A program made the translations under genes and the position numbers. Below are positions 1 to 64,000 of a stretch of 64,000 nt of DNA, in pieces. Source of the stretch: Planctomycetota bacterium (lineage in GTDB: Bacteria > Planctomycetota > JAJSAM01 > JAJVHW01); NCBI GenBank assembly GCA_024280885.1, contig JAJRPF010000003.1:27876-91875 (forward strand). Direction: 5' to 3'. The notes below the pieces were generated by a model. It saw nothing but the letters and a program-made list of their open reading frames with translations, was not told where the DNA came from and ran no database searches. Each line of letters starts with the position of its first letter. Position 1 is the stretch's first letter.

Positions 1-93
1 GGGGTGAGAAAGACGAGCCCGGCACGGTATTCTAGCGTGAGCGCTCGTCGCGCGACAGCGACTCTGTTGATTGAACTCATGTCGGCCTGCCGC

Positions 94-2034
94 TCACGGA
101 GTGTCGATGATCCAGATCCCGCGTCCGCGCGTCCCTGCGTAGACGTGATCGTCCGCCACGGTGACAGACCGCACGTTGTCACTACTCAGCGCGGTACCGA
201 GTTGCACCCACGTGCTTCCACCGTTGGTTGAGTACCGCACGCCGGCATCTGTCGCAGCGTACAAGTGGTGGGGCGTGGACGTCGTGTCGAGGTAAAGATC
301 GTGAATCGTCGCGGTTGTGAGGCCCTTCTGTGACCACGTGGTTCCGCCGTCGACGGACGACCAGACTCCGGCGCCCGCCGTGCCGACGAAGATCGTTGAT
401 CCGCTCGCTCCGTCCAGCTCAAGTGAGATCACCGGCTTGGTGATACTCCCGGCCGCGGTGTCGGACCATGTACTTCCACCGTCGGTCGACAGCGCGACCA
501 TCCCGGTTGTCTCATCGAAGGGGTCCGTCGAACCAGCCGCCCACAGTTCTTCCGGCGTGGCGTCGCGGATCGCCACCGCATGGATGAAATACGAGTCGAC
601 ACCGCGACTGAGCGGCGAGCGCTCCGACCACACGCCGGTCGAAGCATCTCGAACGTAGACGAAGTTGACATCGACGGTCACGCCAACTGGATAGAGCGCA
701 AGCATGGCGCGATCGGCATCGGCGGAACTCGTGACGAAGTCGAAGCACCAGAACGGATTCGGCCAGTCCAACTGAGCACTCGTCCACGTTGAGCCGCCGT
801 CGGCCGTACTCAGAATGTAGGACTTGCGATAGGGCCCTGACGAAACGACGTCGAGGCGATCGCCGTCCGTTGCATCCGGGCTCACATGCTGTGGTTGCCG
901 GTACTCCGGTGATCCCAGGTCGATCGCGCTCCACGTACCGCTCGAGTCGCGCTCTACGACTCGCCAGTTTCCGCCGTGCCCGTCGGTGACGACTCCGTAG
1001 ACGGAGTCAGAACTACCGCCTCCCGGAGCCAGCGAGTGGCAATCGGCCCCGCCGACAGCGGTTGCCGAGTTCCACGTCGCCCCGCCGTCGGTCGACCGGA
1101 TGATCTCGCCGCTCGTCGTCGAAGCAACAAGGCTCCCGCCCGGTTCCGCGAGACTCTTCGAAGGGGTGGCGACAGACTGAGTCCACGTCGCTCCGCTGTC
1201 CGTTGACGCGTAGATCCCTGATGTCGTCACTGCATGGATGCGGCCCGAGGTCTCGACGATCTGGTGTACGAACGTCGCCGGGACGCCGGTAGACGCAGAC
1301 CACGTTTCTCCGGCGTCAGTCGACCGGAACACGCCGTCCCAACAGCCGATCAACACGATCGAGGGGTTCCCGCTTGTGATCTGCGACGCCGTGATCACCG
1401 GGTCGCGTACGTGCGTCATCCCCGTGAGCTTCAGCGAGTAGAGAGTCCCGCCGTTGACCGTCTTGTACGCGCCGAGCTCCGTACCGACGATCAGTTGGTT
1501 GGGGTCCGTCGGGTGCATCGCCAATGAGCGCACAACGGCTGGCCCGACCCCCGCGGTCTGCTGAATCCAAGTGGAGCCACCGTCGACGCTCTTCCACACT
1601 CCGACGTCAGTGCCAAGATACGCATGTCCCAGGGCGCCAGGGTGAAACGCGACGTCGTTGACGATTCCGAAGTTTCCGGCGACGGTCGCCCACGTGGCCC
1701 CGCCATCCGTCGTTCGCAACAACTGGTCCCCGCTGCCAGCAAGTGCACGCAGCGGCATCAGAGAGTCGAACGCGAGTGCGTGGAAATGCTCGATCGCGAA
1801 GCCAGCACTTGCCGATGACCAAGTCGACGCGGCATCCGCGGACTTCTGCAATCCCGCGGATGCCGTCGCCGCCCACAAATCACCCGTCGGCGACACTCGC
1901 AACTCGTTTGCAAGCGACCCCCAAGACGACTCGCGCGTCCAGTCGGTCGCGTGCGCCCACGACGGCAAGATCACGGCTCCGAGCGCAACGCAGGCAATCA
2001 CGCCCCTGTGCCAGCACTTGGCGGTGTACTTCAT
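94..2034 (-). CDS. Exported BNR/YCF48-like beta-propeller repeat protein
   Basis: Many S-T/V-D-G-G-x-T-W (Asp-box) repeats; internal ATG at 2034 gives a signal peptide (MKYTAKCWHRGVIACVALGAVILPSWAHA), so the longer ORF to 2271 is probably over-extended. Confidence 0.85.
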   Translation of the reverse strand: MKYTAKCWHRGVIACVALGAVILPSWAHATDWTRESSWGSLANELRVSPTGDLWAATASAGLQKSADAASTWSSASAGFAIEHFHALAFDSLMPLRALAGSGDQLLRTTDGGATWATVAGNFGIVNDVAFHPGALGHAYLGTDVGVWKSVDGGSTWIQQTAGVGPAVVRSLAMHPTDPNQLIVGTELGAYKTVNGGTLYSLKLTGMTHVRDPVITASQITSGNPSIVLIGCWDGVFRSTDAGETWSASTGVPATFVHQIVETSGRIHAVTTSGIYASTDSGATWTQSVATPSKSLAEPGGSLVASTTSGEIIRSTDGGATWNSATAVGGADCHSLAPGGGSSDSVYGVVTDGHGGNWRVVERDSSGTWSAIDLGSPEYRQPQHVSPDATDGDRLDVVSSGPYRKSYILSTADGGSTWTSAQLDWPNPFWCFDFVTSSADADRAMLALYPVGVTVDVNFVYVRDASTGVWSERSPLSRGVDSYFIHAVAIRDATPEELWAAGSTDPFDETTGMVALSTDGGSTWSDTAAGSITKPVISLELDGASGSTIFVGTAGAGVWSSVDGGTTWSQKGLTTATIHDLYLDTTSTPHHLYAATDAGVRYSTNGGSTWVQLGTALSSDNVRSVTVADDHVYAGTRGRGIWIIDTP

Positions 2035-2497
2035 TCCGTCCTCCCTGCGAGTGGGTGAGCCACCCGATTGTTCAAGAGGGCATCCAGCAGGCGTTGCGAG
2101 TCTCTCTCGCTGCGTTCGATGGATTCCATCGGCGGCCCGTCGGTCGGCAATCAGGCTCGGACGGACGCTCCAGAACCGAACGCGTTCGTCTTGGGTGAGG
2201 TCTTCGCGGGCGTGCCCCAGTCCCAGTCGCTCCGCAAGCATCTCGAACGCTGCCTCAACCTCTCGGAGCATGCGCCCGGCGACGTGTGGACCGAACGCCG
2301 TGTCAACGTAGTATTGCGAGGATCGTATCGCACGTGGTGTCCATGACGGCCGTCATGGGTTTCCGTTCGCGAGCAACAAGTTCGGTCGGTGGGCGAATGA
2401 GCGGGTGGCCGCCCAGGCGACGTGCGGGTACAGTCTGCGAACGTCGAGCGCCCTGTGGCCTCAGCGCGCTCAGTATCAATCGGGAGGGACACGAACC

Positions 2498-2638
2498 ATG
2501 GCCCAAGGCGACGAAGTATTCTTCGGTCTGAACAAGAACGGCGTCGTTCTGTTCATCATCCTACTGCTCATTTGCCTGCCGCTGTGCTGGATCCCGTTCA
2601 TCGTGGACTCCATGAAGGCTGCCAACAAGAAGCCGTAG
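2498..2638 (+). CDS. 46-aa single-TM small protein
   Basis: MAQGDEVFFGLNKNGVVLFIILLLICLPLCWIPFIVDSMKAANKKP, preceded by GGGAGGG; ends 7 nt before the next CDS. Confidence 0.65.
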   Translation: MAQGDEVFFGLNKNGVVLFIILLLICLPLCWIPFIVDSMKAANKKP

Positions 2639-2645
2639 TTCTCGC

Positions 2646-3059
2646 GTGACTCCTCGTTCGGCGCGATGCGTGGCCCTCCCTCGCGGGTTGGGCAACCGCC
2701 TGCTTGGCGCCGTGGCCGCTTTCGGCGCGTGTTTTTACGTCGCGTGGAACGTCGTGTGGATCACTGGCGGGCACGTGCCGCCTTCGATTCTGCAAGCCTT
2801 CACCGGGTGGCCTGTGGCCACGACCGGCATGACGCGTAGCGTGAAGGCAGCGCTGCGCGGGGACATCGCGGCGAGCATCTCGTGGAACGCATTCACCGTA
2901 CCGGTCTGCGCCCTTCTCTGCGCGACGGCGGTCGTCCTGGCCCGGCGACGCTCGGCTGGCCGCTCGCTCGTGATGCCAGCCTCGCTGGCTCGCATTTGGA
3001 TGCTCGTCCTCGCCGCCGCTTGGGTCGTGAAACTTGCGCAAGGACACCTGTGGTGGTGA
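2646..3059 (+). CDS. DUF2752-like membrane protein
   Basis: TGWPVATTGMTRSVKAALRGDIAASISWNAFTVP resembles the DUF2752 core (CPxTGMTRAxxALLxGDxxxAxxxNP); several TM segments. Confidence 0.7.
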   Translation: MTPRSARCVALPRGLGNRLLGAVAAFGACFYVAWNVVWITGGHVPPSILQAFTGWPVATTGMTRSVKAALRGDIAASISWNAFTVPVCALLCATAVVLARRRSAGRSLVMPASLARIWMLVLAAAWVVKLAQGHLWW

Positions 3060-3236
3060 GTGCCGAGGCATGCCGTGCCAGGCCTACCGTTCCAGACGCA
3101 ATTCGTCGGTCGCTGGGGTTCAAGGAACTTGTCGGGCTCGTCGGCCCTTGCAGCGAAGTGCCCGATGTCGCCTTCGCTCGTCTCTGCTGACAGCCCCACT
3201 ATCGGCGGTGGGCGGAGCGGTCGGGGAGGAGGAGCA

Positions 3237-4379
3237 TTGGCGAAGGCACGAACTCAGGGTCCACGTCGGGCAGCGTCAGGCGTCCTCTTGTGCGCGTTAC
3301 TGATCGTCAGTGCGTGTGGCGAAGATCCGGATCCGTCCACGCCTCCCGCGGCGGCGGTGGTCGTCGCGGAGAAGGCTGCTCCGGCCGTGACCGGCGCGCT
3401 GGCGGAGAGCCCCGCGGAGAGCCCCGCCGAGGCGCCACCGCAGACATCCGAGGATCGGCAATCGGTGCAATCGGTGCCGCCTTTCGCAACCGTGGACGAG
3501 ATCGCTGGGCGCGTGACGATGGTCCGCACGCTCGAGCAATCCGGAGAGCCCACGGAACTGAAGCCGGGGACCGAACTCCAGGCGCGTGACTTCATCCGCT
3601 TGCGGAGTGACGACGCTCTCGTGTCGCTGACGTTCGCGTCCGGCGCACGCTTGCACATGCGCGGCGTCGGCTCGTTCGGCACGCTTTTCCCTGACGCCGA
3701 ACTGACGCGAGTGTGGCTGGTCGACGGAACACTCGAGGCCGAGGATCCGGGGCGAACAGCGCTCGAGATAGGCACTCCGTACGACGCTGCCCTGACCCTC
3801 CTCGGAGCATCGGCACGAATGAAACTGGTCCCCGGTAAGACGCTCACCATCGAGCGCCGCGCTCCGGGACAGGCAACGGTGACGACCGAAGAGGCGAGTA
3901 TCGAACTCGGCGAAGAGCCGTGGCTCGGCTCGGCGAGGGATCACGCCCGCCTGCGCGAGTGCTCCGGAGACGTGGTCATCCGGCGAGGCGAGCTCACGAA
4001 GCCGGCCAAGACGGGCGACCGACTCGACCAGGGCGACCGCGTCGTAGTCGACGGAGACGATGCACGGGCGCGGGTCGAGTTTCCGGACGGGTGCCGGATG
4101 ACACTCGTCGGTCGAAGCGCGCTGCAACTTGTCCTAGCCGACGTCAACGGTCGCCGAGTTCACCTTCTCGGCGGAGTGCTTGAGCAGATCGCCGCGCGAG
4201 GCGTGGCCCTGGAGATCCAGACCCACGCCGCTTCGCTCGTGCTGCAGCGCGCGCGCGCCACCGCCGAAGTCCGCGCGGACGGCAGTGTGGAGTTCCGGAA
4301 GATCGACGGCCAGTACACGAAGGTGTGGGCGAACGGCAAACAAGGCAGCATCACGGACGGACGCTGGACCTCCGAGTGA
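3237..4379 (+). CDS. FecR-domain lipoprotein
   Basis: TTG start after GGGGAGGAGGAG; lipobox LLIVSACG; two FecR-like segments (e.g. ELKPGTELQARDFIRLRSDDALVSLTFASGARLHM and RGELTKPAKTGDRLDQGDRVVVDGDDARARVEFPDGCRM). Confidence 0.8.
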   Translation: MAKARTQGPRRAASGVLLCALLIVSACGEDPDPSTPPAAAVVVAEKAAPAVTGALAESPAESPAEAPPQTSEDRQSVQSVPPFATVDEIAGRVTMVRTLEQSGEPTELKPGTELQARDFIRLRSDDALVSLTFASGARLHMRGVGSFGTLFPDAELTRVWLVDGTLEAEDPGRTALEIGTPYDAALTLLGASARMKLVPGKTLTIERRAPGQATVTTEEASIELGEEPWLGSARDHARLRECSGDVVIRRGELTKPAKTGDRLDQGDRVVVDGDDARARVEFPDGCRMTLVGRSALQLVLADVNGRRVHLLGGVLEQIAARGVALEIQTHAASLVLQRARATAEVRADGSVEFRKIDGQYTKVWANGKQGSITDGRWTSE

Positions 4380-4620
4380 GTCGCCTGCGGCTCGGCGGGT
4401 GCGCGGCATGCGGCGTAAACGCTACGCATCGAGCCAGACTCCGCGTGTAGCGCCGGAACTGCCCCCGGTGTCAGGGTCGTTGTCCGTTCCGCTCCACGAG
4501 CTCCGGCGTTCCGGGCGGCGGCTCGGATCCAATCCCCGATCCTCGGCCGAGCACGAACGACGACGCTCTTTGAACTCTGCTGCACCCCTCCCGCCGGGTC
4601 GTGGCATTCTGCTGAGTGAA

Positions 4621-6780
4621 GTGACTGCCAGCGACGTCCCCATCCACATCGACGAACTATTGGCCCACCGTCAGTGGGTCGCAGGCCTCGCCGTCGCACT
4701 GACCCGTGACCAATTCGAGGCCGACGATATCGTGCAGCAGACCTGGTTGGCAGCCCTGCGCCATCCGCCTCGCGGAGGCGGCTCAGCACGCGGCTGGCTC
4801 GGAACCGTCGTCCGCAACGCAGTCCGCGAACGCGGACGTGCAGGAAAGCGACGCACGCGGCGCGAAGCGGCGGTCGCCCGGCCTGACGCAATCACGTCGA
4901 ACGATCCCGCAGAACTGACCGCACGCGCCGAACTGCACGCCACCGTGTCGGCGGCGGTGGTCGCACTGGTAGAGCCCTACCGGCGCGCGATCCTGCTGCG
5001 GCATTTCGAGGGACTGCCGGTGGCCGAAGTGGCGCGTCGCATGGACGCTCCACTCGAGACGACACGCGCCCGGCTACGACGCGGTCGCGCGCAGCTCCGC
5101 GAGCGATTGGCGTGCAAACTCCGCGGTGAGCAGTCATTGGCTCTTCTGCTGCTACCCCTGACGAGAGACCATGCGGCTGCGGCGGCGATCCCCACGACGT
5201 CCGCTGTCGCCATCGGAGGTGCATTGATGACGACGAAGACGATGGCGGCGACAGTCGCGGCGGCGCTGTTCCTGCTCGCCCTCTGGTGGGGCAGCGATTC
5301 CGATGGGACGTCGCTACGAGGAACGAATGCGGGCGTCGCAGAGTCGGATGTCGCAACGGCCACGCCGTTGGTCGGCGTTGCGCCAACGAAGCGCGTTGAG
5401 AGACGGCATCATGTTGTGCTGGATCCGCCCCCTGAACCGGAGTCGGTCGCCGAGAGTCCCCCGGACACTCCGCCGGAGATCGTGCGCTACGTCGTCCGCG
5501 ACGTGTTCGACTCGACGCCGGTCTCCGGACTCTCGTTCGCGCTCTCGGCTGAACTCGACGCGCGGACGCGTGAGGCGGCAGGGATCACGGAGCAGACAGC
5601 CGAGGGAGCGTGGGTGCTGACCCCAACGCCGGATGGGAGTCTTCGTATTCCGGCGAGTTCCATCGACGGCGATCTGCACGCGATCGACACGGCGTGGCGT
5701 GTTGCGGAATGCGAACCGCTGGCGTCAGATGAGGAATCGACCCTCTGGGTCTACCGGATGGTTCAGGTCAGCGTGACCGTGCGGGCCGGGACGACGACCA
5801 CGTCTCCTCTGCGGCTGGAGCGCGTGGCGATCACCGCAACAGCACACGGTGCGAACTCGGTGTTCGCGCAGGAAGCCGGCGACGACGCACCCTTGAGCGA
5901 GATTTGGCTTCGTCGCCACGGGCTCTTCGACTTCGGGGTGAAGGGCCATGCGGATGCAGATGGTCGGTTATCGTTCGAGATCCCACGTGTCTCGACGATC
6001 ACCGTGCGCGCACGCGTCGATCCCCTGGGCATGGAGACAGCCAGCGGCTGGCGCGATGCCGCGCAGACGATATCGGATGAGGCGACGGCCGCGGGAAGTG
6101 CGCATCTGGAACTGACTCTTGAGCGCGGCTATGAGATCAGCGGTCGATTGGTGGACGACGAGGGACATCCCGTCGAGGGTGTTCGCGTATCGCTTCACGT
6201 CGTCCATTACATCGACATGGACGAGATCAGTCCTGCGAAGCTCGCGCTGGTTGGCCACAACTACACATTGAACTGGGACCCCTCCATGCCGAAGGCAATC
6301 GTAGACTACAAGGTCTATGGGCGGACGGATGCGGACGGGCGTTTCTCGCTCATCTCGCATACCGATGGCGAGCTGACAATCAGCTTTGTTCCGACGTCCG
6401 ATCAACACATCGAGAACGTCGCAATCGGACGCCTCTCCGGCTTTGATCGTGACGAGGACTTCACGCTGCGTTCGTCACGCGGAGAACCCGCCGTGAAACT
6501 CGTCGGCGCGCATGGCGCGTCGTTCGCCGGGCAGAGGGTCACTCTCACCGACACGTCCTACGGCGACATCCAGCCCAGTTTCTCGCACCGACTGGGCAGC
6601 GATGCAAAGCTGCCGTCGCGGTACTTGGTCAAGGGACACACGTATTGGTTCTTGGTCCACAGCAAGAGGGGGGCGCTTCCGCTAACCGACGCGGTGGTCA
6701 CGTGGAATGGGGAGACCGAACTTGAGATCAAACCGCTGCGCATGGGCGGCAACAGAGCGTCGGAGTCCGCCGACAAGTAA
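4621..6780 (+). CDS. ECF-type sigma factor fused to TM segment and large C-terminal carboxypeptidase-regulatory-like region
   Basis: Sigma2 (QFEADDIVQQTWLAALRHPP) and sigma4 (VEPYRRAILLRHFEGLPVAEVARRMDAPLETTRARLRRGRAQLRERL), TM MAATVAAALFLLALWW, then YEISGRLVDDEGHPVEGVRVSL; GTG start at 4621. Confidence 0.82.
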   Translation: MTASDVPIHIDELLAHRQWVAGLAVALTRDQFEADDIVQQTWLAALRHPPRGGGSARGWLGTVVRNAVRERGRAGKRRTRREAAVARPDAITSNDPAELTARAELHATVSAAVVALVEPYRRAILLRHFEGLPVAEVARRMDAPLETTRARLRRGRAQLRERLACKLRGEQSLALLLLPLTRDHAAAAAIPTTSAVAIGGALMTTKTMAATVAAALFLLALWWGSDSDGTSLRGTNAGVAESDVATATPLVGVAPTKRVERRHHVVLDPPPEPESVAESPPDTPPEIVRYVVRDVFDSTPVSGLSFALSAELDARTREAAGITEQTAEGAWVLTPTPDGSLRIPASSIDGDLHAIDTAWRVAECEPLASDEESTLWVYRMVQVSVTVRAGTTTTSPLRLERVAITATAHGANSVFAQEAGDDAPLSEIWLRRHGLFDFGVKGHADADGRLSFEIPRVSTITVRARVDPLGMETASGWRDAAQTISDEATAAGSAHLELTLERGYEISGRLVDDEGHPVEGVRVSLHVVHYIDMDEISPAKLALVGHNYTLNWDPSMPKAIVDYKVYGRTDADGRFSLISHTDGELTISFVPTSDQHIENVAIGRLSGFDRDEDFTLRSSRGEPAVKLVGAHGASFAGQRVTLTDTSYGDIQPSFSHRLGSDAKLPSRYLVKGHTYWFLVHSKRGALPLTDAVVTWNGETELEIKPLRMGGNRASESADK

Positions 6781-6929
6781 GTGTCCACGCAGGATCACCT
6801 TCCTGGATCACGCCGCATGCGTCGCGAGCGTGTAGCTCCAGCGAGGCAACGGTTCGTACACGGTCACGGGCAGCGCGCGCATCTGCGCGTCGGTGATGGC
6901 GGCATACCGGGCACAGCATGTCGCGGATG

Positions 6930-8108
6930 TCACCGTTCGGCTCTCGCGCGCAGAGCGCGTGCTGTTCGTTCGGCCAGCTTCCGCACGTCCGCGTTGCGCC
7001 CCGGATCCGATGCGATCTCCTCCAGCGCCTGCGCCTGGGCGACGCCGCCGATGAACCGGAGCAGGTCGGTGCCGGAAATCCAGGCCTGCCCCATCTTGCG
7101 GTCTTTCAAGAGCGCAACGACATCGTCGCTCACGCGGGTTCGTTGCTCCCGATCGAGCCCACTCCGCAGTCCGTGGAGCGCCACTTCGACGAGTTCACCC
7201 GAGCCATCTGCGGCGACTCGCGTCAGTGCCTCAGCGACGGCGTCGGACTTGCGTCGAGCCGACGCGAGTCCGAAGCGCACGGCGAAGTCGCGCGCTTCGG
7301 GATCGTCCAGCATCTCGATCACGCGTCGCTCCACCGCCGCGGGGAGCGCATGCCCGGTGACTCCCCGGAGCGCCTCGCGGCGCATGGCGGGCGCTGGATC
7401 GGCGAGAAGTTGAAGCACTGCGGACTCCGCAGCCGCTGAGAGTTCATCACCCGACATCTCGAATATCAGCCGGGTCATGGAGCCACGCATCTCGTCGCGC
7501 GCAGAGTCGACGCGTGAGATCAGTTCGTCGAGATCTCCCGGACGCGGCTCGATGGCAGCGAGCGCGAACCAAGCGCTCCGTTGTCCCGCGGCGTCGGGAT
7601 GATCGATCTGCGCCACGAGCAGTTGGCGCAACCCGGCCAGCGGCACGTCCAGGGTCGCAACTCGCGGCATGGCCAACAGTGCTGCCAAGCTCTCGGTGGG
7701 ATCGTCCGAAGTGAGAGCCTCACGAAGTTCCACCAGAGTCCGTTCGCGCAACGCCGGGTCGTCGGGTTGCAGGATACCGTTGCGCAGTTCCTGCGCCCTT
7801 GTGGCGGCCACGGAGCGGTCAATCGGTTGGACTGTGCCCTGGCTCGATGCGAGAGTCGATTCGGTGGGTCGCGATGGCTCATCGGCGGCGGCGAGTAGCT
7901 CCTCGAGTTCCGCGACGCGTCGCTCTGCTGCGATCAGCCGTCCCCGCAGACCCGCTGCCTCCCGCTCCGATCGCACCGATTCGAGGGGATGCACTGTGGT
8001 CTCACGGCCGACGCCTTTCGACAGGTCGTGGCGCGAAGCGACGAACCACGCTGCGTTGGACAGCACGAGGAGGGCGACCACGATGAGCGCCGGGCCCCTC
8101 ATGCGCAC
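6930..8108 (-). CDS. Membrane-anchored coiled-coil/HEAT-repeat protein
   Basis: N-terminal TM, coiled-coil LRGRLIAAERRVAELEELLA, then HEAT-like repeats. Confidence 0.72.
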   Translation of the reverse strand: MRMRGPALIVVALLVLSNAAWFVASRHDLSKGVGRETTVHPLESVRSEREAAGLRGRLIAAERRVAELEELLAAADEPSRPTESTLASSQGTVQPIDRSVAATRAQELRNGILQPDDPALRERTLVELREALTSDDPTESLAALLAMPRVATLDVPLAGLRQLLVAQIDHPDAAGQRSAWFALAAIEPRPGDLDELISRVDSARDEMRGSMTRLIFEMSGDELSAAAESAVLQLLADPAPAMRREALRGVTGHALPAAVERRVIEMLDDPEARDFAVRFGLASARRKSDAVAEALTRVAADGSGELVEVALHGLRSGLDREQRTRVSDDVVALLKDRKMGQAWISGTDLLRFIGGVAQAQALEEIASDPGRNADVRKLAERTARALRARAER

Positions 8109-8395
8109 ACCGTCCTTCTCTGCAAGCGCCGAGCGACGCAGCGTGTCGATTGTGGCGTCGTGGTCATGAGCCCTCCATCGACTGGCTCTGCATTCGCAGG
8201 CCAGTCTTCATCCAACTGTCTGAGAGCATAGGGACCGTTATCGTCGCCGCACAAGACGGGCATCGCTGAACGTCACGAATGGAGATGGGTTGGGTGACGA
8301 CAGTCACGCGAAGTAACGGTTCGCGCAGGCGGAGCTCCCGGTATCACGCCGCACGCGTCGCGAGCGCGTAGTTCCTACCGCCGACGTACTGGAAG

Positions 8396-8485
8396 GCACC
8401 GAGACCAGTGAAGAGTCTCACCCGGTGTCGTCAGTCCAGGCGGCCTGGAGTTCGGCGGCACCCGCACATGACGTTCGGCCGTAGC
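8396..8485. repeat. Dispersed intergenic repeat, copy A
   Basis: ccgagaccagtgaagag...gtgtcgtcagtccaggcggcctggagttcggcggcacccgcacatgacgttcggccgtagc aligns with 9316-9402. Confidence 0.6.
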
Positions 8486-8790
8486 GCGGGTTGACAGCGC
8501 GACTTGGTCGCTCGGAGTCCGGTGCCTTCCGGCGTGTCCGTGCGCTCGCATCTGATCACCGACGTTGCGGTCGATGCGCTCGTGGACGCCGTGGACGCGG
8601 ACAGTCCCGCCGTGGGCGCATCGGAGGCGGTCATCAGCCGAGCGTCCGCGCGCCCCACGATCGCGGCGGCCTGCGGCGGCGCGGTGTGACGATCTTCACC
8701 TGTCTCGGTACCTCAGGGATACCCACGCCCCGAGTCTTCGGCATTACTCTATAGACGCGCCGTCGAGCAAGCGAAGCGGACCTCGTCGGG

Positions 8791-9105
8791 GTGGCGAACC
8801 CGCAGAATGACATCCTGCACGCTCCGACGTGCGATCGTCTGGCGATGAAGCGCGAGTGTGGAGCACCGAAGAGGTCGAGATACCGCCGCAGGATCGCTCT
8901 CTTCGTCGCGGCGGTTGTCACCCTCGCACCCTGGGTTGTCGGGGCGCTGGCGGTCTTCGGCCCGGCGCTCTTCCCGTTCACTTGGCCATCCGACTGGCTG
9001 CAATCCGCGAAGAACGAAGCGTGGGAGCATCGCGTACTGCTCTACGCGATGCTCCCCGTCACGAGTCTTGGCCTGCTCGTGTTCTGCGCGCTCCTGGACG
9101 AATAG
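8791..9105 (+). CDS. Small two-TM membrane protein
   Basis: Two hydrophobic segments (IALFVAAVVTLAPWVVGALAVFG; VLLYAMLPVTSLGLLVFCALL); start may be 8845. Confidence 0.5.
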   Translation: MANPQNDILHAPTCDRLAMKRECGAPKRSRYRRRIALFVAAVVTLAPWVVGALAVFGPALFPFTWPSDWLQSAKNEAWEHRVLLYAMLPVTSLGLLVFCALLDE

Positions 9106-9307
9106 CGATCGCCAGCCGCGTCCCCGCCCGGCTTGCCGCCGGTGCGCCGACGGCGCTCGGGTGCGGGGCGACCCTCCTAACAGTAGTCCCCGCCAGACAG
9201 CTGTCCCTGCAGACATCGCTGGAGTGCCGTGCGGTGATGCTGCTCACGGAGCGTGCTGCGAAGACGGCTGCGCGTTCGGTCTGATGCAGACGACTCGGTC
9301 TTCAGAA

Positions 9308-9425
9308 GTGCCGGTACCGAGACCGGTGAAGATCACCACACAGTGTCGTCAATCCAGCCGGCCCGGAACTCGGCGGCACCCGAACGTGAACTTTGGCCGT
9401 AGCCCCCCGGTGTCAGGATAGTTGT
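9308..9425. repeat. Dispersed intergenic repeat, copy B
   Basis: ccgagaccggtgaagatcaccacacagtgtcgtcaatccagccggcccggaactcggcggcacccgaacgtgaactttggccgtagccccccggtgtcagg. Confidence 0.6.
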
Positions 9426-9457
9426 CGCGTCGTCTGCAAGCGCGCGGGAGAGAAGTG

Positions 9458-10378
9458 TCAGCGAGCGATCATCGTGAGGCCGCCCAGCATGTCGCGCCGC
9501 AAGAACTGCGAGCGCTCGCGAGAGGGGTCTGTCGCGGCCAACTCGTGGTGCCAACGGACGCACTCGTAGATCACACGCAGCGAGAGAACGCGCTGGAACG
9601 ACGCGCGGAGCCGCTCGGCACGAGCCACGCCGTCGAGAGCGGTGAGATACGCGTCGATGACGGCGGTCTTTCGCTCGGAATCGGTCCAACACGAGTCGAG
9701 CAGCCGGTCGAACCCGAAGAACGGGTGCCCTACCACGGTGTCGCTCCAGTCGATGAAGACCGGTTCGTCGCCTGAGGCGATGATGTTCACGGGAACGAAG
9801 TCCTGGTGAACGAGCGTTGCCGGGATACCGTCCGCAGCGAGATCGGCGCACGCTACCGCGATCTGCTCACGTCGCGCTTGCAGTCGTGTGCGTACCCCTG
9901 CTTCGAGATCGGGCGCGGCGCTCTCAAGCATCGCGTCGACCTCGACCTGGAACGCTGGCCCGCGGAAGTCCCGGCAACCGATCGCTACCCACTCGTCGGC
10001 GGTCAGTCCGGTATCGATCTGGACACGCGCAAAGCGATCGACGACGCGGCACCACACTGCGGTCGAAGCGTCGTCGAGGCCAGCCTGGCCGGCGTCCCGT
10101 GTCAGACTCCAACCGTGCTCCGCGTGCACTGCGACCAGCGGCGCGATGTGTTCGGGCCACCGCTCCGAGAGACGTCGGGCGACGACGCCTTCGGGTGGCG
10201 GCAGGATCTTGTCGGACTTGAAGAAGAGGACGCCACGCGTGGTCGTCATGCGAACGACCAACGATCGCGGCGTCGAGGCGACCGTTTCCATCGTCCGCAC
10301 CGCTCCCGGCGCGTGGGCGTGGACCCACGTTCGCATCGCGTCGGTCATGTCAGGCAGCGGGTACGACGGGTCGCTCAT
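9458..10378 (-). CDS. Phosphotransferase, APH/choline-kinase-like fold
   Basis: LVHQDFVPVNIIASGDEPVFIDWSDTVVGHPFFGFDRL: catalytic HxD...N and FIDWxD. Confidence 0.8.
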   Translation of the reverse strand: MSDPSYPLPDMTDAMRTWVHAHAPGAVRTMETVASTPRSLVVRMTTTRGVLFFKSDKILPPPEGVVARRLSERWPEHIAPLVAVHAEHGWSLTRDAGQAGLDDASTAVWCRVVDRFARVQIDTGLTADEWVAIGCRDFRGPAFQVEVDAMLESAAPDLEAGVRTRLQARREQIAVACADLAADGIPATLVHQDFVPVNIIASGDEPVFIDWSDTVVGHPFFGFDRLLDSCWTDSERKTAVIDAYLTALDGVARAERLRASFQRVLSLRVIYECVRWHHELAATDPSRERSQFLRRDMLGGLTMIAR

Positions 10379-10400
10379 CGGCCGGGCGCGGCTGGCCACG

Positions 10401-11609
10401 CTACCCCGGCGGCGCCATCATCGGGAGCGCGATGAAGAGCTTGATGATGAGCGCGTTAAGGATGTCGATGAAAAAGGCCCCTACCAGGGGGATCACGAGG
10501 AACGCCTTCGGCGACGGGCCGAACTTCGCCGTGACCGCGTGCATGTTCGCGATGGCAACGGGGGTGGCGCCGAGGCCCAGCCCGGCGAAGCCTCCGGCGA
10601 TCACCGCCGCGTCGTAGTCGCGGCCGAGAACTCGGAACACCACGAACACCGTGAACACGGTGATGAGCAACGCCTGGCAGGCCAGCACGATCAGGACCGG
10701 GCTCGCGGCCGCCCCGAGTGACGAGAGGTCCATACTCATCAGGCTCATCGCCAGAAAGAGCTGCAGCGCGATGTCACCGGTCGTCGACACGGTCTCCTCC
10801 CGCAGTGGCGCACCGCGTAGATCGCGCGAATTCGTGATGACGATCCCAACGAGCATCGACGTGAGAAAGCCGGGGAGCAGCACGCCCGTCTCGAAGAGCC
10901 AGCGGTTGACGCTGTCACCGATGCCGACGCAGAGCGCCAGCGACAGGATCGTCCCCAGCAGTTCGCGCGTCGTGATCTTCCCTGCGTGAGTCACCGTGTC
11001 CGGCGCGGACGTCGTAACGCCGGACGGCTCCTCTGACGGCTGCAGGTCGTTGCGTCGTACGAGCCATCCGGCGATCGGGCCGCCGACGAGTCCTCCGACG
11101 ATGAGCCCGAACGTCGCGAATGCGATGCCGATCGCCGAGCCGTTGACAAGACCCGCGCGCTCGGCCTCCGAGCCCCAGGCGATCGCCGTTCCATGACCGC
11201 CTGCGAACGAGATGCTGCCACCGAGTAGCCCGTAGCCGGGGTGCGCGCCCATCGCCGTGGCGAGTCCGACACCGATCAGATTCTGCAGTACGAGGAATAC
11301 GGCGGAGACGACGACGAGGATACCGAGCGACTTTCCTCCGGCACCCAGCGTCTTGAGCTTCGCGCCGAGCCCGATCGTGCTGAAGAAGATGAGCAGGAGG
11401 AGATCCCGCATCCGCATGTCGAACGCGATCGGGCGCCTGGAGACGTGCGAGTACACCGCAGCCCCGATGCTGAAGAGCAGTCCGCCCGTGACGGCGATCG
11501 GGATGTTGTTCGCGTCGAGAAAGCGGACGCGTTTCGTCAGCAAATCGCCGACCCAGAGCACAAGGATGCTCAGGACGAGGAAGTCCACGACGGTCAGCTC
11601 GAGCGGCAT
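10401..11609 (-). CDS. gltS: Sodium/glutamate symporter GltS family
   Basis: Polytopic; LDANNIPIAVTGGLLFSI, GGHGTAIAWGSE, GGFAGLGLGATPVAIANM typical of GltS. Confidence 0.85.
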   Translation of the reverse strand: MPLELTVVDFLVLSILVLWVGDLLTKRVRFLDANNIPIAVTGGLLFSIGAAVYSHVSRRPIAFDMRMRDLLLLIFFSTIGLGAKLKTLGAGGKSLGILVVVSAVFLVLQNLIGVGLATAMGAHPGYGLLGGSISFAGGHGTAIAWGSEAERAGLVNGSAIGIAFATFGLIVGGLVGGPIAGWLVRRNDLQPSEEPSGVTTSAPDTVTHAGKITTRELLGTILSLALCVGIGDSVNRWLFETGVLLPGFLTSMLVGIVITNSRDLRGAPLREETVSTTGDIALQLFLAMSLMSMDLSSLGAAASPVLIVLACQALLITVFTVFVVFRVLGRDYDAAVIAGGFAGLGLGATPVAIANMHAVTAKFGPSPKAFLVIPLVGAFFIDILNALIIKLFIALPMMAPPG

Positions 11610-11660
11610 GCACTCTCCTTATCGCGCGCTCCGACGCGGGCGGCACACGGTCTACAGGCT

Positions 11661-11714
11661 GCTACCAGCCAGTCGGAGTAATCCGTCGAGCGCCGGTATG
11701 GACCAGGCTCGTCA
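11661..11714. mobile_element. Degenerate end of the same MITE-like element
   Basis: ctaccagccagtcggagtaatccgtcgagcgccggtatggaccaggctcgtcag versus ctagcagcctgtcggagtagtccgtcgaggaccgggttcgtccaggggcgtc. Confidence 0.5.
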
Positions 11715-11858
11715 GCCTGCCTCCTCACCGCGCTCTCGTGTCACAGCTGCACGCGATCCCTTGAGGTGATTCGAGTGCTCGCCGATCGCAGGATTGTCGA
11801 TGCCATCCTGCGATACACGAATGCGATCGATCGACCGATGCGCGCGCAGGCGCGCGAT

Positions 11859-13085
11859 CTAGCCTGCGACGGGCCAGGCGGCGTGCACGCGCGCCGCGCA
11901 GCGTGGGCACGCGGTGTGGGTCAGGTCGAGGCTGCCCTCGCGCGGGATGTAATGACCGATGGGCAGCCAGCGTCCGTCGGACGGACGCACACTCTCGCAC
12001 CAGGCGCAAATCGCGACCATGCCTGCGGGCGCCGAACGAGCAAGAAGCGCCTGCACGTAGTCGTCGCCACGCGACGTGAGGAGGTTGGCCACGCGCCGCA
12101 GGAGCTGGCGCTGCTCAACGAGGAACCGCTGGCGGAAATGCGCGAGTACCGCAGCACTCTCGTCGTCGTCGAGACCGAGTTCCGGCAGCGCGCGTGTGCA
12201 TTCGTCGACCTGGCGCAGACGGATCAGAACGGCCGCCGCCACAAGGTCGTACACGCGTGTCGCGAGTTCGAGTTCCCCGAGCTGTTCGAGGCTGCCAGCG
12301 AGGAGAGAGCCTTCGTGGATCCGGCCAGATGCCAGTCCACTCTGCTCGCGCACTGACTCGAGGATCGTGACGGCCTCGTGCGCGGCGGCGCGCGCCTCGT
12401 TCGTCTGCCCGAGCTTCGCGAAGATCCCGACGGAAAGGGACAGTTCCTTCAGGCGATGGAACATCGGCGTCGTGTCACCATCGCCCAACTCCGCGAGGTG
12501 TCGGCGCGCTCGGGCATGGTCGCCTTCGTGAAAGGCGAGCTGCGCCTGTCCCATCAGCAGGGACCAGCGGAACACGTCTTCCACGTCCGCGTCTTCTACG
12601 AGCCGCCGGTACGCGGACTGATGAGTGCGCGCTCGTTCGAAGTCCCCGCAGCCGCGCGCATGCGTGCCCGCCGCTGCGTGATACATGAGTTCTGTTTGGA
12701 GGCGCGACGTCGGCGCCCGGTCCAGCACAGCTCGCAGGTCGGCGAGCGCCGCGCCGAGCGCCTCGAAGAGTTCGAGTTGGCTGAGCGCTCCACATATCGC
12801 GCCGAGGGCGAAGGACAGCTCGACATCAGCTTCCTGCCCAATCTCCCGGGCACGGCGGGCGATGCCCTGCGCCAGCACGTGCGCCTCGAGGTAGCGCCCG
12901 CTCCGCCCGAAGAGCGTGATCAGCGACTGCATCGCGAGGACGTGGTTTCCGGCGTGGCGGCCGCGCGTCTCGTCCAGCAGCATGCGGAAGTGTCCCTCCG
13001 CCGCCTGGAAGTCGCCGGACTCCGCCATGCGACGCCCCTCCAGGACGCGTTCCCGGAAGTCGTCCGTCGGCGCTTGCGCGCTCAT
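11859..13085 (-). CDS. TPR-like protein with C-terminal CxxC...CxxC zinc-ribbon-like tail
   Basis: Helical repeats then AICAWCESVRPSDGRWLPIGHYIPREGSLDLTHTACPRCAARVH, resembling the CAxCKKIRDDxGYW...HGICPDC tail seen on signalling proteins. Confidence 0.72.
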   Translation of the reverse strand: MSAQAPTDDFRERVLEGRRMAESGDFQAAEGHFRMLLDETRGRHAGNHVLAMQSLITLFGRSGRYLEAHVLAQGIARRAREIGQEADVELSFALGAICGALSQLELFEALGAALADLRAVLDRAPTSRLQTELMYHAAAGTHARGCGDFERARTHQSAYRRLVEDADVEDVFRWSLLMGQAQLAFHEGDHARARRHLAELGDGDTTPMFHRLKELSLSVGIFAKLGQTNEARAAAHEAVTILESVREQSGLASGRIHEGSLLAGSLEQLGELELATRVYDLVAAAVLIRLRQVDECTRALPELGLDDDESAAVLAHFRQRFLVEQRQLLRRVANLLTSRGDDYVQALLARSAPAGMVAICAWCESVRPSDGRWLPIGHYIPREGSLDLTHTACPRCAARVHAAWPVAG

Positions 13086-13629
13086 GCGAATCCCTCCTCG
13101 GGGTGGAGCGCACCGAAGCCGGTGAGCTCGTCCATCGTTCACGTCCAAGTCGGCGTCAGCAGCAGCTGCGGCTTCCCTTGCCACGGTTCTGCCAGGCCAT
13201 GTCCACATCGGCGTTTCAGCGGCTTCACATTCACCCGCGACATGCGGAGCCGGATCCAGGGCGTCGGTCTGCGCGCGTCGAGCGAAACCGGGCGTACCGT
13301 GATGCGGACGGCTTGCCGACTGCGCGGTCGAGTGTCGCTTCGGGCCGCGCGCAGGGGCGGCCCAGCGGCGGGCTTCGCAACCGACGAGAGCGTTCGGTCG
13401 GGCGCGTTCGTTGTCGCCAGCCGCGGCTGCGGCGCCACTGGTCGAGCAGAAGAGCGTGGCCGTCGAGATTGGTCGGGATAGCGCAGTCGTTGCCCGATCG
13501 CGTCCGCTACCATTTGCGGGCGTGGGCCACCTCGATAACCGCTGACTGAGATTGACGAATGAGAGCGAGAGGAGCCGTTGGCGCGCCGCGGGTTAGAACT
13601 CCCGAGAACGAGAGGAGGTAGGTGCTTGC

Positions 13630-14820
13630 ATGCGTGGAATTTCGCTCCTATTGACCGCTTGCGCCACGTTGGCGCTCGCTGCATTCGCGGGGACGTTCGA
13701 TGCTCGGGCTGAGGAGGAAACGCTCGAGGAGTTGAGAGCGCGCGTGGAAGAGCTGCGGCGCAAGACGCAACTCATGTCAGCCGCGATGAAGGTCCGCCTG
13801 AAGTGGGCGAGAGCCAGAATCGACTACGATCGACAGGCGCGCGCTTCCGACGACCGCTGGCCGTGGGCGACCAACTCCGACGGAAGCCGTATCGTGGCCG
13901 GGCGGGCAGACGGCGCGATTGAGGTGTGGACGGCAGACGGAGGTGCTGCGGCGCTTGTCCTTGAGGGCCACGAGAAGCGACCGTGGCGGTTCGCGTTTCA
14001 CCCGAGCAAGCCGCTGCTCTATTCGTCGGCGCGCCCTGGATCACTCCGGATCTGGAACCTCGACACCGGCAAGCAGCAGGCCGTGTTCGGACCGACGACG
14101 TCGTCGAAATTGAAACCGCTGATGGGCCTGAGCCTCTCCGAGGACGGGAGGTTCCTGGCGGTCGGGATGCAGACGATCGGGGTCGCCGTCATGGACACGC
14201 GTTCGAACTCGTGGCGACCGGGAACGATCGCGACGCGTGACGGCGACGGGGTCGCCGTTCACTTCCTCCCGATCGGACGCCGCGCGCTCGTCCAGTCGTT
14301 TGACGGGTTGCGTGTGATTGACCTCATCGAGGCGTCGCGGCAGAAGGGCGCGAAGGCGAAGGCTCTCTGGAAGTTGAACTCCTTGCGCGAGGCGGAGATC
14401 TACGGCGACGCGCGGGGCAAAGCGGCGCGAAAGCTGCCGCTCCAAGACGGTCTCGAAGCGGTCGTTCCGTTCTTCGCGAAAGGGCTCGTACTCACGTCCT
14501 GCCGTGCGAATCACGACAGCGAGAAGCGCATGATGACCATTGCCGCGTGGGATCTCTCGACGGGGAAACGGAAGTTCCGCTCGACCACCGAACTGCCCTT
14601 CGGACGCTGGGCCCGGTCACCGGCAGCGGAGACCGCGTTGCGGCTCACCGACGACGACGTACGCATGTACTCCCTCCGCAACGGAAAGCGCATCCGCACC
14701 TTCCAGCATCCCTCGGCGGACGCGCGACCGCAGGGTTTCTCCACCGACGGAAAACGGTCGTATCGCGCCGATCCAGACGGCGTACTCACGATCGAGGCGT
14801 TCCCCCCGAGCCGGAAGTAG
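13630..14820 (+). CDS. Exported WD40-repeat protein
   Basis: Signal peptide, coiled-coil, WD-like blades; GAGAGGAGG upstream. Confidence 0.8.
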   Translation: MRGISLLLTACATLALAAFAGTFDARAEEETLEELRARVEELRRKTQLMSAAMKVRLKWARARIDYDRQARASDDRWPWATNSDGSRIVAGRADGAIEVWTADGGAAALVLEGHEKRPWRFAFHPSKPLLYSSARPGSLRIWNLDTGKQQAVFGPTTSSKLKPLMGLSLSEDGRFLAVGMQTIGVAVMDTRSNSWRPGTIATRDGDGVAVHFLPIGRRALVQSFDGLRVIDLIEASRQKGAKAKALWKLNSLREAEIYGDARGKAARKLPLQDGLEAVVPFFAKGLVLTSCRANHDSEKRMMTIAAWDLSTGKRKFRSTTELPFGRWARSPAAETALRLTDDDVRMYSLRNGKRIRTFQHPSADARPQGFSTDGKRSYRADPDGVLTIEAFPPSRK

Positions 14821-14987
14821 ACGGGCAATACTGCGGGCAATACCCGTGCCGGGGAGGACTTCCTCCGACGTCGAGCGGATCGTCTTCGACAGCGTTCGCG
14901 TCGTTCTGTCGGGTTCCGTCCCTGACGTCGAAGCCTGCTGACAGAGTCCTGAGACCGTGGTCACCGCGCCGTAGTCAGGGCGCCGTG

Positions 14988-15413
14988 TTACTCGGTGCTG
15001 GCAGGAGGCGCTCCGCTCTGATTCTCGTAGTTGCGCCGCACCATGGCGCCGCAGGCGCGGAGACCGAGTTGCTCGTAGAACGGGCGGACGTTGTCATCGC
15101 AGACGACGTCGATGGCGTAGAGGTGGTCCAGTGTTGTGAGCATTCGTTGCACGAGTTCTCGGCCGATGCCGCGGCTGCGGAATACCGGGCGTACCTCGAG
15201 TAACGGGATGAACGCCACCAACACGCCGTCGCTGATCGCCGTCACAAACCCCACGACGCGTCCGGACTCGTCGTCGCGCGCCAACCAGACGTGCGCACTG
15301 GACCGCAGCAAGTCGAGATGGCGCGCCGGCGAAGGAGGGTTCGGCCACCTCTCGAAGAAACCCACGAGATCGCTGGACGCGACGCCGTCAGCGGAATTGC
15401 GGTACGTGATCAT
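14988..15413 (-). CDS. GNAT-family N-acetyltransferase
   Basis: VAFIPLLEVRPVFRSRGIGRELVQRML acetyl-CoA binding motif. Confidence 0.85.
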   Translation of the reverse strand: MITYRNSADGVASSDLVGFFERWPNPPSPARHLDLLRSSAHVWLARDDESGRVVGFVTAISDGVLVAFIPLLEVRPVFRSRGIGRELVQRMLTTLDHLYAIDVVCDDNVRPFYEQLGLRACGAMVRRNYENQSGAPPASTE

Positions 15414-15863
15414 CGTCTGACGCTACGCACGTGCGTAGCGCGGTCGAAGTCTCCAGCACCGAGACCGGCGAAGATCAAATCTTGCGCCCGCGTGACGAGA
15501 ACGGTGGCGACCGAGAGAGAGCCGTCGACCACGGTCGGGCTTCGAAGATCAGGCTGAGTCGTGTCGTGCTCGCAACGCGGAAGTTCGTGAACCAGCCTTC
15601 ACGAGTGACCGCGTTCGCGCGCCTGGGGCCTGCCTGCGCACCCAGCGCGAAACCACCTCCTGACGGAGCGCGGCGGGCGCGCAAATCGTCATCGAGAGGG
15701 AGTGGCTGAGGCGCCCGAGCGGGTTCAGGTTCTTCAGGAGTTCGTCCGAACTTGCCCTGATGCTCTGCCCATTTCCTATAGAAGTGCGTCGTTGGGAGGG
15801 CTCCGGCGGCCACGGTGTGGCGGTTCGGACCCGAGCTGATCATGGACTTCAGGAGGGATATCG

Positions 15864-16064
15864 ATGCGTAAGGGAATCACATTTGCGGCGCTGTTTGCCG
15901 CGGCCGGGCTGTTCGCACTCACCGGTTGCGGAGAGAAGAGCACCGGCGACAAGGTGGATGACGCCGTTGAAGACGCGGGCGACCACGGCGATCACGCCGA
16001 CGACGCGAGCGAAGCGGTAGACCACGCGGCGGACGACGCCAAGAAGGCGCTCGAGGGGAAGTAA
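15864..16064 (+). CDS. 66-aa Asp/His-rich lipoprotein
   Basis: Lipobox LFALTGCG then DDAVEDAGDHGDHADDASEAVDHAADDAKKALEGK; AGGAGGG upstream; terminator-like hairpin downstream. Confidence 0.75.
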   Translation: MRKGITFAALFAAAGLFALTGCGEKSTGDKVDDAVEDAGDHGDHADDASEAVDHAADDAKKALEGK

Positions 16065-16096
16065 GCTCCGGCAACCTGCTGGATGCAAGCTCCTGG

Positions 16097-16134
16097 GCTG
16101 CGCGAATGACCATTCGCGCAGCCTCTCTCATTTT
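16097..16134 (+). terminator. Rho-independent-like terminator after the 66-aa lipoprotein gene
   Basis: gctgcgcgaatg-ac-cattcgcgcagc followed by ctctctcatttt. Confidence 0.75.
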
Positions 16135-16139
16135 GAACG

Positions 16140-16162
16140 CTAGCAGCCTGTCGGAGTAGTCG
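16140..16162. mobile_element. Solo end of the same MITE-like element
   Basis: ctagcagcctgtcggagtagtcg, just after terminator 16097-16134. Confidence 0.5.
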
Positions 16163-16635
16163 CGACCTCCTCGCGGAGGGAGTACCAGCACCCGGCGGCG
16201 CGCGGCGTCATCGGTCCACTGCGCCAAAGAGCGGCACGCCGGTGGCGACGGGGACGTTCAGGGAACTCGTCCCGGGGTCATGGGGATCGAGACCGTGAAG
16301 TCACACACTCTGCGTTCGGCGCGCCCGCCCACCAGGTAAGACTGTGCACGAAAGCCGCGACCCTCAAGCCGCTCATTTCGGTGCTGTGGATCGGTCGGCT
16401 CGATCGCGTCCCGATCGCCGAGGTCCCCTCTCATGATTCGATCCTTAGCGTGAAGCCGCGACGTCGCGTCGCCAGCAGCGCCGAGCGGTCTGTTGTCGCC
16501 GGCCATGACGTCCGACGGACACGTACGACAGACGCCGCCACTCCGGTCGATCGCACGAGCCCGCGCCACGAGTCGACACCGCGGCGGCGTTGAGAATCGT
16601 GTGGCGGTCTCACTGCGTCGGTGTACGAAGACGTC

Positions 16636-17112
16636 ATGAAGGTCAGCAGTCGTCGAAACGCGGTGTGCGTTGTGTGGAGCGCGGTGGGAGTCATGCTCAT
16701 CTGGCGCGGATTGCCGTACGTCGGACTGATTGCGGATCCGGATGTGGTGGGGCTCGAAGGAGCCAACTCGTGGGGCGCGCTTGTCGCCGCGGGCGGCGTC
16801 GGTGTCGCGAAGGGTTTCACGGCGCTGCGCAAGGCGGGACGTCGCGCGGTCACGCACCTGATCGCAATGGGGGAGGACGCCCCGTTCTGGACGCTGTTTG
16901 CACCGCGGATGTTGCCGCTTGTCGGCCTGATGATCGGCCTCGGGTTGGTGCTGCGACTCGCTCCCTACAATCCGATGACGAAGGCGTGGATTGTCGGCAT
17001 CCTCTATCCCGCCATCGGCGTCGCGCTCTTGATCGGCGGACAGCTCGTGCGGAGCGCCGCGCCCCTCGTCGCGACGCCTGCCGAAGCGGAGGTCGTCGGC
17101 GACCGCGCGTGA
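16636..17112 (+). CDS. Small membrane protein
   Basis: Hydrophobic segments; ATG 16636 or GTG 16621. Confidence 0.6.
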   Translation: MKVSSRRNAVCVVWSAVGVMLIWRGLPYVGLIADPDVVGLEGANSWGALVAAGGVGVAKGFTALRKAGRRAVTHLIAMGEDAPFWTLFAPRMLPLVGLMIGLGLVLRLAPYNPMTKAWIVGILYPAIGVALLIGGQLVRSAAPLVATPAEAEVVGDRA

Positions 17113-17444
17113 ATCGTCCAAGCGGATCGCTCTCCGTGCAGATGACGAACAGGCGCGCCGCATCGGAGCCGCCTGTGGCAATCGCCGTCGGTCTGCGTCT
17201 CGGCTCGCCGTACTTCTCTCGCATGGAAGGGCTCCACATCGAACTCCAGACGGCGGTCTCCATGGCTACGGACCCGCCGCGACTCCGGAGCCGTGGGGGC
17301 GTCGGGAGCCGTCGGCGTGCCGGGTGGGGCGGACGACGCGATCCTCGAACAGACGCCGGCCTGCATTCCCATGTCGCTCGCGTTAGAGTCGAGGGGCGCC
17401 GCCACGACCGAGGGAGTCGCCGCGGCTCGAAGTGGGGGTGCTTC

Positions 17445-18059
17445 ATGATCATCTTTGGAACGCGTGGTGTGACCTACAACAAGGAGAAGGGACAGTTCCA
17501 ATGTCCCGAGTGCGGCCCGCGTCGATACGCTCACAAGCGGGTGCGACGCTTCTTCACGCTCTACTTCATCCCGATCGTGCCGCTGGACCTTCTGGGTGAG
17601 TACGTCGAGTGCCAGGCGTGCCAGGGCACGTATCAGCCGTCCGTGCTGAGCTACGACCCTGGCGCGGAGAAGCAGGCTTTCGAAGCCGAGTTTCACCGCG
17701 CGATCCGTCGCGTGATGGTGGCGATGATGCTGGCGGACGGAGTCGTCGATGACGACGAGATCCGGGCGATCCGGAGCGTCTACGAGAAGATGGCCGGAAC
17801 CACGCTCAGCGACGCGGATGTCCAACGCGACATTCAGCGAGTTCGCAACGACAGATCGGACGTCGAGGGAGTGCTGGCGGAGTTTCGTGGCGCGCTGAAC
17901 GACGCCGGAAAGGAGATGGTGATCAAGGCGGCCTACTTCGTGGCCTCTGCGGATGGCGATTTCTCGCGCGACGAGCAGGAGTTGCTGACTCGCATCGCGA
18001 ACGCTCTGGAGATGAGTTCCGCGCACGCCGCCGGAGTGATCCAGGAGGTCTCGATGTGA
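17445..18059 (+). CDS. Zinc-ribbon + TerB-like domain protein
   Basis: CPECGPRRYAHKRVRRFFTLYFIPIVPLDLLGEYVECQACQGTY then TerB-like helical domain MLADGVVDDDEIRAIRSVYEKM...SADGDFSRDEQELLTRIA. Confidence 0.8.
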   Translation: MIIFGTRGVTYNKEKGQFQCPECGPRRYAHKRVRRFFTLYFIPIVPLDLLGEYVECQACQGTYQPSVLSYDPGAEKQAFEAEFHRAIRRVMVAMMLADGVVDDDEIRAIRSVYEKMAGTTLSDADVQRDIQRVRNDRSDVEGVLAEFRGALNDAGKEMVIKAAYFVASADGDFSRDEQELLTRIANALEMSSAHAAGVIQEVSM

Positions 18060-18829
18060 AGCCCGCTCGACGCGATTGCGTTGCGACGGTCATTGGCGTG
18101 GTCGCCCACGCGGTGCTGCTCATGCCACTGTGGTGGGCGGGCGGTGCGGGATCGGCGGGCGGGGGACTCGTCGTGGCCATGCTGTTCGTCGGGCTCGTCG
18201 AGTCGCTGATCCAGCCGGCCGAGAACCGGTCGGTCGGCGGATGCAAGCTCCTCCCGACTCTGGAAGGGCTGGCGCTGCTGGCCGTCGTCGCCGCAGGTCT
18301 TGTTGCGCCGGGCGCGGGAACGATGGGCGGCAACGTTCTCATCGCTGCCGTACTCATGGTTGTCGGTATCACCCTGCGCGCTGCGGCGATCGCGACGCTG
18401 GGACGCTGGTTCCTCGACGAGGTGCGACTCCTCGCGGGCCAACCGCTCGTGATGGTGGGGCCGTACCACCTCGCCCGCCACCCGGCGTCTCTCGGAACGC
18501 TCGCGATCGGGTGCGGAGCGGCATGGTTGACAGAAAGCGCGATCGCATTCGCCCTCGGCATCATCGCTCTGTTCCCGATCGTCGTCTGGCGCACACGGCG
18601 CGAAGATGCGCTGCTGGCCGAAGCATTCACGACGGAGTGGGGCCGATGGTCTCAGCGCGTCGGCGCGTTCGGTCCGACGTGGCGATACTTGCGATCGGTT
18701 GCGACACACTCCGAGCGAGCCTCTTCGCGGGACTCCGCCATGACGAGAGTCTCCGCCGCGAATGTTGGCGCGCATCATCCAACGTGTTCATCGGTCTTGG
18801 ATGGCGTCCGGCACGCTCGATCCGGCTGA
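18056..18829 (+). CDS. Isoprenylcysteine carboxyl methyltransferase-family membrane protein
   Basis: GQPLVMVGPYHLARHPASLG...WRTRREDALLAEAFTTEW; GTGA overlap with upstream gene. Confidence 0.78.
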   Translation: MKPARRDCVATVIGVVAHAVLLMPLWWAGGAGSAGGGLVVAMLFVGLVESLIQPAENRSVGGCKLLPTLEGLALLAVVAAGLVAPGAGTMGGNVLIAAVLMVVGITLRAAAIATLGRWFLDEVRLLAGQPLVMVGPYHLARHPASLGTLAIGCGAAWLTESAIAFALGIIALFPIVVWRTRREDALLAEAFTTEWGRWSQRVGAFGPTWRYLRSVATHSERASSRDSAMTRVSAANVGAHHPTCSSVLDGVRHARSG

Positions 18830-18905
18830 CCTCGGCTGCCACGCGCTCGACACGTGGCGCAAGTCTTCACCAGACTCGATACGCCGTATTCGGTAGCTTG
18901 GGCAG

Positions 18906-20411
18906 ATGAGTGCAGACGCTCCCGAAGTCCCCGATCGTCGGCGCCGCTGGCTGCGCTTGTGGGTACGTTGGACGTTGCGCCTGGCCGTTGTGGGCGTGCT
19001 GCTCGTTGTCACGGGCCTCTTTGCGTGGGCGTGGCGCGATCGCGGTCTGCCGGATGTCGAAGCGTGGCATCGTGCAGCGCCCGAGGGGGAGTTCTCCGCC
19101 GACATGGCGGACGAAGAATTCTCGTTCGACGACTACCTGGCGCTCGAAGAACGCATGTTCGGCGAACTGTCGGATTGGATGATCCCCGCCGAGCGCGCGT
19201 CTCGCTATCTCCGCCATAGTCGATTCCAACGGGGTGGGCCGAGCGACCCGGCTGGGTTCGAGCGCAACTGGAACCGTTCTGTGGAACTCGTCCCGGAGAC
19301 GATCCGCGGCGGCGCGCTGCTCATCCATGGGCTCTCCGACAGTCCGTATAGCTTTCGAACGTTGGCAGAGCTGCTCCGCGACCGCGGGATCTATGTACTC
19401 GCCATTCGACTCCCGGGCCACGGCACGGTTCCGGCTGGGCTATTGGACGTGACGTACGAAGATTGGCGCGCGGCAGTGGACGTTGCCGCGCGGCATGTGG
19501 TGAAGCGCATCGGAGAGGACCGTCCGTTCTACGTCGCCGGCTTCTCCTGCGGCGGAGCACTTGCGACGCAACTCGTCGTGGACGCGGTTGCCGACCCCAC
19601 GCTCCCGGTGCCGGAGCATGTCTTTCTCTTCTCTCCCGCGATCGGGATCACTGCGTTCGCGCGTACTTCGAACTGGCACAAACTATTCAGCTGGATGCCG
19701 CTCTTCGAGAAGAGCAAATGGCTCTCGATCCAGCCGGAGTACGACCCATTCAAGTACAACTCGTTCACGAAGAACGCGGGCGCGCAGATGTGGCGGTTGA
19801 CGCAAGCCGTGAAGGCGGACCTTGCGCGTGTCGAACGCGCCGGACTCGCCGATCGACTCCCGCCCGTCCTCGCGTTCCAGTCGGTCGCCGACGCGACCAT
19901 CGTCGCGCGCGACGTCGTCGATCATCTCTTCGCGCGCCTCCCAGCGAACGGCAGCGAGCTGGTCCTCTTCGACGTGAACGACGACATCTTCATGGGCGGG
20001 CTCTACTCGCGGGATCCGCGCGCCGAGATCGACCGGTTAGAGAGAATGGCGGGGAGCAGTTACAGCACCACCGTCATCACGAATCACGACACTCCGGGCG
20101 ACGTCGTCGTCGCGCGCACGACCGCTCCGGGGGCCGCGTCGCCCACGACGACTGAAGTCGGACTCGCCTGGCCCGTCGACGTCTATTCTCTCAGCCACGT
20201 CGCCATTCCGCTCCCGCCGGACGACGAGCTCTATGGGTATCTCTCCGTACGCGAACGCGCGTCTCGCCGTCTCCCCATCGGTCGACTCGCCCTGCGCGGC
20301 GAGAAGGACGTACTCCGGATAGCTCCCGCGCAACTCCTGCGCCTGCGGGCGAACCCCTTTCACGCCTATATGCTCGGCCGCATCGAAGAAGCCCTCGACG
20401 CGGTGCGCTGA
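18906..20411 (+). CDS. Alpha/beta hydrolase (serine-aminopeptidase-like)
   Basis: LLIHGLSDSPYSFRTLAELL, AGFSCGGALA nucleophile elbow; N-terminal TM. Confidence 0.82.
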   Translation: MSADAPEVPDRRRRWLRLWVRWTLRLAVVGVLLVVTGLFAWAWRDRGLPDVEAWHRAAPEGEFSADMADEEFSFDDYLALEERMFGELSDWMIPAERASRYLRHSRFQRGGPSDPAGFERNWNRSVELVPETIRGGALLIHGLSDSPYSFRTLAELLRDRGIYVLAIRLPGHGTVPAGLLDVTYEDWRAAVDVAARHVVKRIGEDRPFYVAGFSCGGALATQLVVDAVADPTLPVPEHVFLFSPAIGITAFARTSNWHKLFSWMPLFEKSKWLSIQPEYDPFKYNSFTKNAGAQMWRLTQAVKADLARVERAGLADRLPPVLAFQSVADATIVARDVVDHLFARLPANGSELVLFDVNDDIFMGGLYSRDPRAEIDRLERMAGSSYSTTVITNHDTPGDVVVARTTAPGAASPTTTEVGLAWPVDVYSLSHVAIPLPPDDELYGYLSVRERASRRLPIGRLALRGEKDVLRIAPAQLLRLRANPFHAYMLGRIEEALDAVR

Positions 20412-20557
20412 GAGGTCACGACCTCCGGCCGGACCTGCGCTCCGATCTCGGCGTCGCACTCCTCGTCGCATCCCACGTCGTGTCCACTCGCTGACGTGAC
20501 CACGTCGCCCGCTCTCGCCCACGTCGCGCGATCCGTTCACGGGATGGCACAAATGCG

Positions 20558-20574
20558 CTTCTCAATTTGAGAAG
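20558..20574. promoter_or_regulatory. AT-rich palindrome (operator candidate 1)
   Basis: CTTCTCAA-T-TTGAGAAG, intergenic, upstream of TPR gene. Confidence 0.45.
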
Positions 20575-20659
20575 GCGCTCCGCGTCCGTCGACTCGCCTG
20601 GGGCGCTGCTCGCGGTCGCGCAGGCTGCGTTGTTTGGATGGCCATGCTGGTGCTGCGTC

Positions 20660-20674
20660 TTCTCAGTTTGAGAA
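20660..20674. promoter_or_regulatory. AT-rich palindrome (operator candidate 2)
   Basis: TTCTCA-GTT-TGAGAA, same motif as 20558-20574, about 83 nt before the predicted start. Confidence 0.45.
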
Positions 20675-20756
20675 TCGCGGACGACGCGTTCGCCCGGCAC
20701 GCGCTTTGAGCAGGGATGACGCGCAACCGTGGGGCACGCGGAGGGATGGCGAGATC

Positions 20757-22616
20757 ATGGCCGAAGTGCGGAATCAGCACGTGAGTCGAGAGGTGGAGGC
20801 GCCGGATGGTCCCCTTTCGGTTCGCGCCGTCGTCGCCGACGTCACGTCCGTCGTCGGCTACCGCGCGCGCACGCTTCGGCTCTCCACCCATCGGCCCTCG
20901 TTCGGCGGCGATCTGGTCTCCGAGTTCCGAGCGCGGGCGCAGACCGAGATCGGTCGCGATCCGCGCGAGGCCGAGGACATCGCGAGACTCGGCGCCCGAC
21001 TCGCCACGACGATTCGCGATGCACCGGGACGCCATGCGTGTCTCAGCACGCGCGTGGAGGCGGCGCTCGTCGGTGGACGCTCTCTCGCGGCATTGCGCTA
21101 CGTCGACATGCTCGAGACCGCTCCGTTCGCGCGCAGCAACGAACTGCAGGCTGCGCGGCTCGATGCCCTCCGTGTGGACGCGCTCTTCGAGCTTGAGCGC
21201 GACGACGAGGCGTGCGAAATCGGCGCCGCTGCGCTCGCCGTCTTCGAGGGCGCATGTGACGTGCCCGGGGCGATCGCGATGCGCATGCGCCTTGCCGCGC
21301 TCGCGCATCGTCTGGAGCGACCGCGCGAGGCGTTGCGCCACTATGCAAGCGTCGATCGACGGCTCCAGGATGATGCACCGCTCGTCGCGCGCGGCGCCCT
21401 GGCTGCCGGCCGCGCGAACGCGCTCGTTGCATGCCATCGGTTTCGGGCGGCGGAACGTCAGTTTGCCCGGGCGCGGGCGATTCTCGATGACGCCGGCTGC
21501 GAGCGCGAGGTCGCCAACGTAGACCGTGACCATGCACACGCCGACGCGTTGCGTGGTCGGTACGGAGACGCGCTTCGGCGTTACTCCCGCGCGCATGCAA
21601 CCTTCGAGCGCTTGCATGACGAACGCAGCCTGGGGCTCATCCTCCTCGACCGTGCGGAGATCCACCTCCATCTCAACTTGCCCGCCGACGCGTTCGACCT
21701 GGCCGGCCAAGCCGAAGCGCACTTCAGGGGCGCGGGACTGGAGCGGGAGCGCGCCTGGGCGGCCGACGTCGGTGCAGACGCCGCGACGCTCTGTGGAAGG
21801 TTGCGCGAGGCGTGGACACTTCTCGTTCGGGCCGAGAGCATCTACGAACGGCTCGGTTTGTCCGAACTACGGGCGCGTGCGTTGGTGCGGCGCGCGGGCC
21901 TCGCCGAGGGTGAACAGCGCGTCGAGACCGCGCGCACACTGGTCGACGAGGCGGAGTCGCTACTGCCAGCGGAGCCACTCCCGCTCGCGACCGTCGGCGT
22001 CCGTCTCGTGCGGGCGCGTCTCGATCTGTCGGAAGGGAATACCGCGACCGCGATCGAGCGCGTACGCGCGGTGCTCCGGGACTGCCAACACGTCCATGCA
22101 CCCTGGATCTCCGTCGAGTCGCAGCGCATCATGGCTGGCGCATTTGCACGGAGCGGTGAAGTCGCGAAGGCGATCCGCGCCTACGAGAGCGCTGTCGATC
22201 ATCTCGCGTGCCACGGCGGTGGCATTCCGCCCGACGAATTCATGGCGGCGTTCATCGCGAGCCGCGCAGCCGTGTACGCTGAGTTTGGCGAGTTGTTGCT
22301 CTCCGAGGGGCGCGTCCAACGGGCGTTCCAGATCGCGGAGCACGCGCAGTGCGGGGCCGGTGTCGACGTGCTCGCGCGTCTCCCCGCGATCGATACGGTG
22401 AATGGCGAGGGACACGCGACCGCGGCGCGGCTCCGGCACCTACACGAGCGTTTGAACGCGGCGTACTGGCGTGTTGCGCGGCGGAGCCGGGACGCCGACT
22501 TGCGTGGCGTCCGCGTCGTCTGCGCCGCACGCGGTCAGGCAGCGGAGCTCGAGAAAGAGATGACGCGTCTCTGCGCCGGGGAGAACCCGGCGCCACGTCG
22601 CGCAGTTGGGCGCTGA
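20757..22616 (+). CDS. TPR protein resembling the N-terminal part of CHAT proteins, lacking a CHAT domain
   Basis: TPR-like repeats then RLRHLHERLNAAYWRVARRSR...AAELEKEMTRL, followed by a stop and a convergent gene. Confidence 0.72.
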   Translation: MAEVRNQHVSREVEAPDGPLSVRAVVADVTSVVGYRARTLRLSTHRPSFGGDLVSEFRARAQTEIGRDPREAEDIARLGARLATTIRDAPGRHACLSTRVEAALVGGRSLAALRYVDMLETAPFARSNELQAARLDALRVDALFELERDDEACEIGAAALAVFEGACDVPGAIAMRMRLAALAHRLERPREALRHYASVDRRLQDDAPLVARGALAAGRANALVACHRFRAAERQFARARAILDDAGCEREVANVDRDHAHADALRGRYGDALRRYSRAHATFERLHDERSLGLILLDRAEIHLHLNLPADAFDLAGQAEAHFRGAGLERERAWAADVGADAATLCGRLREAWTLLVRAESIYERLGLSELRARALVRRAGLAEGEQRVETARTLVDEAESLLPAEPLPLATVGVRLVRARLDLSEGNTATAIERVRAVLRDCQHVHAPWISVESQRIMAGAFARSGEVAKAIRAYESAVDHLACHGGGIPPDEFMAAFIASRAAVYAEFGELLLSEGRVQRAFQIAEHAQCGAGVDVLARLPAIDTVNGEGHATAARLRHLHERLNAAYWRVARRSRDADLRGVRVVCAARGQAAELEKEMTRLCAGENPAPRRAVGR

Positions 22617-22658
22617 GACGCTGGCGCGCCGCTCTTGCGCACGCCGCTCTTGCGCACG

Positions 22659-23447
22659 TCAACGGCGGCGCCGAGAGAGAACCGACGGGGCGACGCCCTC
22701 GGTGAGTTCGAGTCGGACGCCGGGATCGGCCGAGGTCGCGACGAGCCGTCCGATGACAGCGTCGTTCAGCATGACCTCCACGCCGCCGTCGGCCGCGTTG
22801 CCGACGGCCATATCCGACATCTGGAAGCACGCTTCAGGCGCAACGTGCTCGACGAGGGTAGCGCCTGTCAGGTCGGCGTAGGCCACACGGGAGCGGTGGA
22901 TGCCGGAGCCCCACGAGAAGCTGTAGGCCAGATCGGGCTGCCCGTCGCCGCTGATGTCAGCGACACAGAATGAGACCAGTCCGAAGCCGCCCACGGCGAC
23001 ACCGATTCGTTCGACGCGACTCCCCCGGATCACGAAGCCCTGGTATTGCCGCGGCCCCTCTGTGACCTGCACGAGTTGTGCGCCGAGCTGCTCCCACACC
23101 GCGTCGGTTGTCAGCTCTCGAATGGGAAACACGGCCTCGGGGTTCATCGTCGGGGTGCTCGCGAAGATCGCCTCCCGAACGCGGCGCCGCAATTCGTCGA
23201 GCGATTGGTGCTGAGGCAGTTCCGACCGTTGCGCCGTGGCTGTCGTGGAGACGGAGGGCGCGTTCGACGCGGCGCCGATCGCGACAGAGTCGCTTGTCGC
23301 GCTCGGTTCGGTCAGGCGGGGCGCCTCGCCCTCCGTTGTGCTCACAGGTGCCGGTGCTGGTGCGCGTGCGCACCCGTCTGTTCTCGGAGCGCATGCTCCG
23401 ACGAGGAGCGTCAAGGCCGTGAGTGCGAGGCAGCGAATGGGCAGCAT
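22659..23447 (-). CDS. Lipoprotein, uncharacterised
   Basis: Lipobox LTLLVGAC; AGGAGATAT upstream. Confidence 0.72.
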   Translation of the reverse strand: MLPIRCLALTALTLLVGACAPRTDGCARAPAPAPVSTTEGEAPRLTEPSATSDSVAIGAASNAPSVSTTATAQRSELPQHQSLDELRRRVREAIFASTPTMNPEAVFPIRELTTDAVWEQLGAQLVQVTEGPRQYQGFVIRGSRVERIGVAVGGFGLVSFCVADISGDGQPDLAYSFSWGSGIHRSRVAYADLTGATLVEHVAPEACFQMSDMAVGNAADGGVEVMLNDAVIGRLVATSADPGVRLELTEGVAPSVLSRRRR

Positions 23448-23562
23448 GGGATATCTCCTTTCAAGACGTTAGTCGCGCGCGCCAGCCCGGCGAGTAACGC
23501 CTGTGCAACACGGTACTGGGCAGTCGACGGAAGCTCTCTGTCGCGTTGCGTGTTCCTCCGGC

Positions 23563-25077
23563 ATGCAACATCGACGGCCCTCGGTCGCTCTGCTTTGCCT
23601 GCCAGTCCTCGCTCTTCTCGCGGGCTGCATCACGCCGCCCGCCGTGCTCTCTGGTGGAACGGATCACGTCCCGTTCGACGAACTCCCGCCGGACGCCGAG
23701 TCAGTCGCGGTCGTGGTGGGCGAGGACTCCCAACTTCGGGGCATCTTCGTGCCGTCTGACCCGGGCGCGCCCGTTGTCCTGCATCTACTCGAGTCGGGGG
23801 GATCGGCGACGCACGGCACGCGGGGGATCGGTGCGTACCCGTATCTTGAGCGGTTGGCCGATCGCGGCTTCGCGTCGCTGATACTCGACTACCGCGGCGT
23901 CGGCATGTCCGACGGCGACCGCTCTCCGCATCATCTGCGGGAGGACGCTCTCGCTGCATGGGACGAGGCCGTCCGACGCGCGGGATCACCCTCCCGCGTG
24001 GTTGTTCGCGGGATGTCGATCGGAGCGCTTGCTGCTGCGTCTCTCTTGGAAGACGGCGTCGAACCTGGCGCCGTGATCCTGATTGCGCCCGTCCGAGCGG
24101 AGACGGTCGCCGGGCACTTTGCGCGGGCGTCGTACGGCGGTTTCCTCGGCGGCGCCATCTCGCTCTTCCTGGGCGACGCCGGGGATTCGGATCTGGTGGC
24201 CGCGATCGAGATGTGTCCGTCACCGCTGCTCGTCCTAGCGGCTGCGAGCGACGACGCTCTCCCCGCCGACGAGCGCGCTCTCGTGGAAGTGTCCGTGGCT
24301 TCCGTCGGGGGACGGTTCGAGCTGATTTCGAACGAGACTCATCTCGGGCTGATCCTGCGCACGAACGAGCTCGACGCCCTCGAACTTGCGTTCTTGCAAG
24401 CCCGCTTTCCGGGGCTGCCTCCCGAGCAGAGGCAGAGCGCCGTTCCGCGAGATGCAGAGGGGATCGAGCGGGTCGACGCGTTCGTGCGGCGTCGCCGGAC
24501 CGGTCGCGCGCTGGCGCTGGCAGCAGGCAGACCTGACTTCCCGCAGGAACCATGGGACGAAGAACTCCTCGTTCGCTGGTGGCGGGATCTGACGTGGTCG
24601 CGCGACGTCGCGTTCACGCCGGAACAGGAAGACGCGCTGCTCACGTTCTCCGATCCATCGGGCGTCGCATTGGACCCTCGCGAATTGCCGACCCTGCGAC
24701 GCTTCGCGACGCAGGTGCGCGAAGGGCTCACCGACGATGGGCCCGCGTTCGTCGAGAGCCTACTTGCGGTCGCCCGTGAGCGCGACATCGGCGAACATGC
24801 GTATTACGATCGGCGGCCGCCAGGCGGTGTCTTCGATCCGCTCCTGCAACTCATCGAGGGACTTGCCGAGGCCAATCGCGGAGCCGCGGACAATCCGGAC
24901 GATGCGCCGCAGCGAATGCGGCTCTCGGAGCGAGCGTCATTCCGTGTCGGTCTGCGGCTGTTGCTGAAGGCCGCGGGCATCCCCGAACGCGTGCGTGGAG
25001 ACGCAGCGTCCGGCTGGCTTGTAGAGGTCGACGTCGGCGATGGCTGGAACCCTCTCGATCTCGACATCACGAGATAG
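23563..25077 (+). CDS. Alpha/beta hydrolase-like lipoprotein with C-terminal transglutaminase-like-length extension of unknown family
   Basis: Lipobox LALLAGC; LILDYRGVGMSDG, VVRGMSIGALAAASLL; start 23563 or 23503. Confidence 0.7.
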   Translation: MQHRRPSVALLCLPVLALLAGCITPPAVLSGGTDHVPFDELPPDAESVAVVVGEDSQLRGIFVPSDPGAPVVLHLLESGGSATHGTRGIGAYPYLERLADRGFASLILDYRGVGMSDGDRSPHHLREDALAAWDEAVRRAGSPSRVVVRGMSIGALAAASLLEDGVEPGAVILIAPVRAETVAGHFARASYGGFLGGAISLFLGDAGDSDLVAAIEMCPSPLLVLAAASDDALPADERALVEVSVASVGGRFELISNETHLGLILRTNELDALELAFLQARFPGLPPEQRQSAVPRDAEGIERVDAFVRRRRTGRALALAAGRPDFPQEPWDEELLVRWWRDLTWSRDVAFTPEQEDALLTFSDPSGVALDPRELPTLRRFATQVREGLTDDGPAFVESLLAVARERDIGEHAYYDRRPPGGVFDPLLQLIEGLAEANRGAADNPDDAPQRMRLSERASFRVGLRLLLKAAGIPERVRGDAASGWLVEVDVGDGWNPLDLDITR

Positions 25078-25175
25078 GGAATCCGGCGCCATGACGACGA
25101 GAGGATGCGTCATCGATGCACGACGGTGTCACAACAGTTGGAGCTCCTGTTCACACGTCGTCTAACGTTGTCTCC

Positions 25176-25682
25176 ATGAGACCAGAGGACGTCGCTGCGT
25201 TGCTCTTCGAACCGCCCCCGATGGTGGACGGGGAACTGCGCGTGGTGCTCGCCGCGCGTGTCCCCGGCGATCCAGCGCAAGATTGGGTTCCGGCGTACCA
25301 CTTCGAGCTCTACGTTGAGCGACCCGTCGAGGGGCGCGTCGGGCCGATCGGCCACGTCAATCTGCGGATCGGAGACACGGAGCATGTCCTCATGCACGCG
25401 GGACACATCGGCTACTCGGTCGACCCCGCGTGGCGCGGGCAGCGGTTCGCGGCGCGTGCAGCGATGATGGTGATCGCGTTCGCGCACGCCATCGGCAGGC
25501 AGACGCTCTGGATCACGTGCAACCCCGACAACGCCGCGTCGCTGCGGACGCTCGAGATCCTCGGCGCGGAGCGCGTCGAAGAAGTGGCTGTCCCCCCAGG
25601 CACGGAGATGTATGCGCGGGGAGAACGCCGCAAGATCCGTTTCCGTCTCCGGAGATCGCGCGCTTGCGACGGATCGAAGTGA
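25176..25682 (+). CDS. GNAT-family N-acetyltransferase
   Basis: GHIGYSVDPAWRGQRFAARAAMMVIAFA...NPDNAASLRTLEILGAERVE. Confidence 0.85.
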   Translation: MRPEDVAALLFEPPPMVDGELRVVLAARVPGDPAQDWVPAYHFELYVERPVEGRVGPIGHVNLRIGDTEHVLMHAGHIGYSVDPAWRGQRFAARAAMMVIAFAHAIGRQTLWITCNPDNAASLRTLEILGAERVEEVAVPPGTEMYARGERRKIRFRLRRSRACDGSK

Positions 25683-25694
25683 AGCGACTGCGAC

Positions 25695-26780
25695 CTATTC
25701 CGAGAGAAGCGACTCGAACGCTCGCCGGATCTCGGCGTCCTCGATGTCCATGAGTGCGTTGCCGACGTAGAGCTCGAACGAAGATTGCCCGGGTAGGCTG
25801 CGTGGACGCACTCCGCCGAAGAGCCAGAGTCCCGTCTCTTCAGCGACGCGGTCGCGTGCGGAGAGCGCGGCGTCCGGATCGAGGTCGAGCACGACGTGCA
25901 TCATATTGACGTGTGGCGGATCCGGGATGATGTGCAGACCGGGCGTTCCGTCGAGCGTTGCGGCAAGCCGGCGCGCACGTTCGAGATACGCCGGGAAACG
26001 CTCCAGTTGCGCGTCCAGGCGGCTCGCTGCCGAAGCGACGTTAGGGAGCAGTGTGTAGAGGTTGCCGCCCATCCGACGCTGCCAGAGACGTGCCTCGTCG
26101 ATGAAGTCGCGCGGGCCGAGCAGGAGTGCGCCTGGAAGCGCTCCGATGCCCTTGTAGAACGAGACGTAGATCGAGTCGAAGAGAGCCGCAATCTCGCCGA
26201 ACGGGCGCTCGTAGGCCGCTTGCGCTTCCCAGACACGCGCACCGTCAAGGTGGACCTTCATTCCTCGCGCTCGGGCCAGACCGGAGAGTTCGGAGAGCTC
26301 GCCCCACGACGGGAGCTGTCCACCGTTCTCGCGTGTGGGTAGCTCCACGACGAGTGCCGAGAGTGGCTCCGCGACCGCGGCGAGATCCCGAGGGAGAAGG
26401 ACGCGGTGCGCGGCCCCGACAAGCGTTGCGCGCAGTCCAAAGAGATGGCTGTAGCCGCGCTGCTCATGCAACTCCAAGTGACTGGTCGGGTGCATGCCGA
26501 AGTGGCCATCGGCCCCGCCCCAGATCCGCATGGCGATCCCCTGCGCCATGGTTCCACTCGGAAGGAAACGCGCTGCCGGTAGGTCGAAGAGCGTCGCGAG
26601 TCGCGCTTCGAAGCTCTCGATGAACGCGCCTGCGCCGTAGACGTCCGCATCGACGCCCTGGTCGTGGCACCAGGCCGCGACACGCGCCAACTCGGCGGCT
26701 GCGTCGGGGACCCCGTGACCGTGAAGGACGCGCGAGCGTCGACGCAGTTCGCGGCGCTGCATGGCAAGATCCGTGTCCAT
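25695..26780 (-). CDS. Threonine aldolase / beta-eliminating lyase family
   Basis: FLPSGTMAQGIAMRIW, LDGARVWEAQAAY, SFYKGIGALPGALLLG; PLP-dependent fold-type I layout. Confidence 0.82.
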   Translation of the reverse strand: MDTDLAMQRRELRRRSRVLHGHGVPDAAAELARVAAWCHDQGVDADVYGAGAFIESFEARLATLFDLPAARFLPSGTMAQGIAMRIWGGADGHFGMHPTSHLELHEQRGYSHLFGLRATLVGAAHRVLLPRDLAAVAEPLSALVVELPTRENGGQLPSWGELSELSGLARARGMKVHLDGARVWEAQAAYERPFGEIAALFDSIYVSFYKGIGALPGALLLGPRDFIDEARLWQRRMGGNLYTLLPNVASAASRLDAQLERFPAYLERARRLAATLDGTPGLHIIPDPPHVNMMHVVLDLDPDAALSARDRVAEETGLWLFGGVRPRSLPGQSSFELYVGNALMDIEDAEIRRAFESLLSE

Positions 26781-26914
26781 CGCTGTCTCCTCCAAGGACC
26801 GAGCAGAGGCCGCTGCTCCATCAGACTAGAGCCCTCAGGTGGATGCTAACCCGCGCTACTCACCGACGATCCCCGTTGCCGGTGCCGCACAAGCCCCGGG
26901 CGTCTACCCTGCGG

Positions 26915-28063
26915 CTACTCGGTCTTGCCTGCGACGGTCACCTTGCCCGAGTAGTTGACGCCGACCAGGACGACGCCCTTCCAACCCGGAAGTTCTCCGG
27001 CGGTGAGGTGGTGGAAGCGATCGGTGTCGCGCGCGACGACGTCTTCGTTCCACTGAGAAGCGATACGGGTGAAGACGCGGATCGTCCCGTCGTATCCAGC
27101 GGTCGCGGCCTCCAGCCCGGGTGCGGTCGGGTCCAGGTCGGCCAGCACCGCACCGCGCAGTTTGTCGGGGCCCCGATGGAGGACAACGCGCCCATCCGCG
27201 CGATGATCGTCCGCTCCATCGTCGCTCGTCGTCAGAAACGTCAAGGTGCCGTCGTCGTCGGCCGCCAGCACGTCTCGTCCGGCGGCGGCAATGCGCGCGC
27301 GTCCGGCGTCGCGCTTGTCGCGCGGAATCGGGACCGGGCCGAGCACTCCGCTCAGCGAGATGTCGATGACCGACCCGTCGCGGCACGCGACGACAACTCC
27401 GCCTGATGTGGGCGCGATCGAACGTCCGGGACCGGGCAGTGGCGCAGAGTGGGCGGGCCACGGTGCGGCTGCCTGACGACCGAGCAGGTGGATCTTGTTG
27501 CTGTAACCGGTGACCCAGACGCCGCTCGGGCGGATGCAGACGCCGTGCAGCAGCGCGTTGTCCTCGTATACCTGCGTCGCCGTCCATTCATCGCCGTCGC
27601 GCCTGACGTAGACGACGGCGCCCTTCGCGCCGGCATCGTCTTCGCCGCCGGACGTCACACCGACGGCGACGATCTCGTCTCCCGGTCGATTGGCGTCCAC
27701 GTCGCCGACATCGACCTGGATCATCTCACCGGGCGTTCTGGCGATGATCTCGTCGCGCCACTCGGTTCCATCACGCCAGATCAATCGCAGCGTGTGATCC
27801 GTGCCGACCACGACGATCTCGTTGCCCGGGACGTCGGGCAGAACGTCGCCGACGGCGACACCGCTCAGTCGGCTCCCCGTTTCGAGCAGGACCTGCGACC
27901 ACCACCCGGTTGCCATGGCTTTGGAGCCCGGCTCGCGGGGCCGGGCGCCGGCGGGATCTGAGTCGACGTCGGGGCCGCTCTCAGCTGGACGCGGCGGGTT
28001 GCCGCAACTCGCGAGAGCGATCAGTGAGACCAGCAGAGCGATCGTCGCCGACGGACGGTTCAT
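26915..28063 (-). CDS. FG-GAP/propeller-like lipoprotein
   Basis: Lipobox LIALASCG; VAVGDVLPDVPGNEIVVVG, VDVGDVDANRPGDEIVAVG repeats. Confidence 0.72.
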   Translation of the reverse strand: MNRPSATIALLVSLIALASCGNPPRPAESGPDVDSDPAGARPREPGSKAMATGWWSQVLLETGSRLSGVAVGDVLPDVPGNEIVVVGTDHTLRLIWRDGTEWRDEIIARTPGEMIQVDVGDVDANRPGDEIVAVGVTSGGEDDAGAKGAVVYVRRDGDEWTATQVYEDNALLHGVCIRPSGVWVTGYSNKIHLLGRQAAAPWPAHSAPLPGPGRSIAPTSGGVVVACRDGSVIDISLSGVLGPVPIPRDKRDAGRARIAAAGRDVLAADDDGTLTFLTTSDDGADDHRADGRVVLHRGPDKLRGAVLADLDPTAPGLEAATAGYDGTIRVFTRIASQWNEDVVARDTDRFHHLTAGELPGWKGVVLVGVNYSGKVTVAGKTE

Positions 28064-28155
28064 AGAGTCCTCCGGCGCGCGATCCTACCAGTACTGCGGG
28101 AGATCCGCGCCGGCACTCCGGCCTCGGTCGCCAGTGGAACCAGCCAAGTTGCGTC

Positions 28156-29283
28156 TCAGCGGGCCGGGAAGGGGCCGACGGTCTCGACGCCGAGAGTCTC
28201 CAGGGCCGACTCGTCGCCGTTTGTGGTCCAGACGTCGCCCTTGCCCTTCGAGCCGTCGAAGCGACTCCCCGGTCCGGCGCTTACGTCGACAGTTTCGAGG
28301 AGGTCGTTGCCCGGACCCGAGCGCACGTCGAGTGCACCGAACGTGCAGCCCGTGATCTGGAACCAATCGTCGCTCTTGCCGGTCGAGAAGGTCGCCGTGC
28401 GGTCGAAGATCGTGTCGGTCAGTGTGACGAGTTGCACGTCCGGAGATGCTGTGAGCTTCACTCCCCCGCGGAAGCGAGATCCGGTCGTCTCGACGTCGAT
28501 GTCGCCGCGCAGGTTCACGTCACCCGACGCAGTCGAGTCGAAGAAGCGCAGAGCGCCGTTGGCGCGGACGACGGTCACTTTCACCGAGCCGAAGTCGCAA
28601 CGCCTCGCGAAGATCCCGGCCGCGACGTCGCTCGGGCGATTCGGAGAACGCGCCAGGACGGATGTCGCGCCGGTGATCGTGCTGTCGGTGGCGACGAGCT
28701 GTGTTCTGTGCGAGGAACCCGCCATCTTGAGCACGCCACCGACGGACGTGTTCACAAGCGTGGCGACGGCGACACGACTGGCCTGCGTGCGACGCATATT
28801 GATCTTGAGATTGCCGGAGATCTCGACGGTATCGAGGCCGAATTCGCTGCGCAGTCCACCTGTGAAGACGACGTTGCGTGGACGCGGCGTGGCGACGCCG
28901 TCGGCGCCTCGCTCTACGGCGATCTCGGAGGCGCGCGATCGTCCGAACTTCAACTTCCAGTCGCGCGTCACGCCCACGGCATCGAAGAAGCTCCCACCGT
29001 TGATCTGTGTCTCGCCACGGCCGGCGATCCGGAGTCCGGTCTCGGTCGGTGTGATCGTGAGCAGCGCGGGTCCGCTCGGACCCGTGAGGATGAGGTCGCC
29101 GTTGCGCACCTTCACCTTGACGTTCGGAGGGGGCGGCGCCTTGGTTCCGCCACCACCGCCACCTCGGTGGTAGTCCGCATGAGCAACCGGTGCGGCCACG
29201 AGCATCAGGGCAGAGAGCAATGTGAGTGCTGCCACAGCGGGCAGCAGACGTACGGCGTGCGTCTTCGAGACCGAGTTCTTCAT
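28156..29283 (-). CDS. Exported repetitive beta-structured protein
   Basis: Signal peptide ...VAAPVAHA; Gly-rich then repeated beta-strand-like segments. Confidence 0.7.
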   Translation of the reverse strand: MKNSVSKTHAVRLLPAVAALTLLSALMLVAAPVAHADYHRGGGGGGTKAPPPPNVKVKVRNGDLILTGPSGPALLTITPTETGLRIAGRGETQINGGSFFDAVGVTRDWKLKFGRSRASEIAVERGADGVATPRPRNVVFTGGLRSEFGLDTVEISGNLKINMRRTQASRVAVATLVNTSVGGVLKMAGSSHRTQLVATDSTITGATSVLARSPNRPSDVAAGIFARRCDFGSVKVTVVRANGALRFFDSTASGDVNLRGDIDVETTGSRFRGGVKLTASPDVQLVTLTDTIFDRTATFSTGKSDDWFQITGCTFGALDVRSGPGNDLLETVDVSAGPGSRFDGSKGKGDVWTTNGDESALETLGVETVGPFPAR

Positions 29284-29504
29284 CGTATTCTCCCCTTCGG
29301 TGGTTCACGGGATGTGACCGCCGTCACGAGCCCCTCAGTGTAGGGGGCGATGGCGTTACGAGAATCCGAGTCAATTCACGGCTAGCGCGGTTGATCCGGA
29401 ATTCTCGGGATTGTGCGACCCCCGAGATCTGCGGCCGGTTCCACCTCTTGTGCCGCCACGCACGGCGTGGGCCGCGACCTCGACGGCGCAAAGAGGAGGT
29501 TGCT

Positions 29505-31601
29505 GTGCTCGTGGTACTGACGTCCGTCTGGACATACGTGTTTCTTGTTCTGGTTCTTGGTGGAGTGTTCGCGTTTTTCTCGCTCCATGTGATCGGCCCG
29601 GCGGAAGTCGGATTGGTCATGCGCTGCGCTGGTCCGCGACTGCCCGACGACAACCCGATCGCGTTCCGCGGAGAGGCCGGCTATCAGGCCGAGCTTCTCA
29701 TGCCCGGTTTGCGCTTCCGTCCGTGGCCGCTCTTCCGCGTCGAGAAGCACCCGTGGGTGCAGGTCCCGGCGCGCGAGATCGGCGTGATCATCGCCCAGGT
29801 CGGGCGTGCGCTCGAACCCGGCGCGAAGTCGGGCGTCTACAAGCCGGAATTCGGCGACTACACAGATCTGCGGGCGTTCGTTCGTGGCGGCGGACAGAAG
29901 GGGGTGCAGCGCCGTGTTCTGGCGCCCGGAGCACTCGTTCCCCTGCACCCGGTCGCGTTCCTCGCGATCACGAAGCGGCGTGTCTACGGACTCGCGATCT
30001 CGCCCGAGTTGCAGGGCCGACGGAGCGAAGGGACGCTCAAGCCCGAGTCGTTCAACCTGAAGCCACAGCAACTGAACGTCGTGCGGATTGCTCCGCGCAA
30101 CGACGAGCGCGGGACATCGGACGTAGTCGGCGTCGTGACGACACTCGAGGGGCGCCCACTGGCATCGGGCTACATCGCCAGCCGTCTCGGCGGCTTCGAT
30201 GATGTCGCGGCAATCGAGAGCGACAATCCGCGTGACGACTCGCTGCTGATCGACGCGCTACTGGGCGATCGCAACGACGTGCACGAGAACTACCAGGACT
30301 TCCAGGCGTTCCTCGACGCTGGGGGCGAGATGGGGCTGCAACACGATGTGCTGCGCTACGGCGCGTACAACCTCAACCCGTTCCTGGTCCGTGTGGAGAT
30401 CGTCCCCATGCTGGTCGTGCAGCAGGGCGAGGCTGCCGCCGTCAAGGCCTACGTCGGGCTCTCGACGCAGGATACGTCGGGCGCGAGTTTCAAGTTCGGA
30501 TCGCTGGTCCGGCCCGGGCACCGTGGTCTCTGGCGCGAGCCACTACGGACTGGCAAGTACGCGATCAACCCGCGCATCTACCAGGCCGAGATCGTCCCGA
30601 CCGCGATCCTCAATCTCAATTGGGCGCGCGCGGTCTCGACCGCGCACAGCCTGGACGCGAAGCTCGAGCCGATCATCGCGAAGAGCAAGGAGGGCTTTGT
30701 CTTCAGCATCGATCTGCAGGTATTGATCCACGTTCCGGATGCGCATGCACCGCGCGTGATCTCGATGGTCGGCACCATGCAGAACCTCGTAACCGAGGTC
30801 TTGCAGGCGGCGGTCGGCAACCTCTTCCGCGACAAGCTCGGATCGATGGAGGCCATTGCATTCATCGAGAGCCGACAACTCGTGCAGGCCGAGGCGTTCG
30901 AGCACATCCGCACCCAGCTCGCGCACTACGAGGTCGAGACACGTGGCGTCTACATACAGGACGTGACGTTGCCGGTGGACATCGTGAACGTGCTGAAGCA
31001 GCGCGAGATCGCCAATCAGGAGATCGCCACGTATCAGATGCAGCAGAGTGCGCAGACCGAGCGGGTCAACATGGAGAAGGCGAAGGGAACCGCGGACATG
31101 CAGGCGGAACTCGCGCGCTCTGCTGTGGGTGTTGACGTCAAGACCAACGACGCTCTGGCCCGCGAGCGCGAGGGGCGCGGCGAGGCCGCGTACATCGAAC
31201 AGACAGGACAGGCGGCTGGCGCCGAGGTGCGCGCGATCGGTCTGGCGCGCGCCGAAGCGTATGAACGCCAGGTCGCAGCGCTCGGCGCGGCGAGCACTGC
31301 GATGGTGAACGCTGTCGAAGCGCTCTCGCGCGGGAACATGCCCTTCGTTCCGGAGGTGCTCGTGACGGGCGGAGGAGGAGCGTTCGAGGCGTTGGCGGCA
31401 ACGCTGACGACGTCTCTGCGCGCACACGTCGCACATGGTCCGGATGAAACAGCCGTGGACGAGACGCGTGTCCCGGGGCAGGTCTGGCAGTGCGACATCG
31501 ATGATGATGCGAGTGAGGCGACCGAGAGCGATCCGGAGCTCCGCGCTGAGATCGTCGAGGATGCGTCCTCGGGTCCACTCCCGATCGACGAGTCTCTGTA
31601 A
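29505..31601 (+). CDS. SPFH/Band 7 (flotillin-like) membrane protein
   Basis: TM then GPAEVGLVMR, ...GVYIQDVTLPVDIVNVLKQREIANQEIATYQMQQSAQTERVNMEKAKG; AGGAGG upstream of GTG. Confidence 0.82.
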   Translation: MLVVLTSVWTYVFLVLVLGGVFAFFSLHVIGPAEVGLVMRCAGPRLPDDNPIAFRGEAGYQAELLMPGLRFRPWPLFRVEKHPWVQVPAREIGVIIAQVGRALEPGAKSGVYKPEFGDYTDLRAFVRGGGQKGVQRRVLAPGALVPLHPVAFLAITKRRVYGLAISPELQGRRSEGTLKPESFNLKPQQLNVVRIAPRNDERGTSDVVGVVTTLEGRPLASGYIASRLGGFDDVAAIESDNPRDDSLLIDALLGDRNDVHENYQDFQAFLDAGGEMGLQHDVLRYGAYNLNPFLVRVEIVPMLVVQQGEAAAVKAYVGLSTQDTSGASFKFGSLVRPGHRGLWREPLRTGKYAINPRIYQAEIVPTAILNLNWARAVSTAHSLDAKLEPIIAKSKEGFVFSIDLQVLIHVPDAHAPRVISMVGTMQNLVTEVLQAAVGNLFRDKLGSMEAIAFIESRQLVQAEAFEHIRTQLAHYEVETRGVYIQDVTLPVDIVNVLKQREIANQEIATYQMQQSAQTERVNMEKAKGTADMQAELARSAVGVDVKTNDALAREREGRGEAAYIEQTGQAAGAEVRAIGLARAEAYERQVAALGAASTAMVNAVEALSRGNMPFVPEVLVTGGGGAFEALAATLTTSLRAHVAHGPDETAVDETRVPGQVWQCDIDDDASEATESDPELRAEIVEDASSGPLPIDESL

Positions 31602-31653
31602 TCAGACGCCACGCAATCGGACACCACGCTGTGAGATAGCTCGCCACGCGCAG

Positions 31654-31683
31654 GTCCTCCGCTCCAAACTCGGGGCGGAGGAC
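31654..31683 (+). promoter_or_regulatory. RBS-sequestering hairpin
   Basis: GTCCTCCGC-N12-GCGGAGGAC; 3' arm contains the GGAGGA SD of the gene starting at 31689. Confidence 0.5.
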
Positions 31684-31688
31684 TCAAC

Positions 31689-32213
31689 ATGAAGAGCGTG
31701 GCCCCCGACCGACTCCGCAACAAGCGGATCGATCTCATCGACGTCCGAACAGCACCGGAGTTCGAGGCGCTGCACGCGACCGGCGCGCGGAATATTCCCC
31801 TCCACCAATTCGATGCGCGAGCGGTCCTCGTGACGTCGCGTGGGGATTCCGAGGCGCCCATCTACCTGATCTGCAAGTCGGGGCAGCGGGCGGCCCAGGC
31901 CGCCGAGAAACTGCGCGCCGCGGGCTGTGAGGCGGCGGTGTCCGTCGACGGCGGGATCGTCGCCTGGGAGCGCGCCGGCCTGCCTGTGACTCGGGGCAAG
32001 AGCAGTGTGATCTCACTCGAACGCCAGGTCCGCATCGCTGCTGGCTCCATCGTGTTGATCGGGGCCATTCTGGCACTGACAGTTCATCCGAACTTTGCCG
32101 CGATCTCCGCATTCGTCGGTGCCGGGCTCGTGTTCGCCGGGATCACGGATACGTGTGGAATGGGAATGGCGCTGGCACGGATGCCGTGGAATCGGGCGAC
32201 GACGTCGGACTGA
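31689..32213 (+). CDS. Rhodanese + DUF2892 membrane protein
   Basis: LIDVRTAPEFEALHATGARNIPL, CKSGQRAAQAAEKLRAAGC, then two TM segments with TDTCGMGMALARMPWN. Confidence 0.85.
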   Translation: MKSVAPDRLRNKRIDLIDVRTAPEFEALHATGARNIPLHQFDARAVLVTSRGDSEAPIYLICKSGQRAAQAAEKLRAAGCEAAVSVDGGIVAWERAGLPVTRGKSSVISLERQVRIAAGSIVLIGAILALTVHPNFAAISAFVGAGLVFAGITDTCGMGMALARMPWNRATTSD

Positions 32214-32358
32214 GCGGTGTCGGAGATCCTTGGCGTGCGGAGTAACACGACGCCTCTTGCTGCGACCGACGTCACTGATTCAACGCACCGACTCGCGTAA
32301 GCTGGTCTCCACATGAAAGAAGGTGGGGCGGTGTGCCACCCGTCCTGCGGAGGCCGAA

Positions 32359-32793
32359 ATGCACGTTTTGAAACTCGCTCGTACACCCGCCCCGTCGATC
32401 CAGGTCGGCGCCACGATCCGCGAGGCCGTCGCCGCGATGGCCGAGGCCAACAGCGGTGCTCTCGCAGTCCTCGATGGGGAGCGGGTCGCCGGAATCGTCT
32501 CGGAGCGCGATGTCGTGTTGCGTGCGGTGGGGACCGGAATGAACCCGGAGACGACGCTCGTGACCGAGATCATGAGTAGCCCGGTCGAGAGCGTGACGGC
32601 TGACACGCCGACCGCGCGCGCCGTGGACATGATGTCGCGCCACCGTTTCCGGCACCTCGCGGTAGTCGGCGACGATGGCCAGCTCGCGGGGCTGCTCTCA
32701 AGTCGCGACGCCTTCCAGGAGCACCTGGCGTATCTCCTCGACCAACTGCTCTCACTCGAGTCGTTCGTCTGCGCCGACGGCCCCGGCGGATAG
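32359..32793 (+). CDS. Tandem CBS-domain protein
   Basis: TIREAVAAMAEANSGALAVLDGERVAGIVSERDVV ... RAVDMMSRHRFRHLAVVGDDGQLAGLLSSRD. Confidence 0.85.
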   Translation: MHVLKLARTPAPSIQVGATIREAVAAMAEANSGALAVLDGERVAGIVSERDVVLRAVGTGMNPETTLVTEIMSSPVESVTADTPTARAVDMMSRHRFRHLAVVGDDGQLAGLLSSRDAFQEHLAYLLDQLLSLESFVCADGPGG

Positions 32794-33031
32794 TCTGCGA
32801 CAGTAGGACCGGGCCGGGAGCGTGAGGTGCGTGACCGCGCGGTGCCGCTGTCCCGAACTGTCCGCGAGGTCGCACGTGTCGATCGACGATCAGTCCTGCA
32901 ACTCGCCGTCGCGGAACTCCGGAGCGTGGATCGCGCCGGTGTGCGCCGCGCGTGAGGCGTGGCCGTGCGCGTGGCGCCCGCTGCTTCCCCCGGAGCCCTC
33001 ATCTCTCCAGATCGTCTCGGGCAGGCGCTGA

Positions 33032-36000
33032 GTGGGCGTGGCGATCCTGCGACAGTGGCGCTGGTGGTTTGCCGTGCTTCTGGCGGTGACGGTAGCCTTC
33101 AGCGCGTGGGCGTGGCGTTCGGAGCAGATACCGCAGGCATGGCGCACTTGGGAGCGCCTTACGAACCCCCATGTCGCGGACTGGCGCGCCGTCGCCCTCG
33201 ACTGGGAAGCGGTGATGCCAACGGTCAGGCGCGCGTAAGGGCTCGCCGCGCGTGGCGAGCACGCTCGCGCATTCGAGGTCCTCGACGCCGGGATCGCGTC
33301 GCGAGTCAGTGGCTCCGGGCACGTGGCCGCGTTGGAGACCTTCCGGCTTCGATGGGCGCGCTGGGTGCTCTCCGGCGAGGACGAGCCGCCCTTTCCGATG
33401 CCGGAGTCGCTCTCGATCCTCTACGACGATCGGAAAGTGGGCGGTCGGGGAGCCGTGGATACGCGCGCTGCATTCGACGCACTCGCCGTCGAGGCCGCGG
33501 CCGCTCTCGTCGATCCGCGCGATCCGAGACGCGCGCTCGCGCTGCGCCAGGTGAAGGCGATCGGAGTCTGTCGAGGAGACTGGGAAGAAGAGGGCGTTGC
33601 TTTCATCGCGGCGCAGGGGGTGGCGACGGTCGAGGCGATCGTCGCGCTCTGCTCGGTGCGGCCCGTCCACATCGGTTCCGACAGGCTCGACGCGTGGGTG
33701 GGGAGGGACCGCGTCGTCGCGGCGGAGCAGTTTGCGTCGATCGTGCGCGATGGGATACGGCCTGAAGGCGAGCGTGTCGTCGCCGCGTGGTGCTTGCGAC
33801 AAATCGCCAATCTCCCGCTCGCGTTGACCGGCGAAAAACCGTATGACGCGGAGAACCTGCGCGGCGAAGGACTCACTCGAATCGCCGCGGCGTACGAACG
33901 AATCCGCGATCTGGAGCCCGCAGCCGCGTTCCGCGAGCGTCTCAAGATCGCCCGCGACGAGCTGGAGGCCGCGCTGGCTCCGTCGGGCGAGGCCGCGCCG
34001 GACCGGCCCGCGATCTCGCTTCTCCTGCGATGGTTCGACGCACACATGGGGCGCTCGTGGGGCGCGGAGGGGAGCGCCGTCGTGCGCGTGGACGACATCG
34101 AGCGGACCATCGCGACGTTCGATCCACGCGAGTTCTCCGCGTGGCTCGCGACGCGCGCCGGTGTGCCGCCCGGCGCCTCCGCCGCGGACCTCGTCTTCGC
34201 CATGCACGAGCGCGGCGCCGAACGCGGCCTGCTCCACCAACTGCTCCTTCTGCGCACTCGTCAGGACGTGATCCCGCCGACGTGGGATGTCGTCGAACGA
34301 GACTGGAGAATCCGGGAACGCTGGCGGGTGGCGCTCGGCCTCACACGCGAACGGCGCGTCGTCAACGTCGCCTGGCTGGTTCTGCGCGGCACCGAGTGGG
34401 TCGAGCAGGCCCGTTTCTCGCAGTCACTCGCAGAAGGCGAGCGCGTGCAGGTGCTGTTGGCAGAGGAATTGCCGTGGGACGGGCGCAGCCAGGTCGGTAC
34501 GCGGCTTCCGGGCCTGCCCGCGCAACATGGGGACGTGCCAGCCGACGAGGCACGGGGACACCTGAGCTTCGAGATTGCGAATGGGAGCGTGCACGTCGAG
34601 TTGTCGCCCTGGTCGTTCATCCGCCGCGAGACGTGGCGGCACGAATCCGCGAAACTCGCCTTCGTCGGGCGTGTTCCGTTCGTGCGTTCCGCACGAGCTT
34701 TCGAACGAGATTCCGGAGTGGACCATCCTCGTGTGGACCGACCGTCCGGACGATGCGGGGAGTGGACCGACGCCGTGGCGAGCCGTCCTCCCGGACGCCG
34801 CAGAGCGGATGTCAGACGCCGTGGACGACGATCGAGAGCCGTGGCGCGCCGCTCTCCCGATCGTCGAAGCGATGAACGTGCTGCCCACGCCAGCGGCGGC
34901 ACCAGCGCTCCGGCGAATTCTCCATCATGCGGAGCGTGACGTCGATCCGCCCGCTGCGGAGGCTGGCTCTGGCCGTCACGCTGCGCGCGACATCCGGTCG
35001 GCGCTACCGCTTGCGGGAGACACGAGCGTGCTGGATGCCGACGCCGACGGGCGGCAGGCGCAGGCCGATCTCTTCGTCCGTGCCGATCCGCTCTACTGGG
35101 CACAGGTCGCCGTTCGCGTGGACGATGAACGCGCGCTCCAGGCCGCCGCTCTGTGTCTTCCATCGCACGTCATAGGGGATGCAGCAGCAGGTGTCCTGCA
35201 CGCCGCCGAGGCCGCGCGCAGCGGGACCGTTCCGACGGAGCTCCTGCACCGCGCCGGTCCGCCGCGCGACTCCCCGTCGAGGCTCTCCCGACTCGACGGG
35301 AGGGCATGGCGCGCGGTGTCGGCGAGCATCGTCGCCTTGCTCCTCGCGATATGGTTGTTGCGTCGCTCCTGGCGCATGTGGCGTCGTCGCACCACGACCG
35401 ATCTGGCGGCGTACTGGGCGCTCGTGATCGGCCTGGTCATCGCCGCGGTCGATGTCCGTTTCGGATACATCGACCTGCTCCCCGACGCGCTCGGGCTCGC
35501 CATCGCCGCGGCGGCGACGTGGGTTCTCGCCGCGGCCGCCGCCAGTCGCGCGGCCCGGTGGGGGAGTCGCGCATTCGCCGCCGCGGCAGTCGTCGCGCTC
35601 GTCACCGACGTGCTCCACGGTGCCAGCGTTCTCCATCATGCTCGCATCGTGTACGGACGGAGTGCATTTCAGGCATCCGGCGCAATGGACGTCGCTGTTG
35701 CGTTGCTCACAGTCGCCGGCGTCATGACGCTTGCGCCGCTCGCCGCCGATCTCGTGCGTGGTCTCGTTCCTGAGACCCGAGCGGCGCCGTGGCGTGCTGT
35801 GATGCGGAGCGGGCTCCGTGAGTGGGGAACGACCATCGCCGCCGCCGTCCTCGTGGTCTGGATCTTGCGCCGTACGTGGGGGGGCCTCGCCGTGGGCCTG
35901 CTCTTCTCCGAGATCCCGATCCGTACGTCGGAGGTCCCGATCGGTGATGTGCTTCTGTACCTCCTCGCGCTCGCCGTACGTCCTGCGATCGTCGGCGCCG

Positions 36001-36284
36001 TTGCCGTGGGATTGATCCTCGGTCGCGCGAGGCTGCGGCGCGGCGGCGACATGACGGCGCTCCCGATACTCTTTGTTCTCGGTTTCGTTCCGCCGATCGC
36101 GTTTCACATGGGCAGTTGGCTCGCCGATAGCGGCGAGGACCTCATCGGGCCGCTCTGGGGCACGCCGTCGTTCTTCAATACGTGCGTCCTCGCGGCGGTC
36201 GTGTGGTGTGTGCTTCGGCTCCTCGACGCCGTCCGCGTCCGAGGTCACGCCGATCGGAATGCGACGCCGCGCCCGGTGCTTTAG
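33032..36284 (+). pseudogene. Large polytopic membrane protein gene, disrupted by in-frame stop and +1 frameshift
   Basis: Frame of 33032..33238 continues as coding-like sequence after TAA at 33236; frame switches near 34679-34691 into the 34575..36284 ORF which carries the TM domain. Confidence 0.65.
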
Positions 36285-36325
36285 TAGTTCGGTACGTCAC
36301 GGCTTGAGCTGGCGCGATCAGCGGT

Positions 36326-37315
36326 CTACGCTCGGGAGACGACTCGCGCGCCGGTTCCGCGGAGTAGCGCGTCGGCGTTCGAACCGGCGCGCATGCCGAA
36401 GAGCGCGGTGGCCGCTGCGTCGGCCGTCAGGCAATCCGCTGCGACGACTGTCAGACTGTGCGTGCCCTCCGATGTCTCGCGGGGCGCGGCCGTTCGTGGG
36501 TCAAGGATGTGGTGGATCAAGCGCCCGCCGCGTCGCGTGGCCGTCTCGTAGTCGCCGCTGGTCGCCACCGCTGCGTCGCTGAGATCCAGCGTGTCACTGA
36601 GCTTGGTGGGGTCGTGCGGATCGCGCACGCCGACGCGCCAGGAGTCACCGTCGGCGCTGCGTCCGGCCGTCGCGAGGTCGCCGCCCGCGTTGACGATGGC
36701 GTCGCGGATGCCGCGGGCGCGGATCGCGGCGAGCGCACGATCCACCGCGTGTCCCTTCGCGATGCCACCGAGGTCGAGGGCGGCGTCGGGGCGGGTGATC
36801 CGGACGATGTCGCGTCCGCGATGGCGGTCCACGTCGAGGGCGCGGAATAGGTGTGCGTCGGCGAAGCGTGCGACGTCGGCGGAGTCGGACTCCTCGGAGT
36901 TCTCGGACTTCCACGCGTCCGAGAGGCGCCCCAGGCAGGGGTCGAAACGTCCTCGTGAGCGCTCCGCCCAGTGCAGCGCCTCGCGTACCACGAGAGCGGT
37001 CGCGGGTGCCACCGCGACGGGCTCGGCGCCCACGGCCAGGTTGATCCGCCCGACGTCGCTGTCCGGGCGGAAGCGCGACATGAACGCATCGACATGACGC
37101 AGTTCCGCGACGGCATCATCGAGTGCCGCGCGTGCGCGCAGCGCGTCGTCATCGATGACGACGAGATCGGCGATCGTGCCCATCACCGGCACGGTCCGGC
37201 GGAACGCCCGACGACGATCGCGCGCCGAGAGGGGGATCGCGGCGACGACGAACGCACCGATGCCGAGCGTGAGGACGTCGCGCCTGTTCAACGTGGGGAA
37301 CGAGAGTTCACGCAT
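36326..37315 (-). CDS. apbE: FAD:protein FMN transferase ApbE
   Basis: VVREALHWAERSRGRFDPCLGRL, DLGGIAKGHAVDRAL, NAGGDLATAG, VAADCLTADAAATALF. Confidence 0.9.
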   Translation of the reverse strand: MRELSFPTLNRRDVLTLGIGAFVVAAIPLSARDRRRAFRRTVPVMGTIADLVVIDDDALRARAALDDAVAELRHVDAFMSRFRPDSDVGRINLAVGAEPVAVAPATALVVREALHWAERSRGRFDPCLGRLSDAWKSENSEESDSADVARFADAHLFRALDVDRHRGRDIVRITRPDAALDLGGIAKGHAVDRALAAIRARGIRDAIVNAGGDLATAGRSADGDSWRVGVRDPHDPTKLSDTLDLSDAAVATSGDYETATRRGGRLIHHILDPRTAAPRETSEGTHSLTVVAADCLTADAAATALFGMRAGSNADALLRGTGARVVSRA

Positions 37316-37466
37316 GGTGATCCTCCGGAGCGGAAGGGGCGTTCGGGCAGGCACCGCAACGGGCGTGCGTGCCGCAGTCGGGGTCGTGGCAGCCGCGCCG
37401 CGAGAGCGACGCGAATGCGGCGAAGAGGAGCGCTGTGGCGACGGCGGCGATGACGTAGGTACTCAT
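37308..37466 (-). CDS. 52-aa Cys-rich single-TM protein, NqrM/FeoB-associated-like candidate
   Basis: MSTYVIAAVATALLFAAFASLSRRGCHDPDCGTHARCGACPNAPSAPEDHHA; ATGCGTGA overlap with apbE start; below the ORF-track size cutoff. Confidence 0.6.
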   Translation of the reverse strand: MSTYVIAAVATALLFAAFASLSRRGCHDPDCGTHARCGACPNAPSAPEDHHA

Positions 37467-37478
37467 GGGTGGATGCGT

Positions 37479-38057
37479 TCATGCAGCAGAGAGCAGCCCT
37501 GCGAAGCCCATGAAGGCGAGACTGAGTGTGCCCGCGATGATGAGGACGAGGCCGGTACCACGGGTGACCTCGGGTACGTCGGAGAGCTCGGTGGACTCGC
37601 GGATCGACGCCATCAAGACGAGTGCGAGTGTGAGCCCAAGTCCTGCGCCGACGGCGAAGAAGAGCCCCTCGAAGAGGCCGTAGCCGCGGTTGGTCTGGAA
37701 GATGGCGAGGCCGAGGATCGCGCAGTTGGTGGTGATCAGAGGGAGGAAGATCCCCAGTTGTCGGAAGAGCGCGGGGCTGAGCTTCTTCACGGCCATCTCG
37801 ACGATCTGCACGAGCGAAGCGATGACGACGATGAACGAGATCAGTCGGAGGTACGGCGCGTAGGGCAGGACGAATGTGTTGAGCGTCCACGCCGAGAGCG
37901 ATGTGAGGACCAGGACGAAGACGTTGGCGAGTCCCATGCGCAGCGCGGTATCGACCCGCGACGAGACGCCCATGAAGGGGCAGAGCCCGAGGAAGAGCGC
38001 GAGTGTGAAGTTGTTCACGACCATCGCGCTGAGGAGGATCCAGAAGAGGTCTGACAT
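37479..38057 (-). CDS. rnfA: Ion-translocating oxidoreductase subunit RnfA
   Basis: MVVNNFTLALFLGLCPFMGVS, TTNCAILGLAIFQ. Confidence 0.92.
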   Translation of the reverse strand: MSDLFWILLSAMVVNNFTLALFLGLCPFMGVSSRVDTALRMGLANVFVLVLTSLSAWTLNTFVLPYAPYLRLISFIVVIASLVQIVEMAVKKLSPALFRQLGIFLPLITTNCAILGLAIFQTNRGYGLFEGLFFAVGAGLGLTLALVLMASIRESTELSDVPEVTRGTGLVLIIAGTLSLAFMGFAGLLSAA

Positions 38058-38716
38058 CAGGCCACGCTCCCTTCTTGGACTGCGCCGTTCTTCGCCGTTC
38101 CGCCGTCCGCCGCTTCCTTGCGCCGCCGCTGGAACCACGACAATCCGATGAGCAGAGTTCCGAGTGTCAGGAAGCCGCCGGGCGGCAGGATCATGACGAC
38201 CCAGGGCTCGTAGCCGTCGCCGAAGAGCGGTATCCCGAGGAACGACCCCATCCCGACGATCTCGCGGAACGCGCCCATGAGGAAGAGTGCGATGACGAAG
38301 CCTGTGCCCGAGCCGATGGCGTCGAGGAGTGAGCGCACGACGGACCGCTTCGACGCGAACGCTTCTTGCCGACCGAGGATCATGCAGTTCACGACGATGA
38401 GCGCGATGAACGCGCCGAGCGCCTTGTGCACGTCGGGGACGAGCGCCTCGAGGCCCATGTCCGCGATCGTCACGAACGTCGCGATGATGAGGATGTAGGC
38501 GCTGATGCGGATCTCGTTCGGGATGAAGCGCTTCAGCAGCGCGACGAGCAGACTGGAGCCGAGCAGGACGAAGAACGTGGCGATGCCCATCGCTAGACTG
38601 TTCTCAACGGTATTCGTTACGGCGAGTGCGGGGCAGAGCCCGAGCATCTGCACGAGTACCGGGTTCTCGCGCCAGACGCCGCGCAGCAGGTCTTGCGAGG
38701 GAGTTGTGGCCTTCAT
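38057..38716 (-). CDS. rnfE: Ion-translocating oxidoreductase subunit RnfE
   Basis: WRENPVLVQMLGLCPALAVTNTVENSLAMG, LIVVNCMILGRQEAFA. Confidence 0.92.
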   Translation of the reverse strand: MKATTPSQDLLRGVWRENPVLVQMLGLCPALAVTNTVENSLAMGIATFFVLLGSSLLVALLKRFIPNEIRISAYILIIATFVTIADMGLEALVPDVHKALGAFIALIVVNCMILGRQEAFASKRSVVRSLLDAIGSGTGFVIALFLMGAFREIVGMGSFLGIPLFGDGYEPWVVMILPPGGFLTLGTLLIGLSWFQRRRKEAADGGTAKNGAVQEGSVA

Positions 38717-39414
38717 CGCGCTGCCTCCGCCTCTCTTGCATTGACGTACGCGTCGAGCAACGGGCGCACCCGGTCGAGCGCCTCGTTGATCGCGACGATG
38801 ACCGTGCGCGATGAGATCGTCGCGCCGGTGATCGTGTCGATCTCTCCGTCTGCGCCGCTGCCCCGGCCCGGTTTCACTCCGATCAGAGGCACGGCCGTAC
38901 CGTCGAATTGTGCGGTGAACGCAGTGTCCTTCTCGATCCGATCGCCCAGCCCCGGGGTCTCCTTGTTCCCGAGCACCTTCATGCCGCGCAGCGTGCCCGT
39001 GGCGGCGTCGTAGCCGAAAATGAGGGAGACGACATCCTGGAACCCCGGCCTCGCCGCGGGGACGGCGAAACCGTCGAGCGCGCCGTCGGGTCCGACGCCG
39101 GCATAGACGGCCTCGAGCGTGCGCACGTCGGTGCCGTCAGGAACGGTCGCGGTCAACGCGCCGTCGATGACGTAGAGCGTCTCGTACGTCTCGGGGCCGC
39201 CGAGGACTTCGAGCACCGCCGTGCGCAGGACCTCGGCCTTGTGCGCCTGGATGGCCGGCTGTGTCCACTGGTGCACCGAAACGAGCATGAGACCCGAGAG
39301 GGCTCCGGCCAGCGCCAGAGTTGCCACGAGACGCCACGACGAAACTTCCGGTCTCGCTTGCACGTTCTCGGGTGCATTCGTCGGCGCGTTGGGCGGCGAA
39401 GTCGCGGCGCTCAC
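38713..39414 (-). CDS. rnfG: Ion-translocating oxidoreductase subunit RnfG
   Basis: N-terminal TM; TPGLGDRIEKD, DTITGATISSRTV FMN-attachment motif; GTG start overlapping rnfD stop. Confidence 0.88.
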   Translation of the reverse strand: MSAATSPPNAPTNAPENVQARPEVSSWRLVATLALAGALSGLMLVSVHQWTQPAIQAHKAEVLRTAVLEVLGGPETYETLYVIDGALTATVPDGTDVRTLEAVYAGVGPDGALDGFAVPAARPGFQDVVSLIFGYDAATGTLRGMKVLGNKETPGLGDRIEKDTAFTAQFDGTAVPLIGVKPGRGSGADGEIDTITGATISSRTVIVAINEALDRVRPLLDAYVNAREAEAAR

Positions 39415-40412
39415 GACGCATCCTCCTTCGGACGCTGCCCGAAGACGCGCGGCTGCGTGACGCGGTTGATGAAGGGCACGAGCGCGTTCATCAACAGGAT
39501 CGCGTACATCACGCCTTCGGCCAGTCCACCCCAGACGCGGATCACCACGACGAGGAAACCGATTCCCGCTCCGAAGATCCACGCGCCCTTTGTCGTGACG
39601 GGGGAGGTCACCATGTCGGTCGCCATGAAGATCGCGCCCAGCACGAGTCCGCCCGAGAAGAGCATGAAGAGTGGCCCCGGATACTCCGGGTTGAGAAGGT
39701 GCAGCGCGCCCGCGAAGACCGCTGTCGTCAAGAAGACCGAAACCGGAATGCGCCAGTCGAGGTAGCGCTTCAGTGCGAGATACGCGCCGCAGACCAGGAT
39801 CAGGAGCGCCGACGTCTCACCGATCGAGCCGCCCGTCTGGCCGAAGAAGAGCTCCAGCACCTCGGTGCCAGTGCCCTCGAATTTCATCAGGCCGAGCGGA
39901 GTGGCGGCGGTGACGGTATCGGCCGCCGCGCTCATCAACGGCGTCGCAAAGAGATCGCCGCGAAGCGTCATCCACTCCTCGGTCGCTGCGGGCCACGTCG
40001 TGATGGCGACCGGGAATGCCGCCTGCAAGAACGCGCGTCCGACGAGTGCCGGATTGAAGACATTCTGTCCGAGGCCGCCGAAGACGAGCTTCCCGAAGGC
40101 AATGCCGAATGCACCGCCTACAAACGCCATCCAGAGTGGAAGACCGGGCGGCAACGTCAGTCCGAGAAGCAACCCGGTGATGGCGGCGGAACCGTCACCG
40201 AGTGCGCCACGCCGACCGAAGAAATGCTCCGGAAGCACTGCTCCTGCGACGGCCGCCGCCACGACGAGCAGCACACCGGGGCCGAAGAACCAGGTGCCGG
40301 CTGCGAGCAACGGCAAGAGGGTCGCGACGACGGTCCACATGATGCGCGGCGTCGAGTCCGTACTCCCGACATGGGGCGCGGCCGTGACGAGCAGACGCGA
40401 CTCGGCGCTCAC
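39411..40412 (-). CDS. rnfD: Ion-translocating oxidoreductase subunit RnfD
   Basis: FGGLGQNVFNPALVGRAFL, IFMATDMVTSPVTTKG; GTG start overlapping rnfC stop. Confidence 0.9.
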   Translation of the reverse strand: MSAESRLLVTAAPHVGSTDSTPRIMWTVVATLLPLLAAGTWFFGPGVLLVVAAAVAGAVLPEHFFGRRGALGDGSAAITGLLLGLTLPPGLPLWMAFVGGAFGIAFGKLVFGGLGQNVFNPALVGRAFLQAAFPVAITTWPAATEEWMTLRGDLFATPLMSAAADTVTAATPLGLMKFEGTGTEVLELFFGQTGGSIGETSALLILVCGAYLALKRYLDWRIPVSVFLTTAVFAGALHLLNPEYPGPLFMLFSGGLVLGAIFMATDMVTSPVTTKGAWIFGAGIGFLVVVIRVWGGLAEGVMYAILLMNALVPFINRVTQPRVFGQRPKEDAS

Positions 40413-41773
40413 GCGTTGGCCCCCGCTGCATCGCCCCGCAGAGTCTCGCGCTGCGCCTTGCGACGCAGGTCTGTCTTCGCCGCGCCGAACATCTGACTCA
40501 GAGGGATATTCGACGGACAGACGTACGAGCAGCAGCCGCACACCATGCAGAGTCCGAGGTGGTTGTCCCCCATTGCGTCGAGCCGACCCTTGCCCGCGAG
40601 GCTGCCTAGGAGTTGTGGGTTGAGGAAGACCGGGCACGCTTCGAGACAGCGCCCACAGCGGATGCAGGGATGTGTCACGCGACCGCGTACGTCCGCCTCG
40701 GTGAGTACGACAACGCCGGTCGTGCCCTTCATGACGGGCGCGTCGAGATCTCCGAGCGCCGTGCCCATCATCGGCCCGCCGAGAACGACCTCGGCCGCGT
40801 CGTCGGTCAGTCCGCCACATGCGTCGATCAGATGACGGATTCGCGTTCCGACGGGGACGATGAGGTTCTCCGGGCGGCGGATACCCGGACCGGTGACCGT
40901 GACGATGCGCTCGATCAGCGGCAATCCGGTCTCGAAGACCTCGGCGATGGTGGCGACCGACGCGACGTTCTGCACGACGACGCCGACATCGAGTGGCAAC
41001 CCGCCCTCGGGGACCTCTCGGTCGATCAATGCTTTGATGAGCATCTTCTCGGCGCCCTGCGGGTACTTCACCGTCAGGCCGAGGATCTCGACCTCGAGGT
41101 CATCCGGCTTCGTGCGCCGCAGGGCCTCGATCGCGTCGGGCTTGTTGTTCTCGACACCGATCAGCGCGCGCTTCGCACCGAGACATCGCATCATGATCCG
41201 CAACCCGAGATGCACGCGCTCCGGGTACTCGACCATTGTGCGGTGATCGGTCGTCAGATACGGCTCGCATTCGCAGCCATTCAGGACGAGCCGTTCGATC
41301 GCGCGCCCCTCGGGCGGTTTCAGCTTTACATGCGTCGGGAACGCCGCACCGCCGAGCCCCACGACGCCGCCTTGTCGGACGGCTTCGATCAATTCGTCGC
41401 CCGACAGTCCGTGCCAATCAGGGATGACACGTGGGCGCGGGATCTGCGCGGAGTGGGGCTCGACCGCGATGCGGATGGCCGTCTTGTAGCTCCCTGATGA
41501 ATGCGGTTGTAGTTCGATATCAACGACGGTTCCGGCCGCCGACGCGTGCACGGGGGAGGAGACCCAGCCGTCGGCATCTGCGATCTTGTCGCCGCGCTCC
41601 ACGCGATCGCCCGGCTTCACGATCGCACGTGCCGGCTGCCCCGCGTGCTGCGAGAGCGGCAGCACCAACTCGTCCGGGAAGGGCAGGCGCCGGATGGCCT
41701 TCGCCGCCGTGAGGTGCTTGCTCTCCGGCGGGTGGACCCCGTGGAGGAACGATCGGAGGAAGGCTGTGTTCAC
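40409..41773 (-). CDS. rnfC: Ion-translocating oxidoreductase subunit RnfC
   Basis: GLGGAAFPTHVKL, NGCECEPYLTTDHRTM, two CxxCxxCxxxCP clusters (CIRCGRCLEACP, CMVCGCCSYVCP). Confidence 0.92.
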   Translation of the reverse strand: MNTAFLRSFLHGVHPPESKHLTAAKAIRRLPFPDELVLPLSQHAGQPARAIVKPGDRVERGDKIADADGWVSSPVHASAAGTVVDIELQPHSSGSYKTAIRIAVEPHSAQIPRPRVIPDWHGLSGDELIEAVRQGGVVGLGGAAFPTHVKLKPPEGRAIERLVLNGCECEPYLTTDHRTMVEYPERVHLGLRIMMRCLGAKRALIGVENNKPDAIEALRRTKPDDLEVEILGLTVKYPQGAEKMLIKALIDREVPEGGLPLDVGVVVQNVASVATIAEVFETGLPLIERIVTVTGPGIRRPENLIVPVGTRIRHLIDACGGLTDDAAEVVLGGPMMGTALGDLDAPVMKGTTGVVVLTEADVRGRVTHPCIRCGRCLEACPVFLNPQLLGSLAGKGRLDAMGDNHLGLCMVCGCCSYVCPSNIPLSQMFGAAKTDLRRKAQRETLRGDAAGANA

Positions 41774-41782
41774 TTCAGCCTC

Positions 41783-46849
<5,067 letters not shown>

Positions 46850-46885
46850 GGCAGGCGCCTCGAGGGGGATGGGAGTCTTGGGGTG

Positions 46886-47755
46886 CTACGCGTGAACGGG
46901 GGTTCCCGGTGCAGCGCCCGTGAGGGACGTGAGGGTCTGTGCGCCCTCCACCCAGACGATGGCATTCGTCGGACAGCGCAGCGTTGCGTCGGGACTGGTC
47001 TCGTGGTTATGCGAGTAGTCGATGACGGCGAGCCCGTCGCGCATCGCGATTACGCCCTCGGGCGCGTCCTGTGCGCAGCGTCCGCACGCAGTGCATGCGA
47101 CCTGGCAGATCGCCTCGGCCGCGTCGCCTTCGAGCAGACTCTTGCACTGAACGATCAGGTGTTGGTCCACCGGCATGAGCGTGAAGAGGTCCTTGGGGCA
47201 GGCCTCCACGCAATCGCCGCAGGCCGTGCAGAGTTCTGGGTCCACGACCGGCAGATCGACGGCGTTCATGTGGATCGCATCGAAGTCGCAGGCGACGTCG
47301 CAGTCGGCGAGTCCCAGGCAGCCCCATGTGCAGCCCTTGCCACCGCCAGCCACGGATGCCGCGGCGGAGCACGTGTCGAGACCTCGGTACTCGGCGCGCT
47401 GAAGCGCAACGTGCGATCCCCCGGCACAGAGCAGGCGCGCAACGCGTTGCACGGCTTCGCCAGCAGCGACGCCCAGGAACGTGGCGACATCTTCGACTTC
47501 GTCCGGACCGGAGACCGTGCAGCCAACCGGCTCGGCCGCGCCACCCACAAGACCCTCGGCAAACGCGCGACAGCCCGCGAACCCGCATGCTCCGCAGTTC
47601 GTGCCGGGAAGCAGATCGGCGACAGCCTCGATGCGCGGGTCTTCCCAGACCTGCAGATAGCGATGCGCGACTGCGATGAGCGATCCGAACACCAACCCCA
47701 CGCCGCCGAGTATCCCGGCGGGGACGAGCAGAGCGGCGGGGTCGAACGCACTCAT
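46886..47755 (-). CDS. rnfB: Ion-translocating oxidoreductase subunit RnfB
   Basis: N-terminal TM, LLPGTNCGACGFAGCRAFAEGL, CTACGDCVEACPKDLF, CTACGRCAQDAPEGVIAM. Confidence 0.9.
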   Translation of the reverse strand: MSAFDPAALLVPAGILGGVGLVFGSLIAVAHRYLQVWEDPRIEAVADLLPGTNCGACGFAGCRAFAEGLVGGAAEPVGCTVSGPDEVEDVATFLGVAAGEAVQRVARLLCAGGSHVALQRAEYRGLDTCSAAASVAGGGKGCTWGCLGLADCDVACDFDAIHMNAVDLPVVDPELCTACGDCVEACPKDLFTLMPVDQHLIVQCKSLLEGDAAEAICQVACTACGRCAQDAPEGVIAMRDGLAVIDYSHNHETSPDATLRCPTNAIVWVEGAQTLTSLTGAAPGTPVHA

Positions 47756-48762
47756 GCGGGCGGCGCTCCTCCGGGCCGCGCGTCCAGGCCGGCCTGGGCC
47801 AAGAGCCACACGGCGAGTTGCTCCGTCGGGGCGGGACGCGCGCTCTCTTCGTCGGCCTCCGGGGCGGGAAACGTCGGCTCCGACGCGAGTTCGGCCAACA
47901 ACGCGAGGTCCTCGCCTTGCTGGAACGCACTCATCCCGTCGAGCGCGCGTCGCGGTGCTCGCGGAATCACGGTGACGGAGAACCGCTCCCATGAGCGCGT
48001 GCCGCGTCGAGGGTCATGTGTGAAGAGTGCCGCGCCGTCGGGGACCATTGCCGCGACCGCCGGTCCGTCGAACGACATGCAATCGTCGAGCCCAGATCGT
48101 GATGCGACCTGCGCGACGTAGACGCCCGGCGTCGCCAAGCGCGCAAGTGCAGCGGGTGGGCACGCGCCATCGATTTTCAGGACGAGCTTCAGGCCGCCGT
48201 CCAGGAAGTCCGCCAGCCCGGCGACCTGCAGCTCCGAGCCGCGCACCTTCACGCGAATCGCCGGCGTGACAGCGCGCTCGGCAGGGCTCCACATCGCAAA
48301 CGGGAGACCGCGCAGGTAACGACCGTGTTCTGACTCGACCAAGCGCTCCGTTCGTGCGAGCTCGATGATACGCGCGGCTCCGAAGACGTAGCCGATCTCG
48401 CGCAAGGCGCGCGCTACGGCGGCGTGCAGACTCTCACGCGGTGCCACTTCGATCTTGGTCAGATCCTCGACGCGGTCGGAGAGTGTGACCAGCATCGCGG
48501 CAGCTTCATCGACACGCGCGAGAGTCGTCGGGTCGGTGCGGTGACCGGCGGTGTGCAGTCCTGCGAAGCGGCCCGCGTCGATGCGTCCGCCAGCGAACGC
48601 TCCGAGACGCTCACTGGCGAGACTTGCCTTCTCCGCATCGGTCGAGCGGTTCTCGTGCAAGAACGTCTCGGCGAGTTGGATCTGCGCCGCGATCCGTGCC
48701 CGGAACTCCTTCTGGGGGCCGGCGATCGGACACCCGGGCTGCGAAGCGTGTTCACACGGCAT
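47752..48762 (-). CDS. Uncharacterised 336-aa protein within the OFOR-Rnf cluster
   Basis: ATG at 48762 (MPCEHASQPGCPIAGPQKEF...) overlapping both neighbours (korB end 48752; rnfB start 47755); no family recognised. Confidence 0.75.
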   Translation of the reverse strand: MPCEHASQPGCPIAGPQKEFRARIAAQIQLAETFLHENRSTDAEKASLASERLGAFAGGRIDAGRFAGLHTAGHRTDPTTLARVDEAAAMLVTLSDRVEDLTKIEVAPRESLHAAVARALREIGYVFGAARIIELARTERLVESEHGRYLRGLPFAMWSPAERAVTPAIRVKVRGSELQVAGLADFLDGGLKLVLKIDGACPPAALARLATPGVYVAQVASRSGLDDCMSFDGPAVAAMVPDGAALFTHDPRRGTRSWERFSVTVIPRAPRRALDGMSAFQQGEDLALLAELASEPTFPAPEADEESARPAPTEQLAVWLLAQAGLDARPGGAPPA

Positions 48763-49699
48763 GGCGATCCAACTCCCTCTTGAGGATGGCGATCCGATCC
48801 TCTGGCGTGTAGCCCGGCACGCGGCGTGTCTCGTCGTAGCACGCGTTCGTCGGGTCGTGGAAGAAGAGCCCCAATCGCATTCCTCCCTCCTCGGCAAGGG
48901 CGCGTGCGGCGTTCAGATCGCTCGGGTCGTGATCCAGATGGTTCGTGTGGATCGCCTCGGTGGTCGCGTCGTGAATGCCCTTCTCGTGGACGAGTACCTC
49001 GACTTTCGCTGGATCTTGCACGGCGTCCCGGAAGAGCGATGCAGTCCAGATCGGACAGCGCTGCAGGATGCGGACGAACGCGAAACCCCTGTGGCGATAC
49101 GCCGCGTCGAGCGTCGCGTAGAGATGCTGTGGCGCCCAGTCCGCTGTCTGCGCAACGAAGGACGCGTTGGTGACGCCGAGCGTTACCGAGAGCGGATTCA
49201 TCGGGGGCAAGATGCTGCCGCGCGGTTGCGTGTTGCTGGGGAAGCCCTGCGGCGTGGTCGGAGACGTCTGTTTCTTCGTCAGTCCGTAGATGTTGTTGTC
49301 CAGGAGGAGCGCGACCATGTTGACGTTGTAGCGTACGGCGTGGATCCAGTGGGCGGCGCCGATCGAGCAGCAGTCGCCATCGCCCATGACCGCGAAGACG
49401 TCGAGGTCGGGACGCGCGAGCTTGACACCGGTAGAGATGGGCAGCGCGCGTCCGTGGATGCCATGGAAGCCGTACGTGCGCAGGTAGTGGGGGAAGCGAC
49501 TGGAGCAGCCGATCCCCGACACGAAGACCGTTTTCTCGGGGGCCATCTGATGCGTTGCGAGCAGTCGCTGGGCGGCGCTCAGAACCGAGTGGTCGCCGCA
49601 GCCGGGGCACCAACGTGCGACGGGTCCGGCATAGTCGTCCATCGAGTACTCGACGTCCGGCGCCGCGCCGCAGTCGGTGAGCGTGCAAGTGGCGGTCAC
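48752..49699 (-). CDS. korB: 2-oxoacid:ferredoxin oxidoreductase beta subunit
   Basis: RWCPGCGDHSVLSAAQ, GIGCSSRFPHYLRTYGFHGIHGRALPISTGVKLARPDLDVFAVMGDGDCCSIG. Confidence 0.92.
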   Translation of the reverse strand: MTATCTLTDCGAAPDVEYSMDDYAGPVARWCPGCGDHSVLSAAQRLLATHQMAPEKTVFVSGIGCSSRFPHYLRTYGFHGIHGRALPISTGVKLARPDLDVFAVMGDGDCCSIGAAHWIHAVRYNVNMVALLLDNNIYGLTKKQTSPTTPQGFPSNTQPRGSILPPMNPLSVTLGVTNASFVAQTADWAPQHLYATLDAAYRHRGFAFVRILQRCPIWTASLFRDAVQDPAKVEVLVHEKGIHDATTEAIHTNHLDHDPSDLNAARALAEEGGMRLGLFFHDPTNACYDETRRVPGYTPEDRIAILKRELDRHAV

Positions 49700-51630
49700 G
49701 ACGGATCTCCGTTCGCGTCTGCTGTGACGCTTCTGACGTTGGCGCGGATCGCATCTGCGACGTCCGCGGGCCGCAGCGGTTGCCCCGGAACACGCGTCCA
49801 GCAATCGATGTCCACGAGCGTCTGCGCGCGGAGGAGCGTGCAGAGTTGGCCGCGCCGCCGGTTCTCGTCGGTGATGTACGGGGCGTCCTTCTCGTCGCTG
49901 AAGTTGACCTCGACGGTCATGACCGACCTGAAGCGCGCGAACAGGTCCTTCAATCCGGGTTCCAGTGGAGAGAGGAACGTCAGGTTCGCCGACGACACCG
50001 CGTGGCCCTCGCTGACGAGGCGGTCCACCGCCTCTTCGATCGTGCCCCGCGTGCTGCCCCAGCCAACGACCAAGACGTCACCGTGACTCTCGCCATGCGT
50101 CTTCGGCGGCTGCAACGTGCTCTGGAGCACCGCAATCTTGCGGCTGCGCATGTCGCAGCCGCGTTGGTTCACTCCGGTCGCGTAGCGGACCTTGCTGTCC
50201 TCGTCGTGAACCAGACCGGTCAGCGTGTACATGCCGCCCGCCTGCCCCGGGATGAAGCGTCGCGAGAGGCCTGTGCGATCGTCCCAGTCGTAGGGACGCG
50301 CTCCCTCCGGCACCGGGTCCTGATCTGGTGGCCCGGCCATCCAATTCGAGTCCGGTTTGGGGCGTGGGAATGGCTGCACGCCCGTTGCGAGATTCGCGTC
50401 CGTGAGGACGTACACGACGCAGCGGAACGCCTCGGCGATGCGGCGTGCTGTGATCAGAACGTGGAAGCACTCCTCGATCGTCGAGGGCGCAATGACGACC
50501 TTGGGTGCGTCGCCCGGCTGTCCGTAGAGCACCGCCAGAAGATCCGACTGCTCCACCTTCGTGGGGAGCCCGGTGGATGGCCCGCCGCGTTGAACATCCA
50601 CAACCACGAGCGGCACCTCGGTCATGGCCGCGAGCCCGAGGAACTCGGTCTTGAGGGCGAGTCCGGGCCCGGAGGTGACCGTGAACGCGACCTTCCCGGC
50701 GAACGATGCCCCGATTGCGACACCCACCGCGGCGATCTCGTCCTCGGCTTGGTGCACGATGCCGCCCGCGTCCTCGAAGACCTCGCTCAGGTAGTGCGAG
50801 ACGGATGTGGCCGGTGTGATGGGGTACATCGAGCAGAGGTCCATCCCCGCCGCGATTGCGCTCATGCCGAGGGCCGTGTTGCCGTTCATCACGACCATGT
50901 CGTCCGTGTAGGGCTCGGTCGCGACCTCCACGCGGAAGGGCAGGTTCTCGCGTGCCCATGCGCAGCCCAGATCGAAGAGCTCGGCGTTGCGCTCGTAGAT
51001 CTCCGGCTTCTTCTTGCGGAACGCGTAGGCGATCTGCGCCTTGCAGCGCTCCGTGTCGCGACCGTAGATCGCGGCCAGGAGCCCGAACACGAACATGTTC
51101 TTGCCGCGCCTCGGGTCGTCCACCACGGTCAGGCAGCGCTCCTCCATCGGCACGAGGATGATGCGGTAGTTCCGCGCCGAGAGTTCCTCCATCGCAGCGT
51201 TCCAGGCGGCGCGGATCGAGTCGTTGTCGTGTTCGGCCCACATCGACTCGATCAGGATGACGGCATCGTCGGCGAGGGCCTCCTGGCGGTGTCGGGAGAG
51301 CAGCACCTGCTCGTTGAAGGCGACCACCAGTTCGGCGTGGTCGCCCCAGTTAGTGATCGCCTGCGTGCCGAGACGGATACGCACACCGCTCGCGCTGGCT
51401 GGTGTCCGCGCCGGAGGTTGGATCTCGGCGGGGATGATCTCGACTGTCCAGACCCCGTTGCCCATCTTGGCGGAGACGGCGCCGAACGACTGGCCGCACT
51501 TCTGCGCGCCCTCCCCCGAGTCCGAGACCACCTCGACGCAGTGCTCGCGCACGTGGAGGACTTGGGTGGACTCCGGCGCGAGAACGCCGGCCGCGACGGG
51601 CGCGGAAGTAGGGGTCGTCATGGCACTCAC
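49696..51630 (-). CDS. korA: 2-oxoacid:ferredoxin oxidoreductase, fused gamma-alpha subunit
   Basis: N-terminal gamma-type domain, then MNGNTALGMSAIAAGMDLCSMYPITPATSVSHYL, TSGPGLALKTEFLGLA, QRGGPSTGLPTKVEQSDLL. Confidence 0.92.
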   Translation of the reverse strand: MSAMTTPTSAPVAAGVLAPESTQVLHVREHCVEVVSDSGEGAQKCGQSFGAVSAKMGNGVWTVEIIPAEIQPPARTPASASGVRIRLGTQAITNWGDHAELVVAFNEQVLLSRHRQEALADDAVILIESMWAEHDNDSIRAAWNAAMEELSARNYRIILVPMEERCLTVVDDPRRGKNMFVFGLLAAIYGRDTERCKAQIAYAFRKKKPEIYERNAELFDLGCAWARENLPFRVEVATEPYTDDMVVMNGNTALGMSAIAAGMDLCSMYPITPATSVSHYLSEVFEDAGGIVHQAEDEIAAVGVAIGASFAGKVAFTVTSGPGLALKTEFLGLAAMTEVPLVVVDVQRGGPSTGLPTKVEQSDLLAVLYGQPGDAPKVVIAPSTIEECFHVLITARRIAEAFRCVVYVLTDANLATGVQPFPRPKPDSNWMAGPPDQDPVPEGARPYDWDDRTGLSRRFIPGQAGGMYTLTGLVHDEDSKVRYATGVNQRGCDMRSRKIAVLQSTLQPPKTHGESHGDVLVVGWGSTRGTIEEAVDRLVSEGHAVSSANLTFLSPLEPGLKDLFARFRSVMTVEVNFSDEKDAPYITDENRRRGQLCTLLRAQTLVDIDCWTRVPGQPLRPADVADAIRANVRSVTADANGDPS

Positions 51631-51774
51631 CCATGCCCCGGGCCTGCGACAGCGCGGGGCCTTGCAGCCGGGCCGTATCCATCTCGCGGCTTCGTACGCA
51701 CGAAGCCCGCGCGAGGCGGGCGACTCGGTCGATCACGTCGCGTCCAAGGCTAGGTGCGCGGCGCGTGAACGACG

Positions 51775-51788
51775 GTGACCGAGGTCAC
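51775..51788. promoter_or_regulatory. GTGAC-N4-GTCAC palindrome
   Basis: GTGACCGAGGTCAC in the divergent korA / Na-Pi cotransporter intergenic region. Confidence 0.4.
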
Positions 51789-51861
51789 GCGCCAAGGTCA
51801 CGCAGCCGTCGCTCGCAGCGACGAAAAACGCGGATCCCACCCGCCTGGCGCACTTCGCGGT

Positions 51862-51887
51862 GGGGCATTCGGGGACGTGGGGGGGGG
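51862..51887 (+). promoter_or_regulatory. Four-tier G-quadruplex motif with G9 tract
   Basis: GGGG-cattc-GGGG-acgt-GGGGGGGGG, 19 nt before ATG at 51906. Confidence 0.5.
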
Positions 51888-51905
51888 CGGCAGTAGCCTG
51901 TCGCC

Positions 51906-53114
51906 ATGAATCGCGAAGGAGCCCCCGCCGGCCCGGGCCGGGAAATGCATCCCGCGGCGCGATTCCTGCTCTTTCTGATCCTGCTCTTCCTCTTTCTAGT
52001 CTCGATCAAGCTCCTGGGGGGCACGATCAAGGCGTTCGGCAAGGAAACCGCCGAAGGGCTCTTCCAAGGGGTCAGCAATCCCTTCGCCGGCCTCGCGGTC
52101 GGCATCCTGGCGACCGTGCTGGTGCAGTCGTCGTCGGTGACCACGGCCACGATCGTGGCGATGGTCGGGAGCGGCGAACTCCCGGTGGTCTCGGCCGTCC
52201 CGATGATCATGGGCGCGAATATCGGTACGTCGATCACGAACACGGTCGTGGCGATGGGGCACGCGCGGCAGTCGCGGGAATTCGAGCTCGCCTTCGCTGG
52301 CGCTACGATGCACGACTTCTTCAATCTGATCGCCGTGGCGGTGATTCTCCCGATCGAGATCATGACCTCCGGCGGGTTTGCGCTGCACACCGGTGGATGG
52401 CTGACCGAGGCCGCGGTCCAGGCGGCGCAGATCATCAGCCCGGGCATCGAGCTGACTGCGGGGGCGATCTCCGAGGCGACTGCGAGTTCCGGCAGTTGGA
52501 AGAGCCCGATCAAGATTGCCGTCGGGTGGCTGACGAAACTGATCGAGGGCGTGCTCTCCGGCGACCCGAAGAACCCCACGCACTTCGAACTCGGCATGTG
52601 GTTCGTGGCGGCGCTCGGCGGCATCTTCACGACGCTCGTTTTCATCACGCGCAACATGAAGAAGTTGATCGCGGGGCGCGCGGAGCGGGCTCTGAACGGC
52701 GCGCTCGAGAAGAGCGGCGTCATCGGCATCGTGGTCGGGATCATGATGACGGTCGCCGTGCAGAGCTCGAGTATCACGACATCGCTCTTGGTACCCATGA
52801 TCGCCGCGGGGGTGTTGACGCTGCGGAACGCCTTCCCCATTACGCTCGGCGCCAACATCGGGACGACCGTCACGGCGCTCCTGGCTGCGATCGTGGCGGG
52901 CTCGTGGGGGCTCGTGATTGCCCTCGTCCACCTGATCTTCAACCTGACGGCGACGGCGCTGATCTATCCGATCCCTGCCGTGCGCGACGTTCCGGTTAAC
53001 ATGGCGCGGTGGTTGGCGCGGTTGACGATCGCGAACCGGCTCTACGCCGGGCTCTACATCCTCGTCACGTTCATCCTCATTCCGATCGCCGGGATGCTGA
53101 TCTTCAAGGACTGA
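51906..53114 (+). CDS. Na/Pi cotransporter family protein
   Basis: Duplicated LVQSSSVTTATIVAMVGSG / AVQSSSITTSLLVPMIAAG and GANIGTSITNT / GANIGTTVTAL. Confidence 0.9.
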   Translation: MNREGAPAGPGREMHPAARFLLFLILLFLFLVSIKLLGGTIKAFGKETAEGLFQGVSNPFAGLAVGILATVLVQSSSVTTATIVAMVGSGELPVVSAVPMIMGANIGTSITNTVVAMGHARQSREFELAFAGATMHDFFNLIAVAVILPIEIMTSGGFALHTGGWLTEAAVQAAQIISPGIELTAGAISEATASSGSWKSPIKIAVGWLTKLIEGVLSGDPKNPTHFELGMWFVAALGGIFTTLVFITRNMKKLIAGRAERALNGALEKSGVIGIVVGIMMTVAVQSSSITTSLLVPMIAAGVLTLRNAFPITLGANIGTTVTALLAAIVAGSWGLVIALVHLIFNLTATALIYPIPAVRDVPVNMARWLARLTIANRLYAGLYILVTFILIPIAGMLIFKD

Positions 53115-53118
53115 ACCC

Positions 53119-53799
53119 ATGTTCGAATGGCTCAAGCAGATTGCCGGCGGCGGACCGGCCGGTCTCCCGAAGATGACGCGCGACCTGGAACGCATGATCC
53201 AGGAAGGGCGCCACGCCTTCGATGCGGCGTGCAGTGCGCTCATTGGTGGAGCCGACCCGGCGACCGTGCGCGACGATCTGCTCGAGACCGATCTGCGGAT
53301 CGACGGTCTCGAACAGTCCATTCGCCGCCAGATCCTCGTGAACGGTGCGGTGCGCGGATCGCAGCAACTACCGGAGCTCATGATCCTGATGTCCGTCGCG
53401 AAGGACGCGGAGCGGATCGGCGACTACGCAAAGAACCTGTTCGCGATCACCGGCCAGCACTCGTTCGCGACGGGGGCGAGGCACCACGAGGCGTTGCAGT
53501 CGTTGCGGGTCGAGGCGTCCAGTCTCCTGGGTGCGGCGCCGCAACTCTGGGAGTCGCAGGATCGCGAGGAGGCCGCCAAGTTCATCACGCGCGCCCAGTC
53601 GGTCGTGGATGCGAGCGAAGCGCACATGATCGCGATTTTCGCGATGCAGGAGTGTTCCGGAGCGGACGCCGCGGCCGCACTCGCTTTCCGCCACATCCGT
53701 CGCGTCGCTGGCCACATCCAGAATGTCGTCTCGGGGATCGTCAATCCTGTGGACCGCCTGGATTTCACCGACGAGCCATCGGTCCCCGACGCCAAGTAG
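53119..53799 (+). CDS. PhoU-like helical protein
   Basis: DLLETDLRIDGLEQSIRRQI...SVAKDAERIGDYAKNLF; adjacent to the Na/Pi cotransporter. Confidence 0.82.
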   Translation: MFEWLKQIAGGGPAGLPKMTRDLERMIQEGRHAFDAACSALIGGADPATVRDDLLETDLRIDGLEQSIRRQILVNGAVRGSQQLPELMILMSVAKDAERIGDYAKNLFAITGQHSFATGARHHEALQSLRVEASSLLGAAPQLWESQDREEAAKFITRAQSVVDASEAHMIAIFAMQECSGADAAAALAFRHIRRVAGHIQNVVSGIVNPVDRLDFTDEPSVPDAK

Positions 53800-53823
53800 C
53801 GCCGCGCCGCGCTCGACTCCGGC

Positions 53824-55584
53824 GTGACGCGAGCCCCCGCACGTCGCGTTGGACTTTCCCTCTCGGTCCGAACTCCACCCTTGCCCTCCACCGCCCCTGC
53901 TGCCTCGCGTCGCTGGCTCTTCGGGCCGGTCCCCGATCTCGCGTTCGGCTGCGGACTGGCGTATGCACTCATCTTTCTGGCGATGTCGTTCGCCGGTGAG
54001 TCGTTCCGCTCGCTCTTGCCCTACGCCTTCGCAATCCTGCCGATCAACCTGATCTCGAGTGCGCACTACGGAGCGACCGCGTTGCGCGCGTACGGTCGTT
54101 CAGAGGATCGTCGCGCGTGGGCGCTCTACAGCGTCTGGACGACGCTGCTGCTCGGTGTCGGATTCGTCGGCGGTCTGCACTGGGAGATGGTCGGCTCGTG
54201 GTACATCACGCTCTACCTGACCTGGAGCCCGTGGCATTACGCCGGCCAGAACTACGGCGTGGCGATGACGTTCCTCCGACGGCGCGGTGTCGAGGTCTCG
54301 CCTCGCGCACGATGGCTCCTGCAGCGTTCGTTCGTGCTCTCCTTCGTCCTCGCGCTGCTCGCCTTGCACGGACAGAGTCCCCTGGCCAGTTACGCGCCGA
54401 GCCAACTCGAGAACGGCGCGTTCGGATTCGTCCCGCTCGGACCGCTCCTCGGCGTGTCAGCGAACATCTCGAATGTCCTCTTTGGCATCACGGCGGTCTT
54501 CTACGTGGGGACCACCGTCGGCGGAGTCGCACTCATTGCGCGCGGGCGGCGCCTTCGCGATCTCGTCCCGACGCTGCTCCTGATCGGTACGCAGGCACTC
54601 TGGTTCTCGGTCCCGGCGCTCGCCCGTCACTTCAGCGTACTTGCCGGTGTGGATCCGCTCTCGGTCGCCCACGCGCACTACGCATTCCTGTGGATCGGGG
54701 CCGGTCACGCCGCGCAGTACCTGTGGATCACGGCGTATTTCGCGCGGTCGCAAGGGCGCTCGCGGAGTCACGTCGGGTTCGTCTTCAAGGCGCTCCTGGC
54801 GGGCTGCGCCCTCTGGGTCATTCCGGCGCTGCTCTTTGCGCCGTCGATGCTCGGGCGACTCCCCTACGACGCCGGCCTCGCGGCCATGGTGGCGGCGCTC
54901 GTGAACCTGCACCATTTCACGCTGGACGGCGTGATCTGGAAGCTGCGAGAGGGGCGCATTGCGCGATTCCTGATCGGCCAACGCCAGCCGATTGGAGAGC
55001 ATCCGTCCGGCGCGGTGACCGGGCAGCGCGGCTTGATCGGAGCGGGATTCTGGTTAGGTGGGATCGCGTGCCTCGCGCTCGCGACGTTCTCTGCGTTCGC
55101 ACCGGAGTATCGTTTTCGACGCCCACTTGAGCGCGGTGATCTCGACCTGGCCGAACGTGGCGATGCGGCTCTCGAATGGATCGGTCAAGCGAGTGCCGAC
55201 AGGCAGCTTCAGCTCGGGCACGAGGCTCTCTCGCGCAACGAACTCGTGCGCGCGGAGCGGCACCTACAGCGCAGTGTTGATTTACTCCCGAGCGCGTGGG
55301 CGTGGTCCGGAATTGGCGACGTGAACGCGCGGCGCGAACGGTGGGGCGCAGCGGCCGACGCCTACGAGAGCGCATTGGAGATCGACCCCGAGCATGCCGT
55401 CGCGACATTTCATCTCGGCGTCATCGAACTCCGCCGCAACCAACCGGAGCGCGGCCGCGAACTCCTGCTGCGCGCGCGGAAACTCGCGGTTGCCGCATAT
55501 GCGTCTCACGACGAGGATCACCATCCGCCGCCGGGACTGGTCGAGGCCATCGACGGCGTGCTTGCACAGTTCTCGGCGCGCTGA
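53824..55584 (+). CDS. Polytopic membrane protein with C-terminal TPR
   Basis: Multiple TM segments; WSPWHYAGQNYG; C-terminal ADAYESALEIDPEHAVATFHLGVIELR. Confidence 0.8.
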   Translation: MTRAPARRVGLSLSVRTPPLPSTAPAASRRWLFGPVPDLAFGCGLAYALIFLAMSFAGESFRSLLPYAFAILPINLISSAHYGATALRAYGRSEDRRAWALYSVWTTLLLGVGFVGGLHWEMVGSWYITLYLTWSPWHYAGQNYGVAMTFLRRRGVEVSPRARWLLQRSFVLSFVLALLALHGQSPLASYAPSQLENGAFGFVPLGPLLGVSANISNVLFGITAVFYVGTTVGGVALIARGRRLRDLVPTLLLIGTQALWFSVPALARHFSVLAGVDPLSVAHAHYAFLWIGAGHAAQYLWITAYFARSQGRSRSHVGFVFKALLAGCALWVIPALLFAPSMLGRLPYDAGLAAMVAALVNLHHFTLDGVIWKLREGRIARFLIGQRQPIGEHPSGAVTGQRGLIGAGFWLGGIACLALATFSAFAPEYRFRRPLERGDLDLAERGDAALEWIGQASADRQLQLGHEALSRNELVRAERHLQRSVDLLPSAWAWSGIGDVNARRERWGAAADAYESALEIDPEHAVATFHLGVIELRRNQPERGRELLLRARKLAVAAYASHDEDHHPPPGLVEAIDGVLAQFSAR

Positions 55585-55816
55585 CGCCCCGTTCGTTCGC
55601 CGTACGATCTCGTCGCTAGGGGTGCGGCCAGAGACCCCCGTGGATAGCCGGACGTGTCCGGGTGGGACGGCTGTCGTGGGTGACAGGCGACTCGACTCCG
55701 GAGAGTCTCCGAGCCTGGCAGCCGCGGCAGACGGCCCGCCCGGGCGCGGTGGATGCTCCGCACGTCGTTCGGCGATCACCCTTTCACCGGTGCCGCGGGG
55801 GGTTCTGGCCGGGCCC

Positions 55817-56022
55817 CTAGCAGCCCGTCGGAGTAGTCCATCGGAACCGGCGAATGGGCCGTAGCAATTCGTGCTTGCGAACCGTCAACTCCGCCCAGGA
55901 ACGCCATCCGCCGCACTTGCCAGGCTCGATGTTGCTTCGGCAGGGACTTCGCCCGTCAAGCACGACGGACGACGCCCCTGGACGAATCCGGTCCTCGACG
56001 GACTACTCCGACAGACTGCTAG
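55817..56022. mobile_element. 206-bp MITE-like element (complete copy)
   Basis: About 26-bp imperfect terminal inverted repeats CTAGCAGcCcGTCGGAGTAGTCCaTCG / CTAGCAGtCtGTCGGAGTAGTCCgTCG; no transposase ORF; second copy at 63865. Confidence 0.75.
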
Positions 56023-56813
56023 GCGCTCGTGCGGCGCGCCTGAAGCTCCGCGGCAACGAGCGTCAACAGGACGCCGACTGTCGCGAGCCCGACGGCGTTC
56101 GCGATCCACGGCGTGCTGCCGAGAATCACGTGATCAGGGCGGTAGTAGCCGTACGGCGTGAACTTCGCCATCCACTCCACGCCGGTCGCGATCCGCGCAA
56201 TGCTGTCGATGAGAAAGGCCGTCGTGACGAATGCGGCATACGTGAGCGTGGCCGACGCGCGATTGCGTGCGCGCACCGAGACGATCAACGCCGCTCCGGT
56301 CCACGTCGCAATGAGCGCGCCAGCGGGGGGAGCCGCGAGCGCGAAACGCGCCACGTCGATGCGTTCCAACTCGCCCGCGATGAGCGCGGCCAACATCGAT
56401 CCCGCGAAGCAGAACGCGATCACGATCGGAATGCCGAGCAGCACGAAGAGCGCCAGCGCGTGGACGAGCGCTCGTCGGTCCAATGGCGCCGCAAGCAGCA
56501 TGTCGAGACCGCCGCGTCCGCGTTCTCCTGCGGGGAGTGCGAGGATCGGGATCGCGGGGAAGACGGCGTAGAGAAGGAGCACGAGCGGGTGTCGGAACGG
56601 GAACGAGAGCAACGTCACATTCGAGAACGCCGAGGCGGCATTGCTGCCCAGGAAACGCGCCAGAAAGGGGAGTGACGCGAACGCCTCGCGCTGCTGTTGG
56701 AGTTGCGGCGCCATGAGTCCGACGCCGGTCCCGACGAGCAGCGGAATGAAGAGGCAGAGCCCCATCGACAGACGATGCCGACGCCAGAGAAACGCAAGGA
56801 GCGCGCGCCTCAT
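56019..56813 (-). CDS. ABC-2 type transporter permease
   Basis: Six TM-like segments; ATGA-type overlap with upstream ATPase gene; TAG stop lies in MITE end. Confidence 0.8.
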   Translation of the reverse strand: MRRALLAFLWRRHRLSMGLCLFIPLLVGTGVGLMAPQLQQQREAFASLPFLARFLGSNAASAFSNVTLLSFPFRHPLVLLLYAVFPAIPILALPAGERGRGGLDMLLAAPLDRRALVHALALFVLLGIPIVIAFCFAGSMLAALIAGELERIDVARFALAAPPAGALIATWTGAALIVSVRARNRASATLTYAAFVTTAFLIDSIARIATGVEWMAKFTPYGYYRPDHVILGSTPWIANAVGLATVGVLLTLVAAELQARRTSA

Positions 56814-57655
56814 CGCTCGCTCCCGTGCTGCAACGCAGCCTTGACGGTGTCTTCGAGCCCAGCGGGACGGATCTCGACGTCGATCAGCCGGGTAGTGTCG
56901 ATCGTGGCGAGCAATGCTGCGGGATCACCGGCGTGGGTGCGCCGTTCCTCGCGACCGTCCGCGTAGCGCAAGATCACATGTCGGGGACGGTCGCGGCGCA
57001 TCGCGTCGATCGATTCCAGCAGACGCAATTCGCCACCATCGACGAGCGCGATGCGATCCGCGCAGCTCTCGACTTCGGCGAGCACATGGCTCGACAGGAA
57101 CACGGTCGCGCCGCGTTTGGGCGCCTCGCGCACCAGACCGAGGAAGGCCTCGCGGACGAAGGGATCGAGTCCCGATGTCGGCTCGTCGAGGATCAGGAGT
57201 TGCGGGTCGTGCTGGAACGCGATCGTGATCCCGATCTTCTGCCGCATACCGGTGGAGTACGTCGAGACCTTGCGTCCCAACGCCTCGTCAGCGAGGCCCA
57301 GACGATCGAGGACGGCCTCGCGCGAGCGGGGTGGGCGCCGTTGCAGGCGCGCGAAGAACGCGAGCGTCTCGCGGCCGGTGAGCCCAGGGAAGAGCGCCAG
57401 GTCGCCCGGCAGAAATCCGATGGCAGCGCGTTGCTCGGCCGCGCCACCGCGCACGTCACGACCGAGTACGCGCACGTTCCCGGATGTTGGCCGCAGGAGA
57501 TCGACGAGCGTGCGGATCGTCGTCGTCTTTCCCGCTCCGTTCGGTCCGAGGAAGCCGAAGATCTCGCCGGACTCCACGCTCAGGTTCAGCCCGGCGACGG
57601 CCGTGACGTCGCCGAAGCGGACGGTCAGATCGGTGATCTCGATGACGGCGCTCAC
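56810..57655 (-). CDS. ABC transporter ATP-binding protein
   Basis: Walker A GPNGAGKTTT, signature-like YSTGMRQKIGI, Walker B LLILDEPTSGLD; GTG start at 57655. Confidence 0.92.
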   Translation of the reverse strand: MSAVIEITDLTVRFGDVTAVAGLNLSVESGEIFGFLGPNGAGKTTTIRTLVDLLRPTSGNVRVLGRDVRGGAAEQRAAIGFLPGDLALFPGLTGRETLAFFARLQRRPPRSREAVLDRLGLADEALGRKVSTYSTGMRQKIGITIAFQHDPQLLILDEPTSGLDPFVREAFLGLVREAPKRGATVFLSSHVLAEVESCADRIALVDGGELRLLESIDAMRRDRPRHVILRYADGREERRTHAGDPAALLATIDTTRLIDVEIRPAGLEDTVKAALQHGSER

Positions 57656-57764
57656 CGGAGAACGATACCGGACGCTCGTGCGGATCCCCTTCCGTTCATA
57701 CCCGGTCCTCATGAATGCGTCGGGTTGGCTGTAGCTTCTCACGCCATTGGACAGGAGGTGATCG

Positions 57765-58865
57765 ATGACAGATTCGACGCAGCAATCGGACGGGCACGTG
57801 GCCGCGGGACGGACGTTCGAGATCATCGTGCGAGTCGTGGTGGGGTTGGGGCTCCTCGGGTGGTGCCTCTACATCTTGGCGCCGTTCTTCCACGCGGTGG
57901 TCTGGGGTGTCCTGCTCGCAGTTGCGTTCTTCCCCGTCTTCCGCAAGGGCGCCGAGCGGATGGGGGGCCGAACGAAGACGGCGGCGGTCGTCTTCGCTGT
58001 CATCGGGCTTGCCTCCGTACTCCTGCCCGCGGTCCTGCTCTCCGCGAGCCTGGTCGGCGGCGCACAGGAGATTGCCGAGGACTTCCAGGCCGGGCGCATC
58101 GATGTCCCACCACCCTCGCCGTCCGTCGCGGAGTGGCCGGTGATCGGCGCGGCCGTGCACGACCTCTGGACGAAGGCAGCATCCGACCTTGGTCTGCTCG
58201 CGGAGCCGATCGCTCCCTACTTGAAGCAGGCGGGAGGGTGGACACTCTCTGTCGCCGGGTCTCTCGGCGGCGCGATCCTGCAGGCGATCTTCGCGATCCT
58301 GATCGCTGCGGCGTTCCTGGCCCAGGCGGATTGGGCCGACCGTTTCTCGCGATCGCTCGCGACGAAGCTCGTGGGACGCCGCGGGGCCGATCTCGCGCGC
58401 ATCTCGACCGTCACGGTGCGTGGTGTCGCGCGTGGAATTCTCGGCGTCGCGCTGATCCAATCGACACTCGCCGGTCTCGGCTTCGCGGTCGTCGGCATCC
58501 CCGGTGCTGGTCTCTGGGCACTTGTGTGTCTCGTGCTCTGTGTCGTTCAGGTCCCGGCAGCGGTCGTGATCCTGCCGACCATCATTTACGTCTTCTCGGT
58601 CGAGCCGACGTTGACGGCTGTGATCTACACCGTGTGGGCAGTTCTCGTGATGCTGAGCGACAACGTCCTCAAGCCGTTCCTCTTCGGCAAGGAGGTCGAG
58701 ACGCCGGCGCTCGTGCTGCTCATCGGCTCGATCGGCGGGATGCTCACGTCCGGGATCATCGGGCTCTTTACGGGGGCGGTCATCCTGGCGCTCGGATATG
58801 AGTTGCTTCGGGCATGGCTCGCGGGCGCGGAAGCGAGACTCGTGGGCGACGCTCCGCCGGAGTGA
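57765..58865 (+). CDS. AI-2E family transporter
   Basis: Polytopic; FHAVVWGVLLAVAFFPVF, LSDNVLKPFLFGKEVETPALVLLIGSIGGM; AGGAGG upstream. Confidence 0.85.
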   Translation: MTDSTQQSDGHVAAGRTFEIIVRVVVGLGLLGWCLYILAPFFHAVVWGVLLAVAFFPVFRKGAERMGGRTKTAAVVFAVIGLASVLLPAVLLSASLVGGAQEIAEDFQAGRIDVPPPSPSVAEWPVIGAAVHDLWTKAASDLGLLAEPIAPYLKQAGGWTLSVAGSLGGAILQAIFAILIAAAFLAQADWADRFSRSLATKLVGRRGADLARISTVTVRGVARGILGVALIQSTLAGLGFAVVGIPGAGLWALVCLVLCVVQVPAAVVILPTIIYVFSVEPTLTAVIYTVWAVLVMLSDNVLKPFLFGKEVETPALVLLIGSIGGMLTSGIIGLFTGAVILALGYELLRAWLAGAEARLVGDAPPE

Positions 58866-58972
58866 GCGGCGCGGGTGTCGCGGACGCTGCGCAACGCCGC
58901 GCCGCAGAGCGTCTCTCCGAACAACCTCTCGGTGGCGTGCGCGGAATGCCGCTCACCGTGTAGAACGGGCCC

Positions 58973-59566
58973 ATGCCGCTGCTCTCTGCCGCAGGACTGA
59001 TCAACGGCCCGCTCGGCCCGATCGACGTCGCGGTGGATGCCAGCGAGTGCGTCGCCGTGCAAGGCCCGTCCGGTTCAGGGAAGACGCTTCTCCTGCGTGC
59101 GCTGGCGGATCTCGATCCGGCTGCCGGTGACGTGCGTCTCGAAGGCGTATCACGGGCGGCGATCCCTGGCCCGGAGTGGCGGCGGCGCGTGGGCTATGTG
59201 CCCGCCGAACCGGGGTGGTGGAGTGACGATCCGGCCGCGCATCTCGCCGACGTCTCCGCCGCGCTGGTGGAGTTCTCACGACTGGGTCTCGAAGACGCTG
59301 TGCTGCGGCGTCCCGTTGCGCAGCTCTCGACCGGAGAGCGGCAGCGCCTTGCGCTCATTCGGGCTCTTCAGCGCGACCCGCGCGTGCTCTTGCTCGACGA
59401 GCCGACGGCGGCCCTCGATCCGGAGGCCACACGCGCCGTCGAGCGCCTGATCGCGGAGCGCCAGGCCACCGGGACCAGTGTTCTGTGGGTGACGCACGAC
59501 CGTTCGCAGACGGAGCGCGTCGCATCGCGGGTCGTCTCGCTCCGCGGCGGGCGGTTGGAGTCGTAG
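58973..59566 (+). CDS. ABC transporter ATP-binding protein, FetA-like
   Basis: GPSGSGKTLLLRALADL, STGERQRLALIRAL, VLLLDEPTAALD; followed by FetB-like permease. Confidence 0.85.
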   Translation: MPLLSAAGLINGPLGPIDVAVDASECVAVQGPSGSGKTLLLRALADLDPAAGDVRLEGVSRAAIPGPEWRRRVGYVPAEPGWWSDDPAAHLADVSAALVEFSRLGLEDAVLRRPVAQLSTGERQRLALIRALQRDPRVLLLDEPTAALDPEATRAVERLIAERQATGTSVLWVTHDRSQTERVASRVVSLRGGRLES

Positions 59567-59568
59567 CG

Positions 59569-60411
59569 ATGCATGTCATGCTCGCAGTCGACGTCACCAC
59601 CATCATCCCCATCGGTGCGGGCGATATCGCGATCGCCGCGGCGTTGCTTCTTGTTCACGGGGGACTCTCTCTGGCCCTCGGATTGGGCGTCGGCCGACAG
59701 GTGCTCGTCGCCGCGGCGCGGATGGTGATCCAGCTCCTGGCGGTCGGCTTCGTGCTCGTCGCACTCTTCGAGCGCATGTCGCCTTGGCTGACAGGAGTCA
59801 CGGCGCTCGTCATGATCCTCTTTGCCGGGCGCGAAGTCTCGGCGCGCCAGGATCGGCGCCTGGCGGGGCCGTGGGCGTACGCTCTCGGCACCGGGGCGAT
59901 GCTCTTCGCTGCGTTCGCCGTGACGCTCCTTGCCCTGACTACAGCGGTTCGTCCGCAACCGTGGTACGACGCGCGGTACGCCATCCCTCTGCTCGGCATG
60001 GTGCTGGGCAACACGCTGAACGGGATCAGTCTTGGTCTTCATGCCCTGACGGTGGGGCTCGTGCGCGAGCGGTCATCCGTCGAAGCTCTGCTCTGCCTCG
60101 GCGCCACGCGCTGGGAGGCCACGCGTCCGGTCGTGGTCGATGCTCTGCGAACCGGCCTCATGCCGATCGTGAATGCGATGGCCGCGACCGGGCTCGTGGC
60201 TCTACCGGGGATGATTACGGGGCAGATCCTGGCCGGTGCCGAGCCTCTGATGGCCGTGCGCTACCAGATGCTCATCATGTTCCTCATCGCGGGCGGTACG
60301 GCGCTCGGCGCCACGGCCGCCGTTTTCGGCGGGGTCCTCCGGCTCACGGATGGGCGGCACCGACTGCGCCTCGACCGTCTCACGCCGTCGCGCGCGGCAA
60401 GTCCCCGCTGA
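59569..60411 (+). CDS. FetB / UPF0014-family permease
   Basis: GAMLFAAFAVTL, IPLLGMVLGNTLNGISLGL, MAATGLVALPGMITGQILAGAEPLMAVRYQ. Confidence 0.87.
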   Translation: MHVMLAVDVTTIIPIGAGDIAIAAALLLVHGGLSLALGLGVGRQVLVAAARMVIQLLAVGFVLVALFERMSPWLTGVTALVMILFAGREVSARQDRRLAGPWAYALGTGAMLFAAFAVTLLALTTAVRPQPWYDARYAIPLLGMVLGNTLNGISLGLHALTVGLVRERSSVEALLCLGATRWEATRPVVVDALRTGLMPIVNAMAATGLVALPGMITGQILAGAEPLMAVRYQMLIMFLIAGGTALGATAAVFGGVLRLTDGRHRLRLDRLTPSRAASPR

Positions 60412-60560
60412 GTGCGTCCTTCACGGCGTCACCGCGATCCCCGTGACCACGGTCACAGCCTGGCTTGCGGCGGAAACGCGGTCAGCGCCCCGCTCGCCTC
60501 GGAATTCGGGTACGATCACGATCGGAAGAACGGAGCCAGACATCGACCGAAGGGGTGCAT

Positions 60561-61184
60561 ATGACGCGCTTGAAGAACGTTTCTTCTCTGTTACTGCTCA
60601 TCGGGATGCTCGTCGTGCTGCCGACATGCAATGGGATCTCCGACGCGCTGAGTGGTCTTGGCTCGTCCGGAGCCGCGGTGAACTCGGCCATCGATGCCGC
60701 GAACGGACGCGTCTCGCTGCTGAGCTCGGAGAGCAACCCCTCGAGCGCCCAGAGACGCGAGCTCAAGTTCATGCGCAAGGCCGTCGATGCGGCACGCGTC
60801 ATGACGAGCCCAGCCGAGGACGTTCCGGTCGCCAAGGGCGTGGCGGCTGCGAAGCGCTTTCTCAAGTTCCTCCGCAAGGCAGGCAATCGTGAGATCTTGG
60901 ATCCTCTCGAGAGCAGCCTCCCGTCGATCCTCATCTCCGGCAACGCCCGGGCGCGCTCCGACGCGCGCGAATTCCTGAGCGCTCTCTCGCAGAACCCCAG
61001 CTCGAACGAAGGCAGGGTCGCGAAGAAGATCGACAAGCGGATCAAGCAGGGCGAAAAGCTCGAGGCAAAGGCGTCGAAGGCTTCCGAGAGGAGCGCACGC
61101 AAGGCCGAGAAGTTCCGCTGCGCGGCGTTGAAGAAGTATGCCCAGGCGATCGACCTCGGCCGCAAGGTGCTCGACACGCAGTAG
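60561..61184 (+). CDS. Lysine-rich lipoprotein, uncharacterised
   Basis: Lipobox-like VVLPTC; Lys/Arg/Glu-rich helical C-terminus. Confidence 0.7.
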   Translation: MTRLKNVSSLLLLIGMLVVLPTCNGISDALSGLGSSGAAVNSAIDAANGRVSLLSSESNPSSAQRRELKFMRKAVDAARVMTSPAEDVPVAKGVAAAKRFLKFLRKAGNREILDPLESSLPSILISGNARARSDAREFLSALSQNPSSNEGRVAKKIDKRIKQGEKLEAKASKASERSARKAEKFRCAALKKYAQAIDLGRKVLDTQ

Positions 61185-61332
61185 ACGTGCTCCGGGAGAA
61201 CACCGCTCCCCCGTCGGAGCCGCAAGTGCGACTTCGGTCGCAGACCCGTGCTACGGATCCACCCTGACTCTGGCCGATGAGTGCCTGCTGCCAGTGTGTT
61301 CGGCGAGCCTTTCGCCGGAAGGGATCAGGATC

Positions 61333-63801
61333 ATGCGCACCCGTCTGTTAGGCCCCCTTGCGGGTGCCGTCGCGCTGTCCGCCGTGGCATGCCTCTCCGC
61401 TCGCGCAGGCGTGAACGTCGAGATCAACCCGAATGCGAAGGTGGCGGGCACGCTCGACGGCGATGGCGACACCGATACGTTCCGTTTCGACGCGACGGCG
61501 GGTGCCACCCTCTCGATCGCCGTCAAGGCGAAGAAGAAGGCCAAGCTCGACTTCACTCTGGAACTGACTCTCAAGGGCGGCGATCCGATCGACCTGACCG
61601 GTGCGTCCGCGTTTCAGGATAAGGACAAGTCCATCAAGGTGAAGGGCCTGCTCCTCGCGCAGAACGGACGTTACGTCCTGCGTGTCGGCGGTGTGGGCGA
61701 AGGCGAGTACGCACTAAAGGTGAAGGCCAAGCCGCAGAAGGCGTTCAAGGCGCGTCGCATGGTGGCCGGATCCGCGCTTGTGCCGTTCGCGTTTTCGGCG
61801 CCGCGCGGCGCGAAGGTCGTGATCAAGACCAAGCAGTCCAAGGGCAGCGCGGCCCTGCCGATGCTCGACGGCGGGTCGGTCAAGGGCACGTCGAGTTCGC
61901 TGACTCTTCTCTCGCTCGCGGCGAGCGGTCTGCAGGAGATCAACGTCAACAACACGTCTGACACGGATGGTGACCTCGACATCTCTGTGAAGGTGACCCC
62001 GAAGAAGGCCAAAGCGGAGAAGGTGGATGTCCGCGCCCGCGCACTCGGAGGAGCCGACGGCGGTGGCACTGCCTTCTCTGCGACCGTGCGTGCGACGGAT
62101 GGCGGCGAGGTGGCGATCCCGTTCACCGATCCGCTGATCGGCGGCGCGGGCGTACTCGTTCCGGCAGGGGCGCTTGCGGTGGACGCGCGCATCAGCGTGA
62201 CTTCGGCAGCCGTTCTGGTGGCGCCCGACCCCGAGACGCAGCAGTCATCGGGCCCGGCGATCCGCTTCGGCCCCGACGGCCTGCAGTTCAGCGAGAACGC
62301 GACGGTGACGATCCCGTGGGATCCGTCCGCGTTCCCGATCGGTGTCGATCCGGTCACAGCTCTGCGCGTGATCCGCGTCCAGTCCGACGGCACCGAGACG
62401 GTGATCATCCCGACGTTCGTTGACGTCGAGAACGGGCTCTGCACCGTGCCGACGAGCGGCTTCTCGACGTTCATGGCGTTCTCGCCGCGCGGTACACCGG
62501 ATCTCGAGGGCGTCCCGTTTTGGGTGACCAGCTTGAAACTCTGCGTGAACGAGGACGATCTCTTCAACGCGGACAGTCGCGAGCGCCAGATCACCTTCTT
62601 CGCCGGCACCCTGGACTTCGGCGCACCGGATACGCCGGGTGGCATCGCCCTGGCCGGTGTCGAGTCGACCGTCACGTTCAGTCATGACTCTTTCGGCGGA
62701 GCCATCGTCAGCCCCGTCGAACTGCCGCCGATGGGAGCGAGCGGATCGTGGTTCTACTTCCCGGACGGCCAGTCGATCGGCGCAGACTTCCAGGCCGGAC
62801 CAGAAACGGATTTAGTGGACTTCTACCTTGCCGAGGACGGCTCCGCTCTCGTCTCACGCGAACAGGGCGACTCCGGTGATCCGTGCGTCTCCATGGATGT
62901 GGCGATCCGGCGTTCCGCGACGCCGCTTACCGCCGCGGACGTGGCGGGCGACTACTTCCTCGGCGGTTCCGAGGTGCGAGGGACCGAGCAGGAGGGCGTC
63001 CTCGGCCCCGTCATCCTCGACCTCGCCTCGACGTTCGGTTCTCTCACGTTGCGCCAGAACGGAACCTGGACCGTGAGCCTCGACACCAACTCGCAGCGCT
63101 TCGATCCCGCACGCGGTATTGAGACGGGCTCGTTCAAGACGAACGGGTCTGGCACGTTTCGCTTCGCCGGCGCGGGTGATCCGGCGGTCTTCGCTGGCTC
63201 GCTTGTCCTGGCAAGCGAGGAAGATGGCGATTTCCTGCGGGTCTTTCCCTCGGCGGATGGGCAGACGCTGCTCGCCGTCTCGGAACAGGCCGACATCGGT
63301 GGTCAGTTCTACGTCGGAACACGCATGGCGAAGGGGCTGACCACGCAGAAGGCAGCGGGCGACTTCGCCGTACGGGTCCTGCTGCCCGAGGACCTCGTGA
63401 CCTACACCGTCTTCGACGGGCTGAACAACATCGATATCCCCGATTTCGGCGCGCTTGGATCGGTCGACCAGTTGTCCACGCTCGCGCCGAACGGGGACGC
63501 CAACTTCTTCAACGGTATCGCCAAATTCGTCGCGCGCGATCCGGCTGCCGGTCCCGGCGGCGTCAGCAACAACAACTTCTTCGGGTTCACGTTCGAGGAC
63601 CGTCTGGCGATTGCAGCGAACGGTCGCGTGACCACCAATGGCGAGGACGCGATCACGGGGGCGTTCCGTGGCGACGGTCGGTTCGCATTCTGGGTCGAGG
63701 ACCTCCAGCGTGGCGGAGGCCCGTCGTTGAACGTCGCCCTGCGTCTGCCGCCCTCTTCCGGCATCGGTGAGGAGACGTTCCCGCCGCTCGGGAAGAGGTA
63801 G
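61333..63801 (+). CDS. Large exported protein with pre-peptidase-C-like N-terminus
   Basis: Signal peptide LAGAVALSAVACLSARA; KVAGTLDGDGDTDTFRFDATAGATLSIAVKAKKKAKLDFTLEL; C-terminal beta-rich repeats. Confidence 0.75.
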   Translation: MRTRLLGPLAGAVALSAVACLSARAGVNVEINPNAKVAGTLDGDGDTDTFRFDATAGATLSIAVKAKKKAKLDFTLELTLKGGDPIDLTGASAFQDKDKSIKVKGLLLAQNGRYVLRVGGVGEGEYALKVKAKPQKAFKARRMVAGSALVPFAFSAPRGAKVVIKTKQSKGSAALPMLDGGSVKGTSSSLTLLSLAASGLQEINVNNTSDTDGDLDISVKVTPKKAKAEKVDVRARALGGADGGGTAFSATVRATDGGEVAIPFTDPLIGGAGVLVPAGALAVDARISVTSAAVLVAPDPETQQSSGPAIRFGPDGLQFSENATVTIPWDPSAFPIGVDPVTALRVIRVQSDGTETVIIPTFVDVENGLCTVPTSGFSTFMAFSPRGTPDLEGVPFWVTSLKLCVNEDDLFNADSRERQITFFAGTLDFGAPDTPGGIALAGVESTVTFSHDSFGGAIVSPVELPPMGASGSWFYFPDGQSIGADFQAGPETDLVDFYLAEDGSALVSREQGDSGDPCVSMDVAIRRSATPLTAADVAGDYFLGGSEVRGTEQEGVLGPVILDLASTFGSLTLRQNGTWTVSLDTNSQRFDPARGIETGSFKTNGSGTFRFAGAGDPAVFAGSLVLASEEDGDFLRVFPSADGQTLLAVSEQADIGGQFYVGTRMAKGLTTQKAAGDFAVRVLLPEDLVTYTVFDGLNNIDIPDFGALGSVDQLSTLAPNGDANFFNGIAKFVARDPAAGPGGVSNNNFFGFTFEDRLAIAANGRVTTNGEDAITGAFRGDGRFAFWVEDLQRGGGPSLNVALRLPPSSGIGEETFPPLGKR

Positions 63802-63822
63802 TTCACGACTCTCCACTTGTCG

Positions 63823-63853
63823 CGAAGCCCGGTGCTCTACGCGCCGGGCTTCG
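63823..63853 (+). terminator. Terminator-like hairpin after 61333..63801
   Basis: CGAAGCCCGG-N11-CCGGGCTTCG, 10-bp perfect stem. Confidence 0.65.
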
Positions 63854-63864
63854 GTCATTCTCGG

Positions 63865-64000
63865 CTAGCAGCCTGTCGGAGTAGTCCGTCGAGGACCGGG
63901 TTCGTCCAGGGGCGTCGTCCGTCGTGCTTGAGAGGCGAAGTCCCTGCCGAAGCAACATCGAGCCTGGCAAGTGCGACGGACGGCGTTCCTGGGCGGAGTC
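63865..64000. mobile_element. Second copy of MITE-like element, inverted relative to first, cut by window end
   Basis: Matches reverse complement of 55887-56022 with only a handful of mismatches by eye. Confidence 0.75.

Follow-up and report, generated by a model that had tools for sequence, protein, structure and literature searches.

What does the short interval between rnfA and apbE in a Planctomycetota rnf cluster encode, and does its product serve the Rnf complex? The interval lies in the window, the whole stretch of 64,000 nucleotides that was analyzed, and holds an open reading frame (ORF) that, being short and without an above-cut-off match to any named family, may escape annotation. 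The ORF and the genes around it are as follows.

36326-37315, minus strand: apbE, FMN transferase (PF02424, E 4e-68).
37308-37466, minus strand: the small ORF, 52 aa with an ATG start, a single transmembrane (TM) segment and four Cys, MSTYVIAAVATALLFAAFASLSRRGCHDPDCGTHARCGACPNAPSAPEDHHA.
37479-38057, minus strand: rnfA, Rnf-Nqr subunit (PF02508, E 1e-54; TIGR01943, E 6e-67), with Cys in LGLCP and TTNCA.
38057-38716, minus strand: rnfE, second half of the metal site (PF02508, TIGR01948), with Cys in LGLCP and VVNCM.
38713-39414, minus strand, predicted start: rnfG, with the flavinylation-type motif ITGATISS (PF04205, TIGR01947).
39411-40412, minus strand, predicted start: rnfD (PF03116, TIGR01946).
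40409-41773, minus strand: rnfC (TIGR01945, E 2e-154).
41783-46849, minus strand: 2-oxoacid:ferredoxin oxidoreductase of 1688 aa with a C-terminal ferredoxin domain (POR_N, POR, PFOR_II, Fer4_13).
46886-47755, minus strand: rnfB, with a TM segment, a PF04060 FeS domain and 4Fe-4S domains.

The ORF begins 12 nt after the end of rnfA and its stop overlaps the start of apbE by 8 nt (ATGCGTGA); the plus-strand reading of the same interval is unrelated. Its Cys occupy positions 26, 31, 37 and 40, all C-terminal to the hydrophobic segment, with the spacing C-x4-C-x5-C-x2-C. AlphaFold2, run on the monomer only, predicted one helix spanning residues 2 to 23 with a pLDDT of about 90 and a tail of low confidence. 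The preliminary description of this DNA, which had placed a TM helix with four Cys between rnfA and apbE and an overlap at the apbE start, thus agrees with our reading. It had also drawn attention to His and Asp in the tail, a detail that needs correction. The C-terminal EDHH is encoded by the Shine-Dalgarno and start region of apbE (GGAGGATCACCATG), and His/Asp-type tails occur in 19 of 27 loci with apbE close behind versus 13 of 51 elsewhere. Since such tails are commoner where apbE follows closely, we regard the terminal His and Asp as weaker evidence of metal binding than the Cys.

The cluster is transcribed in the order oxidoreductase alpha, oxidoreductase beta, a 381-aa ORF, rnfB, large oxidoreductase, rnfC, rnfD, rnfG, rnfE, rnfA, small ORF and apbE. 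RnfA and RnfE each keep two Cys. The source genome contains one Rnf, and rnfA and rnfE are its only matches of the NqrD/E type. Profile searches of this genome detected neither an NqrF above cut-off nor an NqrM, and found no Na+-translocating NADH:quinone oxidoreductase (NQR). The idea that the small ORF replaces a missing RnfB was discarded, as rnfB is present in the window at 46886-47755. The large oxidoreductase sits between rnfB and rnfC, and a second 2-oxoacid:ferredoxin oxidoreductase is encoded 5' of rnfB (48752-51630, minus strand; alpha 49696-51630, beta 48752-49804). The 381-aa ORF (47752-48897, minus strand) lies between the beta gene and rnfB, overlapping, and has no Pfam match.

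To evaluate whether the ORF is a gene, we gathered loci by RnfA similarity alone, from Planctomycetota genomes and from the best 80 matches in the GTDB species collection; a few loci are duplicated across collections (G001 = L061; L043/L075 and L044/L076 are identical). At each stop of a reference gene, we looked for an ORF of 30 to 110 aa with a TM segment and at least 3 Cys that started within -12 to +60 nt. Such an ORF was found at the rnfA stop in 72 of 98 loci, whereas the stops of rnfD (0/87), rnfG (0/94), rnfC (0/67) and apbE (0/34) gave none in 282 cases and shuffled downstream DNA gave 8 in 1960. Stops of rnfE gave 3 in 98, two of which were the same small gene, the rnfE query having matched rnfA. 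These numbers rule out a chance ORF in GC-rich DNA. A genome of the same genus (G001) also has an ORF between its rnfA and apbE genes; the product is 48% identical, and its four Cys all align with those of the window protein. Two more genera of the family have a recognizable counterpart between the same genes. The preliminary description had let its reading hang on conservation of the ORF and its Cys in relatives with the cluster, and both are conserved. Furthermore, pN was below pS in 43 of 44 relative pairs sharing 55% identity or more (mean 0.27 versus 0.55), although the pairs are non-independent and were picked by amino acid identity, which biases pN/pS downwards. The window and G001, a pair not picked in this way, gave a dN/dS of 0.61, a moderate constraint only. 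Judged by these comparisons, the small ORF is a real, conserved gene rather than a product of chance.

We then examined a set of 78 members, for which the selection asked for no more than two Cys in the whole ORF. In all 78, Lys and Arg are commoner after the TM segment than before it, which under the positive-inside rule predicts a tail on the cytoplasmic side. The most frequent number of Cys beyond the TM segment is exactly four (54/78); tails with two or three also occur. A CxxC motif is present in 59 of the 78, a threefold enrichment: permuting the tails gave an expectation of 19 and, in 200 permutations, at most 30. The spacing of the Cys varies widely, C-x2-C-x3-C, C-x3-C-x1-C-x5-C and the C-x4-C-x5-C-x2-C of the window being among the commonest arrangements. 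The members fall into two types, a short one (A1) and an RHPE/RNPQ type in which a conserved stretch separates the TM segment from the Cys (A2), and the profiles of the two match each other at 97%, versus 44% for a reversed control. The RHPE type (L101 to L140, e.g., L130, L131 and L117) carries an RHPELGPFR-like stretch in that position and comes from Beta- and Gammaproteobacteria and the PVC group; a plasmid search with one RHPE-type member gave no match.

The distribution of the gene follows the phylogeny of RnfA. In a tree of 110 RnfA rows, one branch with an SH-aLRT of 100 splits 88 rows from 22; because the root is a midpoint root, the result is strictly a split and not a rooted clade. 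The small gene lies beside rnfA in 81 of the 88 rows on one side and in 0 of the 22 on the other, and its presence on the tree can be explained by seven state changes. The 81 carriers include one locus in which the gene lies ∼460 nt downstream of rnfA (L100) and one from Lentisphaeria (L136) in which the frame, from 3963, is open after an early stop and has no standard start codon. This anomaly may reflect a change of start, a sequencing error or decay. Carriers are labeled Planctomycetota, Gemmatimonadota, Rokubacteria, Acidobacteria, Bacteroidota, Hydrogenedentota, Verrucomicrobia, Kiritimatiellae and several Proteobacteria, including Thiocapsa, Lamprocystis, Ectothiorhodospira and Rhodocyclaceae, with the proviso that many loci come from metagenome-assembled genomes whose labels are doubtful. 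Together with the count at the rnfA stop, the split bears out the earlier suggestion of a protein dedicated to Rnf.

Seven rows on the carrier side lack an adjacent copy. Where the gene is missing next to one rnfA, the genome can hold it at a second rnf cluster: L062, with an RnfA of 87% identity and no adjacent gene, belongs to a genome in which a second rnfE-rnfA pair is followed by the small gene (L210). The Thiomargarita genome of L085 has an unlinked copy (L209). For L068, L086, L089, L090 and L096, no copy was found beside rnfA and no convincing one elsewhere in the genome, most of these genomes being drafts in which short, divergent ORFs can be missed. On the other side of the split, Rnf clades share the metal site yet have no such gene beside rnfA; therefore, the gene is not a requirement of Rnf in general. 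A 2-oxoacid:ferredoxin oxidoreductase like that of the window is encoded 5' of rnfC in 47 of the 51 clade loci where the region is visible versus 0 of 11 loci across the split, which suggests that this Rnf branch is functionally coupled to the oxidoreductase. The small gene is present in the four clade loci with no visible upstream oxidoreductase (L063, L091, L107 and L114) and therefore tracks Rnf rather than the oxidoreductase.

The preliminary description had cited as a precedent NqrM, which is reported to be required for inserting the metal into NqrD/E and is encoded with apbE after the nqr genes (PMC12174285, PMC6209661). The likeness is real in outline: NqrM (PF04400, DUF539) also has one N-terminal TM helix, a short basic stretch and four Cys after the TM helix, and it is likewise encoded with apbE behind the operon of a homologous pump. 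Its spacing is fixed, however (C-x11-C-x2-C-x6-C in 29 of 31), whereas that of the Rnf family is variable. The Rnf family also lacks the GSCGG motif, and neither the window protein nor any of 60 aligned members matched PF04400 at E 0.1. Unlike NqrM, it is tied to Rnf, usually where NqrM is absent (22 of 24 checked genomes of rnf loci), and the source genome has no Na+-NQR. Profile-profile comparison with NqrM gave 89% for A1 (controls 40 to 43%) and 47% for A2 (controls 2 to 3%), with only the TM segment aligned for A2. The comparison with FeoB-associated Cys-rich proteins (PF12669) gave 96% for A1 (reversed control 16%) and 96% for A2. As small profiles with a TM segment and Cys score high through composition, we read all of these scores as likeness of architecture and not as proven homology. 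Membership in the NqrM family is ruled out by the missing PF04400 match, the different and variable Cys spacing and the weak profile similarity, and homology to NqrM was not borne out. The comparison with the FeoB-associated family, which had been proposed alongside, did return a faint likeness. These proteins have a similar length, a single TM segment and a CxxC-type tail, and 20 of 40 A1 members give weak PF12669 matches (E<0.1, best 8e-5), most of which fall short of the curated cut-off; the window protein reaches 13.9 bits against a gathering score of 27 bits. Unlike the rnf copies, canonical PF12669 genes in this phylum follow feoB and none is close to rnf, and the RHPE-type relatives have no PF12669 match at all. 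Nothing else convincing was found for A1 in NCBIfam or for A2 in Pfam or NCBIfam, and a PDB search with the family profile returned unrelated TM matches only. RnfB and RnfG are also encoded in rnf clusters and also have one TM helix, but they show no relation to the small ORF in Pfam or NCBIfam, and rnfB and rnfG are separately present. RnfH, likewise encoded in rnf clusters, is a soluble ubiquitin-like protein.

On balance, we favor, from the sequence evidence, the view that the small ORF encodes an accessory protein dedicated to one large Rnf clade, which probably delivers iron to the RnfA/RnfE metal site, modeled in Rnf as a single Fe (PMC9588780). The tail would lie in the cytoplasm, where its Cys would bind Fe2+ or a nascent Fe-S unit. 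The TM helix would dock on RnfA/RnfE, and iron would be loaded into the membrane four-Cys site that the two subunits form, alongside ApbE, which attaches FMN. The protein would thereby play in this Rnf clade the part presumed for NqrM in Na+-NQR, without belonging to the NqrM family. A maturation factor fits because the gene adjoins rnfA, which encodes a metal-ligating subunit, and often apbE, which encodes a cofactor-attaching enzyme, and because it occurs mostly where NqrM is absent. Against it count the Cys spacing, variable unlike that of NqrM, the five exceptions without a convincing copy, the dN/dS of 0.61 and the other clades that lack the gene. More tentatively, the members may form a new family of small membrane metallochaperones that load iron into RnfA/RnfE in one Rnf clade, usually with a 2-oxoacid:ferredoxin oxidoreductase, and that spread with the clade through many phyla. 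If so, Rnf maturation in this clade would need a specific factor, as that of NQR does.

The main competitor, to which we give a modest chance, is a small stoichiometric Rnf subunit of the clade with a structural, stabilizing or regulatory role, its Cys serving stability or redox sensing and not iron delivery. A gene so strictly tied to rnfA, with one TM helix in its product, would suit a subunit, and the single TM helices of RnfB and RnfG also pack on RnfA/E (PMC9588780). Yet a variable sequence and Cys spacing are ill-suited to a fixed structural subunit, and the Thiomargarita genome keeps its small gene unlinked. The Clostridium tetanomorphum structure comprises RnfABCDEG only, but it represents another clade (PMC9588780). 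It is improbable that an FeoB-associated protein for iron handling in general was recruited to the operon, to sense or buffer iron without acting on Rnf: the weak PF12669 matches in half of A1 and the profile score speak for such an origin, but most rnf copies score under the curated cut-off, their occurrence goes with the RnfA clade, and the canonical loci are found with feoB.

The four Cys and the CxxC enrichment might also point to a redox Fe-S centre, bound by the Cys, that relays electrons between RnfB and the RnfA/E site, with a membrane anchor as in the layout of RnfB and NqrF. Such an electron relay is unlikely, and we put little weight on it, because the cluster already has an rnfB whose product carries an FeS domain, so that no relay is missing, and because the spacing is too loose for one cluster fold, some members having just two or three tail Cys. 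The slightest chance goes to a protein that assists ApbE or the flavinylated subunits and not the metal site. The overlap with apbE in the window would agree with this, as would the 27 of 78 loci in which apbE follows closely, but apbE lies within 2.5 kb in only 22 of 51 clade loci, the small gene is present regardless, and it follows rnfA, not rnfG or rnfD.

A 2025 review names ApbE for RNF and a metal-insertion factor, NqrM, for NQR only (PMC12174285), and we found no description of a small Rnf maturation factor in the openly licensed papers searched. The small gene offers a candidate for how Rnf gains its membrane-embedded iron site. It also defines an Rnf clade in which this role can be tested, with the cultured Thiocapsa, Lamprocystis, Ectothiorhodospira and Parasulfuritortus and with relatives that are natural negatives.

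Heme-copper oxidase was present in all 28 searched carrier genomes, including two with the gene unlinked or beside a second rnf cluster. A link to oxygen was set aside, as the oxidase also occurs in 7 of 10 comparison genomes across the split and does not discriminate. The unlinked copy in the Thiomargarita genome is flanked by a rhodanese-like ORF and an ABC-type ATPase ORF.
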